A DNA stretch of 64,000 nt, taken from Marinobacter salarius. Lineage in GTDB: Bacteria > Pseudomonadota > Gammaproteobacteria > Pseudomonadales > Oleiphilaceae. Shown piece by piece: positions 1 through 64,000 of the stretch (within the stretch, counting starts at the first letter, position 1; each line of letters begins with the position of its first letter). The stretch lies in contig CP007152.1 of NCBI GenBank assembly GCA_000831005.1, forward strand, positions 3,038,001 to 3,102,000, read 5' to 3'. Below the pieces are notes generated by a model, which worked only from the letters and a program-made list of their open reading frames with translations, was not told where the DNA came from and did no database searches. The translations under genes were made by a program, and so were the position numbers.

Positions 1-1
1 C

Positions 2-409
2 GTCGTCGCCACGCACAACCTGGCCTTCGGCGTGCTGGCAGGCGTGCTTCTGGCGGCCCTGTTCTTCGCCAACAAGGTGGGCCATTACATGCTGGTGACG
101 TCCGACTTTGACGAAGCGACTGACACCCGCACCTACAACGTTGTCGGGCAGGTGTTCTTCAGTTCCTCGGAAAAATTCACGGAATCCTTTGATTTCAAGG
201 AAGCAGTGGATAATGTGGTGATTGACCTGACCCGGGCTCACTTCTGGGACATTACGGCAGTGGGCGCTCTGGACAAGGCCGTTATCAAGTTCCGTCGCGA
301 AGGTGCGGAGGTGGAGATTATCGGGCTGAATGAAGCCAGCGCCACCATTGTTGACCGCTTTGGGGTGCACGATAAACCCGACGCCGTTGACCAGTTGATG
401 GCGCACTGA
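2..409 (+). CDS. SulP-family anion transporter, C-terminal part (STAS domain)
   Basis: The frame is open from the left edge, so the N-terminal membrane domain lies outside the window. The visible 135 residues begin in the last membrane helix ([19 protein letters not shown]). They continue into a cytoplasmic STAS domain, recognisable from [20 protein letters not shown] and the following strand [11 protein letters not shown]. SulP proteins carry sulfate, bicarbonate or dicarboxylates, and STAS is their regulatory domain; the substrate cannot be read here. The universal stress protein gene follows almost directly, which suggests co-transcription. The true start is upstream of the window. Confidence 0.88.
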
Positions 410-485
410 TATGACACAAGCCAAGGAATTCAAAGACGTAACCGGTCAGAATAACAACCACAAGGATCACCAAGGCGAGGTTGAA

Positions 486-1337
486 ATGCTACGAGTAGTT
501 GCCTGTATCGACGGCTCCCGGGCTGCACCGGCGGTGTGTGATTACGCTGCCTGGGCCAGCAAGCACATGGAAACCCCGATGACTCTGCTGCACGTTCTCG
601 ACGAGGAACGCTATCCAACAGAGCCAGACCTGGCTGGTAGCATTGGCTTGGGAAGCCGTGAACAGCTGATGGATGAGCTTGCCGAGCTTGACCGCAAGCG
701 TTCCAAGCTGGCCCTGGAACACGGCCATCACATGCTCGATGAGGCAGAACACCGGGTGAAGGAACAGGGCATTGACGACGTGATCAAGCGCCAGCGCCAT
801 GGGGATCTGACGGAATCCTTGCTGGCCCTGGAAAACCAGACCCGTCTGCTGGTCATGGGGCTGCACGGTGAGAGCAGTTCAGACCGTGACGTACATGTGG
901 GCAGCCAACTGGAAACGGTGATTCGTAGTGTCCACCGCCCGATTCTTCTGGTTCCGGACGAGTACGAGCAGCCAAAGAGCGCCATGCTGGCTTTTGACGG
1001 CAGCGCCACGGCGTTCAAGGGCGTGGAACTTCTGGCGGGTAGCCCGGTACTGAAAGGCATGCCGATTCATCTGGTGATGATTGGAGCGGACACCAATGAC
1101 CGCTGGGAACAGCTCAAGAAAGCAGAGAAGATGCTGGGTGACCTTGGCTCCGACATCACCCTCGCGATCCGCGCCGGGGATGTAGAGCCAACGCTCCACG
1201 CCTACCAGGAAGAACACGACATCGACATCCTGGTAATGGGTGCCTATGGCCATTCACGAATTCGACAGTTCCTGGTGGGAAGCACCACAACCACCATGCT
1301 GAAAACCGCGAAAAAGCCGCTGGTGATCCTGCGCTAA
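486..1337 (+). CDS. Tandem-domain universal stress protein (UspA family)
   Basis: About 283 residues in two UspA domains. The second carries the full ATP-binding signature G-2x-G-9x-G(S/T), seen as GAYGHSRIRQFLVGS near the C-terminus. The first has a looser version (GLHGESSSDRDVHVGS) with one extra residue between the last two glycines. I chose the ATG at 486 because AGGCGAGG sits five bases before it and the protein then begins directly with the first beta strand (MLRVVACIDGS). An in-frame ATG at 411, two bases after the SulP stop, has no Shine-Dalgarno and would add 25 polar residues. The gene overlaps the next one (TAATG at 1335-1339). SulP-Usp pairs are common, and the Usp may modulate the transporter (inference). 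Confidence 0.9.
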   Translation: MLRVVACIDGSRAAPAVCDYAAWASKHMETPMTLLHVLDEERYPTEPDLAGSIGLGSREQLMDELAELDRKRSKLALEHGHHMLDEAEHRVKEQGIDDVIKRQRHGDLTESLLALENQTRLLVMGLHGESSSDRDVHVGSQLETVIRSVHRPILLVPDEYEQPKSAMLAFDGSATAFKGVELLAGSPVLKGMPIHLVMIGADTNDRWEQLKKAEKMLGDLGSDITLAIRAGDVEPTLHAYQEEHDIDILVMGAYGHSRIRQFLVGSTTTTMLKTAKKPLVILR

Positions 1338-2916
1338 TGCTGAACCAGCGGCGCTCTGTTGCCGGGCTGATGTCGGCCCGCTACTTTCTGTCGGGGCTGC
1401 TAGTGCTGCTGGTCTTGCTGACAGGCTGTGCCGGCAGTTTGCCGCCGGCCACTCATTCCGGAGCCGAAACCGCCGTGTTGACTGACGACAGTTTCCTTTC
1501 CAGCCAGTCCCGGCAACGGCTGGCTGACGCGAACGGTCAATCCGGTTATTACCTGCTGGATTCTGGTCAGGACGCCTTCCTGTACCGAGCCGCTATGATT
1601 GAGGCGGCTGAACACCGTATTGATGCTCAGTACTACATCTGGAACCGTGATGACTCCGGACTGCACCTGGCCGGCCGGCTGTTACTCGCAGCGGACCGTG
1701 GTGTTAAGGTCCGGCTGCTGCTGGATGACTTTAACGCCGAGCGGATCGGCGAATTGTTTGCTTCCCTGGATACCCACCCAAATATTCATATTCGCATCTT
1801 CAACCCAGCCAGAAACCGCAGTGGCTGGGGCCGATGGGTATCGTTCCTGATGGATTTCCAGCGAATAAACCGCCGAATGCACAACAAGACATTTGTGGTT
1901 GACGGGACTGCGGGCATTGTCGGTGGTCGCAACATTGGTGATGAATATTTCGGCTTCGATGAGAGCCGCTATTTCAGGGATCGCGATGTCCTTGCCCTGG
2001 GGCCGGTGGTTGAGGGTATGGCGGATAATTTCCAGGCTTACTGGAGCAGCCCCTGGGCTTACCCCGCTTCCGATCTATACACATCCATGCCTACTGGCGC
2101 GGAGTTGGCCGAGACGCTGGAGGGGCTTCGGCAGCAGGCTATCGCACAACCCCGGCTTCCCATCTCTGCCCCCACCGGGGCGGAACAGGGCAGGTCTGAA
2201 CTGACCAGCGTGTTCAGCCGAATGACGATTGCTCAGGGGGAACTGGTGTTTGACCCTCCCCCTGAACATATGGACGCGCCATCCGAGACACCCAAACGGA
2301 GCGCACTGGCGTTGCAACGCCTGGCGCAGACAGCCACCCGGGAAATCCTGATCGAGTCCGCCTACCTCATTCTTGCCAGGGAACAGTTGCAGGCCCTGGG
2401 TGCCAATGAGCGCCCGCAACTGGAGGTTGCCGCGCTGACCAACTCTCTGGCTTCCAATGATCTGGTCACCAACCATGCCGGTTATGCCCGCTGGCGTCCC
2501 TACATGCTGGAGCAGGGCATACACATCTACGAACTCAAGCCTGATGCCGAGGCCTGTCGGCAATGGTTGAGTGACGACGCCTTCTGCGCCACGGGCGAGG
2601 TCAGCCTGCACTCCAAATCAGTGGTTTTTGATCGCAGCACCCTGGTGGTGGGGTCCTTCAACGTTAACCTCCGCTCCATCTACCTCAACGGTGAAACCGT
2701 ATTGATTATCCACAGTGCCGACCTGGCAGAGCGTGTGGCGGAGGATGTACGGCTGACCATGGCGCCCGGCAATAGCTGGGAGGTGGCTCTGGACGAGGAC
2801 GGAGATCTCCAGTGGCGCAGCGGTGAGGCAGTGTTCACCAGCGAGCGACCGTCCATTGGTGGCGCCGGGCGAAGTCCGGGTTCTTGTCATGGTTGCCTAT
2901 CGAGAAGTACCTTTAG
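1337..2916 (+). CDS. Phospholipase D-family lipoprotein (frameshifted near 2846)
   Basis: About 526 residues when repaired. A lipoprotein signal (LLVLLVLLTGCAG) puts it in the envelope. Two HxKx4D motifs are present: H182/K184/D189 (RMHNKTFVVD) and H425/K427/D432 (SLHSKSVVFD). This is the paired catalytic layout of the PLD superfamily, which hydrolyses or transfers phosphodiesters; cardiolipin-synthase-like or phospholipase activity are both possible. As written, the frame runs on to 3001 with an unrelated tail. Shifting by one base near 2846 restores a plausible family-like ending (WWRRAKSGFLSWLPIEKYL) that stops at 2914-2916. The start overlaps the Usp stop codon, so translational coupling is likely. 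Confidence 0.85.
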
Positions 2917-3058
2917 GCTTGGTCGTGATCTTTATCCTTTTGGATGTCAGGCATCGCGGGGGGGAGGGGAATCCAATATTAGTTGGCGTACCCTTGTTTG
3001 AATTGATGTATTTGATTGTGGGCAGTGAGCGCTGAAAATCTCTAAGCTGGAGACTTTG

Positions 3059-3769
3059 ATGAAATTATCGACGATTGTGCTTTTGGTGTTTGTTTTCGCT
3101 GGGTGCACAACATCCGTGAAAATGGGTGATCGACCGGCCAATAAAATCGAGATTGTGGATGTTAAGAACTATTCTCTTGGTGAGCCAGCAACGGCCTATG
3201 TCGGCGATCCTATTGTAGTTCGAAAATCTTATAAGGCTGTTGTGAAGAAAGACCTTTACCGGGCAAACAATGACTTCGTGCTTGAGGGCGGTATTGGCTC
3301 TGTTGCGATCTATCTCGACGGCTCTGCTGGAAATACTTACCGCATTGCTGGAACGAATGAAAAAGGCAATCCAGCTCTCGCGATCCCTAACTCAACGTTG
3401 ATGTTCGGAGTAAATGAGAACGGCCAATGGGATCAAACTGTAATGTCTCCTAGTTTTTGGTCTAGCCCCGTTGGCAGCGGTTCAGGATACGATCTGTTAC
3501 CTGAGGACACGACATTCTCACCTGTGGAGTCGACAACCCCAGTTTCTGAAGCGGGGTACTTGAACCACGAATTGGTCTTTACAGGTCAGGGTGCAAACGG
3601 TATCAACTTGCTTTATCGCGAATATACGTTCGAGAATATGGCTCGCTCCGCTTACACTCAGGAACTCGTATATCCTCTGGACACTGATGAAATCCGGTTC
3701 CGGAACTATCAGATTGATATGGTCTCTGTGTCGTCTTCGGAAATTAAATATATCGTCAATTCTGACTAG
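3059..3769 (+). CDS. Hypothetical lipoprotein
   Basis: 236 residues with a lipobox (VFAGC) after a short hydrophobic leader (MKLSTIVLLVFVFAGC). The ATG at 3059 has GGAG six bases upstream; the TTG at 3056 is a less likely start. The mature part is Ser/Thr/Tyr-rich with alternating hydrophobic residues, suggesting beta structure, and has few lysines after the first third. I do not recognise the family. Base composition and codon use are noticeably more AT-rich than the flanking genes, and it sits beside an abortive-infection gene and a gene remnant. Horizontal acquisition is therefore plausible (inference). Confidence 0.7.
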   Translation: MKLSTIVLLVFVFAGCTTSVKMGDRPANKIEIVDVKNYSLGEPATAYVGDPIVVRKSYKAVVKKDLYRANNDFVLEGGIGSVAIYLDGSAGNTYRIAGTNEKGNPALAIPNSTLMFGVNENGQWDQTVMSPSFWSSPVGSGSGYDLLPEDTTFSPVESTTPVSEAGYLNHELVFTGQGANGINLLYREYTFENMARSAYTQELVYPLDTDEIRFRNYQIDMVSVSSSEIKYIVNSD

Positions 3770-3802
3770 AAGAAGGTTTTGATAGGGTTGGCAGATGAAT
3801 AG

Positions 3803-3940
3803 GTTATTTGTATTGAGCAGACTCTGGACCTTTTAAAGAGCAGAAAGAAGGGGGCTGATGCAGCAGAGCCCCTTACCGGAAAACGCCGCGTCAAAATCAT
3901 TGAAATGTCCCTGCCACCTCCTGAGGCACAACACGACTAA
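3803..3940 (+). pseudogene. Orphan C-terminal gene remnant
   Basis: An open frame of 45 codons with no usable start codon; a TAG at 3800 closes it upstream. The residues are strongly coding-like: EQTLDLLKSRKKGADAAEPL, then TGKRRVKIIEMSLPPPEAQH, then D and TAA. It looks like the last part of a larger protein whose front is gone. I cannot assign a family. The 3770-4164 stretch otherwise holds only the promoter, RNA and terminator listed next. Confidence 0.35.
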
Positions 3941-4027
3941 GGCTGGAGAGTATTTTTGTCCGACAAGCTGACCCCGAACACCAGCGCGCATCGACCGTGC
4001 CTTTTCCGGCAAAACCGGGATAGCCGC

Positions 4028-4057
4028 TTGCGTTTAGTGTCGGGGATTCGTTATAGT
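4028..4057 (+). promoter_or_regulatory. Predicted sigma70 promoter for the abi-associated RNA
   Basis: TTGCGT (4028-4033), an 18-base spacer, then TATAGT (4052-4057). The expected start is about 4064, just before the hairpin arm of the short RNA described next. Confidence 0.45.
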
Positions 4058-4063
4058 TCAGGT

Positions 4064-4124
4064 AACACAGCCACCACGCTTAGTACCCTCTCGGGGGATA
4101 TCGCGCAACCTTGGTGGCTTTTTT
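4064..4124 (+). ncRNA. Candidate abi-associated structured RNA with intrinsic terminator
   Basis: A roughly 61-nt transcript is predicted between the promoter and the Abi gene. The arms AGCCACCA (4069-4076) and TGGTGGCT (4112-4119) pair perfectly over 8 bp and are followed by TTTTT, making a rho-independent terminator. Inside it, CGC (4077-4079) pairs with GCG (4103-4105), and 4084-4088 pairs with 4095-4100 with one bulged base, giving a rod-like RNA. Known biology: Abi_2/AbiF-type genes are often preceded by a conserved noncoding RNA (the abiF motif), and type III toxin-antitoxin loci use the same promoter-RNA-terminator-toxin order. I cannot confirm membership of that RNA family by eye. Confidence 0.5.
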
Positions 4125-4164
4125 ATGTCCGCTTTTTGCGCGTCAACAATGTCGGGGCCGCTCG

Positions 4165-5070
4165 GTGCTGAAGCCCTACCGCAAGGTTGCCCTTTCCTTC
4201 GCTGACCAGTTGCGGCTTCTGGAAGCCCGAGGGTTGACTGTTCCTGACCGGACGTTGGCGTTACGTCAGCTCAGTTCTATAAGCTACTACCGGCTGAGCG
4301 CCTATTGGTATCCCTTTCTGAAGCGCAACTTGCAGGGAAAAGTGACCGGCTCGTTCGAGACGGGTACGAACTTTAGTCAGGTGGTGCAGCTTTACGAATT
4401 CGACCGCCACCTGCGGCTCCTGGTTATAGATGCCATTGAGCGGGTTGAAGTGCATATCCGTACCCTAGTGACCTATCATCTTGGTCATCAATACGGGCCC
4501 TTCGGACACATTCAACCAGTTAATTTCCATCCCAATTTCGATCACGCCAAGTGGCTGACAAAACTGGAGGGCGAAGCTCTACAATCGAAAGATGCCTTCG
4601 TGGAGCACTTCAAGAGCAAGTATACCGGGTTTCCGACATTGCCGATTTGGATGTCAACGGAGGTGATGTCATTGGGGTCATTGTCCTTCTGCTACACGGG
4701 CCTGAAGAATCAGGACAAGCAACATATATCAAGGCAGCTTGGCATTCACCATAAGCGCCTGAAAGACTGGCTGCACACGCTTACTTATGTCCGAAATATC
4801 TGTGCCCACCACAGCCGTCTCTGGAATCGGGAGCTGGCGATCAAGCCGGAGAAGGTGCGCGACCCAGCGTGGAACTCGCCGATAACCCCGCGTCATGACA
4901 GGTTATTTTACGTCCTGCTGATTTTGCGTGTGTTGCTCAGAAGTAATCATAACGGCAACCAATGGGCGGAGAGCTGTAACGATTTGCTAGACACTTTTGC
5001 AAGCGAAGAAAGATATCGGACCGCCATGGGAATGCCTTCTGACTGGAAGTTCCATCCTCTATGGATCTGA
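4165..5070 (+). CDS. Abi_2-family abortive-infection protein (HEPN fold)
   Basis: About 301 residues. The N-terminus (KPYRKVALSFADQLRLLEAR, then SSISYYRLSAYWYPF) is typical of the Abi_2/AbiD/AbiF family. Near the C-terminus RNICAHHSRLWNR supplies an Rx4H motif (R210, H215), the RNase signature of HEPN proteins; phage-induced RNA cleavage is the family expectation. The in-frame TTG at 4111 lies inside the upstream terminator stem, so I prefer the GTG at 4165, which also matches the usual family N-terminus. Expression would depend on read-through of the terminator ending at 4124, as in RNA-antitoxin modules (inference). The gene converges on the flavoprotein gene at 5104. Confidence 0.82.
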   Translation: MLKPYRKVALSFADQLRLLEARGLTVPDRTLALRQLSSISYYRLSAYWYPFLKRNLQGKVTGSFETGTNFSQVVQLYEFDRHLRLLVIDAIERVEVHIRTLVTYHLGHQYGPFGHIQPVNFHPNFDHAKWLTKLEGEALQSKDAFVEHFKSKYTGFPTLPIWMSTEVMSLGSLSFCYTGLKNQDKQHISRQLGIHHKRLKDWLHTLTYVRNICAHHSRLWNRELAIKPEKVRDPAWNSPITPRHDRLFYVLLILRVLLRSNHNGNQWAESCNDLLDTFASEERYRTAMGMPSDWKFHPLWI

Positions 5071-5103
5071 CGAAAAACAGCTATTGATATAATGGACAGC
5101 AGC

Positions 5104-6286
5104 TCAGACGTGCTGTCCAGCTGCCACGCCAGACGCCCATGCCCACTGAAAGTTATGGCCGCCAAGGTGTCCGGTAACATCCACCACCTCACCAATAAAG
5201 TACAGGTCAGGCTTGTCCAGAACCGCCATGGTTTTTGATGACAGCTGGCGGGTATCCACGCCACCCAGGGTTACTTCGGCCGTTCGATAGCCTTCGGTGC
5301 CGGCAGGTTTGATGGTCCATTGGTCCAGGGCGCGAGCACCTGCTCTATGTCGCTGTTTTTGTAGCCCTGCAATGGACCGGCCCAGCCGTGAACGTCGTTC
5401 AGGGCCTGGGCGAAGCGTTTGGGCAGGTGTTGCGCAAGGTATTGGGCCACCGTGGATTGCGGTTTTGAGTTACGCAGGTCGTGCAGGTCCTGTTCTACGT
5501 TGGTGGCGGGCAGCATATTGACGCTCAGGCTGTCGCCGGGGTGCCAGAAGCTGGAAATCTGCAGCATCGAAGGGCCGCTGAGCCCGCGGTGGGTGACCAG
5601 CATCGGTTCGCGGAAATGTTCGTTGTTGCAATGCACATCCACAGGGCAACTGACGCCGGACAGGGGCGCCAACTGTTCCTTCAGCTCCGGGTGCAGGGTG
5701 AAGGGCACCAACCTGCCCGGGTGGGCAGTACGGCAAGCCCGAACTGTTTCGCAATATCGTAGCCAAAGCCGGTTGCGCCCATGGTGGGGATGGACAGCCC
5801 ACCGCAGGCGATGACCAGGGATTCGCAGGTCAGGGTACCGCTGCTGGTTTGTAGCTGATAGCCGTGATCGACACCGCTGATTGTTTTAACGCTTGTCTTA
5901 AGTCGCACTTCCGCGCCAGCCCATTCGCATTCGGTGAGCAGCATATCGAGTATTTCCTTGCTGCTGTCCTTGCAGAATAGCTGCCCGGCGGCCTTCTCCT
6001 CGTGCTCGATGCCGTGGCGTTCCACCAAGTCCAGGAAGTGCTGGGGGGTGTAGCGTTTCAGGGCGGAGATGCAGTAGTGGGGATTGTCCGAGAGGAAGTT
6101 CGCCGGCGTGCTGTTGAGGTTGGTGAAGTTGCAACGGCCACCGCCGGACATAAGGATCTTCTTGCCGGGTTTGTTGGCGTGGTCGATCACCAGCACGCTA
6201 CGGCCGCGGTAGCCTGCAGTTAGAGCGCACATCAGGCCTGCGGCGCCGGCGCCTATGATGATGACGTCGTAGCTCGCCGTGTTCAT
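5104..6286 (-). CDS. HI0933/BaiN-type NAD(P)/FAD-dependent oxidoreductase (two frameshifts)
   Basis: About 394 residues after repair. The N-terminus has a Rossmann FAD motif (VIIIGAGAAGL), followed by GKKILMSGGGRCNFTN, the hallmark of the HI0933-like flavoprotein family. The C-terminus in the third frame (FIGEVVDVTGHLGGHNFQWA) is also diagnostic. The reading frame breaks near 5712 and near 5325; adding one base at each restores a continuous protein ending at TGA 5104-5106. Start ATG is at 6286-6284; an upstream in-frame ATG would add 13 atypical residues. The cellular substrate is unknown for most members. Confidence 0.85.
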
Positions 6287-6326
6287 CTGATGTTGTCCCG
6301 CTGCAGGGCTACGGAGTTCCGGCACG

Positions 6327-6418
6327 GGTTGAGGGCGGTCAGGGATACGCGGTGAATGCGTCCCTGTACGCTCGACAAAAACATCCCTGTTTTTGACGAT
6401 CCCTGACAGCTCTCAACC
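6327..6418. repeat. Palindromic intergenic element (about 92 bp)
   Basis: The outer arms 6327-6346 and 6399-6418 are inverted copies of 20 bases with three mismatches. An inner hairpin (AAAAAC...GTTTTT around 6377-6394) sits between them. The motifs TCAGGGAT, CGTCCCTG and ATCCCTGA recur across the element. This resembles the REP/BIME-like extragenic palindromes found near gene ends in marine gammaproteobacteria. Only one copy was noticed in this window. Confidence 0.6.
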
Positions 6419-6494
6419 TGCGCCTTGCCAAACATCTGTGCTTGTACCGCCCCGCATGTATTAGTTGGGCGCAGTATACATTTTTGCGGAGACG

Positions 6495-7304
6495 TTAGGG
6501 CAGTTGCACGGAACCTTCCATATAGAATGCCGCCTGGCCCGCAATGGCGACGCGGTCGCCCTTCAGTTCACATCGCAGAACGCCGCCTCTGTCGGACACC
6601 TGGTGTGCCAACAGGTGATCCTTGCCGAGTTTTTCGGCCCAGTAGGGCACCAGAATACTGTGGATTGAGCCGGTGACCGGGTCTTCATCAATGCCGCCGC
6701 CGGGGGCGAAGTAACGGCTGACGAAGTCGCAGTCATTGCCGGGTGCCGTAATGATGACACCTAGATTGCCAAGTTCTTTGAGCTTGCGGATGTCCGGCTG
6801 CGCGGTTTTTACCGCCGCTTCGTTTCCGAGGACGATGAGGTAATTGGTGTCTTTGGGAACAAAGAACGACGTGTTCGGGCAGCCTTCCAGGGCTTCCAGA
6901 ATCAGGCCGGGTGTCGGGCGTTCCTCAAAGCCCAGATTAGGGAAGTCCAGTTCCAGCCAGCCGTCGTCGGTCTGTTTCACTCCCAGGGGGCCGCTTTTGG
7001 ACTGGAATCGGATTTGCTCCTTTTTCCAGCCCAGCTTGTTGAAGAGGACCCAGGCGCTGGCGAGGGTGGCGTGGCCGCAGAGAGGCACTTCTATGTCGGG
7101 CGTGAACCAGCGTATGTGAAAGTCTTCTTCTGCGTTATCAGGAAGGGGCACCAGAAAGGCCGTTTCCGAGAGATGATTTTCCAGCGCCATTTTTTGCATG
7201 GTGTCGTCCGGCAGCCATTCTTCAAGTGGCATGACGGCAGCGGGGTTTCCGCCGAAAACCTGGCTGGCGAAGGCGTCGACCTGATATATCGGTAGTGTTT
7301 TCAT
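6495..7304 (-). CDS. PhzF-family isomerase-like protein
   Basis: 269 residues, the usual length for the PhzF/diaminopimelate-epimerase-like fold. Diagnostic segments are YQVDAFASQVFGGNPAAV at the N-terminus, the catalytic glutamate in LSETAF (E47), FTPDIEVPLCGHATLA in the first domain and PGGGIDEDPVTGSIHS in the second. Phenazine production is not implied: most PhzF relatives are stand-alone enzymes of unknown substrate. It is divergent from the MocR-type regulator that starts at 7495, so the 190-bp gap probably holds both promoters and the regulator may act on this gene (inference). Confidence 0.9.
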   Translation of the reverse strand: MKTLPIYQVDAFASQVFGGNPAAVMPLEEWLPDDTMQKMALENHLSETAFLVPLPDNAEEDFHIRWFTPDIEVPLCGHATLASAWVLFNKLGWKKEQIRFQSKSGPLGVKQTDDGWLELDFPNLGFEERPTPGLILEALEGCPNTSFFVPKDTNYLIVLGNEAAVKTAQPDIRKLKELGNLGVIITAPGNDCDFVSRYFAPGGGIDEDPVTGSIHSILVPYWAEKLGKDHLLAHQVSDRGGVLRCELKGDRVAIAGQAAFYMEGSVQLP

Positions 7305-7494
7305 TCTCTTTCCTTTCGCGAGATTCGATGAGTGATAGCCAGAGTCACCATTCTCCGTTTATGCAGACAACCATAACAGATTCAGATATTGTGATTTTGG
7401 ACCGGTACAGGCTTTTTTGTTCGACATCTGTGCTGGTAAGAATCTGTTTGATCTGTACTGCAGCCATTCTGGATTGATCTGGCAGGATGAAGCG

Positions 7495-8912
7495 ATGGGC
7501 ATTCTCTATAATCAGGTAGCAGACCAGTTACACGCATTGATTCGTGATGGGGTTTATCGCGAAGGTGAGCGGTTGCCTGGTGTTCGGGCGCTCAGTCGCC
7601 AGTTTGGCGTGAGCGTGTCAACGGTGCTTCAAGCACACCAGACGCTGGAGGCCCGAGGCTACCTCGAAGCGCGAGAGCGCAGCGGCTATTTTGTGCATCT
7701 GCCAGGCGGGATACACCAGAACCGGTGATGCAGAAGCACAAAGCCAAGCCGGTGCCGGTGAGTGCCCGTGACATGGCGCTTGATCTTTGTGCTGACGAAG
7801 AGAAACGCATGGTGCCTCTGGCGGCCGCTGTGCCACATCCCGATTTCCTGCCCGTGCGGCAGATCCAGCATGCCACCCTCTGGGCTGCACGGCGAGGGCT
7901 GGAAACATTAGACTATGCCTTTCCCGGCAAGATCGAGTATCGCCGTCAGGTGGCCCAGCGAATGGCCGCATTGGGGATTATTACCACGCCCGACGACATT
8001 CTTGCCACCAACGGTGCCCAGGAAGCCATTATTCTTGCCCTGCAGGCGGTCACTTCGCCTGGGGATATCGTGGTTGTCGAGTCACCATCGTTCCCGGGCA
8101 TCCTCCAGGCGCTGGACGTGGTTGGGCTCCGGGTCATTGAAGTGCCGACGCATCCTTCGGAAGGGCTGAGCCTGGAGGGATTGGAGCTGGCGCTGGAACA
8201 GTGGCCGGTGAAGGCATGCGTGGTGGTCCCCAATCACAGCAATCCCATGGGCGCGACGATGTCTGATCTTCGCAAGCAGCAGATGGTAAGGATGCTGGAA
8301 GCGGTGGGCGTTCCTTTGATTGAGGACGACATCTACGGCGATCTCTATTACGGCATGAATCGACCCAGACCGGCAAAGGTCTTTGATCGCACCGGCAATG
8401 TTATCTATTGCAACTCCTTCTCCAAGACCATTTCTCCGGGTTTACGGCTGGGATGGATGATGCCGGGAAAATACCTCGCCGAAGCACGGCAGCAGAAGTA
8501 TTTCAGTAATCTGGGTACGGCGAGTGTGCCCCAGATTGCCGTAGCGCATTTCCTGGAGCAGGGCGGTTACGACCGATACCTGCGTTCAGCCCGGCAGCGT
8601 TACCGCGAGGCAACGGACCGTATGCGTGCGGCAGTAGGACGCTCCTTCCCGGAAGGTACGGCTGTCAGCCGTCCCCAGGGCGGTTTCGTGCTGTGGGTTC
8701 AGCTTCCGGGCACAGTGTCCGGTACAGAGGTGTTTCGCCGGGCGCGGGAGGAGAATATCAACGTGGCTCCGGGCCTGATGTTCTCCACCACCGACAAGTA
8801 CGAAAACTGCCTGCGATTGAATGGTGCCAATCCCTGGAGTGAGCGGGTTGAGCAGGCCATTGCGCGCCTCGGTGCCATCGTAACGGCTGTGGCGGCTGAG
8901 TCCCGGGCCTGA
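7495..8912 (+). CDS. MocR/PdxR-type GntR regulator with aminotransferase domain (frameshifted near 7708)
   Basis: About 472 residues when repaired. Residues 1-70 form a GntR winged helix (GVRALSRQFGVSVSTVLQAH). The rest is a class I aminotransferase-like domain with the PLP-lysine motif NSFSKTISPGLRLGW (K311). The two parts lie in different frames; adding one base in the GGCGGGAT stretch near 7708 joins RSGYFVHLPG to DTPEPVMQKHKAKP. The start ATG at 7495 has CAGGA seven bases upstream. MocR proteins sense PLP or amino-acid adducts and usually control a neighbouring gene; the divergent PhzF gene is the obvious candidate. Confidence 0.87.
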
Positions 8913-8919
8913 CTCGGGC

Positions 8920-9557
8920 CTATTTTTTCCGCAGGCTCATCGGATCCAGCAGGCCGATGGCAACCGCAATGCCCGTAACATCCGGCACGCGCTCCACACC
9001 TAGCCGTTTCATTACGCGCGCCCTGTACAAGTCAATTGTCTTCACGCCGATGCCCAGTTGCTCCGCTATTTCCCTGCTGGTGTATCCTTGTGCCAATGGC
9101 ATGAATACATCCCGTTCCCGCCGTGTGAGAGAAGCGACAAGCGTGTCAGTGTGCTGGTCTCCACGTTGTTGACTATTGGTTTTCTGATGTTCCTGAAGGG
9201 CCTGCTGGACGCTATCCAGAAGAAGTTGTTCGTTGAATGGCTTCTCGATGAAATCAAAAGCCCCGGATTTGAAGGCGCGGACCACGATGGGCACATCCGC
9301 GTGTCCAGAGAGAAAGATGATGGGAAGTTGCGAGCCCCGTTTTTGAAGCTCTTCCTGAACGTTCAGCCGCCGAGGCCAGGCATCCGTATGTCGAGGACCA
9401 CGCAGCCGGTATGCTCCGGATTAACGGCGTTCAGAAATTGCCGGCCATCTGCATAAGGCTGCACGTGTAGGCCAACGGACTCCAGCAGCCACTGGGTGGA
9501 CTCCAGCATGCCGGCATCATCGTCTACAACATAAACGGTATGGGCTGAATCACTCAT
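8920..9557 (-). CDS. FixJ/NarL-type response regulator (frameshifted near 9367)
   Basis: About 212 residues. Receiver domain with the acidic pocket (VYVVDDDAG), phosphoacceptor D56 in CVVLDIRMPG, and the KP motif FDFIEKPFNE. A LuxR-type helix-turn-helix follows (LTRRERDVFMPLAQGYTSRE). The frame breaks after RMPGLGG; one added base near 9367 gives GGLNVQEEL and joins the two halves. The start ATG at 9557 overlaps the last codons of the kinase gene, so the pair is translationally coupled. The likely target is the divergent acyl-CoA ligase operon beyond the kinase (inference). Confidence 0.87.
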
Positions 9558-11053
9558 CCTGGTCTGTCTCCCTAGGGTTGCCGGATTCATTCTTTTTGCA
9601 GTGGGGAGGAGGGAAGCGGCATATCAGTGTCAGGCCGCCACCGTCGGCTGGTTGTGCGTCCAGAAAGCCGCCATATCCCTCAATAATGGAGCGGCTCATG
9701 GAAAGTCCAAGGCCAAGTCCTTGAGGTTTGCTGGTATAGAAGGGCGTGAACATGTGTCGCAGGCCTTCCTCGTCAAGGCCCGTTCCGTGGTCAGTCACCT
9801 TGATCAGGGTCTCCTGCGCCGGTGTTATGCAGGTTTCAATCTTAATGTGAGATGGGGCGTTGTTATCCTGCCGGGCTTCGGTATTGGCGTCGATACCGTT
9901 GCGAATCAGGTTGATCAACACCTGCTCGAGTAAGACCGGGTCGGCAGTGAGTACGGGGTTGAGCGGCGTTAGGTTCTCCTGGATGACAACATTATGTTTG
10001 TCTGCATCCCATTGGCATAGTCGCTTGACGTTGGTTACCGCGTCATTGATGTTAACCGGCGCTGTGCGTTGCTGCCCCTTACGTAGAAAGGCCCGCAGTC
10101 GCTTGATGACTTCCGAGGCGCGGTTGGCGTGATGAGTGATTCGCTGCAGACCATCGTCCACCCGCTCGAGGTTCTCCGGGTACTCCAGGGCCAGTTTCAG
10201 ATAACGCTGGCTTGCACTGGCAAAGTTAACGATCGACGCCAGTGGCTGGTTCATCTCGTGGGCGATACTGGATGCCAGTTCGCCCAGTGTCGCCAGGCGG
10301 GCAGTGTGGGCGAGTTCTTCGGCCAGTCGGCGGTTGTTTTCTTCCGACTTTACCCTTGCGGTAATGTCTCGTGAGACGCTGACGGCTCGATCACTGCTCC
10401 GGTGTAGGTTTCCCTGATCGCCCGGCTGGCGATTTCAAACCATCGCTTGCTGCCGTCCCGGTGGGTGATCTCTATGGTCATGGTGGCGTAGCCTTCGTCC
10501 CGAAGCCGGTTACGGGCTTCCTCCATTTCGGCGCTGAAGGCATTGCTTCGGAATACCTCTTCAAGAGGTTTGCCCCTAAGTTCCTCAGGCCAGTACCCCA
10601 GCAGCTCCAGGATGCCGGCGTGGCATCAATGAACCTGCCATCCGGTGCATGCCGGGAAATAAGGTCTGTAGTGTTTTCGGTAATCAATCGGTAAAGCCGG
10701 CTGGATCGGGTTGCCTCGTCCAGTTTCCGAATGTTGTCTGTGACATCCCGTCCCCGTGCCAGAATCTGGCGAGAGTCCTGGTCGGGAATGAACGTCCACG
10801 ACAGGGTGGCCGAATGCAGACGACTCTCCACGCCTTCAATAGCGCGCCCCTGGGTAAGGCAGGCATTGATCAGAGCTGAGAAATTGACTGGTAGCAGTCT
10901 GATCGGGTTGTCGGTTCCGGTCTCCGCACACAGATCTTTCGCTGCCTGATTCAAGCCTAGCAGCTGGCCGTCGGAATCGAGTATAAGCCCTGCTTCAGGG
11001 TCGGAACTTGGCAGCTGGAAGGTTGTGATAGTGCTTCCTTGGTTATTTTTCAT
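9550..11053 (-). CDS. FixL-like PAS sensor histidine kinase (two frameshifts)
   Basis: About 501 residues after repair. An N-terminal PAS-like region is followed by a second PAS with its PAC segment (EITHRDGSKRWFEIASRAI). Next come the H-box SSIAHEMNQPLASI (H about 266) and an HATPase domain with the G2 box GLGLGLSMSRSIIEGYGG. No membrane segment is visible, so it is probably cytoplasmic. Frames break near 10615 and 10393; one base added at each restores continuity (AGILELLGYWPEELRGKP, then AVSVSRDITARV). It overlaps the response regulator start and is divergent from the acyl-CoA ligase. Confidence 0.85.
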
Positions 11054-11198
11054 TTTAATATAGTAAATACACTATAATACATTGGTGTAATTTCTAGTAG
11101 TGTTGCTATAAAATAGTATCTCTATACCAGATATTGTAGCCCTTTTGGTAGACTTCTTTAATGCACCATAAGAATAATGACGCTTACAGGACCATACA
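11054..11198. promoter_or_regulatory. AT-rich divergent promoter region
   Basis: The 145-bp gap between kinase and acyl-CoA ligase is far richer in A/T than its surroundings. It holds TATAAT-like boxes (around 11070-11078 and 11108-11114). I could not fix one promoter with well-spaced -35 and -10 elements on either strand, so only the region is reported. Confidence 0.35.
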
Positions 11199-12827
11199 AT
11201 GACATCAATTTTTGATCAGGGCCTCGAGCCAGTCAGCGCCAATCACTCTGTCCTTTCCCCCATCGACTTTATTGAGCGTACCGCCAGTGTCTACCCGGAC
11301 TATCCGGCAGTCATACACGGAGCCATTCGCTATACCTGGGGACAGACCTATGAACGGTGTCGCCGACTGGCCTCTGCGCTTTCCAGCAGGGGCATCGGTC
11401 GTGGCGACACGGTGGCGGCGATACTGCCCAATATTCCGGCGATGGTGGAATGTCACTTTGGCGTTCCGATGATTGGGGCTGTGCTCAACACTCTTAACGT
11501 GCGACTGGATGCTGAGGCCATTGCTTTTATGCTTGAGCACGCTGAAGCCAAAGTGGTGGTGGCCGATCGGGAGTTCGGTAGTGTGGTTCGCGATGCAATC
11601 AGTCGTCTGGACTCAAAGCCATTGGTCATTGACATTGACGATCCCGAATACGGTGAGGGTATCCAGGTGAGCGATCTGGATTACGAAGCGTTCCTTCAGG
11701 AAGGCGACCCGGAGTTCCAGTGGAACCTGCCTGAAAACGAATGGGATGCAATTTCACTGAACTATACATCAGGTACCACCGGGAACCCGAAAGGTGTGGT
11801 TTACCACCATCGTGGCGCTTATCTGAACAGTCTTGGCAATCAGGCCGTGTGGTCAATGGGCCAGCACCCCGTCTACCTGTGGACGCTTCCCATGTTCCAC
11901 TGCAACGGCTGGTGTTTCCCCTGGACCGTCACGGCGATGGCAGGCACCCATGTGTGTCTACGGCGGGTGGACCCGGAGAAAATCCTCCAGCTGATTCGCG
12001 ATCATCAGGTGACTCACATGTGCGGTGCGCCAATTGTGCTCAACGCTCTGTTGAATGTGCCAGAGTCTGCAAAAGCCGGAATTGATCACGAGGTGAAGGC
12101 GATGACAGCCGGTGCAGCCCCTCCTGCACAGGTTATCGGTGCCATTGAGGAAATGGGGATTGCGATTACCCATGTATATGGTCTCACCGAGGTATACGGC
12201 CCAGTGACAGTGTGTGCGTGGAAATCCGAGTGGGATGAGAAAACGCTGGATGAACGGGCCACGATCAAAGCACGTCAGGGCGTTCGTTATCAGACGCTGG
12301 CAGGCACGATGGTGGGCGAGCCAAGCACCATGGAGCCAGTACCTAAAGACGGTAAAACCATTGGCGAGATATTCCTGCGCGGTAACACCGTAATGAAGGG
12401 CTATCTGAAAAACCCCAAGGCCACTGAGGAAGCCTTTCGCGGCGGTTGGTTCCACACCGGCGATCTGGCTGTGTGGCACGAGGACGGTTATATGGAGATC
12501 AAGGATCGTCTGAAGGACATCATCATTTCGGGGGGCGAAAATATTTCTACCATTGAGGTGGAAGACGCTCTGTATCGCCATCCGTCGGTATTGGAGGCAG
12601 CGGTGGTTGCGCGTCCAGACGCCAAATGGGGCGAGACCCCTTGTGCGTTTATCACCTTGAAGCCGGAAGCCAGCGAAGTGAGCGAGGAGGATCTGATCGA
12701 CTTCTGCCGTGAACGATTGGCTCGCTTCAAGGTGCCCAAGACGATCGTATTTAGTGACCTGCCAAAAACCTCAACCGGCAAGATCCAGAAATTCGTGCTG
12801 CGAGACCAGGCAAAAGAACTGGATTGA
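11199..12827 (+). CDS. Acyl-CoA synthetase (AMP-dependent ligase)
   Basis: 542 residues, full length for the ANL superfamily. The AMP-binding P-loop YTSGTTGNPKG starts near residue 189, the A5 region is HVYGLTEVYGP, the hinge is GDLAVWHEDGYMEIKDRLKD, and the C-terminal catalytic lysine lies in KTSTGKIQKF. It activates a carboxylic acid to its CoA thioester via an acyl-adenylate. Medium-chain fatty acids or 3-methylmercaptopropionate (DmdB-like members of this family) are both possible substrates. It is divergent from a two-component pair and is followed after 92 bp by a permease, suggesting an uptake-and-activation unit for one acid (inference). Confidence 0.92.
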   Translation: MTSIFDQGLEPVSANHSVLSPIDFIERTASVYPDYPAVIHGAIRYTWGQTYERCRRLASALSSRGIGRGDTVAAILPNIPAMVECHFGVPMIGAVLNTLNVRLDAEAIAFMLEHAEAKVVVADREFGSVVRDAISRLDSKPLVIDIDDPEYGEGIQVSDLDYEAFLQEGDPEFQWNLPENEWDAISLNYTSGTTGNPKGVVYHHRGAYLNSLGNQAVWSMGQHPVYLWTLPMFHCNGWCFPWTVTAMAGTHVCLRRVDPEKILQLIRDHQVTHMCGAPIVLNALLNVPESAKAGIDHEVKAMTAGAAPPAQVIGAIEEMGIAITHVYGLTEVYGPVTVCAWKSEWDEKTLDERATIKARQGVRYQTLAGTMVGEPSTMEPVPKDGKTIGEIFLRGNTVMKGYLKNPKATEEAFRGGWFHTGDLAVWHEDGYMEIKDRLKDIIISGGENISTIEVEDALYRHPSVLEAAVVARPDAKWGETPCAFITLKPEASEVSEEDLIDFCRERLARFKVPKTIVFSDLPKTSTGKIQKFVLRDQAKELD

Positions 12828-12887
12828 TCTGGTGGTGTTATAGCCCGGCGACCGGGTTTGGAAACCGTTAACACAAAAACAACATGA

Positions 12888-12912
12888 GGTGCGGATGATT
12901 CCGCACCAGGAG
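12888..12912 (+). promoter_or_regulatory. Hairpin abutting the permease ribosome-binding site
   Basis: GGTGCGGA (12888-12895) and TCCGCACC (12900-12907) pair perfectly over 8 bp around a TGAT loop. The Shine-Dalgarno AGGAG (12908-12912) begins at the very next base. With no T-tract it is not a terminator. It could tune translation or set an mRNA end in the ligase-permease transcript. Confidence 0.4.
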
Positions 12913-12919
12913 ACTTTTT

Positions 12920-14296
12920 ATGCAAGTTTACCACCGTAAAAATGGGGAAGAGCAGCCATATTGGCCGGCTGGTCCATTCAAGATTCGACTGCCGTTTGTT
13001 CACTACCGTTGGGAGTTTGCCGAAATGGTGCAGGCGCTGATCATGTTCGTGGTCAGCCTTGCGATGATTCCGCTTCTGGAGAAGTACCTCGGTGTGCCCT
13101 ACGACGTTGCGCTTGCCTACGTGGTGATTTGCGGCATCGGTTTCATGTTGCCAGCGTTACTCGGTGTTCCACTGATACCGGGCTGGATCACGCCGGGCAT
13201 CCCTGTGGTGCTTCTCTTCCTGGGTGACTACGAGCCGGGTCCGGAGGCAATTAAAGCGTTGTTTGCGCTACAGTTCCTGGTGTTCATTATTTTCCTGGTG
13301 CTGGGGGTTACCCGCTTGGGGAGCAAGCTGGTGGAGCTGATTCCCCGTTCCATGAAGGGCGGCATTATTATTGGTGCCGGTATTGCCGCATTGATGGGCG
13401 AAATCGAAGCAGGTGGACGACTGGCTGAAACCCCCATTTCCCTGATTGTGGGCGGTCTGGTCTGTCTGTATCTGATGTTTTCGGTATCTTTCAAAGGGTT
13501 CGTCGACACCAGCAACATTGCCCGCAAGATTGCGAACTACGGAATGGTCCCGGGAATGGTCGTCGCCATCCTGGTGGGTTTTGCCACTGGTGAGTATGCC
13601 GTTCCAGACGTGGAGTGGGGCATTACCAAGCCGGCGTTTGACGAGCTGTGGAACTATCTGCCGTTTGCTGTCGGGTTTCCCGATGCCGAAGTGTTCATGT
13701 ACGCCATTCCGACAGCGGTGATCGCCTATGTCATTGCCTTTGGTGACATCGTAGTTGGGCAGTCGTTGATGAACCGGGTGGATCACCTGCGAAAGGATGA
13801 GGAGATTGATAACAGCATTGATCGTGTACATCTCGTGACGGCTATCCGCAACGGTGGGCACGCTTTCTTTGCGCCATACCCCGGTCTTGCCGGCCCTATC
13901 TGGACGGCGGTTACCGCTACCATGGCTGAGCGTTATAAATATGGCCGTAACGCCATGGATTCCATCTACAGCGGTGGTGGTACGTTCTGGGTTACTGGTT
14001 TCATTGCCTTGTTTGTGTTGCCGTTGGTGAGCTTCTTCCAGCCAGTATTGCCGATTGCCTTGTCGTTGACTCTGCTTCTGACTGGCTACATCTGCCTAAT
14101 GGTGGGGCTTGAGCAATTGGAGAACAACACTGAACGTGGTATCGCCGGTACCATGGGGGTGGTTCTGGCAGTCTATGGAGCGGGTTGGGGACTGGCCACC
14201 GGTGCCGTGCTGTATTTTCTTATCGAGCGCACCAAGCTGCTTGGATTTACCGCCGACCCGGAAGCGCCGGGTGTTAAGGCAACTGAAGAACATTAA
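12920..14296 (+). CDS. Predicted multi-pass permease, possibly NCS2/SulP-like fold
   Basis: 458 residues with a dozen or so hydrophobic segments. The glycine-rich run PRSMKGGIIIGAGIAALMGE and the central motif IAYVIAFGDIVVGQSLMN resemble the core helices of xanthine/uracil and related 14-helix permeases, but I cannot name a characterised homologue. SD AGGAG lies seven bases before the ATG. It follows the acyl-CoA ligase on the same strand and a strong terminator closes the unit at 14346. Its cargo may be the ligase substrate (inference). Confidence 0.75.
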   Translation: MQVYHRKNGEEQPYWPAGPFKIRLPFVHYRWEFAEMVQALIMFVVSLAMIPLLEKYLGVPYDVALAYVVICGIGFMLPALLGVPLIPGWITPGIPVVLLFLGDYEPGPEAIKALFALQFLVFIIFLVLGVTRLGSKLVELIPRSMKGGIIIGAGIAALMGEIEAGGRLAETPISLIVGGLVCLYLMFSVSFKGFVDTSNIARKIANYGMVPGMVVAILVGFATGEYAVPDVEWGITKPAFDELWNYLPFAVGFPDAEVFMYAIPTAVIAYVIAFGDIVVGQSLMNRVDHLRKDEEIDNSIDRVHLVTAIRNGGHAFFAPYPGLAGPIWTAVTATMAERYKYGRNAMDSIYSGGGTFWVTGFIALFVLPLVSFFQPVLPIALSLTLLLTGYICLMVGLEQLENNTERGIAGTMGVVLAVYGAGWGLATGAVLYFLIERTKLLGFTADPEAPGVKATEEH

Positions 14297-14345
14297 GCCA
14301 GCAGCGTCTGATCTGCTTGAACGCACTTTACCCTTATGTGTCCTT

Positions 14346-14377
14346 GGAGGCATCGGCTTGGCCATGCCTCCTTTTTT
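14346..14377 (+). terminator. Intrinsic terminator after the permease gene
   Basis: GGAGGCAT (14346-14353) pairs with ATGCCTCC (14364-14371) and is followed by TTTTTT. It ends the ligase-permease unit. Confidence 0.85.
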
Positions 14378-14380
14378 GTT

Positions 14381-14411
14381 TGACAAGTTGTCATATAGTG
14401 ACAACTTGTCG
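14381..14411. promoter_or_regulatory. Double palindromic operator-like site
   Basis: TGACAAGTTGTCA (14381-14393) is a perfect palindrome around one central base. TGACAACTTGTCG (14399-14411) repeats it, inverted, with one mismatch. Their centres are 18 bp apart, and together they make a 12-bp inverted repeat around TATAG. The site sits about 130 bp before the hydrolase gene. The form suggests two dimers of a TetR- or MarR-like repressor; the protein is not identified. Confidence 0.55.
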
Positions 14412-14543
14412 CTTTTTTGTAGTTGTCGCCTTCCTTCCGTGTTGAATTCGGGTTTAAACTGAAGTTTCTGATCAATTTTCGTACGCGACGTTGCCGCTGT
14501 ACGGTGAATGCCGCTTCATAATCACAATAACCCGGAGGCAGTC

Positions 14544-15376
14544 ATGACCATCAGCTCCACGCCCGAAGGCGTTTCGGTTGCACCCCGACACATGCACTTC
14601 GATATTGCCGACGACCTCAAAACCCTGTGGCACGGCAATGACACCTTCCGCACGGCGTTCTTCAATGCGCTTTCGCTCCAGTTCCCCGATGGCGAGCAGC
14701 AGTTTATCAATGCGGTTCGGCTCTACCGGGACAAGGTGGACGATCCCAAGCTTAAGGAAGAGATTCGCGGGTTTATTGGCCAGGAGGCGCTGCATAGCCG
14801 GGAGCACAAGCACTACAACGAAGCGTTGAAGGCTCGTGGGTACAACATCGATGCCATTGATGAGCGATTCCGCAGGCATATGGCGTGGGTAGCAACCTGC
14901 CGCCCAGTCGCCAACTGGCCGGAACCTGCGGCGCCGAGCATTATACCGCGGTGCTGGCGAATGCCATTCTCCGTCACCCGGAATGGATGGAAGGGGCCAC
15001 ACCGGACATGGAAAAGCTGTGGCGCTGGCACGCCATCGAGGAAACTGAGCACAAATCGGTGGCTTTCGACGTCTATCGACACTGCGTTGGCAATGAGCGT
15101 CTTCGCCGGATTGTATTCCTGTTTGTGACCTGGAATTTCTTCAAGTACACCTTCCTGAACACCTGCAGTCTGTTGAAAACCGACGGCAAGTTGTGGAGCC
15201 TCGGCACGTGGATCGGTGGTATTAACTTTCTATGGGGTAAACCGGGGGTGTTGCGCAAGTGCATGCCGGACTTCCTGGCCTATTTCCGCAAGGGGTTTCA
15301 TCCGTGGCAACAGGATAACCGTGAACTGATCGAGAAAAACCTCAATGAACTTGAACTGAAGCCATCCGCTCGCTAG
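14544..15376 (+). CDS. Predicted metal-dependent hydrolase (PF10118 type, frameshifted near 14890)
   Basis: About 277 residues once repaired. Conserved acidic/histidine clusters GQEALHSREHKHYN and WHAIEETEHKSVAFDVYRH match the YbcI-like 'predicted metal-dependent hydrolase' family and resemble a ferritin-like di-metal site; no biochemical role is established for it. ATG 14544 is preceded by CGGAGG at five bases. The frame breaks near 14890; one added base joins RHMAWV to SNLPPSRQLAGTCGAEHY. The double palindrome at 14381 is the likely control site. DegV follows on the same strand. Confidence 0.83.
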
Positions 15377-15482
15377 CAGGGTGCTGAAATATTGACCGCT
15401 TTGTGTAAGACTGGGCCTGCCAAAAACAATGACAATAAAGGGAAGCAACCGGCTGGAATAGCTTCCCATAGCTGGAGGCCCC

Positions 15483-16433
15483 ATGCGCGTTGGTCTTATC
15501 GTTGATTCCGCCTGCGATCTGCCCTATGAGTTCAGTCGCAAGCACGATCTGTTTGTTCTGCCGGTCACGGCCGTTATTGATGGCCAGACCTACATCGACG
15601 AGCACGACCCGGTCAGGACCCAGGAATTCTACCAGAGCGGCCTGTTGCAGAAGGGCCACCACGCCGAAACACACGCCTTCTCCGCCGAACAGATCCACGA
15701 TCTGTTCATGGAAAAAATTGTCACGGAATTTGACGTTGCCATCTGCGAAACGGTCACCCGGTCTCGCAGCCTGATTTTCCAGAATGCCACGGAAGCCATG
15801 AACAGTGTGATGGGGCACTATCATGAGGCCCGCCACGCCGCCGGGCGGGAGGGCAAATTCTCCATGCGGGTGATCGACAGCAAACAGATCTTTGCCGGCC
15901 AGGGGCTGCTGGCGGCTCACACCCTTCGCCTGATTGAGCAGAAGCTTTCGAAAAACGCCTTACGCAATGAAGTCGACACGTTCACCGACAGAATCTACAC
16001 CTGCGTGATTCCCCGGGATTTGCACTATATCCGCGAACGGGCCCGTCGGCGTGGAGACAAGAGCGTGTCGGCACTGGTGGCGTTTCTCGGCAAGGCACTG
16101 AACATCACCCCGGTCATTTTTGGTCAGGGCGCTGAAGGACAACCGGTTGCCAAAACCCGGAGTTTCGACGTGGCAGTGGAAAAAGTGATGAACTATGCCA
16201 CCGCGAGGGTCGAGGCAGGTCTGTTGACGCCCTATGTCAGCCTTTCCTGCGGCCTGACCTGGACTGAAATCGAGGACCTTCCAGGATTGAATCGCCTGCG
16301 TGACGCCTGTGAGAAAAACGGTGTTGAGCTGTTGCTCTCCCAGATGGGCATTACCAGCAGCATCTACATCGGCCCCGGCAGCCTGTGCCTGGCGCTTGCC
16401 GCAGAACCCCACGAATTCAGCGATTTCCAGTAG
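15483..16433 (+). CDS. DegV-family fatty-acid-binding protein
   Basis: 316 residues. The N-terminal pattern VGLIVDSACDLP and the domain-2 segment ISSIYIGPGSL-like TSSIYIGPGSLCLAL are characteristic of DegV (FakB-like) proteins, which bind a fatty acid. In Firmicutes they present it to a fatty-acid kinase; in Proteobacteria the partner is unclear. The ATG has GGAGG close upstream. A hairpin in the leader (GGGAAGC 15440-15446 with GCTTCCC 15461-15467) ends just before that SD. A lipid role fits the acyl-CoA functions nearby, but no operon link is proven. Confidence 0.9.
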   Translation: MRVGLIVDSACDLPYEFSRKHDLFVLPVTAVIDGQTYIDEHDPVRTQEFYQSGLLQKGHHAETHAFSAEQIHDLFMEKIVTEFDVAICETVTRSRSLIFQNATEAMNSVMGHYHEARHAAGREGKFSMRVIDSKQIFAGQGLLAAHTLRLIEQKLSKNALRNEVDTFTDRIYTCVIPRDLHYIRERARRRGDKSVSALVAFLGKALNITPVIFGQGAEGQPVAKTRSFDVAVEKVMNYATARVEAGLLTPYVSLSCGLTWTEIEDLPGLNRLRDACEKNGVELLLSQMGITSSIYIGPGSLCLALAAEPHEFSDFQ

Positions 16434-16590
16434 CCGGGGCTATCGGGCGCCCAGGCACCACCTCCCGTTTCTTGGCTCACTCGCACACCAAAGGCTGTAT
16501 CTTCGGCAAACGCAGCCGGTCGGGCTTCGTGTTAGCCTCATGTCGTTCTCAATTCAGAAGCCCACTTCCAGACAGCACCGGACCCCGATT

Positions 16591-17624
16591 ATGACCAAAG
16601 GTAAAACGGATCTCGCCAATGCGTTGCTCGAGCAACACGTAAAACACGAACTGGCTTCCCTGAAAGGGGCCAAGTTGCGGCGCTTTCTCGAAACCGAAGT
16701 GGATGAACTGTTTGACTACGCCGGGGCCATCACCCTGAACCGGCTGACCTCGGCGGAACAGGTTATGGGCGTGATCCAGCGCATTGTGATCAACATGGAA
16801 CTGGATGCCGGTATCCCGGAACTGGCGGCCGAAATGGCTACGGAGGTATTGAACGCGCCGGTCCAGCGCACGTCCCGGTTACGGGATATTATCACCCGAG
16901 AGCAGGCCACCGGGTTCCTCGAAGAGGCCCTTGAACTACGTCAGCAGCGTGAGCGGGTGATCAGCGAGATCATGGCTCACCCGGTCTATCAGGAGCTGGT
17001 TTCAAACGTGGTGTATCAGGGCGTGGTGAACTACCTCTACGAGGACAACCTGATTACCAAGAGTGTTCCCGGTGTCGGCTCGATGATGAAGTTTGGCAAG
17101 CGCATGGCCAACAGGGCGGTTCCGGGCCTGGACGAGACCTTTGAGCGCCGTTTCAAGGCCTGGTTGTCCGACAGCCTGCCGGGGTTGATCAGCCGGAGTG
17201 AACAGTTCCTGAACAAGGCGCTGAGCGACGAGGAGCTGCGCGACAGCGTGATGGCCGTATGGGTGTCACTGGAAGACCGCACCATCGAAGAGTTGCACGA
17301 GGGGCTTGGAGACATACAGCTCCAGGAGTTTGTGGTTCTGGGGTATGAGTTCTGGCTGCAGTTCCGACAGACGGCCTATTTTGAGGGGTGTGCCAGGGCC
17401 GTGGTGGAGCACCTGTTTACCCTGTATGGCGACAAGCCGGTAATTGAGCTGTTGGCTGCCGTTGGGGTCGATCGCGATGTAGTCATGGCGGAGGTGGATG
17501 CTACGCACTTCCTGTGATAGACGTGCTGCGGGAGGAGGGGTATCTTGAGGCCCTGATCCGTCGTCGTCTTGCGCCATTCTATAAGTCGGCCGCGGCGAAA
17601 AAACTTCTGCAGCAGGAGAGCTGA
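16591..17624 (+). CDS. Conserved hypothetical protein (frameshifted near 17509)
   Basis: About 344 residues after repair. The protein is rich in charged helices and contains a small Gly/Met-rich stretch (VPGVGSMMKFGKRMANRAVP) that could be a short amphipathic or membrane-associated segment. I do not recognise a named family. As written it stops at 17517, but adding one base near 17509 continues the frame through EEGYLEALIRRRLAPFYKSA and a basic tail to TGA 17622-17624. The ATG at 16591 has no strong SD; an upstream in-frame ATG near 16540 is possible. It is followed closely by the LysE gene. Confidence 0.65.
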
Positions 17625-17655
17625 GCACTCCTGCGTTCGCGTGGGATGTTTGGCA

Positions 17656-18321
17656 ATGCTGGTACCAACGGAGCTGTTCTGGGCCTATCTGGTGGCCATC
17701 TCGCTACTGACTGTCACGCCAGGGGTGGACACCCTGCTGGTGATGCGGAACGCCGGGCGCGGTGGATTGAAACATGGTTTGCGGGATGGCTGTGTCACCA
17801 GCGTGGGCATCTGCTGTGGGTTGTTTATTCACGCCACCCTGTCCGCTCTGGGTATTTCGGTGCTGCTGGTAGAGACGGCCTGGGCGTTTACCGCGGTCAA
17901 ATGGGCAGGTGCCTGCTACCTGATCTGGCTGGGGCTGAGTTCGTTGCGTCAGGCCATGGCCCGGGGCCCCGCAAACGCCGATGAATCCTCGATATCGAGC
18001 GCCGAACCGCCATTGATGAAACCGGTATCAATCTGGGTGGCGTTTCGAGAAGGCCTGCTGTCCAACGTGCTGAATCCGAAAACGGCGCTGTTCTATATGG
18101 CGTTGCTTCCTCAGTTTATCGATCCCGCCGGGAATGCATTCCAGCAATCGCTGTTCCTTGCGGCGGTTCACTTTGTGCTGGCGATGGCCTGGCAATGTGG
18201 GCTGGCGTTGGTGGTGGTCAAATCAAGAAGGCTTGGCGTGGGGCAGGGCGTAAAGCGCATGCTGAACGCGCTGACTGGTGGCTTCTTCGTCGCTATCGGG
18301 GCAAAACTGGCGACGCAGTGA
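17656..18321 (+). CDS. LysE-family amino-acid exporter
   Basis: 221 residues with about six hydrophobic segments. The motif LLTVTPGVDTLLVMRNAGRGG near the N-terminus and SNVLNPKTALFYMALLPQF in the middle are the classic LysE/RhtB signatures. These inner-membrane proteins export amino acids or derivatives such as homoserine, threonine or leucine. I start at ATG 17656 (MLVPTELFWAYL), where the family alignment begins; the frame is open further upstream but those residues are atypical. A bidirectional terminator follows. Confidence 0.9.
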   Translation: MLVPTELFWAYLVAISLLTVTPGVDTLLVMRNAGRGGLKHGLRDGCVTSVGICCGLFIHATLSALGISVLLVETAWAFTAVKWAGACYLIWLGLSSLRQAMARGPANADESSISSAEPPLMKPVSIWVAFREGLLSNVLNPKTALFYMALLPQFIDPAGNAFQQSLFLAAVHFVLAMAWQCGLALVVVKSRRLGVGQGVKRMLNALTGGFFVAIGAKLATQ

Positions 18322-18335
18322 AGTGGTGATGTATG

Positions 18336-18363
18336 AAAAAGGGGAGCCGAGGCTCCCCTTTTT
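18336..18363. terminator. Bidirectional intrinsic terminator
   Basis: AAAAAGGGGAGCC and GGCTCCCCTTTTT form a near-perfect hairpin with A- and T-tracts on either side. It lies between the converging LysE and fdxA genes and can end both transcripts. Confidence 0.85.
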
Positions 18364-18388
18364 GATGGTAATACGCTGAACGCAGCTA

Positions 18389-18712
18389 TTACTTTTCGAG
18401 GTACTGCAGCTTGTCCGGCTTGCCGTCCCACTCTTCGGCTTCTGGCAGCGGGTCTTTCTTTTCGGTGATGTTGGGCCACTTGCCTGCCAGGTCGGCGTTG
18501 AGCTCCACAAACTGGACCTGATCCGCCGGCAGCTCGTCTTCCGAGAAAATGGCCTCAGCGGGGCACTCCGGCTCACACAGGGCGCAATCGATGCACTCGT
18601 CCGGATCGATTACCAGAAAGTTCGGGCCTTCGTAGAAGCAGTCAACCGGGCATACTTCCACGCAGTCCGTGTATTTGCACTTGATGCAGTTATCAGTAAC
18701 GACAAACGTCAT
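18389..18712 (-). CDS. fdxA: Seven-iron ferredoxin FdxA
   Basis: 107 residues. Cysteines fall at 9, 12, 17, 21, 25, 40, 43, 46 and 50. This is the Azotobacter-type 7Fe pattern shifted by one residue: C9, C17 and C50 bind the 3Fe-4S cluster, and C21, C40, C43 and C46 the 4Fe-4S cluster. The long acidic C-terminal extension ([19 protein letters not shown]) is also typical. The ATG at 18712 has AGGA eight bases upstream; longer frames add 46 non-homologous residues. The gene lies downstream of mutS as in Pseudomonas but has its own promoter in the gap. It is a low-potential electron carrier. Confidence 0.95.
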
Positions 18713-18767
18713 AGTCAGTTTCCTGGTCCAGTAGTCAATCTCATCAGTGTAATAATAATTGCGCGAT

Positions 18768-18796
18768 ATTGTATTGAGCGGCCTGCCCTGTCGCAA
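18768..18796 (-). promoter_or_regulatory. Predicted fdxA promoter
   Basis: On the minus strand TTGCGA (18796-18791), a 17-base spacer, then TACAAT (18773-18768). It lies in the gap between mutS and fdxA and points at fdxA. Confidence 0.55.
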
Positions 18797-18849
18797 GCGC
18801 TGAGGTGCACTATCGTTATTACACAGATCAATTCTGCCGCTGAGTTCCA

Positions 18850-21482
18850 CTATTTCCCCAGCAGTTCTTTCAATTCGTACAGTCGGTTAAGGGCATCCCG
18901 CGGAGTCAGTCCGTCCACGTCCAGGTCGGCCAGGCATTCTTCCACTTTGCTGGGCTCCAGGCTGGCGAACATGTCTGCCTGCATAACCGGCTCGCTAACG
19001 CGGGCGGTGCGTGGCTGTTTTTCAGGTTCAGCCGGCGCCACGGCGGTATGATCGGCTGCCGGCCTGGCTGGTGCCGCACCGCCTTCAAGGTGGGACAACT
19101 GCTCCTTGGCATTGCGAATCACGTCCTGGGGCACGCCAGCCAGCTTCGCCACCTGCAAACCATAGCTCTGGCTCGCCGGGCCGTCATGAACGTTGTGCAG
19201 GAACACGATGGTGTCGTCGTGCTCGGTGGCAGTCAGGTGAACGTTAACGGCGTGCTCAAGATCGTCGGCCAGTTGCGTGAGCTCGAAATAGTGAGTGGCA
19301 AACAGGGTGTAGCAGCGAATGTGTTTGGCCAGGTGTTCCGCTGTCGCCCACGCCAGGGACAGGCCGTCGAAGGTGCTGGTGCCGCGCCCCACCTCGTCCA
19401 TCAGCACCAGGCTGTATTCCGTGGCGTTGTGAAGGATATTGGCGGTCTCAGTCATTTCCACCATAAAGGTTGAGCGGCCGCCGGCGATGTCGTCTGACGA
19501 CCCATGCGGGTGAAAATACGATCCAGTGGCCCGATGACCACGCGGTTGGCGGGCACATAGCTGCCGGTGTAAGCCAGCAGGGCAATCAGTGCTGCCTGGC
19601 GCATGTAGGTGGACTTACCGCCCATGTTGGGGCCGGTGATCACCAGCATGCGCCGTTGCTGGTCCATCAGCAGATCATTGGGCACGTAGGGATCGCTCAG
19701 CAGTTGTTCTACCACCGGGTGGCGGCCTTCTTCGATATCGAAGCCGGGCGTGTCACTGAATTCCGGGGCATTGAAGCGAAGGCTGGTGGCCCGCTCGGCA
19801 AAGTTGCTGAGCACATCCAGCTCCGCCAGGGCCTGGGCAGCGTCCTGCAGGGGTGCCAGTTCTGCGGCTACGGTTTCCAGTACCTCGTCGTACAGGGCTT
19901 TCTCCCGTGCCAGCGAGCGGCTCTTGGCGCTCAGGGCCTTGTCTTCGAATTCTTTCAGTTCCGGGGTGATAAAGCGTTCTGCGTTTTTCAGGGTCTGGCG
20001 GCGGATGTAATCCACTGGCGCCTGCCCGGACTGGGCGCGGGTAATTTCGATGTAGTAGCCGTGTACCCGGTTATAACCCACTTTCAGCGTGCTGATCCCG
20101 GTACGCTCGCGCTCACGAGTCTCAACGTCCAGCAGGAACTGGCCTGCGTTCTCGCTGATATTGCGCAGTTCGTCCAGTTCTTCGTCAAAACCTTCGCGGA
20201 TAACACCGCCATCCCGGATAACCACCGGCGGGTTGTCGATGATGGCTCGTTCCAGCAGGTCCGATAGTTCGGGGTACTCGCTGATCGTTGTGGCGAGTCT
20301 GACGACGTGGTGGGAATTGACCGGTGTCAGTGCCTTCTGTAAATCCGGCAGGCTTAGAAAGGCATCCCGCAGCCGTGCCAGATCCCTTGGGCGCGCTGAA
20401 CGCAGTGCCACGCGGGCCAAAATCCGCTCGATATCACCGATGCTTTTCAACAGGTCATGAACCGGCTCATAGTGAAAGCCGTCCAGAAGTGCGGAAACCG
20501 CCTGCTGGCGTTGTTCCACCACGGTAATGTCCCGTAAAGGCCGGTTAAGCCACCGTCTTAGCTGGCGCCCACCCATGGCGGTCGCCGTCCGGTCCATCAC
20601 CCAGGCCAGGGTGTGCTGGGTGCCGCCCATCAGGTTGGTGTCGATTTCCAGGTTACGGCGGCTGGTGGCGTCCAGGATTACCGCTTCCTCGCGCCGTTCA
20701 CGGCTGAGTTTGCGAATGTGGGGCAGGGCGGTGCGCTGGGTTTCTTTGGCGTACTGCAGCAGGCATCCGGCGGCGCAGATGGCCAGCGTGAGGTCTTCGC
20801 AGCCAAAGCCGGTCAGGTCGCGGACCTGCAGTTGCTGGGTAATCACGCGGCGGGCGGTGTCGGACTCAAACAGCCATGGGCCCTGGCGACGGATACCGGT
20901 ATAGCCGTCCAGTACGTCCTGATAAGGAAAGTCCTCACTGATCAGGATCTCCGCTGGGCGCAGGCGCTGGAGTTCCCCTTGCAGGCCCTCGAGATCGTCC
21001 AGTTCAGACACGGTAAACCGTCCGCTGGAGATGTCGAGGGAGGCAAAACCAAACTGCTCCCGGTGGCTGTAGATGGCGACCAGGAGGTTATCCCGGCGGT
21101 CCTCCAGGAACGCATCGTCGCTCAGCGTGCCCGGCGTCACAATGCGAACCACCTTGCGCTCTACCGGCCCCTTGCTGGTCGCCGGGTCGCCAATCTGTTC
21201 GCAAATGGCGATGGATTGACCAGCACGAACCAGACGTGCAATGTAGCCTTCAGCGGAATGGTAAGGAATGCCCGCCATGGGAATCGGGCTGCCCCCGGAC
21301 TGCCCTCGGGCCGTCAGGGTGATATCCATCAGTTCGGCGGCTTTCTTGGCATCCTCGTAGAACAGCTCGTAAAAGTCCCCCATGCGGTAGAACACCAGTT
21401 CATTGGGGTGTTCACCCTTGATCTTGAGGTATTGCCTCATCATCGGGGTGTGGTGGGACAGATCGGTCTGGGCTGCTGACAT
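18850..21482 (-). CDS. mutS: DNA mismatch repair protein MutS (frameshifted near 19501)
   Basis: About 877 residues when repaired, normal for MutS. The mismatch-binding N-terminus has [13 protein letters not shown] and the FYELFYEDA segment with the conserved Phe-x-Glu. The ATPase domain has Walker [14 protein letters not shown] and, in the second frame, [16 protein letters not shown] and the FATHYFEL signature. The frame breaks at FTRMG; one added base near 19501 gives [20 protein letters not shown], the universal sequence. The start at 21482 ([13 protein letters not shown]) has GGAA nine bases upstream; an ATG at 21500 is possible. It recognises mispairs and starts methyl-directed repair. 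Confidence 0.95.
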
Positions 21483-21564
21483 GAACGGTTCCGGATCCAT
21501 TGGCTTTATGTGAAGGCAGGGATTGTAAGAAAATAACCGCCATGATGAAACGAAGGAGATCATT

Positions 21565-22065
21565 ATGCCACTGACTGACGAGGCATTGGCGGAAGCCGGC
21601 ACGCAATTGGCTGACGTATTAATGCAACGCGAGCTTACGATAGCCACTGCCGAAAGTTGCACTGGCGGCTGGGTTGCCAAGGTGCTGACCGACCGCGCGG
21701 GCTCTTCTTCCTACGTTCTGGCGGGACTGGTGACCTACAGCAACGATGCAAAAAGGGGCTTGCTGGGTGTGACTGAACCGTCGCTGGGGGAGCACGGCGC
21801 GGTTAGCGAACCGGTGGTACGGGAAATGGTTGCTGGTGCCCTGGCGGCCACGGGTGCGGATGTGGCTGTTGCGATCAGCGGCGTGGCGGGCCCTGGTGGC
21901 GGCAGTGACGACAAGCCGGTAGGCACGGTGTGGTTTGCCTGGGGGCGCTCTCCGGCTGACACCGAAGCGGTGGTTGAGCAGTTCCAGGGCGACCGTGATC
22001 AGGTTCGGCGCCAGGCGGTTCTTTATGTGTTACAGGGAGTTAGGGGCTTTCTGGAAAAGGCCTGA
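21565..22065 (+). CDS. CinA C-terminal-type nicotinamide-nucleotide amidohydrolase
   Basis: 166 residues, the stand-alone amidohydrolase domain (PncC type) without the N-terminal CinA domain. Markers are [15 protein letters not shown] near residue 30 and [21 protein letters not shown]. It deamidates nicotinamide mononucleotide back to nicotinate mononucleotide in pyridine-nucleotide recycling. AAGGAG lies seven bases before the ATG. It is divergent from mutS and directly upstream of recA, the standard order in gammaproteobacteria. Confidence 0.92.
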
Positions 22066-22092
22066 AACGGAGGGGTTGGTCTTACCTTCGTG

Positions 22093-22121
22093 TTGTGTTT
22101 TAATACTGTTCAAATATACAG
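22093..22121 (+). promoter_or_regulatory. recA promoter with LexA (SOS) box
   Basis: CTGT-N8-ACAG at 22106-22121 matches the gammaproteobacterial LexA box exactly. It overlaps a likely -10 (TATACA, 22115-22120) whose -35 is TTGTGT (22093-22098) with a 16-base spacer. LexA binding here would block recA transcription until DNA damage. Confidence 0.85.
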
Positions 22122-22210
22122 GAGTCCGGTTTTCCGGGTTCCGCAGTCCATGATTTTGGCCGCCGGGCTCCCGTCCCGATAACGGCATTGGCGACAGAGG
22201 GTTTGCAACG

Positions 22211-23262
22211 ATGGAAGACAACCGCAAGAAAGCACTGGGTGCAGCACTGAGCCAGATCGAACGCCAGTTCGGCAAGGGCGCTGTCATGAAGATGGGCGAC
22301 CAGCCCAGGGAAGCGATCCCTGCGGTATCCACCGGTTCCCTGGGCCTGGATGTGGCGCTGGGAATAGGCGGTCTGCCTTATGGTCGTATCTGTGAGATCT
22401 ACGGCCCGGAAAGCTCTGGTAAAACCACGCTGACCCTGCAGGTGATTGCCGAGCCCAGAAGGCCGGAAAAACCTGTGCGTTTGTGGATGCGGAGCATGCC
22501 CTGGACCCGGTCTATGCCGAAAAGCTGGGCGTGAACGTGGATGAACTCCTGGTATCCCAGCCGGACACCGGTGAGCAGGCGCTGGAAATCTCTGACATGC
22601 TGGTACGCTCCAACGCTGTTGACGTCATCATCGTGGACTCCGTGGCAGCGCTGACGCCCAAGGCCGAAATTGAAGGTGAGATGGGGGACAGCCATGTTGG
22701 TCTCCAGGCCCGCCTGATGTCCCAGGCGCTGCGTAAGCTGACGGGCAACGTCAAGCATGCCAACTGCCTGCTGATCTTCATCAACCAGATCCGTATGAAA
22801 ATTGGTGTGATGTTCGGCAGCCCCGAAACCACCACCGGCGGCAACGCCCTGAAATTCTACTCATCCGTTCGCCTGGACATTCGCCGCATCGGTGCTGTTA
22901 AAGATGGCGATGAAGTGGTGGGCAACGAAACCCGAGTGAAAGTGGTCAAGAACAAGGTATCTCCACCGTTCAAGCAGGCCGAGTTCCAGATCATGTACGG
23001 CAAGGGCATCTACCACATGGCCGAAGTGCTCGATATGGGTGTGAAGGAAGGCTTCGTGGACAAGTCCGGCGCCTGGTACGCCTACAAGGGCGACAAGATC
23101 GGCCAGGGCAAGGCCAATGCCTGCAAGTTTTTGGAAGAGAACCTTGAGATCGCCAATGAGATCGAAGCGGCGGTGCGTGACAAGCTGATGCCCAAGCCGG
23201 CCAAGAAAGAAGAAGCGGCAAAGGAAGAGGCAACAGCAGACGCGAACGGTGAGCTTCTCTAA
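22211..23262 (+). CDS. recA: Recombinase RecA (frameshifted near 22452)
   Basis: About 350 residues when repaired. Walker A is GPESSGKTT; Walker B with flanks is [14 protein letters not shown]; the L2-side sequence [19 protein letters not shown] is also present. The frame breaks after LTLQVIAE. Restoring one G near 22452 gives [19 protein letters not shown], the invariant RecA sequence, so this is almost certainly a read error. RecA forms filaments on single-stranded DNA for strand exchange and stimulates LexA cleavage; the SOS box upstream closes that loop. No recX follows. Confidence 0.96.
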
Positions 23263-23299
23263 GCTCTGTTATTAGTTCCTGCGTTATCGGGGAGATAGT

Positions 23300-23770
23300 A
23301 TGGATGCGAAGAAAAAACTACTGGTTGTCGCCCATGCACCCTCCCCGAATACCCTTAAACTAAGGCAAGCCGTAGAGCAGGGCGCAAAACACGAAGACAT
23401 CGAAAATGTCGAGGTCACGGTGCTCCCTCCGCTGGAAGCAGGCCCGGAAGATGTTCTGGCCTGCGATGCCATCATCCTCGGTACCACTGAAAACCTTGGT
23501 TACATGAGTGGTGCGTTAAAGGATTTTTTTGACCGCAGTTACTACCCCTGCCTTGAGAAAACCCAGGGTTTGCCCTTCACCTTCTACATCCGCGCCGGTC
23601 TCGACGGTACCGGCACCCATCGCGCTATCGATTCCATCACCACGGGCCTGCGTTGGCGGCTGGTGCAGGAGCCATTGCTCTGTCATGGCGACTATCGGGA
23701 CGAATTCGAGGATCAGTGCCGGGAACTGGGGCTCTACATGGCCGCCAGCCTGGATGCCGGACTGTTCTAG
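23300..23770 (+). CDS. Flavodoxin/NADPH-dependent FMN reductase-like protein
   Basis: 156 residues. The first strand and loop KLLVVAHAPSPNTLKLRQAV and the segment DAIILGTTENLGYMSGALKD-FFDRSYY fit the flavodoxin-like fold, where they contact FMN phosphate and ring. GGGGAGA lies just upstream of the ATG. It sits 37 bp after recA, the place usually held by recX, and no terminator separates them, so it may be co-transcribed with recA. Redox partner and substrate are unknown. Confidence 0.8.
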   Translation: MDAKKKLLVVAHAPSPNTLKLRQAVEQGAKHEDIENVEVTVLPPLEAGPEDVLACDAIILGTTENLGYMSGALKDFFDRSYYPCLEKTQGLPFTFYIRAGLDGTGTHRAIDSITTGLRWRLVQEPLLCHGDYRDEFEDQCRELGLYMAASLDAGLF

Positions 23771-23776
23771 GAAGCT

Positions 23777-24154
23777 TTAGCTGGCGTAGCGATTGTACAG
23801 GCCTTCAATGCGGGAAAGGGCATTGTCCACGGTTCGTGAATACCCCTTTTTGTCGAAACAGTAGCTGAACTGGATGCTTACCCGGTAACCGGTCTGATAG
23901 GGCTGGCAACTGATCACCCGGGCGGCGACACGGGATTCGCAGATGTACTTGCCATGAAAGTCCATATAGAGACGGGCGCCAGACTCTACTGGCCTTGGGC
24001 AAAGCACCGCCATGCCATAGCGATTCAGGTCCAGGCAGGTGACAGCGGTTGAATTCTTCCCTCGACCAAAGAAGCCACGCTCCTGCAGCTGTACCTTCAG
24101 GCACATGGCAGGGTAGCGGTCCTTGATTCTGCGGTCTGCGGAATCACTCATCAT
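23777..24154 (-). CDS. PilZ-domain protein
   Basis: About 125 residues. The N-terminal RRIKDRYPA and the strand CLDLNRYGMAVLC give the split R...R and D-x-S/N-x-x-G-like c-di-GMP binding pattern of PilZ, although the second motif reads DLNRYG and is degenerate. Start taken at ATG 24154 (MMSDSADRR). A longer frame adds 33 residues of atypical sequence. It converges on the flavodoxin-like gene. It could be a c-di-GMP effector for motility or surface behaviour. Confidence 0.72.
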   Translation of the reverse strand: MMSDSADRRIKDRYPAMCLKVQLQERGFFGRGKNSTAVTCLDLNRYGMAVLCPRPVESGARLYMDFHGKYICESRVAARVISCQPYQTGYRVSIQFSYCFDKKGYSRTVDNALSRIEGLYNRYAS

Positions 24155-24331
24155 ACGTTGGCATCCGTTGCGTATCTTGTGATTATTATTGGCCCGTTCT
24201 TCCACCGGGACGTTGAAGTCTAGTGCCCACGATGGTGACTGAAAAATGACCAAGCGAAGAACTGTGACCGGGTTATCAAAATGGGGCTGCAGTGTGCCAA
24301 CAGCAAAATCATGCCCCTAATGACATGGTGT

Positions 24332-24616
24332 TCAGGCCTGGGTGCTGACCAGTCGCCCCCTGCGGTCTTCGGTGGGAGCGGCCTTGCCGGTTTTCGGGTT
24401 CAGTAATCGCGGGCTGCGCCTGGACCGCTTCTTGCGGCGGTCTGGCCCCTCAAAAGCGACCTGTGCCCGGCGTCGGTCGGGCTGTACACGTCGGTCGCCC
24501 TGCGGTTTTTCCGGCGACGGTGACGCCTGTTGCGGCTGCGGTGCGGTAAAGGGTTTGCGTTTCCGCAGTGACTCCAGCACCGTCAACGGTTGTGACTGAT
24601 TTCGATAAATATCCAT
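24332..24616 (-). CDS. Small basic hypothetical protein
   Basis: 94 residues, very rich in Arg, Lys, Pro and Gln (LRKRKPFTAPQPQQ, DRRVQPDRRRAQ, GPDRRKKRSRRSPR). It is probably disordered and may bind nucleic acid or a partner by charge. The repeated PDRR units are the clearest feature. The SD is weak. It sits alone between the PilZ gene and the divergent Lon-type protease gene. The compositional bias could also reflect a spurious ORF in GC-rich DNA. Confidence 0.5.
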   Translation of the reverse strand: MDIYRNQSQPLTVLESLRKRKPFTAPQPQQASPSPEKPQGDRRVQPDRRRAQVAFEGPDRRKKRSRRSPRLLNPKTGKAAPTEDRRGRLVSTQA

Positions 24617-24735
24617 TGAATGAGTGTCCCGCCCTGAGGTTGAGGCCTCTGTTATTATGCCCGATTGATCAATTTATCGACAAGTTGGGCTAAATCTTTA
24701 GCGAGAGCGCGACAGGGCCGGCCCCAGATTCTACA

Positions 24736-27191
24736 ATGAGCGGCCAACACCAAAATGCTTTCATACCGTTACAGGACCGAACCTTGAAGTCACTGTCCCT
24801 GAACCAGCTCTACAAAGCCTGTGTTTTAAAAGATCTACCGTTCAAGACCACGCGACAGCTCGAGCCCCTGGCGGAAATTGTTGGCCAGAATCGGGCCCAG
24901 GCAGCGGTGCGTTTTGCGCTTGCCATGCCCCATGGCGGTTACAACGTCTATGCCGTGGGCCGTAACGGCTTAGGCAAGCGCACGATGATGCTCCGTTATC
25001 TGGAGCATCACGTGGACACTGAGAATCAGAGCCACGACTGGTGTTATGTCGCCAACTTCGAGGAACCGCGAATTCCCCGTGTTCTTCAGTTGCCCGCCGG
25101 TAAGGGCACCGAGCTCAAACAGGATATGGAAAAGTTGATGGGGCGTCTGATGAAGATGATCCCCCAGACGTTCGACAGCGACAGTTTCCTTGAGCGTGCA
25201 GAGCAGCTGAAAAACGGGTATGCCAAGAAGCAGGAAGATGAACTGGAGAAGGTGGCGGCCCAGGCCAGGCGAAAGAAGGTCAGCCTGAATATTACGACAC
25301 CCGGCGGCTATCGGTTGGTGGCGATGAATGGCGAGGAACCCCATACCGCTGAATCCTTCCAGGCGTTGACAGAAGCTCAGCGGGACAAGTTCGAGAATGA
25401 TATCAACAAGCTCGAGAAGAAGCTGCGTCAGGCCCTACGCAAACTGGCGGATTGGGAGCAGGAATACGCCGAAAGCCAGCAGGCGCTCAACGAGGAAACA
25501 CTGGAAAGCATCTCCGGCCACCAGATCGACGAATTGATTGAGAAATACAGGGATATGCCGGAGGTGGTTTCGTATTTCGAGGAAGTGCGTAAGGACCTTT
25601 CCGAGAGCCTGGAAATTTTTCTGGAAGACAATGAAGAGCAGGCGGCCATCGCCTATGCGTCGCTGGATAAAAAAATGCCCCGGCGCTATCTGGTCAATGT
25701 GCTGGTGCACCAGAAAACCGACGAAGTGCCGGTTGTGGTCGAGGACAATCCCACCTACCACAACCTGTTTGGCTACGTGGAAAGCGTTACCTTCAAGGGT
25801 TCGGTGTTTACCGACTTCTCGCTCATACGCCCTGGCAGTATTCACCGTGCCAACGGGGGGTATCTGCTGATGGACGCGATCAAGGTGCTTGAGCAGCCAT
25901 TTGTCTGGGACGGGTTGAAGCGTGCCTTGCGATCCAAGTCCATCCAGATCAACTCGCTGGAACGGGAGCTGACCCTGTCGGGCACGATTTCATTGGAACC
26001 CGAAGCCATTCCGCTGGACGTAAAGATCGTACTGTTCGGCGATCGGGAAACCTGGATGCTGTTGCAGGAATACGACCCCGAGTTCGCTGAGTTGTTTCGG
26101 GTCACCGCAGACTTTGAAAACGAGATGATGCGTACGGACGAGAGCCAGCTCCTGTACGCCAAGTTCATCGCCAGCCTGGTGAACGAAAAGAAGCTGCTGC
26201 ATTGCAGCAACAAAGCCGTGGCACGTGTGATTGAGCACAGTTCGCGCATGGCAGAACATCAGGATCGGCTGTCGCTGCACGCAGCGGATATCGCCAATCT
26301 GCTGAGGGAATCTGATTACTGGGCGAGACAGGCGGGGGCAAAGCTGATCCAGAACTCCCATGTGGATCAGGCATTGGAGAGCGCCCAATATCGCAGCAGC
26401 CGTATCCGTGATCAGTTTTACGACTCCATCCGCGATGGCACCACGCTGGTGTCCACAACGGGCACCTGTGTTGGGCAGGTGAACGCGTTGTCAGTGCTCT
26501 CTACCGGCGGATTCGAGTTTGGTTTGTCCAACCGTATCACCGCTACCTGCTATTATGGAGATGGCGGTGTGATGGATATCGAACGGGACGTCAAGTTGGG
26601 AGGTAATATTCACTCGAAAGGGTGATGATCCTCAGTTCCTGGCTGTCTGCCCATTTTGCCGTTACGGATCCCATGCATCTGTCGGCCAGCCTGACCTTCG
26701 AACAGAACTACGGCGAAGTGGACGGTGACAGTGCTTCGCTGGCGGAACTGTGCGCCCTGGTGTCTGCGTTATCCGGCCTGCCTGTCAGGCAGGACCTGGC
26801 GATTACCGGGTCGGTGAACCAGTTCGGAGAGGTTCAGCCCATTGGTGGCGTGAACGAGAAGGTTGAAGGCTTTTTCAGCACTTGCAGGCTGACCGGGGAA
26901 CTCACTGGCACCCAGGGGGTGATCGTACCCTCCACCAACGTCCAGAACCTGATGCTTGAGCAGGAGGTTGTCCAGGCTGTTCGCAATGGACAGTTTGCCG
27001 TGCATGCGGTCAGCCGTGCCGAGGAAGCGATTACGCTGTTGCTCGGTAAACCGGCAGGCAAGGCTGATGACAAAGGCAGGTACCCTAAGCAGAGCGTTTT
27101 TGGCATTATCCAGCAACGTCTGGAAAAAATGCGCGAGCATGAGCGTCAGGAGCATGCCCGGGACGACCACAAAGATCCGTCGATTCACTGA
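24736..27191 (+). CDS. Lon-family ATP-dependent protease, AAA_32/AsrA type (frameshifted near 26621)
   Basis: About 818 residues after repair. Walker A is GRNGLGKRT near residue 75; a long charged coiled region (about 180-290) interrupts the ATPase. The C-terminal S16 protease domain has the Ser-Lys dyad: S666 in DGDSASLAEL and K709 in GGVNEKVEGFF, 43 residues apart as in Lon. The ATPase part ends at NIHSKG in one frame. Adding one G to the GGG run near 26621 continues it as VMILSSWLSAHFA. The layout resembles Pseudomonas AsrA, a stress-linked protease, rather than classical LonA. It stands alone with its own upstream region. Confidence 0.9.
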
Positions 27192-27250
27192 GAGCCATCA
27201 GCCGGTTTCACAAGTGTGATCGGCGGTCATTGAAAGGAGAGACAAGGCAC

Positions 27251-27877
27251 ATGACTGATACCCAGCAAACGGTCTACGTAGTTGAGGACGATGAGGCGGT
27301 TCGTGATTCTCTTGAACTGCTGCTGAAATCCGATGGCAAGCCGGTCAAGACTTATGACAATGCCAACGCATTCCTCAAGGATTACTCCGAAAAAATGGCC
27401 GGCTGTATCGTACTGGATATCCGCATGCCGGGCATGGATGGTATGGAACTCCAGAAGAAACTGAATGAAAAGCACTCCATCCTGCCCATTATCTTTGTCA
27501 CCGGGCACGGTGATGTCCCCATGGCCGTGGATGCCATGAAAGAGGGCGCGGTCGATTTCATTCAGAAACCCTATCGTGAAGAGGCCCTGCTCCAGAAAAT
27601 CGAAGCCGCCCTGGAACAGGACAAGGAGCAGCGCAAAACTCTCGGTGAGAAGCAGGAAATCCTGCGCCGCGTAAAAAGCCTGACGCCCCGGGAACATGAA
27701 ATCATGGATCGGATGATTGCCGGGCAGGCGAACAAGGTCATTGCCATCGAACTGGAGATCAGCCAGCGTACCGTGGAAATTCATCGCTCACGGGTGATGC
27801 ATAAGATGGGTACTCATTCACTGGCACACCTGGTCCGTATGGTTCTGTCCGTAAAGGACCTTATCGACGCGCGCTGA
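27251..27877 (+). CDS. FixJ-family response regulator
   Basis: 208 residues. Receiver domain with VVEDDEAVRDSL, phosphoacceptor D56 in CIVLDIRMPGMDG and VDFIQKPYREEALL. A LuxR-type helix-turn-helix follows (LTPREHEIMDRMIAGQANKV). The ATG at 27251 has a purine-rich SD (AAGGAGAGACAAGG) upstream; the longer frame to 27230 is unlikely. It is followed after 45 bp by a kinase gene on the same strand, so the two form one two-component operon. The regulon is not visible from the sequence. Confidence 0.93.
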   Translation: MTDTQQTVYVVEDDEAVRDSLELLLKSDGKPVKTYDNANAFLKDYSEKMAGCIVLDIRMPGMDGMELQKKLNEKHSILPIIFVTGHGDVPMAVDAMKEGAVDFIQKPYREEALLQKIEAALEQDKEQRKTLGEKQEILRRVKSLTPREHEIMDRMIAGQANKVIAIELEISQRTVEIHRSRVMHKMGTHSLAHLVRMVLSVKDLIDAR

Positions 27878-27922
27878 TTTGGCCGGCATCATGCATTCAT
27901 CATCGTAACCGGCCGTACTTCT

Positions 27923-29512
27923 ATGACAGATGCTGTCCTTGAGACAACAGACGTAACGGTTCTGCTCGTTGACGACAACCCGCAGAACCTCAAGGTTCTC
28001 TATGAGACCCTGAAAGACAAGGGTTATCGCCTGCTCATTGCCAACGATGGTGAAAAGGCGCTGGACCTTGCTCATCGCCATCAGCCGGAAGTGATCCTTC
28101 TCGACATCATGATGCCGGAACTTGACGGCTATCAGGTGTGTGAACGCCTCAAGGCAGACCCGGTTACGTCAGACAGCGCCGTGGTGTTTCTCTCCGCTCT
28201 GGATGATCTGCAGGCGAAAGTCCGGGGATTCTCCCTGGGAGGCGCCGACTATATCTCCAAGCCGTTCCAGGCTCAGGAGGTGATTGCCCGGGTGAAAACC
28301 CATGCCAGGGTAATCCGCCTTGAGCGGGCGCTTCAGGCCCGTAATCGCCAGCTTGAAAACGATCAGGCCCGCATACTCAATTCCATCAGCGAAGGTATTT
28401 ACGGTCTCGACGCCAGGGGTACCATCGTGTTCGCCAATCCGGCGGCGGCGCTGATCATGCGCAGGCCTGTTGAAGAGTTGATTGGTGAGGGTTTTTTCGA
28501 TCTCCATTTCCGCACCGCCGGCCACGGATGTGAGTCACTTCCTGTTTATGCCACCTGTACCAAGGGTGTTGCGGAGAACCAGCGCGATATCGAGATGTTA
28601 CGCGCAGATGGTTCACCGTTTCCGGTGGAGTATCGTGCGACACCGAAACTGGATGGTGATGAACTGCATGGCGCGGTGGTTGTCTTCCGTGACATCACTG
28701 CTGAGCTTGAAAGTGAGCGGGCACTGGACGACGCCCGGCACATGGTTCAGGAGCAGCGTGAGCAGTTGGCCCACTTCTCCCGCCTGACTACCATGGGGGA
28801 GATGGCGGCCGGTGTGGCACATGAGGTTAACCAGCCACTGACGGCTATCACCAACTATGCCCGCGTTGCCAAGCGCGTGTTAGCCAAGGAAGCGCCGGAC
28901 CACGAGTTGCTTGAGGAAACGCTGGAGAAGATCGAAGCCCAGTCACACCGCGCCAGTGAGGTGATCCGACGCATCCGGCGGTTTATGAAGAAGCCGGCTG
29001 CCGGAAAGGATGTGTTGTCGATTGCGGCGCTGTTGGAAGATACCCGCCAGTTCGCAGAAGTGGATATCCGCAACAACGAGGGCGGCGTCGAGATTTCGGT
29101 GGCCAATGACGTGCCGGATGTCCTTGCGGACCCGATTCAGGTACAGCAGGTTGCGTTGAACCTGATTCGTAATGCCTTGGAGTCCACTCGTAGCGCCCAA
29201 TCGGAAAAGCCTGTGGAGGTAACCGTGGCGATGTCAGGCACGGGCTGTGTCCGTGTGGCGGTCACCGATCATGGTGTTGGCCTGCAGGACGATGCGGAAG
29301 AAAAGCTGTTCCTGCCGTTTTATACCACCAAGGAAGAAGGCATGGGGATTGGCTTGCCCATGTGTCGATCCCTGATCCAGGCGCAGGGCGGTGATATCGG
29401 GTTTGAGCGGCCCGAGCACGGTGGTGCGTGTTTCTTCTTTACCCTGCCGGTCGCCGGTGCTGTGGGTTCGCCCTGTGCGTCCACTGACGGCTCCGGAGAG
29501 CCGACAGAGTAA
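27923..29512 (+). CDS. Histidine kinase with N-terminal receiver and PAS domain
   Basis: 529 residues. A receiver domain comes first (VLLVDDNPQNLKVLY; phosphoacceptor D61 in ILLDIMMPELDG). It is followed by a PAS domain with PAC (GTIVFANPAAALIMRRPVEE), an H-box GVAHEVNQPLTAI with H300, and an HATPase ending in GMGIGLPMCRSLIQAQGG. The kinase core resembles the FixL/DctB class. The receiver at the front and the partner regulator upstream suggest a branched or feedback phosphorelay. No membrane segment is visible. The gene converges on the MaoC gene, with stop codons 13 bp apart and no terminator between them. Confidence 0.92.
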   Translation: MTDAVLETTDVTVLLVDDNPQNLKVLYETLKDKGYRLLIANDGEKALDLAHRHQPEVILLDIMMPELDGYQVCERLKADPVTSDSAVVFLSALDDLQAKVRGFSLGGADYISKPFQAQEVIARVKTHARVIRLERALQARNRQLENDQARILNSISEGIYGLDARGTIVFANPAAALIMRRPVEELIGEGFFDLHFRTAGHGCESLPVYATCTKGVAENQRDIEMLRADGSPFPVEYRATPKLDGDELHGAVVVFRDITAELESERALDDARHMVQEQREQLAHFSRLTTMGEMAAGVAHEVNQPLTAITNYARVAKRVLAKEAPDHELLEETLEKIEAQSHRASEVIRRIRRFMKKPAAGKDVLSIAALLEDTRQFAEVDIRNNEGGVEISVANDVPDVLADPIQVQQVALNLIRNALESTRSAQSEKPVEVTVAMSGTGCVRVAVTDHGVGLQDDAEEKLFLPFYTTKEEGMGIGLPMCRSLIQAQGGDIGFERPEHGGACFFFTLPVAGAVGSPCASTDGSGEPTE

Positions 29513-29525
29513 CCTCTCTCCCCAC

Positions 29526-30401
29526 TTAACTTTCCCAATGTATCTGGCCGCTCAGGTGAGGTGCGTTTCCGGACGCGTTCAGTAGCTGATAGTCCCAGCC
29601 GTCTTGCCCCGCCTGCCAGTTGAGTTGTGCGGTTCCGGGAAGGAACAGCGGCTTCTTGAACTGGCAGGAGACGGATATCGCGTCCGGGCGCCAGCCGCTT
29701 TGCTGTTCCAGTAATGCCAGCACTCGGGCCTTGCTCCACATGCCGTGGGCAATCGCCCGGGGGAAACCGAAGGCCTTTGCGGTCAGCGCGTGAAGGTGTA
29801 TCGGGTTTCTGTCACCGGATACCCCCGCGTATTGCCGGCCAATGGATTCCGCGGCACTGATGTCGGTGGTCTCAGGGTAGTGGGGCAGTTCGGGAGGTTT
29901 ATCGCCCGAGGCCTTTTTGCTTTTATCCGGCTGCCGGAACAGGTTGGTGCTCGTCTCTTCCCACACCAGCCGCCCTGCGGACCAGGCTTCGGTGACCAGA
30001 TCGAACTCCAGGCCCCTCGACGTATTGTTCTGACCGTCCAGCCGTGCGGTGATGTCCAGTGTTTCCCCGGTGCCGATGGCTCGGTGCTGCGTGATGTTGT
30101 TGCGAAGGTGAACGAGCCCAAGCAGGGGCAGTGGGAAGTCTTTCTCGGTCAGCAGTTTCAGATGCAACGGAAACGCCAGGATGTGGGGCCAGGTGATGGG
30201 CACGTTAGCCTGTGTATCGAAGCCACATACCTTCCGGTAGCGTTTCAGGTTATCGTTGGCCGTACTGACACCGATTAATCGGGTGGACAGGCCGGGGATT
30301 CTGAGTTCGTCGCCGGATGGCTTGGTTTTCGGGAGTAGGGCCTTGCTGTAAAGCGACCATAGGCCGGGCGGGTGACGGTGGTAGATTGAAGTATCTGTCA
30401 T
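29526..30401 (-). CDS. MaoC-family (hotdog) acyl dehydratase
   Basis: 291 residues, double-hotdog length. The hydratase-2 motif is seen as GVSGDRNPIHLHALTAKAFG followed by RAIAHGM; the Asp/His pair in this region is catalytic in R-specific enoyl-CoA hydratases. It likely hydrates or dehydrates an enoyl/3-hydroxyacyl-CoA. It is divergent from an AraC-type regulator gene across a 169-bp gap, which probably regulates it (inference). Confidence 0.85.
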   Translation of the reverse strand: MTDTSIYHRHPPGLWSLYSKALLPKTKPSGDELRIPGLSTRLIGVSTANDNLKRYRKVCGFDTQANVPITWPHILAFPLHLKLLTEKDFPLPLLGLVHLRNNITQHRAIGTGETLDITARLDGQNNTSRGLEFDLVTEAWSAGRLVWEETSTNLFRQPDKSKKASGDKPPELPHYPETTDISAAESIGRQYAGVSGDRNPIHLHALTAKAFGFPRAIAHGMWSKARVLALLEQQSGWRPDAISVSCQFKKPLFLPGTAQLNWQAGQDGWDYQLLNASGNAPHLSGQIHWES

Positions 30402-30570
30402 ATTGCTATCTCTCCTGGTACACCTGTGCGTCTGTGGCCTGATATGCTCTAATATAAGACTAAGGTCTCAGAGTCTGGCAAACCCGGCCAGTATGAGCAT
30501 TGACCTGGCTTGCCAGCAAGGTTGTCCGGCCGGCCAAGCCGATTAATAAACAACTATAAAGCGGGATTTT

Positions 30571-31602
30571 ATGCAGGAACTTCGCGATGCGGGTGTGATG
30601 TTGCGCCTGATTTATCAGGCCATGAAACGCAAAGGGATTGATACAGATGCCATTTTTGCCCGGCTGGGAGTGGATGAAGACTATGTCTACACCGAGCAGC
30701 TAAGAACACCTCACAGTGCCCAGTTGTATTTCTGGCAGGTGGTTGAGGATGTGTCGGGTGACTCCGACGCCGGCCTCCACCTGGGTCAGTTGTTACCGGC
30801 CTACAAGGGGCAGGTACTGGAATATCTGTTTCTGAGTAGCCCGACGTTTGGCGAGGGCCTGCGGCGGGCTCAGAACTATCAGCGCCTGTTGAGCGATGCT
30901 GCCAATACCGACTTCTTCATCGAGGGTGACGAGGCTTGCATGGTTCTGGATGCCGCTTCCAGCGAAGTCAGCCGTCTGCGGCACTTCAACGAATGTTTCG
31001 TGCAGGGCCTGATTACCTTTTTCAGATCGATCACCGATGACAGCTTCTATCCGTCGCGCATCGAGTTTGAGCATCAGCGTGAGCATGGCCAGGAGCATGT
31101 GATCGACGTGCTTGGCTGCGATGTCATATTTGGCGCCAAGGAAAACCGGCTGTATTTCCCTGCCACCCTGCTGTCCCATGCTTCACCCCATGCGGAACCG
31201 GAGTTGCTGGACCTCCATGAGCGGTTTGCCAGTGAGCAGGTGGCCCGTCTTGAGAAGAAAGACATCGTCGGACAGGTCGAGCGGATTGTTGCGGAACTGC
31301 TGGACAGCGGCGAGGTTACTCTGGATGCAGTGGCCGAACGTCTTGGCATTAAACCCCGAACCCTGCGTACCCGCCTGACTGAAGCAGAAACCAGCTTCAA
31401 CCAGGTGCTGGCGGATTTCCGTTATCGCCTGGCGCGGCAGCTGCTGGCAACCACCGACGAATCCATTGACGAAATCGTTTATCTCACCGGCTTCTCGGAA
31501 CCCAGTACTTTCTACCGGGCGTTCAAGCGTTGGTCGAGCATGACGCCTATCGAATACCGGAAGACCGCACAGGGAAAGGATGCCATGGTTGATGCCATGT
31601 AA
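30571..31602 (+). CDS. AraC-family transcriptional regulator
   Basis: 343 residues. An N-terminal ligand-binding domain of the PF12625 type (LIYQAMKRKGIDTDAIFARL at the start) is followed by an AraC double helix-turn-helix: VTLDAVAERLGIKPRTLRTR and LLATTDESIDEIVYLTGFSE, ending SMTPIEYRK. This subfamily includes regulators of fatty-acid and amino-acid use. It is divergent from the MaoC dehydratase gene, its most likely target. Confidence 0.92.
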   Translation: MQELRDAGVMLRLIYQAMKRKGIDTDAIFARLGVDEDYVYTEQLRTPHSAQLYFWQVVEDVSGDSDAGLHLGQLLPAYKGQVLEYLFLSSPTFGEGLRRAQNYQRLLSDAANTDFFIEGDEACMVLDAASSEVSRLRHFNECFVQGLITFFRSITDDSFYPSRIEFEHQREHGQEHVIDVLGCDVIFGAKENRLYFPATLLSHASPHAEPELLDLHERFASEQVARLEKKDIVGQVERIVAELLDSGEVTLDAVAERLGIKPRTLRTRLTEAETSFNQVLADFRYRLARQLLATTDESIDEIVYLTGFSEPSTFYRAFKRWSSMTPIEYRKTAQGKDAMVDAM

Positions 31603-31637
31603 GAGCCTTCCGAAAACCGAACTTTTTCATGAAAACG

Positions 31638-31665
31638 TTGACATGCAGGGCGGCCTCTTTATAAT
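31638..31665 (+). promoter_or_regulatory. tRNA-Asp promoter
   Basis: A perfect TTGACA (31638-31643), 16-base spacer, and a perfect TATAAT (31660-31665), followed by the GC-rich discriminator GCGCCC typical of stringently controlled stable-RNA promoters. Confidence 0.9.
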
Positions 31666-31725
31666 GCGCCCTCGTTGTCACCGAGCAGTCACACCCTTGA
31701 TTGCGCCCGAGGTGGCGGCTCACGC

Positions 31726-31802
31726 GGAGCGGTAGTTCAGCTGGTTAGAATACCGGCCTGTCACGCCGGGGGTCGCGGGTTCGAGTCCCGTCCGCTCCGC
31801 CA
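31726..31802 (+). tRNA. tRNA-Asp (GTC)
   Basis: A 77-nt cloverleaf: acceptor GGAGCGG/CCGCTCC, D-arm with GTTCAGCTGGTTAGAA, anticodon stem CCGGC-type with loop CTGTCAC (anticodon GTC), T-arm GCGGGTTCGAGTCCCGT, discriminator G and encoded CCA. It matches bacterial tRNA-Asp closely. Confidence 0.98.
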
Positions 31803-31830
31803 TTTTCCCTTCTTTGATTACCTCTTTTTG

Positions 31831-31859
31831 TTGTCATTCCCGATTCATCTCTCTGTAAT
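31831..31859 (+). promoter_or_regulatory. Predicted promoter of the 28-aa ORF
   Basis: TTGTCA (31831-31836), an exact 17-base spacer, and TGTAAT (31854-31859), about 47 bp before the small ORF. It lies downstream of the tRNA-Asp gene and so gives the ORF its own transcript. Confidence 0.5.
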
Positions 31860-31905
31860 ATTGTCCATGCTATCGTTCTCCTGTTTGAAACTGGGGAGAC
31901 GAATA

Positions 31906-31992
31906 ATGTCCGATTACGAAGAAGAGCTGATGGATTGTCAGTTTGAAGACTATGATGATGACGATACTCTGGACGATGCCACTGAGTTGTAG
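31906..31992 (+). CDS. Small acidic protein (28 aa), unknown
   Basis: The reading frame encodes 28 residues of which about half are Asp or Glu, including a run of four Asp (YDDDDTLDD), with no Lys or Arg. GGGGAG stands eight bases before the ATG, one of the clearest SDs in the window, and a plausible promoter lies upstream. No family is recognised. Its acidity suggests a nucleic-acid mimic, a metal binder or a small regulator, all speculative. Chance ORFs seldom have both an SD and a promoter, so I consider it probably real. Confidence 0.55.
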   Translation: MSDYEEELMDCQFEDYDDDDTLDDATEL

Positions 31993-32008
31993 TGGTGCTT
32001 TCAGGTTT

Positions 32009-33066
32009 TTAGAGAATGCCTTTGGCAGCCTGCTCCGCTAGGTACTGTTTTCGATGTTCCCCCGGGCTGGTGTTGAACCAGCGACGCCACGCCTTATGAA
32101 ATGCTGCCGGATTGGCAAAGCCCAATAGCCACGCAATTTCTGACAGCGATACCCGTGTTTCCCGTATGTACTCGACAGCCAGCTCCTTGCGGGTGTCGTC
32201 CACCAGTTCCCGAAATCCGGTGTTCTCCTCTGCCAATTGCCTTTGAAGTGTCCAGGGCGCGACGCCGAGCTTATGGGCGACGGTCATCAGGGTCGGAGTG
32301 CCGCCCTGTAGCAGGGGTGGGAGCTGGTCTTTCACCCGGTCAGCCGTGCTCCACCCGGCGCGGATACGTGACAGTTCCAGTGCGCACTGCCCTGACAGTG
32401 ACTCGAACATGGCGGCCTGCGCCTGTAGCGAAGCGGCTTCCGCTATTCCCGGGGCCAGTCTGAGGCTGTTGCCTTCGGCACCGAACTTCACCGGGCACCC
32501 GAACCACTGTTCAAACACATCGTCGTAACCCTGGGAAGGGTACTCAATGCAGACCCGTTCAACGACCCGGTCGTGGCCGGTAATGAGCCTCAGGAATTGG
32601 GCCCAGGCTGCAAGGACCGAATCCACCACGAAGTAATTAAACGCGTTGTAGGGTTTGATGGAGTAAAAATGCGCTTCACGGCCCTTGCCGGCTGTCCAGG
32701 GAACACCCCTGCTGTTGCGGCTGTTGAGTAGGGAATAATGAATCAGCGTGCTGATGCTTCGCCAGCTGTGGCGGCAGATTGGGCGGCAAGCCCTGCGATA
32801 CCCGCGTCCACGGGGCGAGACAGCTGGCCCATCGTCAGGCCGAGCGCGGGGTTGCCGGTGAGGGCGATAGCCGCCTGACCCATTCTCATGAACCGGGGGA
32901 TGCTGATCCGGGCCGCAGGCGCTCCCAGTGCTTGTTCGTCCAGCCCAAACCGGCTCAGCAGGTCTGTGGGGTCCCGGCCTTCGGCCCGAAGTGCGCGGGC
33001 CATGACGGCGACGTACAGCACGCTGATATCGCCGAGGGGGTTTTTGTGTCTGGTGCTCGTTTTCAT
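32009..33066 (-). CDS. AraC-family transcriptional regulator (frameshifted near 32772)
   Basis: About 352 residues when repaired. The N-terminal half belongs to the PF12625 ligand-binding domain (ISVLYVAVMARALRAEGRDP). The C-terminal half has the AraC DNA-binding signature (VSLSEIAWLLGFANPAAFHK, then WFNTSPGEHRK). One added base near 32772 connects LAAQSAAT to SWRSISTLIHYSLLNSR and then to the second half. ATG 33066 gives MKTSTRHKNPLG; 13 more residues are possible upstream. It is divergent from the FadH-type reductase gene, a likely target. Confidence 0.85.
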
Positions 33067-33068
33067 GA

Positions 33069-35262
<2,194 letters not shown>

Positions 35263-35365
35263 GTGCCACGGGCGTGCGGGCCCTGATCACAAAACGTTGC
35301 AGTTTTACTCTACCTTCAGAGGTTTGACCCGCTAGACTATTATCCGGAAGTCTGTCAGTTTGAAG

Positions 35366-35392
35366 CCGGCCCCGCGCACTGTGCAGGGCCGG
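35366..35392 (+). terminator. Possible weak terminator hairpin
   Basis: CCGGCCC (35366-35372) pairs with GGGCCGG (35386-35392), followed by TTTCTGG. The T-tract is short, so termination is uncertain. The rest of the 35263-35477 gap shows nothing else I can support. Confidence 0.35.
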
Positions 35393-35477
35393 TTTCTGGT
35401 GTCTGACGAAAAAAACGGAACACTTTTGGTGTGTTTGTCGTGTAGCGGTCGGGTTTTTGGAGAGTGGGGAGTTAGCA

Positions 35478-36728
35478 ATGGGGTCTGCCGACCAGGCAAG
35501 CGATGGTTATTCGGCGGTGTTTTTCATGGACGGCAGCGACGTGTCGCGCCAGATGCGTGCGTCTGAGTTCGGGGCCTTTCTTGATGGCTACGTTGGCCTG
35601 TCCGACCTGGCAGATACCGATGTAAAGGCCGTTTACGTATTGCTTGGCAGCGACCTTCTGGTGCGTTCGCTGGTTTTTTTCCGAATCTATTTTGATGAGG
35701 AAGGCAGGGCTGACAGCCATTGGAACTTGCCCGTAGAAAAACTGGCCCGCAAAGGTGCCAAGGGCCCGGATATGGGTGCTGGTCCGATTCGATTGGTGTG
35801 TCGCAGTCAATGCCCGAAGTCTGCCAGTGCCGAGGATTTCTGGGATCCTGATATGACCCCGGGAAGCAACCACTTCCAGGCCATTCGGCGCGCCGTGGAT
35901 GCGAACACACTGAGGTTCCGCAAGGTGGAGCCCACGCCGGAAGAGGATATTCCTGTGTTGGGTGCCGAGTCCCGTTCCCAGGAAGAACCTGAGGTTTCCG
36001 CAGACCGGGTGCGGCTTGCCCGTGTTATCCGGGAACAGCGGCTTCGCATCAAAACCCTGCAAAGTGTTCATCGCGATGCGCTGTCTGATCTGCAGCGTGA
36101 AAACCGCCATGAGATGCAGGCCCTGCGTAATGAAACCGCCGAACTCCAGCAGAAGTATGAGCGCCAGAAACTCAGCAATGAACAGCTGAAAAAACGCCTT
36201 GCTGAGCGCAATGAGCAGTACCTGATGATGCAGGAGCAGATCGCCAGTGGTGAGGCCCGTAATGAGCGCGAGGGTGCTACGGCGGATGCCGAGGTGGTGT
36301 TGCTGCGAGAGCAACTGGAGCGCCGTCAGCGCGAACTGGAATTGAGGGACGAAAAGATCGTGGTGCTGGAGCAGGAAAACTATGACTTGCGACACCAGCC
36401 GCCAACCGAAAATTCAGTCATGGATCATCTGCAAAACCATTCGGTCTTCCTGGTGGCCTACCACGCCGGGGTAGGTCATATTACCCTGCCTTACGATGAT
36501 ATCGAGAGCTATTTCCGCAACCCTGTGGCCTACGCTGCTGAGCGTTGCGGGCTCAATGAGCCGGCCTATCGGCAATGGCTTGATCACTATGAACACCCGG
36601 TCTGCCATCATAAGCTTACCAACGGTAAACCCTGTGGTGAGCCCGTCATGCGCATCAGTCAGCCGGCTGAGTTTCGGGCAGAGGTGGATGATCGCTGCGA
36701 ACAGCACCGGCCGAAGGACTCCAACTAA
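35478..36728 (+). CDS. Coiled-coil protein with Cys/His C-terminus, unknown function
   Basis: 416 residues. Residues 1-160 are globular. Residues about 185-330 are a long coiled coil rich in Gln, Arg, Glu and Leu (LRNETAELQQKYERQKLSNE, LLREQLERRQRELELRDEKI). The end carries HPVCHHKLTNGKPCGEP and a later DRCEQH, which could bind zinc. ATG 35478 has GGGGAG seven bases upstream. It precedes nadK on the same strand, as a similar unassigned gene does in Pseudomonas. Structural scaffolding or nucleic-acid handling are possible. Confidence 0.75.
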   Translation: MGSADQASDGYSAVFFMDGSDVSRQMRASEFGAFLDGYVGLSDLADTDVKAVYVLLGSDLLVRSLVFFRIYFDEEGRADSHWNLPVEKLARKGAKGPDMGAGPIRLVCRSQCPKSASAEDFWDPDMTPGSNHFQAIRRAVDANTLRFRKVEPTPEEDIPVLGAESRSQEEPEVSADRVRLARVIREQRLRIKTLQSVHRDALSDLQRENRHEMQALRNETAELQQKYERQKLSNEQLKKRLAERNEQYLMMQEQIASGEARNEREGATADAEVVLLREQLERRQRELELRDEKIVVLEQENYDLRHQPPTENSVMDHLQNHSVFLVAYHAGVGHITLPYDDIESYFRNPVAYAAERCGLNEPAYRQWLDHYEHPVCHHKLTNGKPCGEPVMRISQPAEFRAEVDDRCEQHRPKDSN

Positions 36729-36860
36729 CCTGCCTCTAGCGATTTCCTGCGGGATCTTTTTTCAGAATCGGGCCGTATTTCGTTACTATGGGTGCTGATA
36801 CGCCCCCGGGTGATGAATCAGCTCCGCCCCGGCCCAACCCAGACACCCACAGGAAGCTAC

Positions 36861-37745
36861 ATGGATCAATTCAGAAACATTGGCGTGATTGGCCGCATGG
36901 GCAGCGTAAAGGTGGTCGAATCGCTGCGTCAGCTCAAACAGTATCTGGTGAGCAATAACTATCACGTGATCATTGAGGAAGACACCGCCAGTATGCTGCC
37001 TGGTCATGGTCTTCAGGTGGCCAGCAAGAAGCTGCTGGGTGAAATTTGTGACCTGGTTATTGTGGTAGGTGGTGATGGCAGTCTGCTGGGCGCTGCCCGG
37101 GAACTGGCCAAATCCAAGATTCCGCTGCTGGGTGTGAACCGTGGTCGTCTTGGTTTCCTGACCGATATTTCTCCGTCTGACCTGGAGGAACGGCTGGGCA
37201 AGGTCCTGCAGGGGAAATACATCGAAGAGACACGTTTCCTGCTGGATGGGCACGTGGAGCGCAATGGCCAGCCCCTGGGCTTTGGAACCGCCCTGAATGA
37301 CGTGGTGCTGCATCCCGGCAAATCGACCCGGATGATCGGGTTCGACCTCTACATCGACGGACATTTCGTATACAGCCAACGCTCGGATGGGCTTATCGTG
37401 GCTACGCCGACCGGGTCGACCGCCTATTCGTTATCGGCGGGCGGGCCGATCATGCATCCGAAACTCGATGCCGTCGTGCTGGTGCCCATGTTCCCGCACA
37501 CGTTGAGCAGTCGCCCGATCGTGGTGGACGGCAAGAGCGAGATCAAGCTGGTGATCGGTGAAACCAACGAAACCTATCCGCAGATCAGTTTCGACGGGCA
37601 GATGAACATTGCCTGTGCCCCCGGCGACATCATCCGAATCACCAAGAAACCCTTCAAGATTCGCCTGATTCACCCCGCGGATCATAATTTTTACGCCACA
37701 TGCCGGGACAAGCTGGGCTGGGCCAGTGAGATTGCAGCGAGCTAA
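36861..37745 (+). CDS. nadK: NAD kinase
   Basis: 294 residues. The motifs VVGGDGSLLGAAR (GGDG, substrate/ATP site), GVNRGRLGFLTDI (NE/NR-type loop) and GLIVATPTGSTAYSLSAGGPI are diagnostic. It phosphorylates NAD to NADP with ATP or polyphosphate. AGGAAG lies just before the ATG. It starts a run of same-strand genes (phosphoesterase, rhomboid) with very short gaps, so it probably heads that operon. Confidence 0.96.
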   Translation: MDQFRNIGVIGRMGSVKVVESLRQLKQYLVSNNYHVIIEEDTASMLPGHGLQVASKKLLGEICDLVIVVGGDGSLLGAARELAKSKIPLLGVNRGRLGFLTDISPSDLEERLGKVLQGKYIEETRFLLDGHVERNGQPLGFGTALNDVVLHPGKSTRMIGFDLYIDGHFVYSQRSDGLIVATPTGSTAYSLSAGGPIMHPKLDAVVLVPMFPHTLSSRPIVVDGKSEIKLVIGETNETYPQISFDGQMNIACAPGDIIRITKKPFKIRLIHPADHNFYATCRDKLGWASEIAAS

Positions 37746-37749
37746 CAAC

Positions 37750-38763
37750 ATGCCAGGACAGGAAAGATCCGCGAGCCGCGGTTACGACATTATCGGCGAT
37801 ATTCACGGATGCGCTCATACCCTGGTGCGGCTACTGGACCAGATGGGCTATCGCAAGGTTAACGGTGTCTATGAACACCCCCGGCGCCAGGCCATATTCA
37901 TTGGTGACATCATTGACCGCGGACCTCGTATCCGTGAGGCACTGCATCTGGTCAGGGACATGGTCGAGCACGGTTCCGCCCGCATCGTAATGGGAAATCA
38001 CGAGTACAACGCCCTGGGCTACTGCACCCGTGCCCGCCCCGGCAGTGGCAAGACGTTCCTGCGGGAGCACAATGCCCGGCACGACCGGTTGATCCGAGAA
38101 ACCCTCGAACAGTTCGAGCATTACCCCCACGAATGGAACGAGTTTCTGGAGTGGTTCTACACCATTCCCCTGTTTATCGATGAGCCGGATTTCCGGGCAG
38201 TACATGCGTGTTGGGACAGCGACCTGATCACCAAATTCAAGGAAAATCAGGGGAGTGCCTGTATCGATGACGAGTTCCTCCATGCATCGGCGGCGATTGA
38301 GTCCTTCGCCGGCCAGGTCATGGATACCTTGCTGCGCGGCACGGATCTTCGCTTGCCGCCGGGCGTGAAGATTACCGGTAAAGACGGCTACGTCAGGGAG
38401 TTTTTCCGCACCAAGTTCTGGGCTGATAACCCGAAAACCTACGCCGACGTGGTGTTCCAGCCTGACCCCTTGCCGGAGGACGTCGCCTGCCGTGAGCTGA
38501 CGGACGCTGAGCGAGGCCAGCTGATCAGCTATCCCGCTTCAGCGCCACCGGTGTTCGTGGGCCATTACTGGATGGAAGGCGAGCCGGCACCACTGAAACA
38601 CAATGTGGCCTGCATCGACTTCAGTGCGGTCAAATACGGCAAGCTAGTGGCCTATCGCCTGGATGGCGAACGTACCCTGTCCCGTGACAAGTTCGTTTGG
38701 GTGGATGTGGAGAGGCCGGAGCAGCCGGACTATCCCACCAGCGAAGACAGCGTGGCGAGGTAA
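37750..38763 (+). CDS. Metallophosphoesterase (calcineurin-like)
   Basis: 337 residues. The metal-binding blocks are YDIIGDIHGCAHTL (D-x-H), IFIGDIIDRGP (GDxxDRG) and VMGNHEYNAL (GNHE), placing it with PrpE/ApaH-like phosphatases. The four-base gap to nadK means the two are co-transcribed and probably coupled. Substrate unknown; dinucleotides or protein phosphate are the family options. Confidence 0.92.
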   Translation: MPGQERSASRGYDIIGDIHGCAHTLVRLLDQMGYRKVNGVYEHPRRQAIFIGDIIDRGPRIREALHLVRDMVEHGSARIVMGNHEYNALGYCTRARPGSGKTFLREHNARHDRLIRETLEQFEHYPHEWNEFLEWFYTIPLFIDEPDFRAVHACWDSDLITKFKENQGSACIDDEFLHASAAIESFAGQVMDTLLRGTDLRLPPGVKITGKDGYVREFFRTKFWADNPKTYADVVFQPDPLPEDVACRELTDAERGQLISYPASAPPVFVGHYWMEGEPAPLKHNVACIDFSAVKYGKLVAYRLDGERTLSRDKFVWVDVERPEQPDYPTSEDSVAR

Positions 38764-38766
38764 CCT

Positions 38767-39642
38767 GTGTATCGCGTGAAACAGATTGAGACCGACATAA
38801 ACCTGGCTGGTTTCAGTCGTTGGCTGAAAGAGCAGGGGGTGGGGCACCGGATCACCGAGGAGGGTGGGTCACAGGTGCTGTGGCTGGAGAACCCTGAGCA
38901 TACGGAGCCGGTGTTACAGGCCCTTGAGCGCTTCCTGAAGGAACCCGAGGTGCAGGACGCTGTCAATACGACAGCGCAATCGCCGGTGTTTGTCGGGGGG
39001 CGTTGGCAGCCGTCGCCACGCCACGCACCCATGGTGCTCGCCATGATTGCCCTGGCCGTATTGATGGCTTGGGTGACGGCCATGGGACAGAATCAGCTAT
39101 CCACCCTGTTGATGTTCGTCGATCCGCGTTTCTATGATGTTGGTACCATGGCGGATCGAATCCAGGCGCTGTCTTCTACCTTGGCTGGTGGGCAGGTCTG
39201 GCGCCTGATCACGCCGGATTTCCTGCATTTCAGCTGGACCCATATCATCTTTAATTCCGTCATGTTGTGGTTCCTGGGCAGTCAGGTTGAGTGGTTCGAT
39301 GGCCGTGCGCGGTTACTTGCCCTGTTCGTAGTGACCAGCCTGCTGTCCAACGGATTGCAGTACATCGTGAGTGGGCCTCTGTTTGGCGGTCTGTCTGGCG
39401 TTGTGTACGGCATTCTGGGTTATTGCTGGTTGAGCCAGCGGCGCGTGCCCCGTTTCCAGTTCCCGCCTGCACTGGTGACGTTTGCCGTGGCCTGGATGGT
39501 GATTGGCTTTACGCCATTTACCGAAATGGTGGGGTTGGGGCAGATGGCAAATGAAGCCCACTTGGGAGGCTTTGTGGCTGGCCTTGCCCTGGCGGCCATT
39601 TTGCCGGTACCAAAAAAAGCCCCGCGAAACCGCGGGGCATGA
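38767..39642 (+). CDS. Rhomboid-family intramembrane serine protease
   Basis: 291 residues. A cytoplasmic N-terminal domain (about 90 residues) precedes six membrane segments. Catalytic Ser lies in GGLSGVVYGILGY and catalytic His in ANEAHLGGFVAGL; the WTHIIFNSVMLWFLG segment supplies the conserved loop and oxyanion residues. It resembles GlpG. The GTG start at 38767 lies three bases after the phosphoesterase stop with GAGG before it. The last codons overlap a minus-strand terminator hairpin (39612-39638) belonging to the predicted small RNA. Confidence 0.92.
   Translation: MYRVKQIETDINLAGFSRWLKEQGVGHRITEEGGSQVLWLENPEHTEPVLQALERFLKEPEVQDAVNTTAQSPVFVGGRWQPSPRHAPMVLAMIALAVLMAWVTAMGQNQLSTLLMFVDPRFYDVGTMADRIQALSSTLAGGQVWRLITPDFLHFSWTHIIFNSVMLWFLGSQVEWFDGRARLLALFVVTSLLSNGLQYIVSGPLFGGLSGVVYGILGYCWLSQRRVPRFQFPPALVTFAVAWMVIGFTPFTEMVGLGQMANEAHLGGFVAGLALAAILPVPKKAPRNRGA
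39612..39638 (-). terminator. Minus-strand intrinsic terminator of the predicted sRNA
   Basis: Reading leftward, GCCCCGCG and CGCGGGGC pair perfectly over 8 bp around GTTT and are followed by seven T residues. Rightward there is no T-tract, so it serves minus-strand transcripts only. It is embedded in the 3' end of the rhomboid gene. Confidence 0.8.
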
Positions 39643-39700
39643 AAAGAGCGTATAGCTCCTGATGAGAGAGACCAAATGAATACGACCTTCGTCATTTGGT
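39612..39700 (-). ncRNA. Predicted Fur-repressed small RNA (about 89 nt)
   Basis: All parts of an sRNA gene are present. The promoter and Fur box end at 39703. The predicted start at 39700 is the first base of a perfect 9-bp stem (ACCAAATGA with TCATTTGGT, 39700-39692 and 39679-39671, loop of 12). A 32-nt mostly open middle follows, with CTCTCTCATCAGGAG, a typical target-pairing composition. The RNA ends in the 8-bp terminator stem and U7. Known biology: RyhB, PrrF and NrrF are Fur-repressed sRNAs of similar size and shape that shut off iron-using proteins under iron starvation. I see no clear primary-sequence match to those families, so this would be a functional analogue. Not experimentally shown. 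Confidence 0.65.
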
Positions 39701-39702
39701 GA

Positions 39703-39736
39703 GTTAATGATAATCATTATCGTTTATTGTTGTCAA
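39703..39736 (-). promoter_or_regulatory. Fur box over a strong minus-strand promoter
   Basis: 39703-39721 matches the 19-bp consensus Fur box (GATAATGATAATCATTATC) at 18 positions. On the minus strand a perfect TTGACA (39736-39731) is followed by an 18-base spacer and TATCAT (39712-39707), so the Fur box covers the -10. No convincing rightward promoter pair was found, though TTGTCA exists at 39730. Confidence 0.8.
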
Positions 39737-39779
39737 CGGGTTTCCTCACATTTTTGCTAGCAAATGATTGGAGAACGAA

Positions 39780-40079
39780 ATGACCTACGAAGAGCTGATC
39801 AAACGGCTGGACCCCGCTGTTTATCAGAGCCTCAAGCGCGCCCTTGAGCTGGGCAAGTGGCCGGATGGTCGTAAACTGAGTGACGAGCAGCGGTCGATCT
39901 GCATGGAGGCCGTTATTTATTACGAAGACCACCACAACACACCGATGGAAGAGCGGGTTGGTTACCTTGACCGCGGCGAAAAGGCGGGGACTGCGTGCGA
40001 TCCCAGCGTGTCGCGCACAGCAGGGAAATCGTCAAACGGTACCGCTGGCTCAGATCAGTACTTTGAGGTGAAGTCTTGA
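39780..40079 (+). CDS. DUF1315 (YeaC-like) small protein
   Basis: 99 residues. MTYEELIKRLDPAVYQSLKR and WPDGRKLSDEQRSICMEAVI with YYEDHH are the conserved core of DUF1315. The tail after residue 75 is Ser/Gly-rich and probably disordered. GGAGAACGAA gives the SD for ATG 39780. Its stop overlaps the TTG start of the next gene. The role is unknown, but its place between rhomboid and DUF2797 is conserved in Pseudomonas-like genomes. The Fur box lies 59 bp upstream, so iron effects on this gene cannot be excluded. Confidence 0.85.
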   Translation: MTYEELIKRLDPAVYQSLKRALELGKWPDGRKLSDEQRSICMEAVIYYEDHHNTPMEERVGYLDRGEKAGTACDPSVSRTAGKSSNGTAGSDQYFEVKS

Positions 40080-40917
40080 CCGCATTGGTTGATGTGACCG
40101 GTCGCCTGCGCAAGATGCCTGCAGAGGCCGGTGATCCGGTCAGCTATACCATCCGGGTGGGCGATACCCTCATCCCCCTTAATGAGATGGTCGGGTACCC
40201 GTTGCAGTTTGATTTCGATGGCGTGATACGCTGCATCAACTGTGATCGTAAGACCAACAAGAGTTTCAGCCAGGGTTACTGCTATCCCTGTTTTCGCAAG
40301 TTGGCCGCCTGTGACAGCTGCATCATGAGCCCGGAAAAATGCCATTACCATGAGGGCACCTGCCGTGAGCCGGAGTGGGGAGAGACTCACTGCATGATTG
40401 AGCATGTGGTGTATCTGGCTAATTCGTCCGGTCTCAAGGTGGGCATAACCCGCGGTTCTCAGGTGCCAACTCGCTGGATAGACCAGGGTGCCGTCGATGC
40501 CATCCCGATGGTCCGGGTGACTACCCGACAGTTAGCAGGTTTTGTGGAAGTCGCGTGCAAGAAGTACGTCGCGGACCGAACCAACTGGCGGGCCATGCTT
40601 AAAGGCGACGTGCCGGATCTGGACCTGGTTGAAGAGCGTCGCCGCATGCTGGAGCTGGTCGCCGACGATTTGTCGGAATTGCGCGCAGCCCACGGTGAGA
40701 ACAGTATCCGGCTGTCGATGAAGACGGGTTGGCTCTAAGCTATCCGGTCGAGGTATGGCCCCGGACGGTAAAAACTCATAATCTGGACAAGTCGCCCTCG
40801 GCGGACGGCGTGCTCCAGGGGATCAAGGGCCAATACCTGATCCTGGATACCGGTGTTATCAATATCCGTAAATACACCGGTTATGAAGTCCGCTTCCGGG
40901 TCTTCCCAAACCACTGA
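40076..40917 (+). CDS. DUF2797 protein (frameshifted near 40718)
   Basis: About 280 residues once repaired. Four Cys pairs (CINCDRKT, CYPCFRKLAACDSC, CHYHEGTC) suggest a zinc-binding front. A GIY-YIG-like stretch follows (VVYLANSSGLKVGITRGSQV). The frame stops at 40736; one added base near 40718 gives RLSDEDGLALSYPVEVWP and runs on to TGA 40917 through GIKGQYLILDTGVINIRKYT. The TTG start overlaps the preceding stop, with GAGGTG as SD. Function is unknown; the GIY-YIG-like part hints at nuclease ancestry. Confidence 0.85.
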
Positions 40918-40947
40918 GCCCGGCCCAACGAATTCTGGAGAAAGTGA

Positions 40948-43593
40948 ATGCGTACCAGTCAGCCACAGACCATTTTCCTCAAGGATTACCGCGTGCCCGC
41001 CTTTCTGGTGGACCATGTGGATCTGCGTTTTGAACTGTTTGAAGATGGGGCCAGGGTTCACTGTACCCTGGCCATGCGCCGGAATCCCGACAGCGATTCC
41101 TCGGACAAGAGCCTTGAACTCGACGGCGACAGCCTGACCACACTTGAATCGGTGAGCCTGGATGGCAACCTCCTGGAGGGCAGCGCCTACGAGGACCGTG
41201 ACGACAAACTCACCCTTCATGAAGTGCCGGATCAGTTTAATCTGGGGATCGTGACCTGGATCGAACCCCAGAACAACACGCGCCTGGAAGGCCTGTACAA
41301 ATCGTCGGGCATGTTCTGTACCCAGTGTGAAGCCGAAGGCTTCCGCTGCATTACGTACTTTCCTGACCGGCCCGATGTGATGGCCCGTTTCCGCACTCGT
41401 GTTGAGGCGGATAAAACCCGCTATCCCATCCTGCTGTCCAACGGCAACGATGTTGAAAAGGGCGATCTGGCCGACGGCAGGCATTTTGTTACCTGGGAAG
41501 ACCCATTCCCGAAGCCTTGCTACCTGTTTGCTCTGGTGGCCGGTGACCTCCTGGAGAAGCGGGACACCTTTAAGACAATGTCAGGTCGTGACATTGATCT
41601 GCGCATGTACGTTGAGCCCCGCAACGCCGAGAAGTGCGACCACGCCATGGACTCCCTGAAACGCGCCATGCGCTGGGACGAGGAGGTGTATGGCCGCGAG
41701 TACGATCTGGATATTTTCATGATCGTCGCAGTGGATGACTTCAACATGGGCGCCATGGAGAACAAGGGGCTGAACATTTTCAACTCCTCGTGCGTACTGG
41801 CCAGCCAGGAAACCGCGACGGACATGGCGTTCCAACGCATCGAGTCGATCGTGGCCCACGAGTATTTCCACAACTGGTCCGGTAATCGCGTGACCTGTCG
41901 CGACTGGTTCCAGCTTAGCCTGAAAGAAGGCTTCACGGTGTTTCGGGATTCCTGTTTTTCTGCCGATGTGGGTTCGCCCACTGTCAAGCGGATTGAGGAT
42001 GCGACCATGCTTCGTACCGCTCAGTTCGCCGAGGATGCGGGGCCAATGGCGCACCCGGTTCGTCCGGAATCCTATATGGAGATCACGAACTTCTACACGC
42101 TGACCATCTACGAGAAAGGTTCGGAAGTGGTGGGCATGATCCATACGCTGCTGGGGCCCGATCTGTTCCGCAAGGGCAGTGACCTGTACTTTGAGCGGCA
42201 TGACGGTCAGGCGGTGACAACAGACGACTTTGTCCGCGCCATGGAGGATGCCAGTGGTCGTGACCTGTCGCAGTTCCGTCTCTGGTACGAGCAGTCTGGC
42301 ACGCCAGAGCTGACAGTGCGGGATGAGTTTGATGACTCTGCTGGCATCTATCGCCTGACCATCAAACAGTCGATTCCGGATACACCGGGACAGGCCGATA
42401 AGAAGCCGCAGCACATCCCATTTGCCATCGGCCTTCTGGGTGCCGAGGGTGAGTCGTTGCCACTGAAGCTGGCTGCAGATGATGCCGATGCGCCAACGGA
42501 CCGGGTCCTGGAGTTGACCGACGCCAGTCATACCTTCGAATTCCACGGCTTGTCGGAGCGGCCAGTGCCTTCATTGTTGCGGGGGTTCTCGGCGCCGGTG
42601 CGGGTATTCTACCCGTGGACACGGGAGCAGCTCACCTTCCTGATGAGCCATGACTCGGACGGTTTCAATCGCTGGGACGCGGGGCAGCGCCTGGCGGTGG
42701 ACGTCATCAACTCACTGGTGTCGTCCACCGATGGGAACGTGGACGCCGGCCTGGTTGAGGCGTATCGCAGCCTGTTGGCGGACTCGTCTTTGGACCAGGC
42801 GCTGGTTGCCAAAATGCTGCAACTGCCATCCGAAGCCTATCTGATCGAACTGGCTGATCAGCCCAACGTACCTGCCATCCACAGAGCCCGTGAACGCGTG
42901 CTTGCGCATCTGGCGAGATCGCTGAGGGACGAGCTTCTGGCCTGCTATCACCGCAACACCCTGAGCGGTCACTACGAGGTGACGCCGGAGGCCGTGGCGC
43001 GTCGGAGCTTGCGGAATACCGCCCTGGCCTGGCTCCTGCACATCGATGATGAAGAGGGCCGGACGCTGGCGACAAGCCAGTTTAACGAGGCCGATAACAT
43101 GACGGATCGTATGGGAGCCCTTCGTGCCCTGGTGAACTCCGGTTACGAAAAAGAGCAGGAGCAGGCACTCGCAGACTTCTACCAGCAGTGGAAGGACGAC
43201 CCCCAGGTGGTTGAGCAATGGTTTGCGGTGCAGTCGGGCAGTACCCGCACCGGAGGCTTGCGCAAAGTCCATGAACTGATGGAGCACCCGGCGTTCGACT
43301 GGAAGAATCCCAACAAGATCCGCTCGGTGATCGGGGTGTTTGCCGGCCAGAATCTCCCTGCCTTCCACGCGGAGGATGGAGTCGGTTATCAGTTCCTGGC
43401 GGAGCAGGTGCGAAAACTGGATGACAGCAACCCACAGATTGCGGCCAGGCTGGTGTCTCCGCTGACCCGCTGGCGCAAATTCGCGCCGGTTCACGGCGAG
43501 CAGATGAAATCGGCGCTGGAGACCGTTCGTGACAAGTCTGGATTGTCGCGGGATGTCTACGAGGTGGTTCACAAGAGCCTTGCCGGCCAATAG
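40948..43593 (+). CDS. pepN: Aminopeptidase N (M1 family)
   Basis: 881 residues, full length. The exopeptidase motif GAMEN is at 268-272, the zinc motif HEYFH at 304-308 (H304, E305, H308), and the third ligand Glu lies in LSLKEGFTVFRD. It trims N-terminal residues from peptides in the cytoplasm. GGAGAAAG precedes the ATG. It is the last gene of the block that starts with nadK; a 185-bp gap without an obvious T-rich terminator follows. Confidence 0.96.
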   Translation: MRTSQPQTIFLKDYRVPAFLVDHVDLRFELFEDGARVHCTLAMRRNPDSDSSDKSLELDGDSLTTLESVSLDGNLLEGSAYEDRDDKLTLHEVPDQFNLGIVTWIEPQNNTRLEGLYKSSGMFCTQCEAEGFRCITYFPDRPDVMARFRTRVEADKTRYPILLSNGNDVEKGDLADGRHFVTWEDPFPKPCYLFALVAGDLLEKRDTFKTMSGRDIDLRMYVEPRNAEKCDHAMDSLKRAMRWDEEVYGREYDLDIFMIVAVDDFNMGAMENKGLNIFNSSCVLASQETATDMAFQRIESIVAHEYFHNWSGNRVTCRDWFQLSLKEGFTVFRDSCFSADVGSPTVKRIEDATMLRTAQFAEDAGPMAHPVRPESYMEITNFYTLTIYEKGSEVVGMIHTLLGPDLFRKGSDLYFERHDGQAVTTDDFVRAMEDASGRDLSQFRLWYEQSGTPELTVRDEFDDSAGIYRLTIKQSIPDTPGQADKKPQHIPFAIGLLGAEGESLPLKLAADDADAPTDRVLELTDASHTFEFHGLSERPVPSLLRGFSAPVRVFYPWTREQLTFLMSHDSDGFNRWDAGQRLAVDVINSLVSSTDGNVDAGLVEAYRSLLADSSLDQALVAKMLQLPSEAYLIELADQPNVPAIHRARERVLAHLARSLRDELLACYHRNTLSGHYEVTPEAVARRSLRNTALAWLLHIDDEEGRTLATSQFNEADNMTDRMGALRALVNSGYEKEQEQALADFYQQWKDDPQVVEQWFAVQSGSTRTGGLRKVHELMEHPAFDWKNPNKIRSVIGVFAGQNLPAFHAEDGVGYQFLAEQVRKLDDSNPQIAARLVSPLTRWRKFAPVHGEQMKSALETVRDKSGLSRDVYEVVHKSLAGQ

Positions 43594-43778
43594 GGAAGCG
43601 AGATCGCTGGGGTATCCGTCTGCCGCAACGCGGGGCCTGTCACAGGCGGATACAAAATCGCACTTTCGGTCGATAGACAATATCGGCCAATCGGCTACTC
43701 TGTCAGGAGCCGATATTCCATGACAACACAATAAGAAAAGCCTTCTACAGGGCTTTCAGACAGGTTTAAGGTTAAAAA

Positions 43779-45167
43779 ATGACATACAAGAACAATGTGA
43801 TTTTGGGCAGTCTGTTTGCTCTTTCGGTTTTTGCCATGCCAGCCAGTTCCGCCGTTTCCAGTAGTGAAGCCGCTCGACTGGGTCAGGATCTTACCCCGTT
43901 TGGCTCCGTGAAAGCCGGCAACGAGGCAGGCACCATTCCCGCGTGGACGGGTGGCCTCACCGAAGCCCCTGCCGGATATGAGGGTAGTGGTCAGCACCAT
44001 ATCAACCCTTTCCCGGACGATGAGGTGTTATTCACCATCAGCGCGTCCAACATGGATCAGTATGACGAGTACCTGACCGACGGCCTCCGCGCCATGCTCG
44101 ACACCTATCCGACGACCTTCCGTATTCCGGTCTACAAAAGCCGTCGCACACACGCGGTGCCGGATTGGGTTGCTGAAAATACCAGGGAAAATGCCGTAGA
44201 TGCTGAGGTAGTGGGTAAAGGCGAGGGTATCGATGGCGCCTTTGCCGGTTATCCTTTCCCCATCCTGCACGGTAATAATGAGCAAAAAGCCTGGCAGGTA
44301 ATCTGGAATCACCTGACTCGCTGGCGTGGCGTTTCCGTAACCCGCCGTTCAAGCGAAGTGGCAGTGCAGCCGGATGGCGATTACTCCCTTGTGACCTCTC
44401 AGCAGGAAGCCTTCTTCAATTACTACAACCCTGAGGGTAGTGAAGAAGAACTCGATAACGTTATTTTCTATTATCTGTCGTTCACCCAGTCGCCACCCCG
44501 TCTCGCCGGTGGTGCCATCCTGATTCATGAAACTCTGAACCAGATTATCAACCCGCGTAATGGTTGGGGTTACAACGCCGGCCAGCGCCGTGTTCGCCGT
44601 GCACCCAACCTGGGCTATGACTCTCCGATTGCAGCCGCAGACAATCTGCGAACAGCCGATGACACCGATATCTTTAACGGTGCCCTGGACCGCTACAATT
44701 GGGAATATGAGGGCATGCGGGAGATCTACGTTCCCTACAACAATTACCGCATCGGTGAGCAGGGCACGCCTTACTCCGAAATCCTGGGTATTTCCCACCT
44801 GAATCCGGACCTCACCCGTTGGGAGCTCCATCGGGTGCATGTTGTGGAAGCGACCCTGAAGGAAGGGGAGCGCCATATTTACGGCAAGCGTCGCTTCTAT
44901 GTGGATGCCGATAGCTGGAACACCTTGCTGCTGGACCAGTACGATGGCCGCGGTGAGCTCTGGCGCGTGACCATGGGCCTGGCGAAAAACTATTATGAAT
45001 TGCCTGGCGTATGGACAGTGCTGGATGTGTACCATGACCTTCAGGCTCGTCGTTATCACGTGCTGGGCCTGGATACCGAAGAGGGTTCCACCCGTAAGTT
45101 TACCAACGACGTGCCCAACCGACGGTATTTCTCGCCGGCTTCCCTGCGTCGCAGGAGTGTGCGTTAA
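43779..45167 (+). CDS. DUF1329 outer-membrane/periplasmic lipid-handling protein
   Basis: 462 residues with a signal peptide (ILGSLFALSVFAMPASSA). The start of the mature part (EAARLGQDLTPFGSVKAGNE, GTIPAWTGGL) and HVVEATLKEGERHIYGKRRF are typical of DUF1329, which is structurally related to LolB/outer-membrane lipoprotein-sorting folds. Such genes usually cluster with a DUF1302 porin-like gene, a YCF48 protein and an RND exporter. The YCF48 and RND genes follow here; no DUF1302 gene is adjacent. In the 43594-43778 gap an inverted repeat (AATATCGGC 43679, GCCGATATT 43709) may be a regulatory site. Confidence 0.9.
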   Translation: MTYKNNVILGSLFALSVFAMPASSAVSSSEAARLGQDLTPFGSVKAGNEAGTIPAWTGGLTEAPAGYEGSGQHHINPFPDDEVLFTISASNMDQYDEYLTDGLRAMLDTYPTTFRIPVYKSRRTHAVPDWVAENTRENAVDAEVVGKGEGIDGAFAGYPFPILHGNNEQKAWQVIWNHLTRWRGVSVTRRSSEVAVQPDGDYSLVTSQQEAFFNYYNPEGSEEELDNVIFYYLSFTQSPPRLAGGAILIHETLNQIINPRNGWGYNAGQRRVRRAPNLGYDSPIAAADNLRTADDTDIFNGALDRYNWEYEGMREIYVPYNNYRIGEQGTPYSEILGISHLNPDLTRWELHRVHVVEATLKEGERHIYGKRRFYVDADSWNTLLLDQYDGRGELWRVTMGLAKNYYELPGVWTVLDVYHDLQARRYHVLGLDTEEGSTRKFTNDVPNRRYFSPASLRRRSVR

Positions 45168-45220
45168 CGTCTTGACTCGCTGTTGGAACACGATTTTCGC
45201 CAGAGACGGATGGCGACGGA

Positions 45221-45250
45221 TATACCGGTGGTCGGAAGGGCACCGGTATA
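45221..45250 (+). promoter_or_regulatory. Intercistronic hairpin between DUF1329 and YCF48 genes
   Basis: TATACCGGTG (45221-45230) and CACCGGTATA (45241-45250) are perfect 10-bp inverted arms with a 10-base loop. A second small hairpin (GCCGGT GCG ACCGGC) follows near 45264. There is no T-tract, so an mRNA-processing or stability element is more likely than a terminator. Confidence 0.45.
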
Positions 45251-45321
45251 TTCATAGTATTGGCCGGTGCGACCGGCAAAATCAGAGTGACACAGTTCAA
45301 CACAACATATAGGCAATCTGA

Positions 45322-46470
45322 ATGGCTACAAGGTTGATGTGCAAGACTCTGGGAGCGGCCTGTCTTGGACTATCCATGGCATTGTCCGCGCCCACGGTGT
45401 TTGCGCTTGCAGATATCATCGAAACCCCATCCCGGCCAACTGCGCTTGCGCCAGAGCATCTGCTCAATGATGTCGACACGGCGGGCGAACGAATCGTGGC
45501 AGCCGGTGTGCGTGGTCATATCATTTTTTCCGATGATGATGGTGAAAGTTGGGTGCAGGGTGAAGTTCCGGTATCGGTCACATTGACCGGCGTGGATTTT
45601 GGCACTGAACAGCATGGCTGGGCCGTTGGGCACAGTGGTGTTGTTCTCCATTCAGACGATGCGGGCGAAAACTGGGAGCTCCAGCTCACCGGTGTCCGGG
45701 CTGCTGAATTGGCGATTGAAAGTCGCCAGGAGCAGATCGACGAAATGGAGCAGAAACTGGAAGAAGCCCCGGAGGACGAGAAAGACGACCTCGATTGGGC
45801 GTTGGGTGATCTGTATTTCTCGCTGGAAAACCTGCAGGCGGATCTTGAAATCGGCCCGGTGAACCCATTTCTGGATGTCTGGTTCGAAAATGAGAACCAC
45901 GGTTTCGTTGTTGGTGCCTATGGCATGTTTTTGCGCACGACGGACGGCGGAAAGACCTGGAAAGACTGGGCGCCGAAGCTTGAAAACCCCAGCAGTTTTC
46001 ACCTGAACAGTATTGGCCAGATCACTGGCGGTGGCCTGGTGATCGTCGGTGAGGCTGGGCAGATTTTCGTGTCCGTCGATGGCGGTGACAGCTGGGAGAG
46101 ACGTGAGAGCCCCTATGAAGGCTCCCTGTTCGGAGCAATCGGAACCGGTAATGTGAATGAGATACTCGCATTCGGTTTGCGTGGGAACATCTTCTTTTCA
46201 TCCGACCTGGGCAGAAGCTGGAAAGTGGTGCCCAGTGAGTCGGACGCAACCCTCAATGATGGCACGGTGTCCGAAGACGGCCGTATCACGTTGGTTGGCA
46301 ATGGTGGCGCAGTGCTAATGAGCACCAACGGTGGAGATACCTTCCGTCCCTACTTCCGGGATGATCGGGAAGGGGTGATGGATGTTGTCCCCGTATCGGG
46401 AACCAATCTGCTGATTGTGGGCGAGGGTGGCGTGAAGCACACCGACGCCCGCGGCAAGAATCTTCAATAA
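45322..46470 (+). CDS. YCF48/BNR-repeat periplasmic protein
   Basis: 382 residues with a signal peptide (LGLSMALSAPTVFALA). Repeated blade signatures recur: FSDDDGESW, HSDDAGENW, RTTDGGKTW, VSVDGGDSW, FSSDLGRSW, MSTNGGDTF, each an Asp-box of a beta-propeller. A charged helical insert (residues about 130-175) interrupts the blades. It is related to YCF48 (photosystem assembly factor), but in this context it accompanies an RND exporter and a DUF1329 protein, so an assembly or cargo role in envelope lipid export is likely (inference). Confidence 0.88.
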   Translation: MATRLMCKTLGAACLGLSMALSAPTVFALADIIETPSRPTALAPEHLLNDVDTAGERIVAAGVRGHIIFSDDDGESWVQGEVPVSVTLTGVDFGTEQHGWAVGHSGVVLHSDDAGENWELQLTGVRAAELAIESRQEQIDEMEQKLEEAPEDEKDDLDWALGDLYFSLENLQADLEIGPVNPFLDVWFENENHGFVVGAYGMFLRTTDGGKTWKDWAPKLENPSSFHLNSIGQITGGGLVIVGEAGQIFVSVDGGDSWERRESPYEGSLFGAIGTGNVNEILAFGLRGNIFFSSDLGRSWKVVPSESDATLNDGTVSEDGRITLVGNGGAVLMSTNGGDTFRPYFRDDREGVMDVVPVSGTNLLIVGEGGVKHTDARGKNLQ

Positions 46471-46516
46471 CGCCCTGATGCGGCACCAACAGATAGAAAA
46501 TTAGAGGGGCTTTTGA

Positions 46517-48901
46517 ATGTCGAACCCGAAGCACGACAAGGGCGAGCATTACCTGACTACACCGAAGGCAGAACCGTTCCTGGAACGGCTGATCTTCAAC
46601 AATCGGGCCATCATCCTGATTGCCTTTTTCTTCCTGACGCTGTTCCTTGGCTACAACGCGGTCAAGATTGAGCCGGATGCCAGTTTCGAGCGGATGATTC
46701 CGTTGGAGCATCCCTACATCGTCAATATGCTTGAGCACCGGGACGATCTGGAGAACCTGGGTAACTTTGTGCGTATCGCCGTGGAAGTGGAAGAGGGCGA
46801 TATCTTCACAGCCGAGTATATGGAAACCCTGAAGCAGATCACCGATGAGGTGTTCTATCTCAACGGGGTGGACCGTTCCGGATTGAAATCACTCTGGACC
46901 TCCAACGTTCGCTGGGTTGAGGTGACTGAGCAAGGGTTCCAGGGCGGCACCGTGATCCCGGACGGTTACGATGGCTCCCGGGCCACCCTTGAACAGCTGC
47001 GTCAGAACGTACTCCGTTCGAACGAAGTAGGGCGCCTGATTTCCGACAACTTCCGCTCTACCATCGTGTACGCGCCGCTTTATGAGAACAACCCTGAAAC
47101 TGGCGAGCCGCTGGACTACGGTGAGTTCTCGCGCCAGTTGGAAGAAAAGATCCGGGACAAGTACGAGGCGCAGAATCCGAACATTGAAATTCACATCGTC
47201 GGTTTCGCCAAGAAAGTGGGCGACCTCATTGAGGGTATTGGTTCCATTGCCTGGTTTGCGGGCATCACCATTATCCTGACGACCCTGTTGCTGTTCGGGT
47301 ACTCACGTTGCATTACCGGAACACTGGTTCCGGTGTTCACCTCCATCATCGCGGTGTTCCTGCAACTGGGCACATTGAGGCTGTTGGGGTATGGCCTGGA
47401 CCCTTACTCGGTTCTGGTTCCGTTCCTCGTATTTGCCATCGGCATCAGTCATGGCGTTCAGATTGTGAATGCCATGGCGGTGGAAGCGGCGAAAGGGTTT
47501 GATTCCGTTACCGCGGCCCGCCTTGCGTTCCGGGCGCTCTACATCCCGGGCATGCTGGCTCTGATTTCAGATGCCTTCGGCTTCCTGACTCTGTTCTTCA
47601 TCGAGATCGATGTTATCCGGGATCTGGCCGTTGCCGCCGGCATCGGTGTGGCGTTCGTCATTCTGACCAACCTGGTATTGCACGTATTGATCATGTCGTA
47701 CCTTGGTATCTCCAAGGGCGGTGTTCGTCATGTGCAGAATCATGGTGAAAAGCAGGACCGCAAGTGGCGCGTCATGTCTTACTTCGCACATCCCGGTGTG
47801 GCACCGATTTCTCTGTTGATAGCGGTTATTGGCCTGGGTCTTGGCCTTTATTACAAGCAAGGCCTGAAAGTCGGTGACCTTGATCAGGGTGCGCCGGAGC
47901 TGCGGGCCGATTCCCGCTACAACAAGGACAATGCCTACATCATCGACAACTACTCAACGAGTGCCGATGTGTTGGTCGTGATGGTGAAAACCGAGGAAGA
48001 GCAGTGTACCCAGTACAACGTTCTCCGCGCGATGGACAACCTTCAGTGGGAGCTTCAGAACACGCCTGGCGTGCAGTCCTCGGCGTCTTTGGCCGATGTG
48101 TCCAAGATTGTTACCAAGGCACTGAACGAGGGTAACTGGAAGTGGTATGAGATTTCCCGCAACCAGACCATTATCAATGCCTCGATCCGTGAGGCGCCGG
48201 CAGGCCTGATCAATACCAATTGTGATCTGACACCGGTGCTTGTTTTCCTTGAGGATCACAAGGCAGAAACGCTGGAAACAGTCACCGAACGCGTTGAGGA
48301 GTTCGCCAGCAACAATAACAACGACGAATACACGTTCATGCTGGCCGCCGGTAATGCGGGCGTCGAAGCTGCCACGAACGATGTCATCTCAAGTGCGAAG
48401 AACATGATGTTGATCTTCGTCTACGGTGTGGTCGCGTCATTGTGCCTGCTGACGTTCCGTTCTATCCGTGCGGTTCTGTGTATTCTGATCCCACTGGGCC
48501 TGACGTCGATCCTGGCCGAGGCGATCATGGCGGTATCAGGCATTGGTATCAAGGTAGCGACGTTGCCGGTTATTGCGCTGGGCGTGGGTATTGGTGTCGA
48601 CTACGGTATCTATATCTACAGCAAGCTCGAGAAGTTCCTGTTGGAGGGCAAGACACTCCAGGAAGCATACTTCGAGACCCTGAGGTCTACTGGTAAGGCG
48701 GTTATCTTTACCGGTGTCACACTGGGTATCGGTGTGGTTACCTGGATCTTCTCGCCGATCAAGTTCCAGGCGGATATGGGGCTGTTGCTGTTCTTCATGT
48801 TCATCTGGAACATGGTGGGCTCTATCTGGCTGCTGCCGGCCCTGGCGCGTTTCCTCCTGCGCCCGGATCGAATGGTTGCCAAGGCCCGCGCGAACAAATA
48901 A
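46517..48901 (+). CDS. RND-superfamily (MMPL-type) exporter
   Basis: 794 residues with 12 predicted membrane segments in two similar halves, each with a large periplasmic loop. VLVPFLVFAIGISHGVQIVN in the first half and ALGVGIGVDYGIYIYSKLEK in the second are the repeated TM4/TM10-type motifs; GVDYG is diagnostic of MMPL/HpnN-like lipid exporters. It follows the YCF48 gene by 46 bp and ends in a strong terminator. Lipid, hydrocarbon or hopanoid-like cargo is the family expectation; the actual cargo is not shown. Confidence 0.9.
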   Translation: MSNPKHDKGEHYLTTPKAEPFLERLIFNNRAIILIAFFFLTLFLGYNAVKIEPDASFERMIPLEHPYIVNMLEHRDDLENLGNFVRIAVEVEEGDIFTAEYMETLKQITDEVFYLNGVDRSGLKSLWTSNVRWVEVTEQGFQGGTVIPDGYDGSRATLEQLRQNVLRSNEVGRLISDNFRSTIVYAPLYENNPETGEPLDYGEFSRQLEEKIRDKYEAQNPNIEIHIVGFAKKVGDLIEGIGSIAWFAGITIILTTLLLFGYSRCITGTLVPVFTSIIAVFLQLGTLRLLGYGLDPYSVLVPFLVFAIGISHGVQIVNAMAVEAAKGFDSVTAARLAFRALYIPGMLALISDAFGFLTLFFIEIDVIRDLAVAAGIGVAFVILTNLVLHVLIMSYLGISKGGVRHVQNHGEKQDRKWRVMSYFAHPGVAPISLLIAVIGLGLGLYYKQGLKVGDLDQGAPELRADSRYNKDNAYIIDNYSTSADVLVVMVKTEEEQCTQYNVLRAMDNLQWELQNTPGVQSSASLADVSKIVTKALNEGNWKWYEISRNQTIINASIREAPAGLINTNCDLTPVLVFLEDHKAETLETVTERVEEFASNNNNDEYTFMLAAGNAGVEAATNDVISSAKNMMLIFVYGVVASLCLLTFRSIRAVLCILIPLGLTSILAEAIMAVSGIGIKVATLPVIALGVGIGVDYGIYIYSKLEKFLLEGKTLQEAYFETLRSTGKAVIFTGVTLGIGVVTWIFSPIKFQADMGLLLFFMFIWNMVGSIWLLPALARFLLRPDRMVAKARANK

Positions 48902-48920
48902 GATTCGCGACCGCTTGATC

Positions 48921-48948
48921 AAAAAAGCCCGCTCTGCGGGCTTTTTTT
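48921..48948 (+). terminator. Intrinsic terminator after the RND gene
   Basis: AAAAAAGCCCGC and GCGGGCTTTTTTT form a hairpin around a TCT loop with a long T-tract, closing the DUF1329-YCF48-RND unit. Confidence 0.93.
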
Positions 48949-49090
48949 GTTTTTTTGCTCAAGTGGTTAGCGAGCTAACCCTTGCTTTATTTATATCGCA
49001 AAGTGGTCTATGTTTTAAGGCGAAAGTGAGGAGTGTCCGTTTCGTTACGCGGGCCCAAAAAAGCAATAATGAACAGATAAGGGAAAAGTC

Positions 49091-50074
49091 ATGGCACTGA
49101 AACAGAAATTTTCCGCACTTGCAGTTGCAGCAGCGGTCAGCCTTGGAACCGCCTCGACAGCGGTTACCGCGCAGGAGCAGAAATTTGTCACCATCGGTAC
49201 CGGGGGCGTAACCGGTGTGTACTATCCGGCTGGTGGTGCGATTTGTCGCCTGGTTAACATGGATCGTAAGGAACATGGTATTCGCTGCTCTGTAGAGAGC
49301 ACCGGTGGTTCGGTCTATAACCTGAACGCGATTCGCCAGGGTGAGCTGGACCTGGCGGTAGCCCAGTCTGACTGGCAGTACCACGCCTACAACGGCACCA
49401 GCCAGTTCGAGGAAGACGGAAAGAACGAGAAGCTGCGTGCTGTATTCTCGCTGCACCCCGAGCCATTCACGGTGGTTGCCAGCAAGGGGTCTGGTATCAA
49501 GACGTTTGAAGATCTTGCAGGCAAGCGCGTGTCCGTCGGTAACCCCGGTTCCGGCCAGCGCGCCACAGCAGAAGTGCTGATGGACGAAATGGGCTGGACC
49601 ATGGACAAGTTCTCGCTTCCGGCGGAACTGAAGGCTGCGGAGCAATCCCAGGCTCTGTGTGATGGCAATATTGATGCATTCTTCTACACCGTTGGGCACC
49701 CCTCCGGTGCGATCAAGGAAGCGACCACGTCCTGTGACAGTGTGATCGTCAGCGTCAATAACGAAGCGACCAAGAAGCTGGTTGCAGACAACCCATACTA
49801 CCGTGAAGCGGTGATCCCGGGTGGTATGTATCGTGGTTCTGACGATGACGTGACCACGTTTGGTGTGGCGGCAACGTTTGTCTCGTCTACCGAGGTATCT
49901 GAGGACGTAGTGTACGAAGTGGTCAAGGCTGTATTCGAGAACTTTGACAGCTTCAAGCGCCTGCACCCTGCGTTTGCCAACCTGAAGAAAGAAGAAATGG
50001 TATCCGACGCGTTGAGTGCACCTCTGCACCCGGGCGCGGCGAAGTACTACAAAGAAGCCGGCCTGATCGACTGA
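49091..50074 (+). CDS. TAXI-family TRAP transporter substrate-binding protein
   Basis: 327 residues with a signal peptide ([18 protein letters not shown]). The mature start [20 protein letters not shown] and the region [15 protein letters not shown] are signatures of the TAXI type of TRAP periplasmic receptor. It delivers its ligand, often glutamate or another small acid, to the membrane permease encoded next, 86 bp downstream. A palindrome GGTTAG-CGAG-CTAACC (48966-48981) lies in the promoter region and may be an operator. Confidence 0.93.
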
Positions 50075-50160
50075 TCCTGTAACCGGTAAAACGACACCGC
50101 GGGCAGGCCTGCCCGCGGTGTTCTGATCTCCGACCCGCTATATTCTTACAGGACCCAGCT

Positions 50161-52756
50161 ATGACCAATAGCGAACCGAGAGCCGGGGATACCATCGACA
50201 GCAAGAAGGTTGCAGAGGTTCTCCAAACCGAGACCGGTGGAAGGGCTGCGACCGGTACGGCTGCAAAGATTCTCTTTGTTGTCCCTCTGCTCTGGTCCCT
50301 CTTTCAGCTATGGATAGCGTCACCGCTCCCCTACATTGTTGAGTTCGGTGTTTTTAACTCGACGGAAGCAAGATCCATTCATCTCGCCTTTGCAGCGTTC
50401 CTCGCGTTTGCGGCTTATCCCATGATTCGTGGCAGGAATGTTGACCACGTACCGGTTTACGACTGGATTCTTGCCCTGGCTGCCGCTTTTGCAGCCTCTT
50501 ATCTGTACCTGTTTTATGACCAGCTTGCGACGCGTCCGGGCTCGCCGATTACCCAGGACCTGATCATTGCACTTGGTGGTCTGGTACTGCTTCTGGAAGC
50601 AACTCGCCGCGCACTGGGGCTGCCGCTGACCATCGTTGCTGGTGTGTTCCTTATTTACGCGCTGGCCGGCCCCTATATGCCGGATGTGATTTCCCACAAG
50701 GGGGCCAGTCTGAGCAAGCTGTCTTCCCATATGTGGCTGGGTACGGAAGGCGTGTTTGGTGTCGCCCTTGGCGTGTCCACCAGTTTTGTCTTCCTGTTTG
50801 TGTTATTCGGTGCGCTGCTGGAACGGGCAGGGGCGGGCAACTACTTTATCCAGGTTGCCTACGCCATGCTCGGGCACATGCGCGGCGGTCCCGCCAAGGC
50901 CGCGGTGGTATCCAGTGGTCTGAGCGGTGTGATTTCAGGTTCGTCCATCGCCAACGTGGTGACAACCGGCACCTTTACCATCCCCCTGATGAAGCGGGTT
51001 GGTTTCCCCGCTACCAAGGCGGGTGCTGTTGAGGTAGCTGCATCCACTAACGGTCAGTTGACGCCTCCCATTATGGGCGCGGCAGCCTTCCTGATGGTTG
51101 AGTACGTGGGCATTTCCTACCTGGAAGTGATCAAACACGCCATCCTGCCAGCGCTGATCTCCTACGTGGCGTTGATTTACATCGTTCACCTTGAGGCCTG
51201 TAAGCTCAAGATGAAGGGTATTGAACGTCCGAATCGCCCGACTCTCGCGCAGCGTATGCTGAACTGGGTTGTGATCCTGATTGGCCTGAGTGCTCTCACG
51301 TTCATCGTGTATTACGGCATTGGATGGTTGAAGGTGGTTCTGGGCGAAGCCGCTGTGTGGGTTCTCGGGCCGCTTCTGCTGTTCATTTACATCGGGCTGG
51401 TCTGGTACTCCACCCGCTTTCCGGAACTGGCTCAGGACGATCCTGAATCCTCAATGGATACACTGCCTGACGTGGGGCCAACGGTTAAGACCGGCCTGTA
51501 CTTCCTGTTGCCAGTGGTGGTCCTGGTCTGGTGCCTGACTGTTGAGCGGTTTTCGCCCCAGCTATCAGCATTCTGGGCCACGGTGTTTATGATTTTCATC
51601 GTGATCACTCAGCAGCCACTGAAAGCGTTTTTCCGCAAAAAAGGTCACTTCCTTGCGGAAACAAAAACCGGCCTCGTTGACCTCACCCTCTCGCTGGTAA
51701 CTGGCGCGAGGAATATGGTTGGTATCGGTGTGGCGACTGCCACCGCCGGCATTGTGGTGGGCACGGTGACGCTGACAGGCATTGGCCTGGTGATGACCCA
51801 GTTTGTGGAGTTCATCTCCGGCGGCAACCTGTTGCTGATGCTGGTTTTCACAGCGATTATCAGTCTGATTCTGGGTATGGGGCTTCCTACGACCGCCAAC
51901 TACATCGTGGTTTCCACCCTGATGGCCCCGGTTATCGTGACACTGGGTGCCCAGAACGGCTTGTTGGTGCCTTTGATTGCTGTCCACCTGTTCGTGTTCT
52001 ATTTCGGCATACTGGCGATGATACGCCGCCCGTGGGGCTGGCCGCCTACGCGGCGGCGGCTATATCAGGGGCGGACCCGATACGAACGGGTGTGCAGGGC
52101 TTCACGTACGATATTCGGACAGCGATTCTGCCTTCATGTTCATCTTCAACACCCAGTTGTTGTTGATTGGCCTGACGGGTTGGGTGGATTTGCTGGTGAC
52201 GGTTGCCAGTGCGGTGACGGCCATGCTGGTCTTCTCGGCGGCCACTCAGGGTTACTGGTTTACCAAGAGCTACAAGTGGGAGTCGGCTCTGCTGCTGCTG
52301 ATCACGTTTACCCTGTTCCGTCCAGGTTATTGGTGGGACATGGTCTACCCGGCAACGCAGGACAGGCCGGGTACCGAGGTGATTGAGCATATTGAAAATG
52401 TGCCCGCAGGCGAGTCCCTGGTAGTGCAGGCATCGGGCATGTCCCTGAGTGGTGACGAGGTTTCCACTTATCTCAGTCTGGAGCTACCCGCAGCGGAATC
52501 CCCGGAGGCGAGACTGGCGAGCGCTGGCCTTGAGCTGTCGCGTCAGGACGACACGATGGTGGTGGATTTCGTTGGCTATGGTAGCCAGGCAGAGAACGCC
52601 GGCGTCAGCTTCGGCTGGACCATTGATGCCGTGCAGGTTGAGAATGAGCGCCCGCCGAAGGAACTTATGTTCATTCCCGCGCTTATACTGCTTGGTCTTG
52701 TCGCGTTCGGCCAATTGCGGCGACGCACACCCGAAGAGGCCAGCGCCTACGGCTGA
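50161..52756 (+). CDS. TRAP transporter fused permease DctQM type (two frameshifts)
   Basis: About 865 residues after repair. The 4-TM small subunit and 12-TM large subunit are fused, as usual for TAXI systems. Key blocks: SGLSGVISGSSIANVVTTGT with TKAGAVEVAASTNGQLTPPI in the first half of the large domain, and LGMGLPTTANYIVVSTLMAP in the second. The frame breaks near 52016 (LAMIRRPW should read LADDTPPVGLAAYAAAA) and near 52132 (should give ILPFMFIFNTQLLLIG). One base at each site restores it. A soluble C-terminal extension of about 130 residues is present. It imports the solute using a sodium gradient. Confidence 0.92.
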
Positions 52757-52769
52757 CTCTTTTCCCCTT

Positions 52770-52801
52770 AAAAGCCCGGCATTAACCTGCCGGGCTTTTT
52801 T
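52770..52801 (+). terminator. Intrinsic terminator after the TRAP operon
   Basis: AAAGCCCGGC pairs with GCCGGGCTTT around ATTAACCT and is followed by further T residues. It separates the TRAP genes from thrS. Confidence 0.93.
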
Positions 52802-52821
52802 CTGTTAAACTCCTGCGCGCA

Positions 52822-52879
52822 ACGGTCCGCGGTTTGTATCGCGGCCAACCGTCAACATGTGGTCTTTGGTACGGATCAC
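52822..52879 (+). promoter_or_regulatory. thrS leader with two Thr-anticodon-like hairpins
   Basis: Hairpin A (52822-52852) has a lower stem ACGGT/ACCGT, an upper stem CCGCG/CGCGG and a loop GTTTGTAT containing U-UGU-A. Hairpin B (52859-52879) has stem GTGGTC/GATCAC and a loop TTTGGTACG containing U-GGU-A. UGU and GGU are threonine anticodons, each here preceded by U and followed by A as in real anticodon loops. Hairpin B ends 13 bases before the SD (AGGAG, 52892-52896). E. coli thrS is autorepressed by ThrRS binding anticodon-arm mimics in the same positions. Confidence 0.6.
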
Positions 52880-52902
52880 CTCTGAGTCCCTAGGAGCCTA
52901 CT

Positions 52903-54828
52903 ATGCCTGTTGTTACCCTGCCGGATGGCAGTCACCGCAGTTTTGCCGAATCTGTTACCGTTCACGATGTCGCCGCAGACATCGGTGCCGGGCTTGCCAA
53001 GGCCGCCATTGCCGGCCGTGTAAATGGCCAACTGGTCGATACCAGCTTCCCGATTGAAGAAGACGCTGAGCTTGCCATTGTCACCGAGCGTGATGAAGAC
53101 GGCGTCGACATTATCCGCCACTCCACCGCACATCTCCTGGCCATGGCGGTCAAGGAACTGTTTCCTTCCGCTCAGGTGACTATTGGTCCGGTTGTGGACA
53201 ACGGGTTCTATTACGATTTCAAATTCGACCGGCCGTTCACCAATGAAGATCTGAGCCGGATCGAAAAGCGCATGGAAGAGCTGGTCAAGCAGGATATTCC
53301 GGTTTCCCGATCGGTCATGTCCCGTGACGAAGCTGTCCGTCTGTTTGATGAGATGGGCGAGGAATACAAGGTTCGCATCATTGAGGATATTCCCGGCGAG
53401 GAAGATCTGTCCTTCTACCGCCAGGGTGACTTTATCGATCTGTGTCGGGGCCCTCACGTGCCCAACACCGGCAAGCTCAAGGCCTTCAAGCTGACCAAGG
53501 TTGCCGGCGCCTACTGGCGCGGCGATACCAGCAACGAGCAGTTGCAGAGGGTGTATGGCACTGCCTGGGGCAACAAGAAAGACCTGAAGGCCTATCTGCA
53601 TCGCCTGGAAGAGGCCGAGAAGCGCGACCACCGCAAGATCGGCAAGAAATTGAGCCTGTTCCACATGCAGGAAGAGGCCCCGGGCATGGTGTTCTGGCAT
53701 CCGGATGGCTGGTCCCTGTATCAGGAGATCGAGCAGTACATGCGTCGCAAGCAGCATGAGCATGGTTACCAGGAGATCAAGACGCCGCAGGTGGTTTCCA
53801 GGGCGCTTTGGGAAAAGTCAGGGCACTGGGACAAGTTCAAGGACGACATGTTTACCACGGAGTCCGAGAAGCACGATTACGCCATCAAACCGATGAACTG
53901 TCCTTGCCATGTGCAGGTTTTCAACCAGGGCCTGAAAAGCTACAAGGACCTGCCTCTGCGTCTGGCCGAGTTCGGTTCCTGTCACCGTAACGAGGCGTCT
54001 GGTGCCTTGCATGGTTTGATGCGGGTTCGCGGATTTACCCAGGACGATGCCCACATATTCTGCGAAGAGAATGCCATTCAGCAGGAAGTGTCTGACTTTA
54101 TCGGCATGCTCCACGAGATTTATGCGGATTTCGGGTTTACGGAGATTCTTTACAAGCTCTCAACCCGTCCTGAAAAGCGGGTTGGCTCGGACGAAGTCTG
54201 GGACAAAGCGGAAGCCGCGCTGGAAGAAGCATTGAACCGGGAAGGCGTTGATTGGGAGCTTTTGCCGGGTGAGGGCGCCTTTTATGGCCCGAAAATCGAG
54301 TTTTCGCTGAAAGACTGCATCGGACGGGTGTGGCAATGTGGTACCATTCAGGTCGATTTTTCCATGCCGGGACGGCTGGGTGCCCAATATGTGGCAGATA
54401 ACTCCGAGCGCAAGACGCCGGTGATGTTGCACAGGGCGGTTCTTGGTTCGTTCGAGCGCTTTATTGGTATTCTCATCGAGGAATACGAGGGTGCTTTCCC
54501 GACATGGCTTGCGCCAACGCAGATCGCGGTGCTGAATATTACCGACAATCAGCGGGATTATTGCCAGAATCTTGCGAAAAAGTGGGATTCCCTTGGCTAT
54601 AGGGTTAATGCTGACTTGAGAAACGAGAAGATCGGCTTTAAAATCCGCGAGCATACTATTAACAAAGTTCCCTTCCTTGTTGTTATCGGCGACAAAGAAG
54701 TTGAAAACAACGCCGTTGCGGTGAGAACCCGCAAGGGTGAGGATCTGGGAACTTTATCGCTGGAAGCGTTTGAGCAGCTGATGGCTGACGAAATCAATCG
54801 CAAAGGCAGAACCAAAACGGAGATCTGA
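52903..54828 (+). CDS. thrS: Threonyl-tRNA synthetase
   Basis: 641 residues, class II synthetase. It has the N-terminal TGS domain ([20 protein letters not shown]) and the editing domain with [16 protein letters not shown]. The catalytic core includes [10 protein letters not shown], motif 2 [20 protein letters not shown] and motif 3 [15 protein letters not shown]. The C-terminal anticodon-binding domain is intact. It charges tRNA-Thr. AGGAG stands before the ATG; the leader hairpins suggest translational self-control. infC starts two bases after its stop. Confidence 0.97.
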
Positions 54829-54830
54829 TT

Positions 54831-55367
54831 ATTAAACAGCGAGCGAATCGGGGGCGCACTCCAAAAGCGCCGATCAACGAGAACATTGACGCAACTGAAG
54901 TCCGTCTGATCGATGCCGAAGGCAATCAGGTCGGTGTCGTACCGATTGAAGATGCACTCAAGCAGGCTGAAGAAGCGTCTCTTGACCTGGTTCAGGTTAC
55001 GGATTCCGATCCGATCGTCTGTAAGATAATGGACTACGGCAAGAAAATCTTCGATGAGAAGAAGGCCAAAGCGGCTGCCAAGAAAAAGCAGAAGCAGACG
55101 CAGGTCAAAGAGCTTAAGTTCCGGCCAGGAACTGAAGAAGGGGATTATCAGGTCAAACTACGCAACCTGGTACGTTTCCTTGAAAACGGGGACCGCGGCA
55201 AAATCACTATCCGCTTCCGTGGACGTGAGATGGCACACCAGGAAATTGGTATGAAGCTCATGAACAGGATCGAAGTGGATATTGAAGAGCTTGCCCAGGT
55301 AGAACAGCGGCCGAAAATGGAAGGCCGCCAGATGACCATGGTAGTGGCCCCCCGTAAAAAGAAGTGA
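54831..55367 (+). CDS. infC: Translation initiation factor IF-3 (ATT start)
   Basis: 178 residues starting with the rare codon ATT at 54831 ([20 protein letters not shown]). The conserved N-terminal domain [15 protein letters not shown] lies entirely upstream of the first ATG at 55029, so an ATG start would lose a third of the protein. GGAG (54819-54822), inside the thrS end, is eight bases away. IF-3 represses its own mRNA by rejecting AUU starts, a well-known control conserved here by sequence. It blocks subunit joining and checks the start codon. It is followed by rpmI and rplT. Confidence 0.95.
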
Positions 55368-55383
55368 ACCTGATCCGGTGCTG

Positions 55384-55408
55384 ATCCCCCGCGGTCGCGG
55401 GGGATTTG
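55384..55408 (+). terminator. Strong hairpin between infC and rpmI
   Basis: ATCCCCCGCG and CGCGGGGGAT pair over 10 bases around GT, followed by only TTTGTCG. It may cause partial termination or act in L20-type autoregulation of rpmI-rplT; the short T-tract argues against a full terminator. Confidence 0.45.
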
Positions 55409-55460
55409 TCGTTCAGGGGCACATTGATATCACTTAAAAACAGAATGCGGAGTTTTAAAA

Positions 55461-55652
55461 ATGCCCAAGATGAAAACCAAAAGCGGGGCCACCAAGCGGT
55501 TCAAGAAGACCGCTACTGGCTTTAAGCATAAGCAGTCCTTCACCAGTCATATCTTGACCAAGAAGAGCCCGAAGCGTAAGCGTCAGCTCCGTGGTACCAA
55601 GTTGATTGCCAAGTCCGATGTGGCTTCAATCAAACGTATGACGGCGTGCTGA
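55461..55652 (+). CDS. rpmI: 50S ribosomal protein L35
   Basis: 63 residues, highly basic. [20 protein letters not shown] is the family N-terminus. It precedes rplT in the universal infC-rpmI-rplT order. Confidence 0.97.
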
Positions 55653-55702
55653 TTCAGCCGCTAGCCATTTCTTTTTAGGTTTAAAGGTAGAAGGATTAAC
55701 GT

Positions 55703-56056
55703 ATGCCTCGCGTAAAACGTGGTGTGGTTGCACGCCGTCGTCATAAAAAGATTCTCAGTCAGGCCAAGGGTTATTACGGAGCGCGTAGCCGCGTCTTCCG
55801 CGTAGCCAAACAGGCGGTTATCAAGGCCGGTCAGTACGCTTACCGTGACCGTCGTAACCGTAAGCGCTCGTTCCGCGCACTGTGGATTGCCCGTATCAAT
55901 GCTGGCGCCCGTGCCAACGGCCTGTCTTACAGCCGTCTGATTGCTGGCCTGAAGAAGGCCAATGTTGAGATCGACCGTAAAGTTCTGGCCGACCTGGCCA
56001 TGAACGAGCAGCAGGCGTTTACCGCTGTTGTTGAGAAGGCCAAAGCGTCTCTGTGA
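55703..56056 (+). CDS. rplT: 50S ribosomal protein L20
   Basis: 117 residues. [34 protein letters not shown] and [20 protein letters not shown] are conserved L20 segments. L20 binds 23S rRNA early in assembly and in E. coli represses its own operon. AGGTAGAAGGA precedes the ATG. A terminator or attenuator follows before pheS. Confidence 0.97.
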
Positions 56057-56125
56057 TCGCTTAGCTCTTTCATCGGTTAACCGATCGATTCAGCGTCTCC
56101 ATGGGTTCATGAAGACGCCTTCTGA

Positions 56126-56156
56126 TAGGGGAAGGGCGCGCTCTTCCCCTATTTTT
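56126..56156 (+). terminator. Terminator/attenuator between rplT and pheS
   Basis: TAGGGGAAG (56126-56134) pairs with CTTCCCCTA (56143-56151), followed by TTTTTG. An upstream hairpin (GCGTCT 56093, AGACGC 56113) precedes it. In E. coli pheST is attenuated at this place through a Phe-rich leader peptide; no such peptide is visible here, so plain termination with read-through or another control is likely. Confidence 0.8.
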
Positions 56157-56167
56157 GTTTAGAGTGA

Positions 56168-57191
<1,024 letters not shown>

Positions 57192-57250
57192 ACACGCCAT
57201 CAAGGTAAACGATCTAACAGGCAACACCGCATCAGGACAAGGCAGATACC

Positions 57251-59622
57251 ATGAAATTCAGTGAACAGTGGCTACGTGAATGGGTCAATCCGGCGAATGA
57301 TACCCAGGCATTGATGGATCAGATCACCATGGCGGGTCTGGAAGTTGACGGATTTGAGCCGGTAGCCGGCAAGTTCAGTGGCATTGTTGTGGGTGAGGTT
57401 GTGTCGGTATCGCCTCATCCCGATGCGGATAAGCTTCGGGTTTGTCAGGTCAGTGATGGTGCTCAAACGGTACAGGTGGTTTGCGGTGCGCCCAACGTGC
57501 GCGACGGCCTGAAAGTGCCGTTTGCCGTCGTCGGAGCGGTGTTGCCGGGCGACTTCAAGATCAAGAAGGCCAAGCTGCGTGGGCAACCTTCGGAAGGAAT
57601 GCTGTGCTCAGAGTCAGAGCTTGGCCTTTCGGATAGCCATGACGGCTGATGGAGTTGCCGGACGATGCGCCGGTAGGCCAGGAGCTGAGTGAGTTTCTCA
57701 AGTTGAACGACGTCACCATCGACGTGGATCTGACGCCGAATCGCAGTGATTGCCTGTCAATCAAAGGGATCGCCCGGGAAGTCGGGGTACTGAACAGCCT
57801 TGTGGTTGAGGGGCCGGAAATTCTCCCCGTGGAAGCAGTGCACTCAGAGGTGCCTGACATCGCCGTGAAAGACCCCGAAGGCTGCCCCCGGTATCTGGGG
57901 AGAATCCTGCGCAACGTGGACCTTAGCATTGAATCCCCACTGTGGATGCAGGAAAAGCTTCGCCGCTCCGGGATCCGCTCTATCGACGCTGCGGTGGATG
58001 TTACCAACTATGTGATGCTTGAACTGGGTCAGCCCCTACACGCCTTTGACCGTGAGGAAATAGAGGGTGGCATTGTTGTGCGCCGGGCAGTGCAGGGCGA
58101 AAAGTTGGTATTGCTGGATGGACAGGAAGTGGAACTGACCCCGGATACCCTGGTTATCGCGGATCACGCCAAGCCGATAGCGATTGCCGGTGTGATGGGT
58201 GGCGAGCATTCCGGAGTGAGTGAGCGAACCCGCGACCTGATCCTTGAGGCTGCCTATTTTGATCCGATTACTCTGGCGGGTAAGGCGCGCCACTATGGCC
58301 TTCACACGGACGCTTCACATAGGTTCGAGCGTGGCGTGGACTACGAGCTTGCCCGCGATGCCATGGAGCGTGCAACGGCATTGCTGATGTCCATCGTGGG
58401 TGGCGAGCCTGGGGATATTGTCGAGGTTGTCAGCAAGCAGGACTTGCCTGAAGACTGCACGGTGGACCTTCGGGAGACACGTGTTGCCGACGTGTTGGGG
58501 CTGGAGATCGACCGCACTACGGTGGAAGAAATTCTGACCCGTCTGGGCCTTCATATCGATAAGCTGCTGAAGGATGGCTGGCGGGTACACGTGCCGAGTT
58601 TCCGCCCGGATATCAGTATCGAAGAGGACCTGATCGAAGAAATTGGACGGATATACGGTTACAACAACCTGCCGGTCACGGAACCCACGGGATCACTCGG
58701 CCTTCGCCCCCAGGAAGAGGCCGTCCGCCCGGTATCGGCTATCCAGAGCTATTTCGTGGCGTGTGGATACCAGGAAGCGATTACCTACAGCTTTGTAGAC
58801 CCGAAGGTTCAGGGCCTGATTGATCCAGAGCGGGAAGGCATTGCGCTGGCAAACCCGATTTCGTCGGATCTGTCTGTCATGCGCACGAGTCTCTGGAGCG
58901 GACTGCTGAAAACCGTGGCTTACAATCAGAACCGTCAGCAACCTCGAATTCGCCTGTTCGAAACCGGGCTCCGCTTCGTGAAAGACGGCGACCGGATTGA
59001 TCAGCAGCCCATGCTCGCGGGGGTGATCGCAGGTGGGCAATTGCCAGAGAATTGGGCAAACGGTCGCAGAAACGCCGATTTCTTTGACGTAAAAGGAGAG
59101 CTGGAGAGTCTGTTCCAGCTCCTTGGCATCGAGGTTCAGTTCCTTGCCAGTCAGCATCCCGCATTGCACCCGGGCCAGACGGCGGAGTTGATGCGGGACG
59201 GAGAACATGTAGGCTGGCTGGGCACATTACACCCACAAGTGCAGAAAAAACTGGAACTTAATGGCACGATTCTGATGTTTGAGCTATTCTTGAATTCGGT
59301 CGTTTCTGGATATGTGCCTAATTTCAAAGATATTTCAAAATTCCCAGAAGTTCGGCGGGATTTGGCTATTATTATCGGAAGCGACGTGGGGTTTGCAGAC
59401 GTCGAGCGTGTAGCGAAAAAGCACGCCGGGGAGCACCTCACGGCTTTGCGTGCGTTTGATGTTTATGAAGGTGAAAGCCTGGGTGAAGGCAACCGAAGCC
59501 TCGCTCTCAGCCTGTTCTGGCAGCATCCCGAGCGCACACTAAATGAAGAAGAGGTGCATTCGCTCTTCAACGGTGTGATTGACGCACTGCGCGAAGAGTT
59601 GGGGGCAACACTGAGGAGTTAG
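57251..59622 (+). CDS. pheT: Phenylalanyl-tRNA synthetase beta subunit (frameshifted near 57647)
   Basis: About 790 residues after repair. It has an N-terminal tRNA-binding domain ([20 protein letters not shown]), B3/B4 editing domain, B5 and a C-terminal anticodon-binding FDX domain ([20 protein letters not shown]). The frame breaks after DSHDG; one added base near 57647 gives [13 protein letters not shown]. It forms the (alpha-beta)2 enzyme with PheS and edits Tyr-tRNA-Phe. Only 60 bp separate it from pheS, and ihfA follows its stop by three bases. Confidence 0.96.
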
Positions 59623-59625
59623 CAG

Positions 59626-59928
59626 ATGGCGGCTTTGACGAAAGCGGAGATGGCAGAGCGGTTGTACGAGGAGTTGGGTCTCAACAAACGTGAAGCCAAG
59701 GAAATGGTGGAAGCTTTTTTCGACGAGATCAGAGGCGCTCTCAGCCACAACGAACAGGTGAAGTTGTCGGGATTTGGTAACTTTGATCTGCGTGACAAGA
59801 AACAGCGGCCGGGACGGAACCCGAAGACCGGTGAGGAAATTCCGATCAGTGCACGGCGTGTTGTTACGTTCCGCCCGGGACAAAAACTAAAACAGAAAGT
59901 AGAAGCGTATGCTGGAACCCAGTCATAA
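59626..59928 (+). CDS. ihfA: Integration host factor alpha subunit
   Basis: 100 residues. [40 protein letters not shown] and [20 protein letters not shown] are the IHF-alpha signatures, including the DNA-bending proline arm. The gene lies three bases after pheT, the standard pheST-ihfA arrangement, and overlaps the MerR gene by 20 bases. Confidence 0.96.
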
Positions 59929-60274
59929 CAACGAATTACCCACGATACCGGGGAAGCGTTATTTCACCATTGGTGAAGTTGCCGAACTTTGTGCTGTAAA
60001 AGCGCACGTGCTCAGATACTGGGAGCAAGAGTTCCCTCAGCTTTCTCCGGTCAAGCGCCGTGGCAACCGCCGCTACTATCAGCGTGCCGATGTCATTACC
60101 ATCCGCCAGATCCGCAGCCTGTTGTATGATCAGGGCTACACCATTGGCGGGGCCAAGCAGAAACTCAGCAGCCACGAGGTGAAAGACGATACCTCCCAGT
60201 ACAAGCAGCTGATCCGGCAGATGATTACCGAACTGGAAGATGTTCTCGACGTGCTCAATACGCCGGTGAAGTGA
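59909..60274 (+). CDS. MerR-family transcriptional regulator
   Basis: 121 residues. The winged helix [20 protein letters not shown] with RYWEQEF is conserved in the MerR-like gene that follows ihfA in many gammaproteobacteria. No cysteine metal-binding pattern is seen at the C-terminus, so metal sensing is not indicated. The start lies 20 bases inside ihfA, suggesting coupled translation. Regulon unknown. Confidence 0.92.
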
Positions 60275-60289
60275 GACGTTTTGAAGCTG

Positions 60290-60317
60290 AAAGCCGAAGG
60301 TTCGCCTTCGGCTTTTT
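60290..60317 (+). terminator. Intrinsic terminator after the MerR gene
   Basis: AAAGCCGAAGG and CCTTCGGCTTTTTT pair around a TTCG tetraloop. It closes the thrS-to-merR block. Confidence 0.95.
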
Positions 60318-60389
60318 TGTTGGTGGCAGTCGCCGAAATGAACAAATAGGTCGTATAGTTGACCGACACTCACACCGGAGAACAACAGC

Positions 60390-60761
60390 ATGATTGGATA
60401 CGTAACGATTGGCGTCAGTGATATGTCCCGAGCCAAGGCTTTCTATTCGGAACTGTTAGGGGATATCGGCGCTAGGGTCCTTCTGGATATGGGCCGCATT
60501 GCGTTTATTGGGGAGAGTATGAAGGCGCCGATGCTGGCCGTGTGCACTCCCTACGATGGCGAACCCAATCAACCGGGCAATGGCAATATGGTCGCCATTC
60601 ACCCAGGGTCCAAGGAGGCGGTAGATGCCCACTACAAGCGAGCGTTGGATTTGGGTGCGAGCTGTGACGGCGAGCCTGGCCAGCGGATCCCTGATCAGTT
60701 CTATGGCGCCTACGTGAGAGACCTGGACGGTAACAAGCTGGCCTTCTTCCACTTTGGCTAG
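60390..60761 (+). CDS. VOC-family (glyoxalase-like) protein
   Basis: 123 residues. GYVTIGVSDMSRAKAFYSEL and the C-terminal YGAYVRDLDGNKLAFFHFG match the vicinal-oxygen-chelate fold, with metal-ligand-like residues in the second half only. Members detoxify or bind small molecules; the substrate here is unknown. CGGAG precedes the ATG and a bidirectional terminator follows. Confidence 0.92.
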   Translation: MIGYVTIGVSDMSRAKAFYSELLGDIGARVLLDMGRIAFIGESMKAPMLAVCTPYDGEPNQPGNGNMVAIHPGSKEAVDAHYKRALDLGASCDGEPGQRIPDQFYGAYVRDLDGNKLAFFHFG

Positions 60762-60781
60762 CAGTCGTCTGTGAAAACAAC

Positions 60782-60810
60782 AAAGCCCGGGCCTTTCGGC
60801 CCGGGCTTTG
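60782..60810. terminator. Bidirectional terminator (VOC gene / tRNA-Pro)
   Basis: AAAGCCCGGGCC and GGCCCGGGCTTT pair perfectly around a TTTC loop. It lies downstream of both the VOC gene (plus strand) and tRNA-Pro (minus strand). Confidence 0.85.
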
Positions 60811-60821
60811 TGTAGGGAATT

Positions 60822-60898
<77 letters not shown>

Positions 60899-61014
60899 AA
60901 ATTGCCAGTGGCCAGAGAGAAACTTGAGAGATATCTCAGTGGCTTAGCGGGAGCGAAGTCTACACCAGCCTCGGATAAAAATAAACATCCAATCGCCGAA
61001 TTCTTCGGGCATTT

Positions 61015-62661
61015 CTATCGCAGTTTGGTTTCTCGAAGCTGACGAATAAACTCCGGCGGATCGAAGCTGTCCGGGGTAGCGTTCGGCCAGTAGGTATCAA
61101 ACACTCTTTCACCGGTCTCTCCTTCCAGAAGGGCACCCGGCTCCAGAAAAGGAAACAGGTCCATATAGGAATGGGTTTCCGTCTTGGAGGTGCGGCGGAT
61201 GATGTGTTCCGGCCCAAGTTCGGAGGGGTGCTTGAGTCCTGACGCCTCAAGCAGGTTCATCAAGGCTTCCAGGGTGTTCTTGTGATAGTTGTAAACACGC
61301 TGGCTCTTATCCTGAACATCAAGCTTTTTGCTTCGCCTTGGGTCTTGGGTTGCAACTCCGCTGGGGCATTTTCCTGTATGGCAACTGAGCGCCTGTATGC
61401 AGCCGAGCGAGAACATATAACCCCTTGCCGCGTTACACCAGTCTGCCCCCAGGGCCAGGGTCCGGGCTATGTTGAATGCTGAGGTGATCTTGCCCGCAGC
61501 GCCAATGGCAATGTGTTCGCGCAGGTTGGTGCCCACGAGTGTGTTGTGTACCAGCAACAGGGCTTCCGTCATGGGGGTTCCAATACGGTTGATGAACTCC
61601 AGAGGAGCCGCGCCGGTGCCGCCTTCACCGCCATCCACAACGATGAAATCAGGTGTTTTTCCTGTCTCCAGCATGGCCTTGACGATGGCGAACCACTCCC
61701 AGGGATGGCCTATAGCCAGTTTGAAGCCCACCGGTTTGCCGCCCGATAGCTCACGAAGTTTCTCCAGAAACTCGAGAAATTCCCTGGGTGTGGAGAATGC
61801 TGAATGGCTTGCGGGGGAAACGACATCCTTGCCAGCTTCGACGCCGCGGGCCTCGGCAATTTCCGGTGTCACTTTCTCGCCGGGAAGAATGCCCCCATGT
61901 CCAGGTTTGGCACCCTGGGATAGTTTGACCTCTATCATTTTTACCTGGTCGAGAGTGGCATTGCGGGCGAACCTCTCTTCGTTGAAAGTGCCGTCTTCGT
62001 TGCGACATCCGAAGTATCCGGAACCAATTTCCCAGACCAGATCTCCGCCTGGTTCCCGGTGATAGCGGGATATGGAGCCTTCGCCGGTATCGTGATAGAA
62101 GTTCCCCATTTTTGCGCCAGCATTGAGGCTCAGGATGGCATTGGCCGACAACGAGCCAAAACTCATCGCCGAGATGTTGAAGACGCTGGCGTTATAGGGC
62201 TTGGCGCACTGTTTGCCAATCACGATCCGGAAGTCAGCGTCTTTCAGTGCAGAAGGCTGGAGGGAATGGTTGATCCACTCAAAACCCTCGTCATACATAC
62301 CTAACTGTGAGCCGAAAGGGCGCTTGTCGAGCACGTTCTTGGCTCGCTGGTAAACGATGGTGCGCTGTTCACGTGAAAAGGGGCGTTCGTCGGTGTCGGA
62401 CTGGATGAAGTACTGGCGTATTTCCGGGCCAATCGATTCAAGAAAATACCGAAAATGGGCAAGGATGGGGTAATTTCGGCTAACAGTGCGTTTACGCTGA
62501 AGCAGATCCCATGTGCCGGTTGCCGCCAATCCCCCGAGCAGGACGGGGACGACATAAAACCAGCCCCCCCAGATGGTACTGGCCAGTAGAGAAACGATAA
62601 AGCCAGTCAGGCTCAGCGCATAAAGCGTATATCGGAAGGGGAAGGTTTCGGTTTTAGCCAT
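61015..62661 (-). CDS. FMN-binding glutamate synthase-like membrane protein
   Basis: 548 residues. Two N-terminal membrane helices (residues about 10-50) anchor a glutamate-synthase-type FMN barrel: NISAMSFGSLSANAILSLNA, GAKPGHGGILPGEKVTPEIA and DFIVVDGGEGGTGAAPLEF are the GltB core motifs. The cysteines in GCIQALSCHTGKCPSG match the 3Fe-4S site. There is no glutaminase domain. Such archaeal-type glutamate synthase-like proteins may act on glutamate or an unknown substrate. AGAGGAG precedes the ATG. It is divergent from the BCCT gene; the 62662-62908 gap shows no further feature. Confidence 0.92.
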   Translation of the reverse strand: MAKTETFPFRYTLYALSLTGFIVSLLASTIWGGWFYVVPVLLGGLAATGTWDLLQRKRTVSRNYPILAHFRYFLESIGPEIRQYFIQSDTDERPFSREQRTIVYQRAKNVLDKRPFGSQLGMYDEGFEWINHSLQPSALKDADFRIVIGKQCAKPYNASVFNISAMSFGSLSANAILSLNAGAKMGNFYHDTGEGSISRYHREPGGDLVWEIGSGYFGCRNEDGTFNEERFARNATLDQVKMIEVKLSQGAKPGHGGILPGEKVTPEIAEARGVEAGKDVVSPASHSAFSTPREFLEFLEKLRELSGGKPVGFKLAIGHPWEWFAIVKAMLETGKTPDFIVVDGGEGGTGAAPLEFINRIGTPMTEALLLVHNTLVGTNLREHIAIGAAGKITSAFNIARTLALGADWCNAARGYMFSLGCIQALSCHTGKCPSGVATQDPRRSKKLDVQDKSQRVYNYHKNTLEALMNLLEASGLKHPSELGPEHIIRRTSKTETHSYMDLFPFLEPGALLEGETGERVFDTYWPNATPDSFDPPEFIRQLRETKLR

Positions 62662-62908
62662 AAACTCCTCTGAGTGGATGTGCAGTATGTTTGCAGAATA
62701 TTAACAGCATAAGTGCGGGAGATACGTTCCCGTATGGCAAGACGGATCAAGGAGTAATTTGTACGAACACTGAAATATTGGTCTAAGATTGTTTTCAGGG
62801 CGTAAGAGTCCGTTCTTTGATGTTTTGAACTCAAAGCAATAAGATGGCGAGCTTGTAACGTTTGCATCCGAATATTGAAGAGATTTTCACCAACAGGAGG
62901 CTCAAAAC

Positions 62909-64000
62909 GTGGGCGACGTTGTAAAAGACGAGTACCAGACGGATTACGTCGCAGGCCAGGATAATATTAATCCGTTTGGCCTGGACCTACACGCGCCAGT
63001 TTTTCCGATTACAGCAATAATCGTTGTTGCGTTTGTAATCGGGACGCTGATTTTCCCGGGAGAGGCGAAGGAGCTCCTCGACGGCGCCAAATGGTGGACC
63101 ATCGCACAATTTGACTGGTTTTTCCTGATCAGTGCCAACATTTTTGTCGTTGTCTCCCTTGCTCTTATATTCATGCCCGTTGGCAAAATCCGCATCGGCG
63201 GGATGGACGCCAAGCCAGAATTTTCGACGATGTCGTGGTTTGCCATGCTCTTTGCAGCAGGTATGGGTATCGGTCTCATGTTCTGGGCCGTTGCCGAGCC
63301 AGTCGCCTACTACACGGGCTGGTATGAAACGCCGCTCGGCGTTGAGGCCAATACGGCCGAGGGCGCGCGGTTGGCCATGGGTGCGACCATGTATCACTGG
63401 GGTCTGCATCCCTGGGCAATCTACGCGATTGTGGCTCTGTCTCTGGCGTTTTTCGCCTACAACAAGAACATGCCGCTGACCATTCGCTCTGCGTTCTTCC
63501 CACTGCTCCGTGATAGGGTTTGGGGCTGGCCCGGTCATATCATTGATATCCTGGCGGTGGTGGCAACCATTTTTGGTCTCGCCACGTCTCTTGGTTTTGG
63601 TGCGCAACAGGCTGCTTCCGGCCTGGATTACCTGTTCGGGATTTCGTCAGGTATCAACGTGCAGATGGCGATTATTACCGGCGTGACGGCTCTTGCCCTG
63701 ATTTCAGTGCTGCGAGGCCTCGACGGTGGCGTTAAGATCCTGAGTAACGTCAACATGTCACTGGCCGGCATTCTGTTGTTCTTTATCATCTTCGCCGGTC
63801 CGACCATGACCATTTTCGAAACCATCTGGGTGACCTCATCCAGCTACGTCGGCAATGCGCTGGCACTCAGCAATCCGTTTGGTCGTGAAGATGAAGCCTG
63901 GTTCCATGGCTGGACGGTCTTCTACTGGGCGTGGTGGATTTCCTGGTCGCCGTTCGTTGGTATGTTTATCGCTCGCGTATCCAAGGGCCGCACGGTTCGT
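62909..64000 (+). CDS. BCCT-family betaine/choline/carnitine transporter, N-terminal part
   Basis: 364 codons are open to the right edge, so the gene continues outside. The start is GTG at 62909 with AGGAGG eight bases before it (MGDVVKDEYQTDYVAGQDN). GAGMGIGLMFWAVAEPVAYY in TM3-4 and the motif GMFIARVSKGRTVR near the end are BCCT hallmarks; the family couples compatible-solute uptake to sodium or protons. A marine cell would use it for osmoprotection. The substrate cannot be decided from this part. Confidence 0.94.
   Translation, partial: MGDVVKDEYQTDYVAGQDNINPFGLDLHAPVFPITAIIVVAFVIGTLIFPGEAKELLDGAKWWTIAQFDWFFLISANIFVVVSLALIFMPVGKIRIGGMDAKPEFSTMSWFAMLFAAGMGIGLMFWAVAEPVAYYTGWYETPLGVEANTAEGARLAMGATMYHWGLHPWAIYAIVALSLAFFAYNKNMPLTIRSAFFPLLRDRVWGWPGHIIDILAVVATIFGLATSLGFGAQQAASGLDYLFGISSGINVQMAIITGVTALALISVLRGLDGGVKILSNVNMSLAGILLFFIIFAGPTMTIFETIWVTSSSYVGNALALSNPFGREDEAWFHGWTVFYWAWWISWSPFVGMFIARVSKGRTVR

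Follow-up and report, generated by a model that had tools for sequence, protein, structure and literature searches.

A 64,000-nt stretch of Marinobacter salarius DNA (contig CP007152.1, positions 3,038,001 to 3,102,000; hereafter the window) carries an Abi_2 gene behind what looks like a short RNA with a promoter and terminator of its own, and the question raised by this locus is whether RNA and protein form an antitoxin-toxin pair of the type III or abiF-RNA kind, as a first-pass annotation had suggested. We consider the locus very probably an AbiF-type RNA-antitoxin (type III-like) module. Its parts are present and conserved, with covariation in the RNA, and they are homologous to an AbiF-RNA complex of solved structure; the suggested kind of module is upheld by the Abi_2 family of the protein, its match to PDB entry 8VZ6, and the homology of the RNA traced through our covariance model R1 and the orthologous locus L005.

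The locus and its protein

The promoter consists of a −35 element TTGCGT (4028–4033) and a −10 element TATAGT (4052–4057) with an 18-nt spacer; two orthologues (L003 and L004) have the identical −35 element and TATATT as the −10 element. The 5′ end of the RNA, the first base of AACACAGCC... at 4064, was placed by its distance from the −10 element, and a T-run (4119–4124) directly follows stem 1, from where 40 nt lead to the GTG start (Table 1). The arrangement described by the first-pass annotation, in which a TTGCGT-18-TATAGT promoter, an RNA of approximately 61 nt and a terminator precede the Abi start by 40 bp, is thus borne out in the sequence in all its elements, given the conservation of the RNA described below. 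Consensus scans of the window detected neither the promoter nor the terminator of the RNA; the promoter scan had a threshold of 9 of 12 matches, and the loop limit of the terminator scan was shorter than the loop of this RNA. Folding of the window RNA as a single sequence gave a weak signal (z-score −1.79, with 10 of 200 shuffles folding equally well). A main promoter located after the terminator, which the annotation had named as evidence against its proposal, would have to fit into those 40 nt, where the scan found none; that much speaks against it, yet the same scan misses the RNA's own promoter.

Table 1. Coordinates of the features discussed (positions without a locus number refer to the window; L numbers denote related loci)
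Feature	Position	Strand	Evidence
Sigma-70-type promoter TTGCGT-18-TATAGT of the RNA	4028..4057	+	sequence; 8/12 consensus matches
abiF-type small RNA, ~61 nt, intrinsic terminator at its end	4064..4124	+	R1 covariance model, clade conservation
Stem 1: 4069–4075 paired with 4113–4119; doubles as terminator stem	4069..4119	+	covariation
Stem 2: CGC 4077–4079 paired with GCG 4103–4105; closes variable 23-nt loop	4077..4105	+	clade alignment, RNAalifold
3′ internal-loop strand CAACCTT, conserved	4106..4112	+	invariant in clade alignment
abi gene, predicted Abi_2/AbiD/AbiF HEPN RNase, 301 aa, GTG start	4165..5070	+	PF07751, PADLOC AbiD, Foldseek
Catalytic motif RNICAH (R210 to H215)	4792..4809	+	sequence; aligned to 8VZ6 R210/H215
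Accessory interval with module and 237-aa ORF	2922..5110	.	blastn of 11 related loci against the window
Convergent loci	L015, L021–L025, L027, L028, L030, L031, L100, L106, L116, L118, L122		
Convergent loci, continued	L124, L129–L131, L133–L137, L140		
abiF-type RNAs in type I restriction loci	L189 7517, 8590, 12372; L190 6486, 5179, 5109		
Viral loci with stand-alone RNA	L520–L523, L525–L527; L221, L255, L283, L334, L341, L401 and others		

The protein is predicted to be an Abi_2/AbiD/AbiF HEPN RNase, with matches to PF07751 (Abi_2; E = 1.7e-58, 198.4 bits against a cut-off of 25.6) and to the PADLOC AbiD profile (E = 3e-74). Counted from the GTG at 4165, the Rx4H RNase motif that had been read at R210/H215 is present as RNICAH at residues 210–215, with the arginine codon at 4792, and both R and H are invariant in all 25 proteins aligned. 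These residues align with R210 and H215 of PbAbiF (PDB 8VZ6) in a full-length match. An AlphaFold2 model of the protein (pLDDT 90.6) retrieved 8vz6_A with Foldseek over its full length (E = 6.6e-18, TM 0.88, 30% identity in the structural alignment), and no other PDB chain was found at E ≤ 0.001. According to the accessible part of PMC12373285, a PbAbiF variant with R210A and H215A is inactive.

Conservation and family of the RNA

Covariance model R1 was built from 24 RNAs, all from outside the 15-protein clade of the window, the nearest included being those of L050 and L053. Its sole match in the window, at 4064–4129 (47.6 bits, E = 4.1e-12), scores well above the approximately 36 bits below which the model is unspecific, and in a search of the whole genome the window RNA was the one match at E ≤ 0.01. 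R1 also matches an RNA in all 14 other loci of the clade (weakest E = 2.5e-6), and the same RNA precedes the gene in seven orthologues of the order sample at 55–79% identity; the stem described by the first-pass annotation was found conserved upstream of Abi_2 homologues.

In the clade alignment (12 rows, 11 distinct RNAs), the two stems are paired in 99.1% of cells, and six cells are changed on both sides, which none of 500 shuffles reach; counted as pairs with a two-sided change, there are two, a number reached by 214 of 500 shuffles and not above chance. The outer alignment of 24 rows has five such pairs, with 0 of 500 shuffles as high. Stem 1 has seven pairs, of which four show two-sided changes in the outer alignment and two in that of the clade. 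Of the 56 other upstream RNAs that score higher with R1 among 79, 36 have a sigma-70 match of at least 9/12 ahead of them, as do 20 of 24 convergent RNAs, a layout treated below, compared with 3% in shuffles. As far as comparison of sequences can tell, it is this conservation, not the single-sequence tests, that confirms the window RNA as real. That the stem-loop does no more than terminate the upstream 237-aa gene (3056–3769), which lies on the same strand with the stem-loop downstream of it, has a next to negligible chance of being right, since the RNA has its own promoter, keeps its pairing, and accompanies abi across genomes with differing upstream genes.

The annotation had proposed a search with the Rfam abiF covariance model, and this came out negative: RF03085 has no match in the window at its gathering threshold (37 bits) or at E values up to 10. 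When scanned at E = 0.5, it missed the window locus and five of six other loci of the clade; the exception was L005, an orthologue with a short loop, whose RNA lies above the cut-off with 41.2 bits. The window RNA shares with RF03085 its two stems, the asymmetric 3′ internal loop, and the position before an Abi_2 gene, whereas its loop has 23 nt (4080–4102) as opposed to 11 nt in the Rfam consensus, and it is probably because of this loop that the model misses it. R1 and RF03085 coincide in L005, in L013 (an R1 seed), and in 13 of 16 viral loci. Through R1 and L005, the window RNA is assigned by homology to the abiF RNA family. Another candidate identity, isrD, was the best of the weak Rfam matches and was dismissed at an E value of only 3.8.

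Across 390 genomes of the order, R1 gave 51 matches of at least 36.4 bits, of which 30 (9 R1 seeds and 21 others) immediately precede an Abi_2 gene in the same orientation. Four were labelled as downstream on the same strand, three of which precede hsdS and one a degraded abi, and 17 of the 51 have no Abi_2 match within 1.5 kb, so that the RNA alone is no proof of an antitoxin. Some R1 match at E = 0.01 occurs in 144 of the 390 genomes, mostly in short terminator-like stretches. In three loci (L049, L051, and L052) the abi frames look broken and the preceding RNA is intact, and in four others (L046, L050, L085, and L124) two or three abiF-type RNAs stand near one abi gene.

Known systems and genomic setting

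In ToxIN, an RNA antitoxin lies ahead of an RNase toxin with a terminator between them. The window locus, judged by sequence and conservation, shares this layout of type III systems; ToxN, to our knowledge, is not a HEPN protein. Type III antitoxins are described in the accessible part of PMC5449768 as tandem repeats, whereas the window RNA is a single unit; some relatives (L046, L050, L085) have two or three.

Closer parallels come from AbiF systems. AbiFCd/RCd22, from the phi027 prophage of Clostridioides difficile, has a SigA promoter, a short terminated RNA, a toxin made by read-through, and direct neutralisation of protein by RNA, according to the portion of PMC12373285 available to us. 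The window locus resembles it in its promoter, its short terminated RNA, a toxin that would be made by read-through, and an Abi_2 HEPN protein with R-x4-H; as far as that portion of the source goes, RCd22 transcripts measure 88–132 nt and contain two abiF motifs, whereas the window RNA has one motif and a longer loop, and RCd22 is prophage-borne, whereas the surroundings of the window module have no prophage signs on reading. PbAbiF resembles the window protein as a full-length homologue with the same catalytic residue numbers; the protein of 8VZ6 is an RNA-bound dimer, as stated in the available parts of PMC12737573 and PMC12373285. The former, a review, also describes in its accessible part how PbAbiF is bound to the RNA AbiFr, two bulge nucleotides of which block the single-strand RNase, and by analogy with this description CAACCTT (4106–4112) is a possible toxin-contact bulge.

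If the window module behaves as its published relatives do, from which termination, read-through, binding, neutralisation, and toxicity are carried over here, the promoter would make a short folded RNA, and the closing stem and T-run would end most transcripts, leaving the cell with abundant RNA and scarce toxin mRNA. The HEPN RNase would be made by occasional read-through, and the RNA would bind the RNase dimer and block its active site; once the RNA is lost or titrated, as in phage infection, the RNase would cut single-stranded RNA and halt the cell. The RNA might instead be a guide or cleavage partner, directing the RNase in the manner of Cas13 rather than silencing it, an idea that draws on the grouping of Cas13 HEPN domains with AbiD/F (PMC12165695, in the part available). 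We think this very improbable, as the loop varies in length and sequence, unlike a spacer, and AbiF has no RNA-targeting specificity according to what could be consulted of a 2026 review (PMC12948488).

The module and a 237-aa ORF lie in an accessory interval, because this DNA is absent or replaced in same-genus loci. Among 11 such loci compared by blastn, the left and right genes are 23 and 28 nt apart in L197 and L199, approximately 694 nt of other DNA take the place of the module interval in L195 and L196, and L202 lacks a longer stretch (window positions 1339–5116); the remaining compared loci stop short of the left gene. The 237-aa ORF (3056–3769) has a lipoprotein-like start by eye and no Pfam match. 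On the minus strand, the neighbouring gene at 5100–6325, which we take to be flavoprotein-like, has an open frame of 243 aa compared with 394–452 aa in 20 same-genus genomes, and is either a pseudogene or the product of a sequencing error.

Relatives of the window module are mostly found in type I restriction loci. An HsdR-matching frame overlaps or directly follows the end of abi in 12 of 17 distinct loci (the 14 others of the clade plus L008, L050, and L053) and is absent there in L045, L048, L049, L051, and L052. The probable hsdR start overlaps the abi stop in L005, and HsdM, HsdS, and HsdR were confirmed by Pfam in L042. That Abi2 proteins are embedded in restriction-modification operons was already known (PMC3710099, accessible part). 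In the window, reading of the frames from 1 to 10,000 found no type I restriction genes.

Convergent, stand-alone and phage-borne relatives

Some Abi_2 genes of the order have an RNA after the gene, on the opposite strand and with a promoter-like sequence of its own, a layout first recognised by eye. Two further models were made, R2 from 12 convergent RNAs and R3 from 8 of a second subtype. In the R2 alignment, two-sided changes occur at three pairs, a count reached in 26 of 500 shuffles. Among the 29 R2 matches listed for the 390 genomes, 17 are downstream and convergent (10 of them R2 seeds) and 12 are without Abi_2. In a quick tree of 118 proteins, labelled by model as 79 upstream and 25 convergent and by eye only as 5 and 4, with 5 lacking an RNA, the 25 convergent cases fall in one clade (SH-aLRT 96); 20 of these 25 are R2 or R3 seeds, the non-seeds being L106, L021, L118, L122, and L140. 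The four cases labelled convergent by eye only, Bacteroidota loci with a similar element, form a separate group in the tree, and no RNA was found in L139, a long branch placed near the convergent clade. RNAs of the R2 type also stand upstream in L076, L079, and L087, so RNA subtype and layout are imperfectly tied. PbAbiF was considered as a convergent-type protein for its Prevotellaceae origin, an idea that found no support; it is nearer to the upstream-RNA locus L098 (E = 1e-69) than to L069 (3e-48).

Measured in 24 of the 25 convergent loci, the model match has its 3′ end between −22 and +14 nt relative to where the toxin stop codon ends (median 2), and a simple scan found a terminator in the direction of the toxin in only two of the 24. 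Because the RNA ends at the toxin stop and terminators in the toxin's direction are few, the toxin mRNA of these loci probably carries the complement of its antitoxin. In L185, L188, L025, and L030, the convergent RNA is followed by a relative of the candidate-defence gene of L185 (PADLOC PDC-S11, with a weak NucS-like domain); abi may or may not be present on the other side of the RNA.

Bacterial RNAs of this family also occur ahead of other genes, here described from single loci rather than counts. An RNA precedes hsdR with no abi between them in G276 (L182, 1038), for which the 390-genome search gave no Abi_2 match; one restriction locus of G381 has an R1 RNA before abi, another before hsdS, and another before hsdR, and G218 has one such RNA ahead of abi and two where hsdS begins. 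Schlafen-type helicase genes follow the RNA in L178 and L171, with a short ORF intervening in L178. The RNAs that precede hsdR in G276, and hsdS and hsdR in G381, are what one would expect if the RNA were a mere transcription attenuator, limiting read-through into abi (or hsdR in relatives) without binding the protein, and stem 1 is indeed a terminator stem. We nevertheless judge attenuation alone unlikely, since stem 2, the 3′ internal loop, and a 5′ AACA are conserved beyond the needs of a terminator, the RNAs of the convergent clade are unable to attenuate the toxin gene in cis, and a relative binds its toxin (PMC12373285, as far as available).

Two side observations concern further convergent arrangements. 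In seven genomes with varying left flanks (L169, L170, and L172–L176), an abiF-type RNA is convergent with a conserved ORF of 226–241 aa, a pair with the look of a small mobile cassette. The ORF was examined in one copy (L174), which has no Pfam, NCBIfam, or PADLOC match. At L170 4081–4128, a weak class-B RNA match (30.5 bits) starts from the stop codon of a HipA-type gene, with which it is convergent.

Two pattern scans of viral contigs gave at least 158 loci, with many pattern matches expected by chance, and among the matches listed an R1 RNA of at least 40 bits is present in 45 of the 158, representing 37 different sequences. An HMM search found an Abi_2 gene in none of these 45 viral stretches, again among the matches listed; 20 of the contigs (all shorter than 14 kb) were searched whole and 25 in part, where Abi_2 may lie elsewhere. 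The same HMM recovered 131 of 131 bacterial Abi_2 loci, mostly its own seeds, and 80 of 80 non-seed viral Abi_2 loci. Of 16 viral loci scanned with RF03085, 13 exceed its cut-off, and L229, L334, and L395 were missed. Among twenty nearby genes from 18 viral loci, 16 match a PHROGs family, and for 14 of these the family has a named function (e.g., terminase, portal, head protease, clamp loader, and primase). The RNA of L334, which has a clamp-loader gene among its neighbours, has CCACGCTTAGTA and CGCGCAACCTTGGTGG in common with the window RNA, a likeness partly selected for by the second pattern scan.

Searches with blastn placed such RNAs in named phages: the Aeromonas phages PZL-Ah8, PT2, T7-Ah, and PZL-Ah152, Salicola phage CGphi29, Acinetobacter phage Acj61, Roseobacter phage CRP-143, and S-CREM1, where the RNA was already annotated; three further matches were unnamed or partial. 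Apart from S-CREM1, we take these phages to be lytic from their kinship. RF03085 was called in all seven named phages scanned (44–58 bits), and none of the 72 phage records with Abi_2 in a tblastn search with the window protein as the one query bears the name of these phages, a tally by name that distant Abi_2 proteins could escape. In the four Aeromonas phages (annotated as Autographiviridae, T7-like), the RNA is flanked by the connector (head-to-tail) gene and the capsid assembly/scaffold gene; in CRP-143 it is between scaffolding and capsid genes, and in Acj61 it precedes a homing endonuclease gene. In PZL-Ah8, the RNA match follows an 18-mer at a distance of 10 nt; a second copy of this 18-mer, with one mismatch, lies 74 nt ahead of the major capsid gene (5 kb searched), and the 18-mer is probably a phage promoter. 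PT2 has nearly the same upstream sequence, and where the stem of PZL-Ah8 has C-G, that of PT2 has A-U, a double change. The PZL-Ah8 RNA is 91.7% identical over 91% to that of the bacterial AbiF locus L013, and the window RNA has no close copy among the named phages (best E = 0.5). Abi_2 is encoded by 82 viral stretches, and 25 of the 80 kept have an R1 RNA directly upstream; an argument for decoys from the rarity of Abi_2 in viruses was rejected on account of these 82.

In the accessible parts of the sources, an abiF RNA is reported in cyanophage S-CREM1, without mention of a decoy role (PMC9964418, PMC12197685), this phage is described as lytic (PMC9964418), and RNA mimicry is said to let phage PhiTE escape the type III system ToxIN (PMC5449768). 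The simplest reading of the phage-borne RNAs is that they are decoys; a phage RNA may also be a plain terminator or relic. In the search results and paper excerpts consulted, neither a convergent AbiD RNA nor an AbiF decoy is described. Tentatively, and doubting it slightly more than we believe it, we propose that the abiF-type RNA is contested between phage and host: toxin-less phage copies would be decoys that silence AbiF, and hosts would use the RNA in three ways, as a toxin leader (the case of the window), as an antitoxin gene placed convergently and antisense to the toxin mRNA at its 3′ end, and as a leader of other defence genes, namely hsdS, hsdR, and Schlafen-type helicase genes.

The window module adds to the known AbiF-RNA kind one whose RNA the Rfam model misses, and it belongs to a new branch of these modules, which are held to be ancestors of Cas13. 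Since the Rfam model largely misses the RNAs of this branch, annotation underestimates such RNA-toxin pairs. The convergent clade would represent a toxin-antitoxin arrangement whose two transcripts, the toxin mRNA and the antitoxin RNA, are in addition mutually antisense, and should phage RNAs silence AbiF, named phages would possess a natural counter-defence made of RNA.
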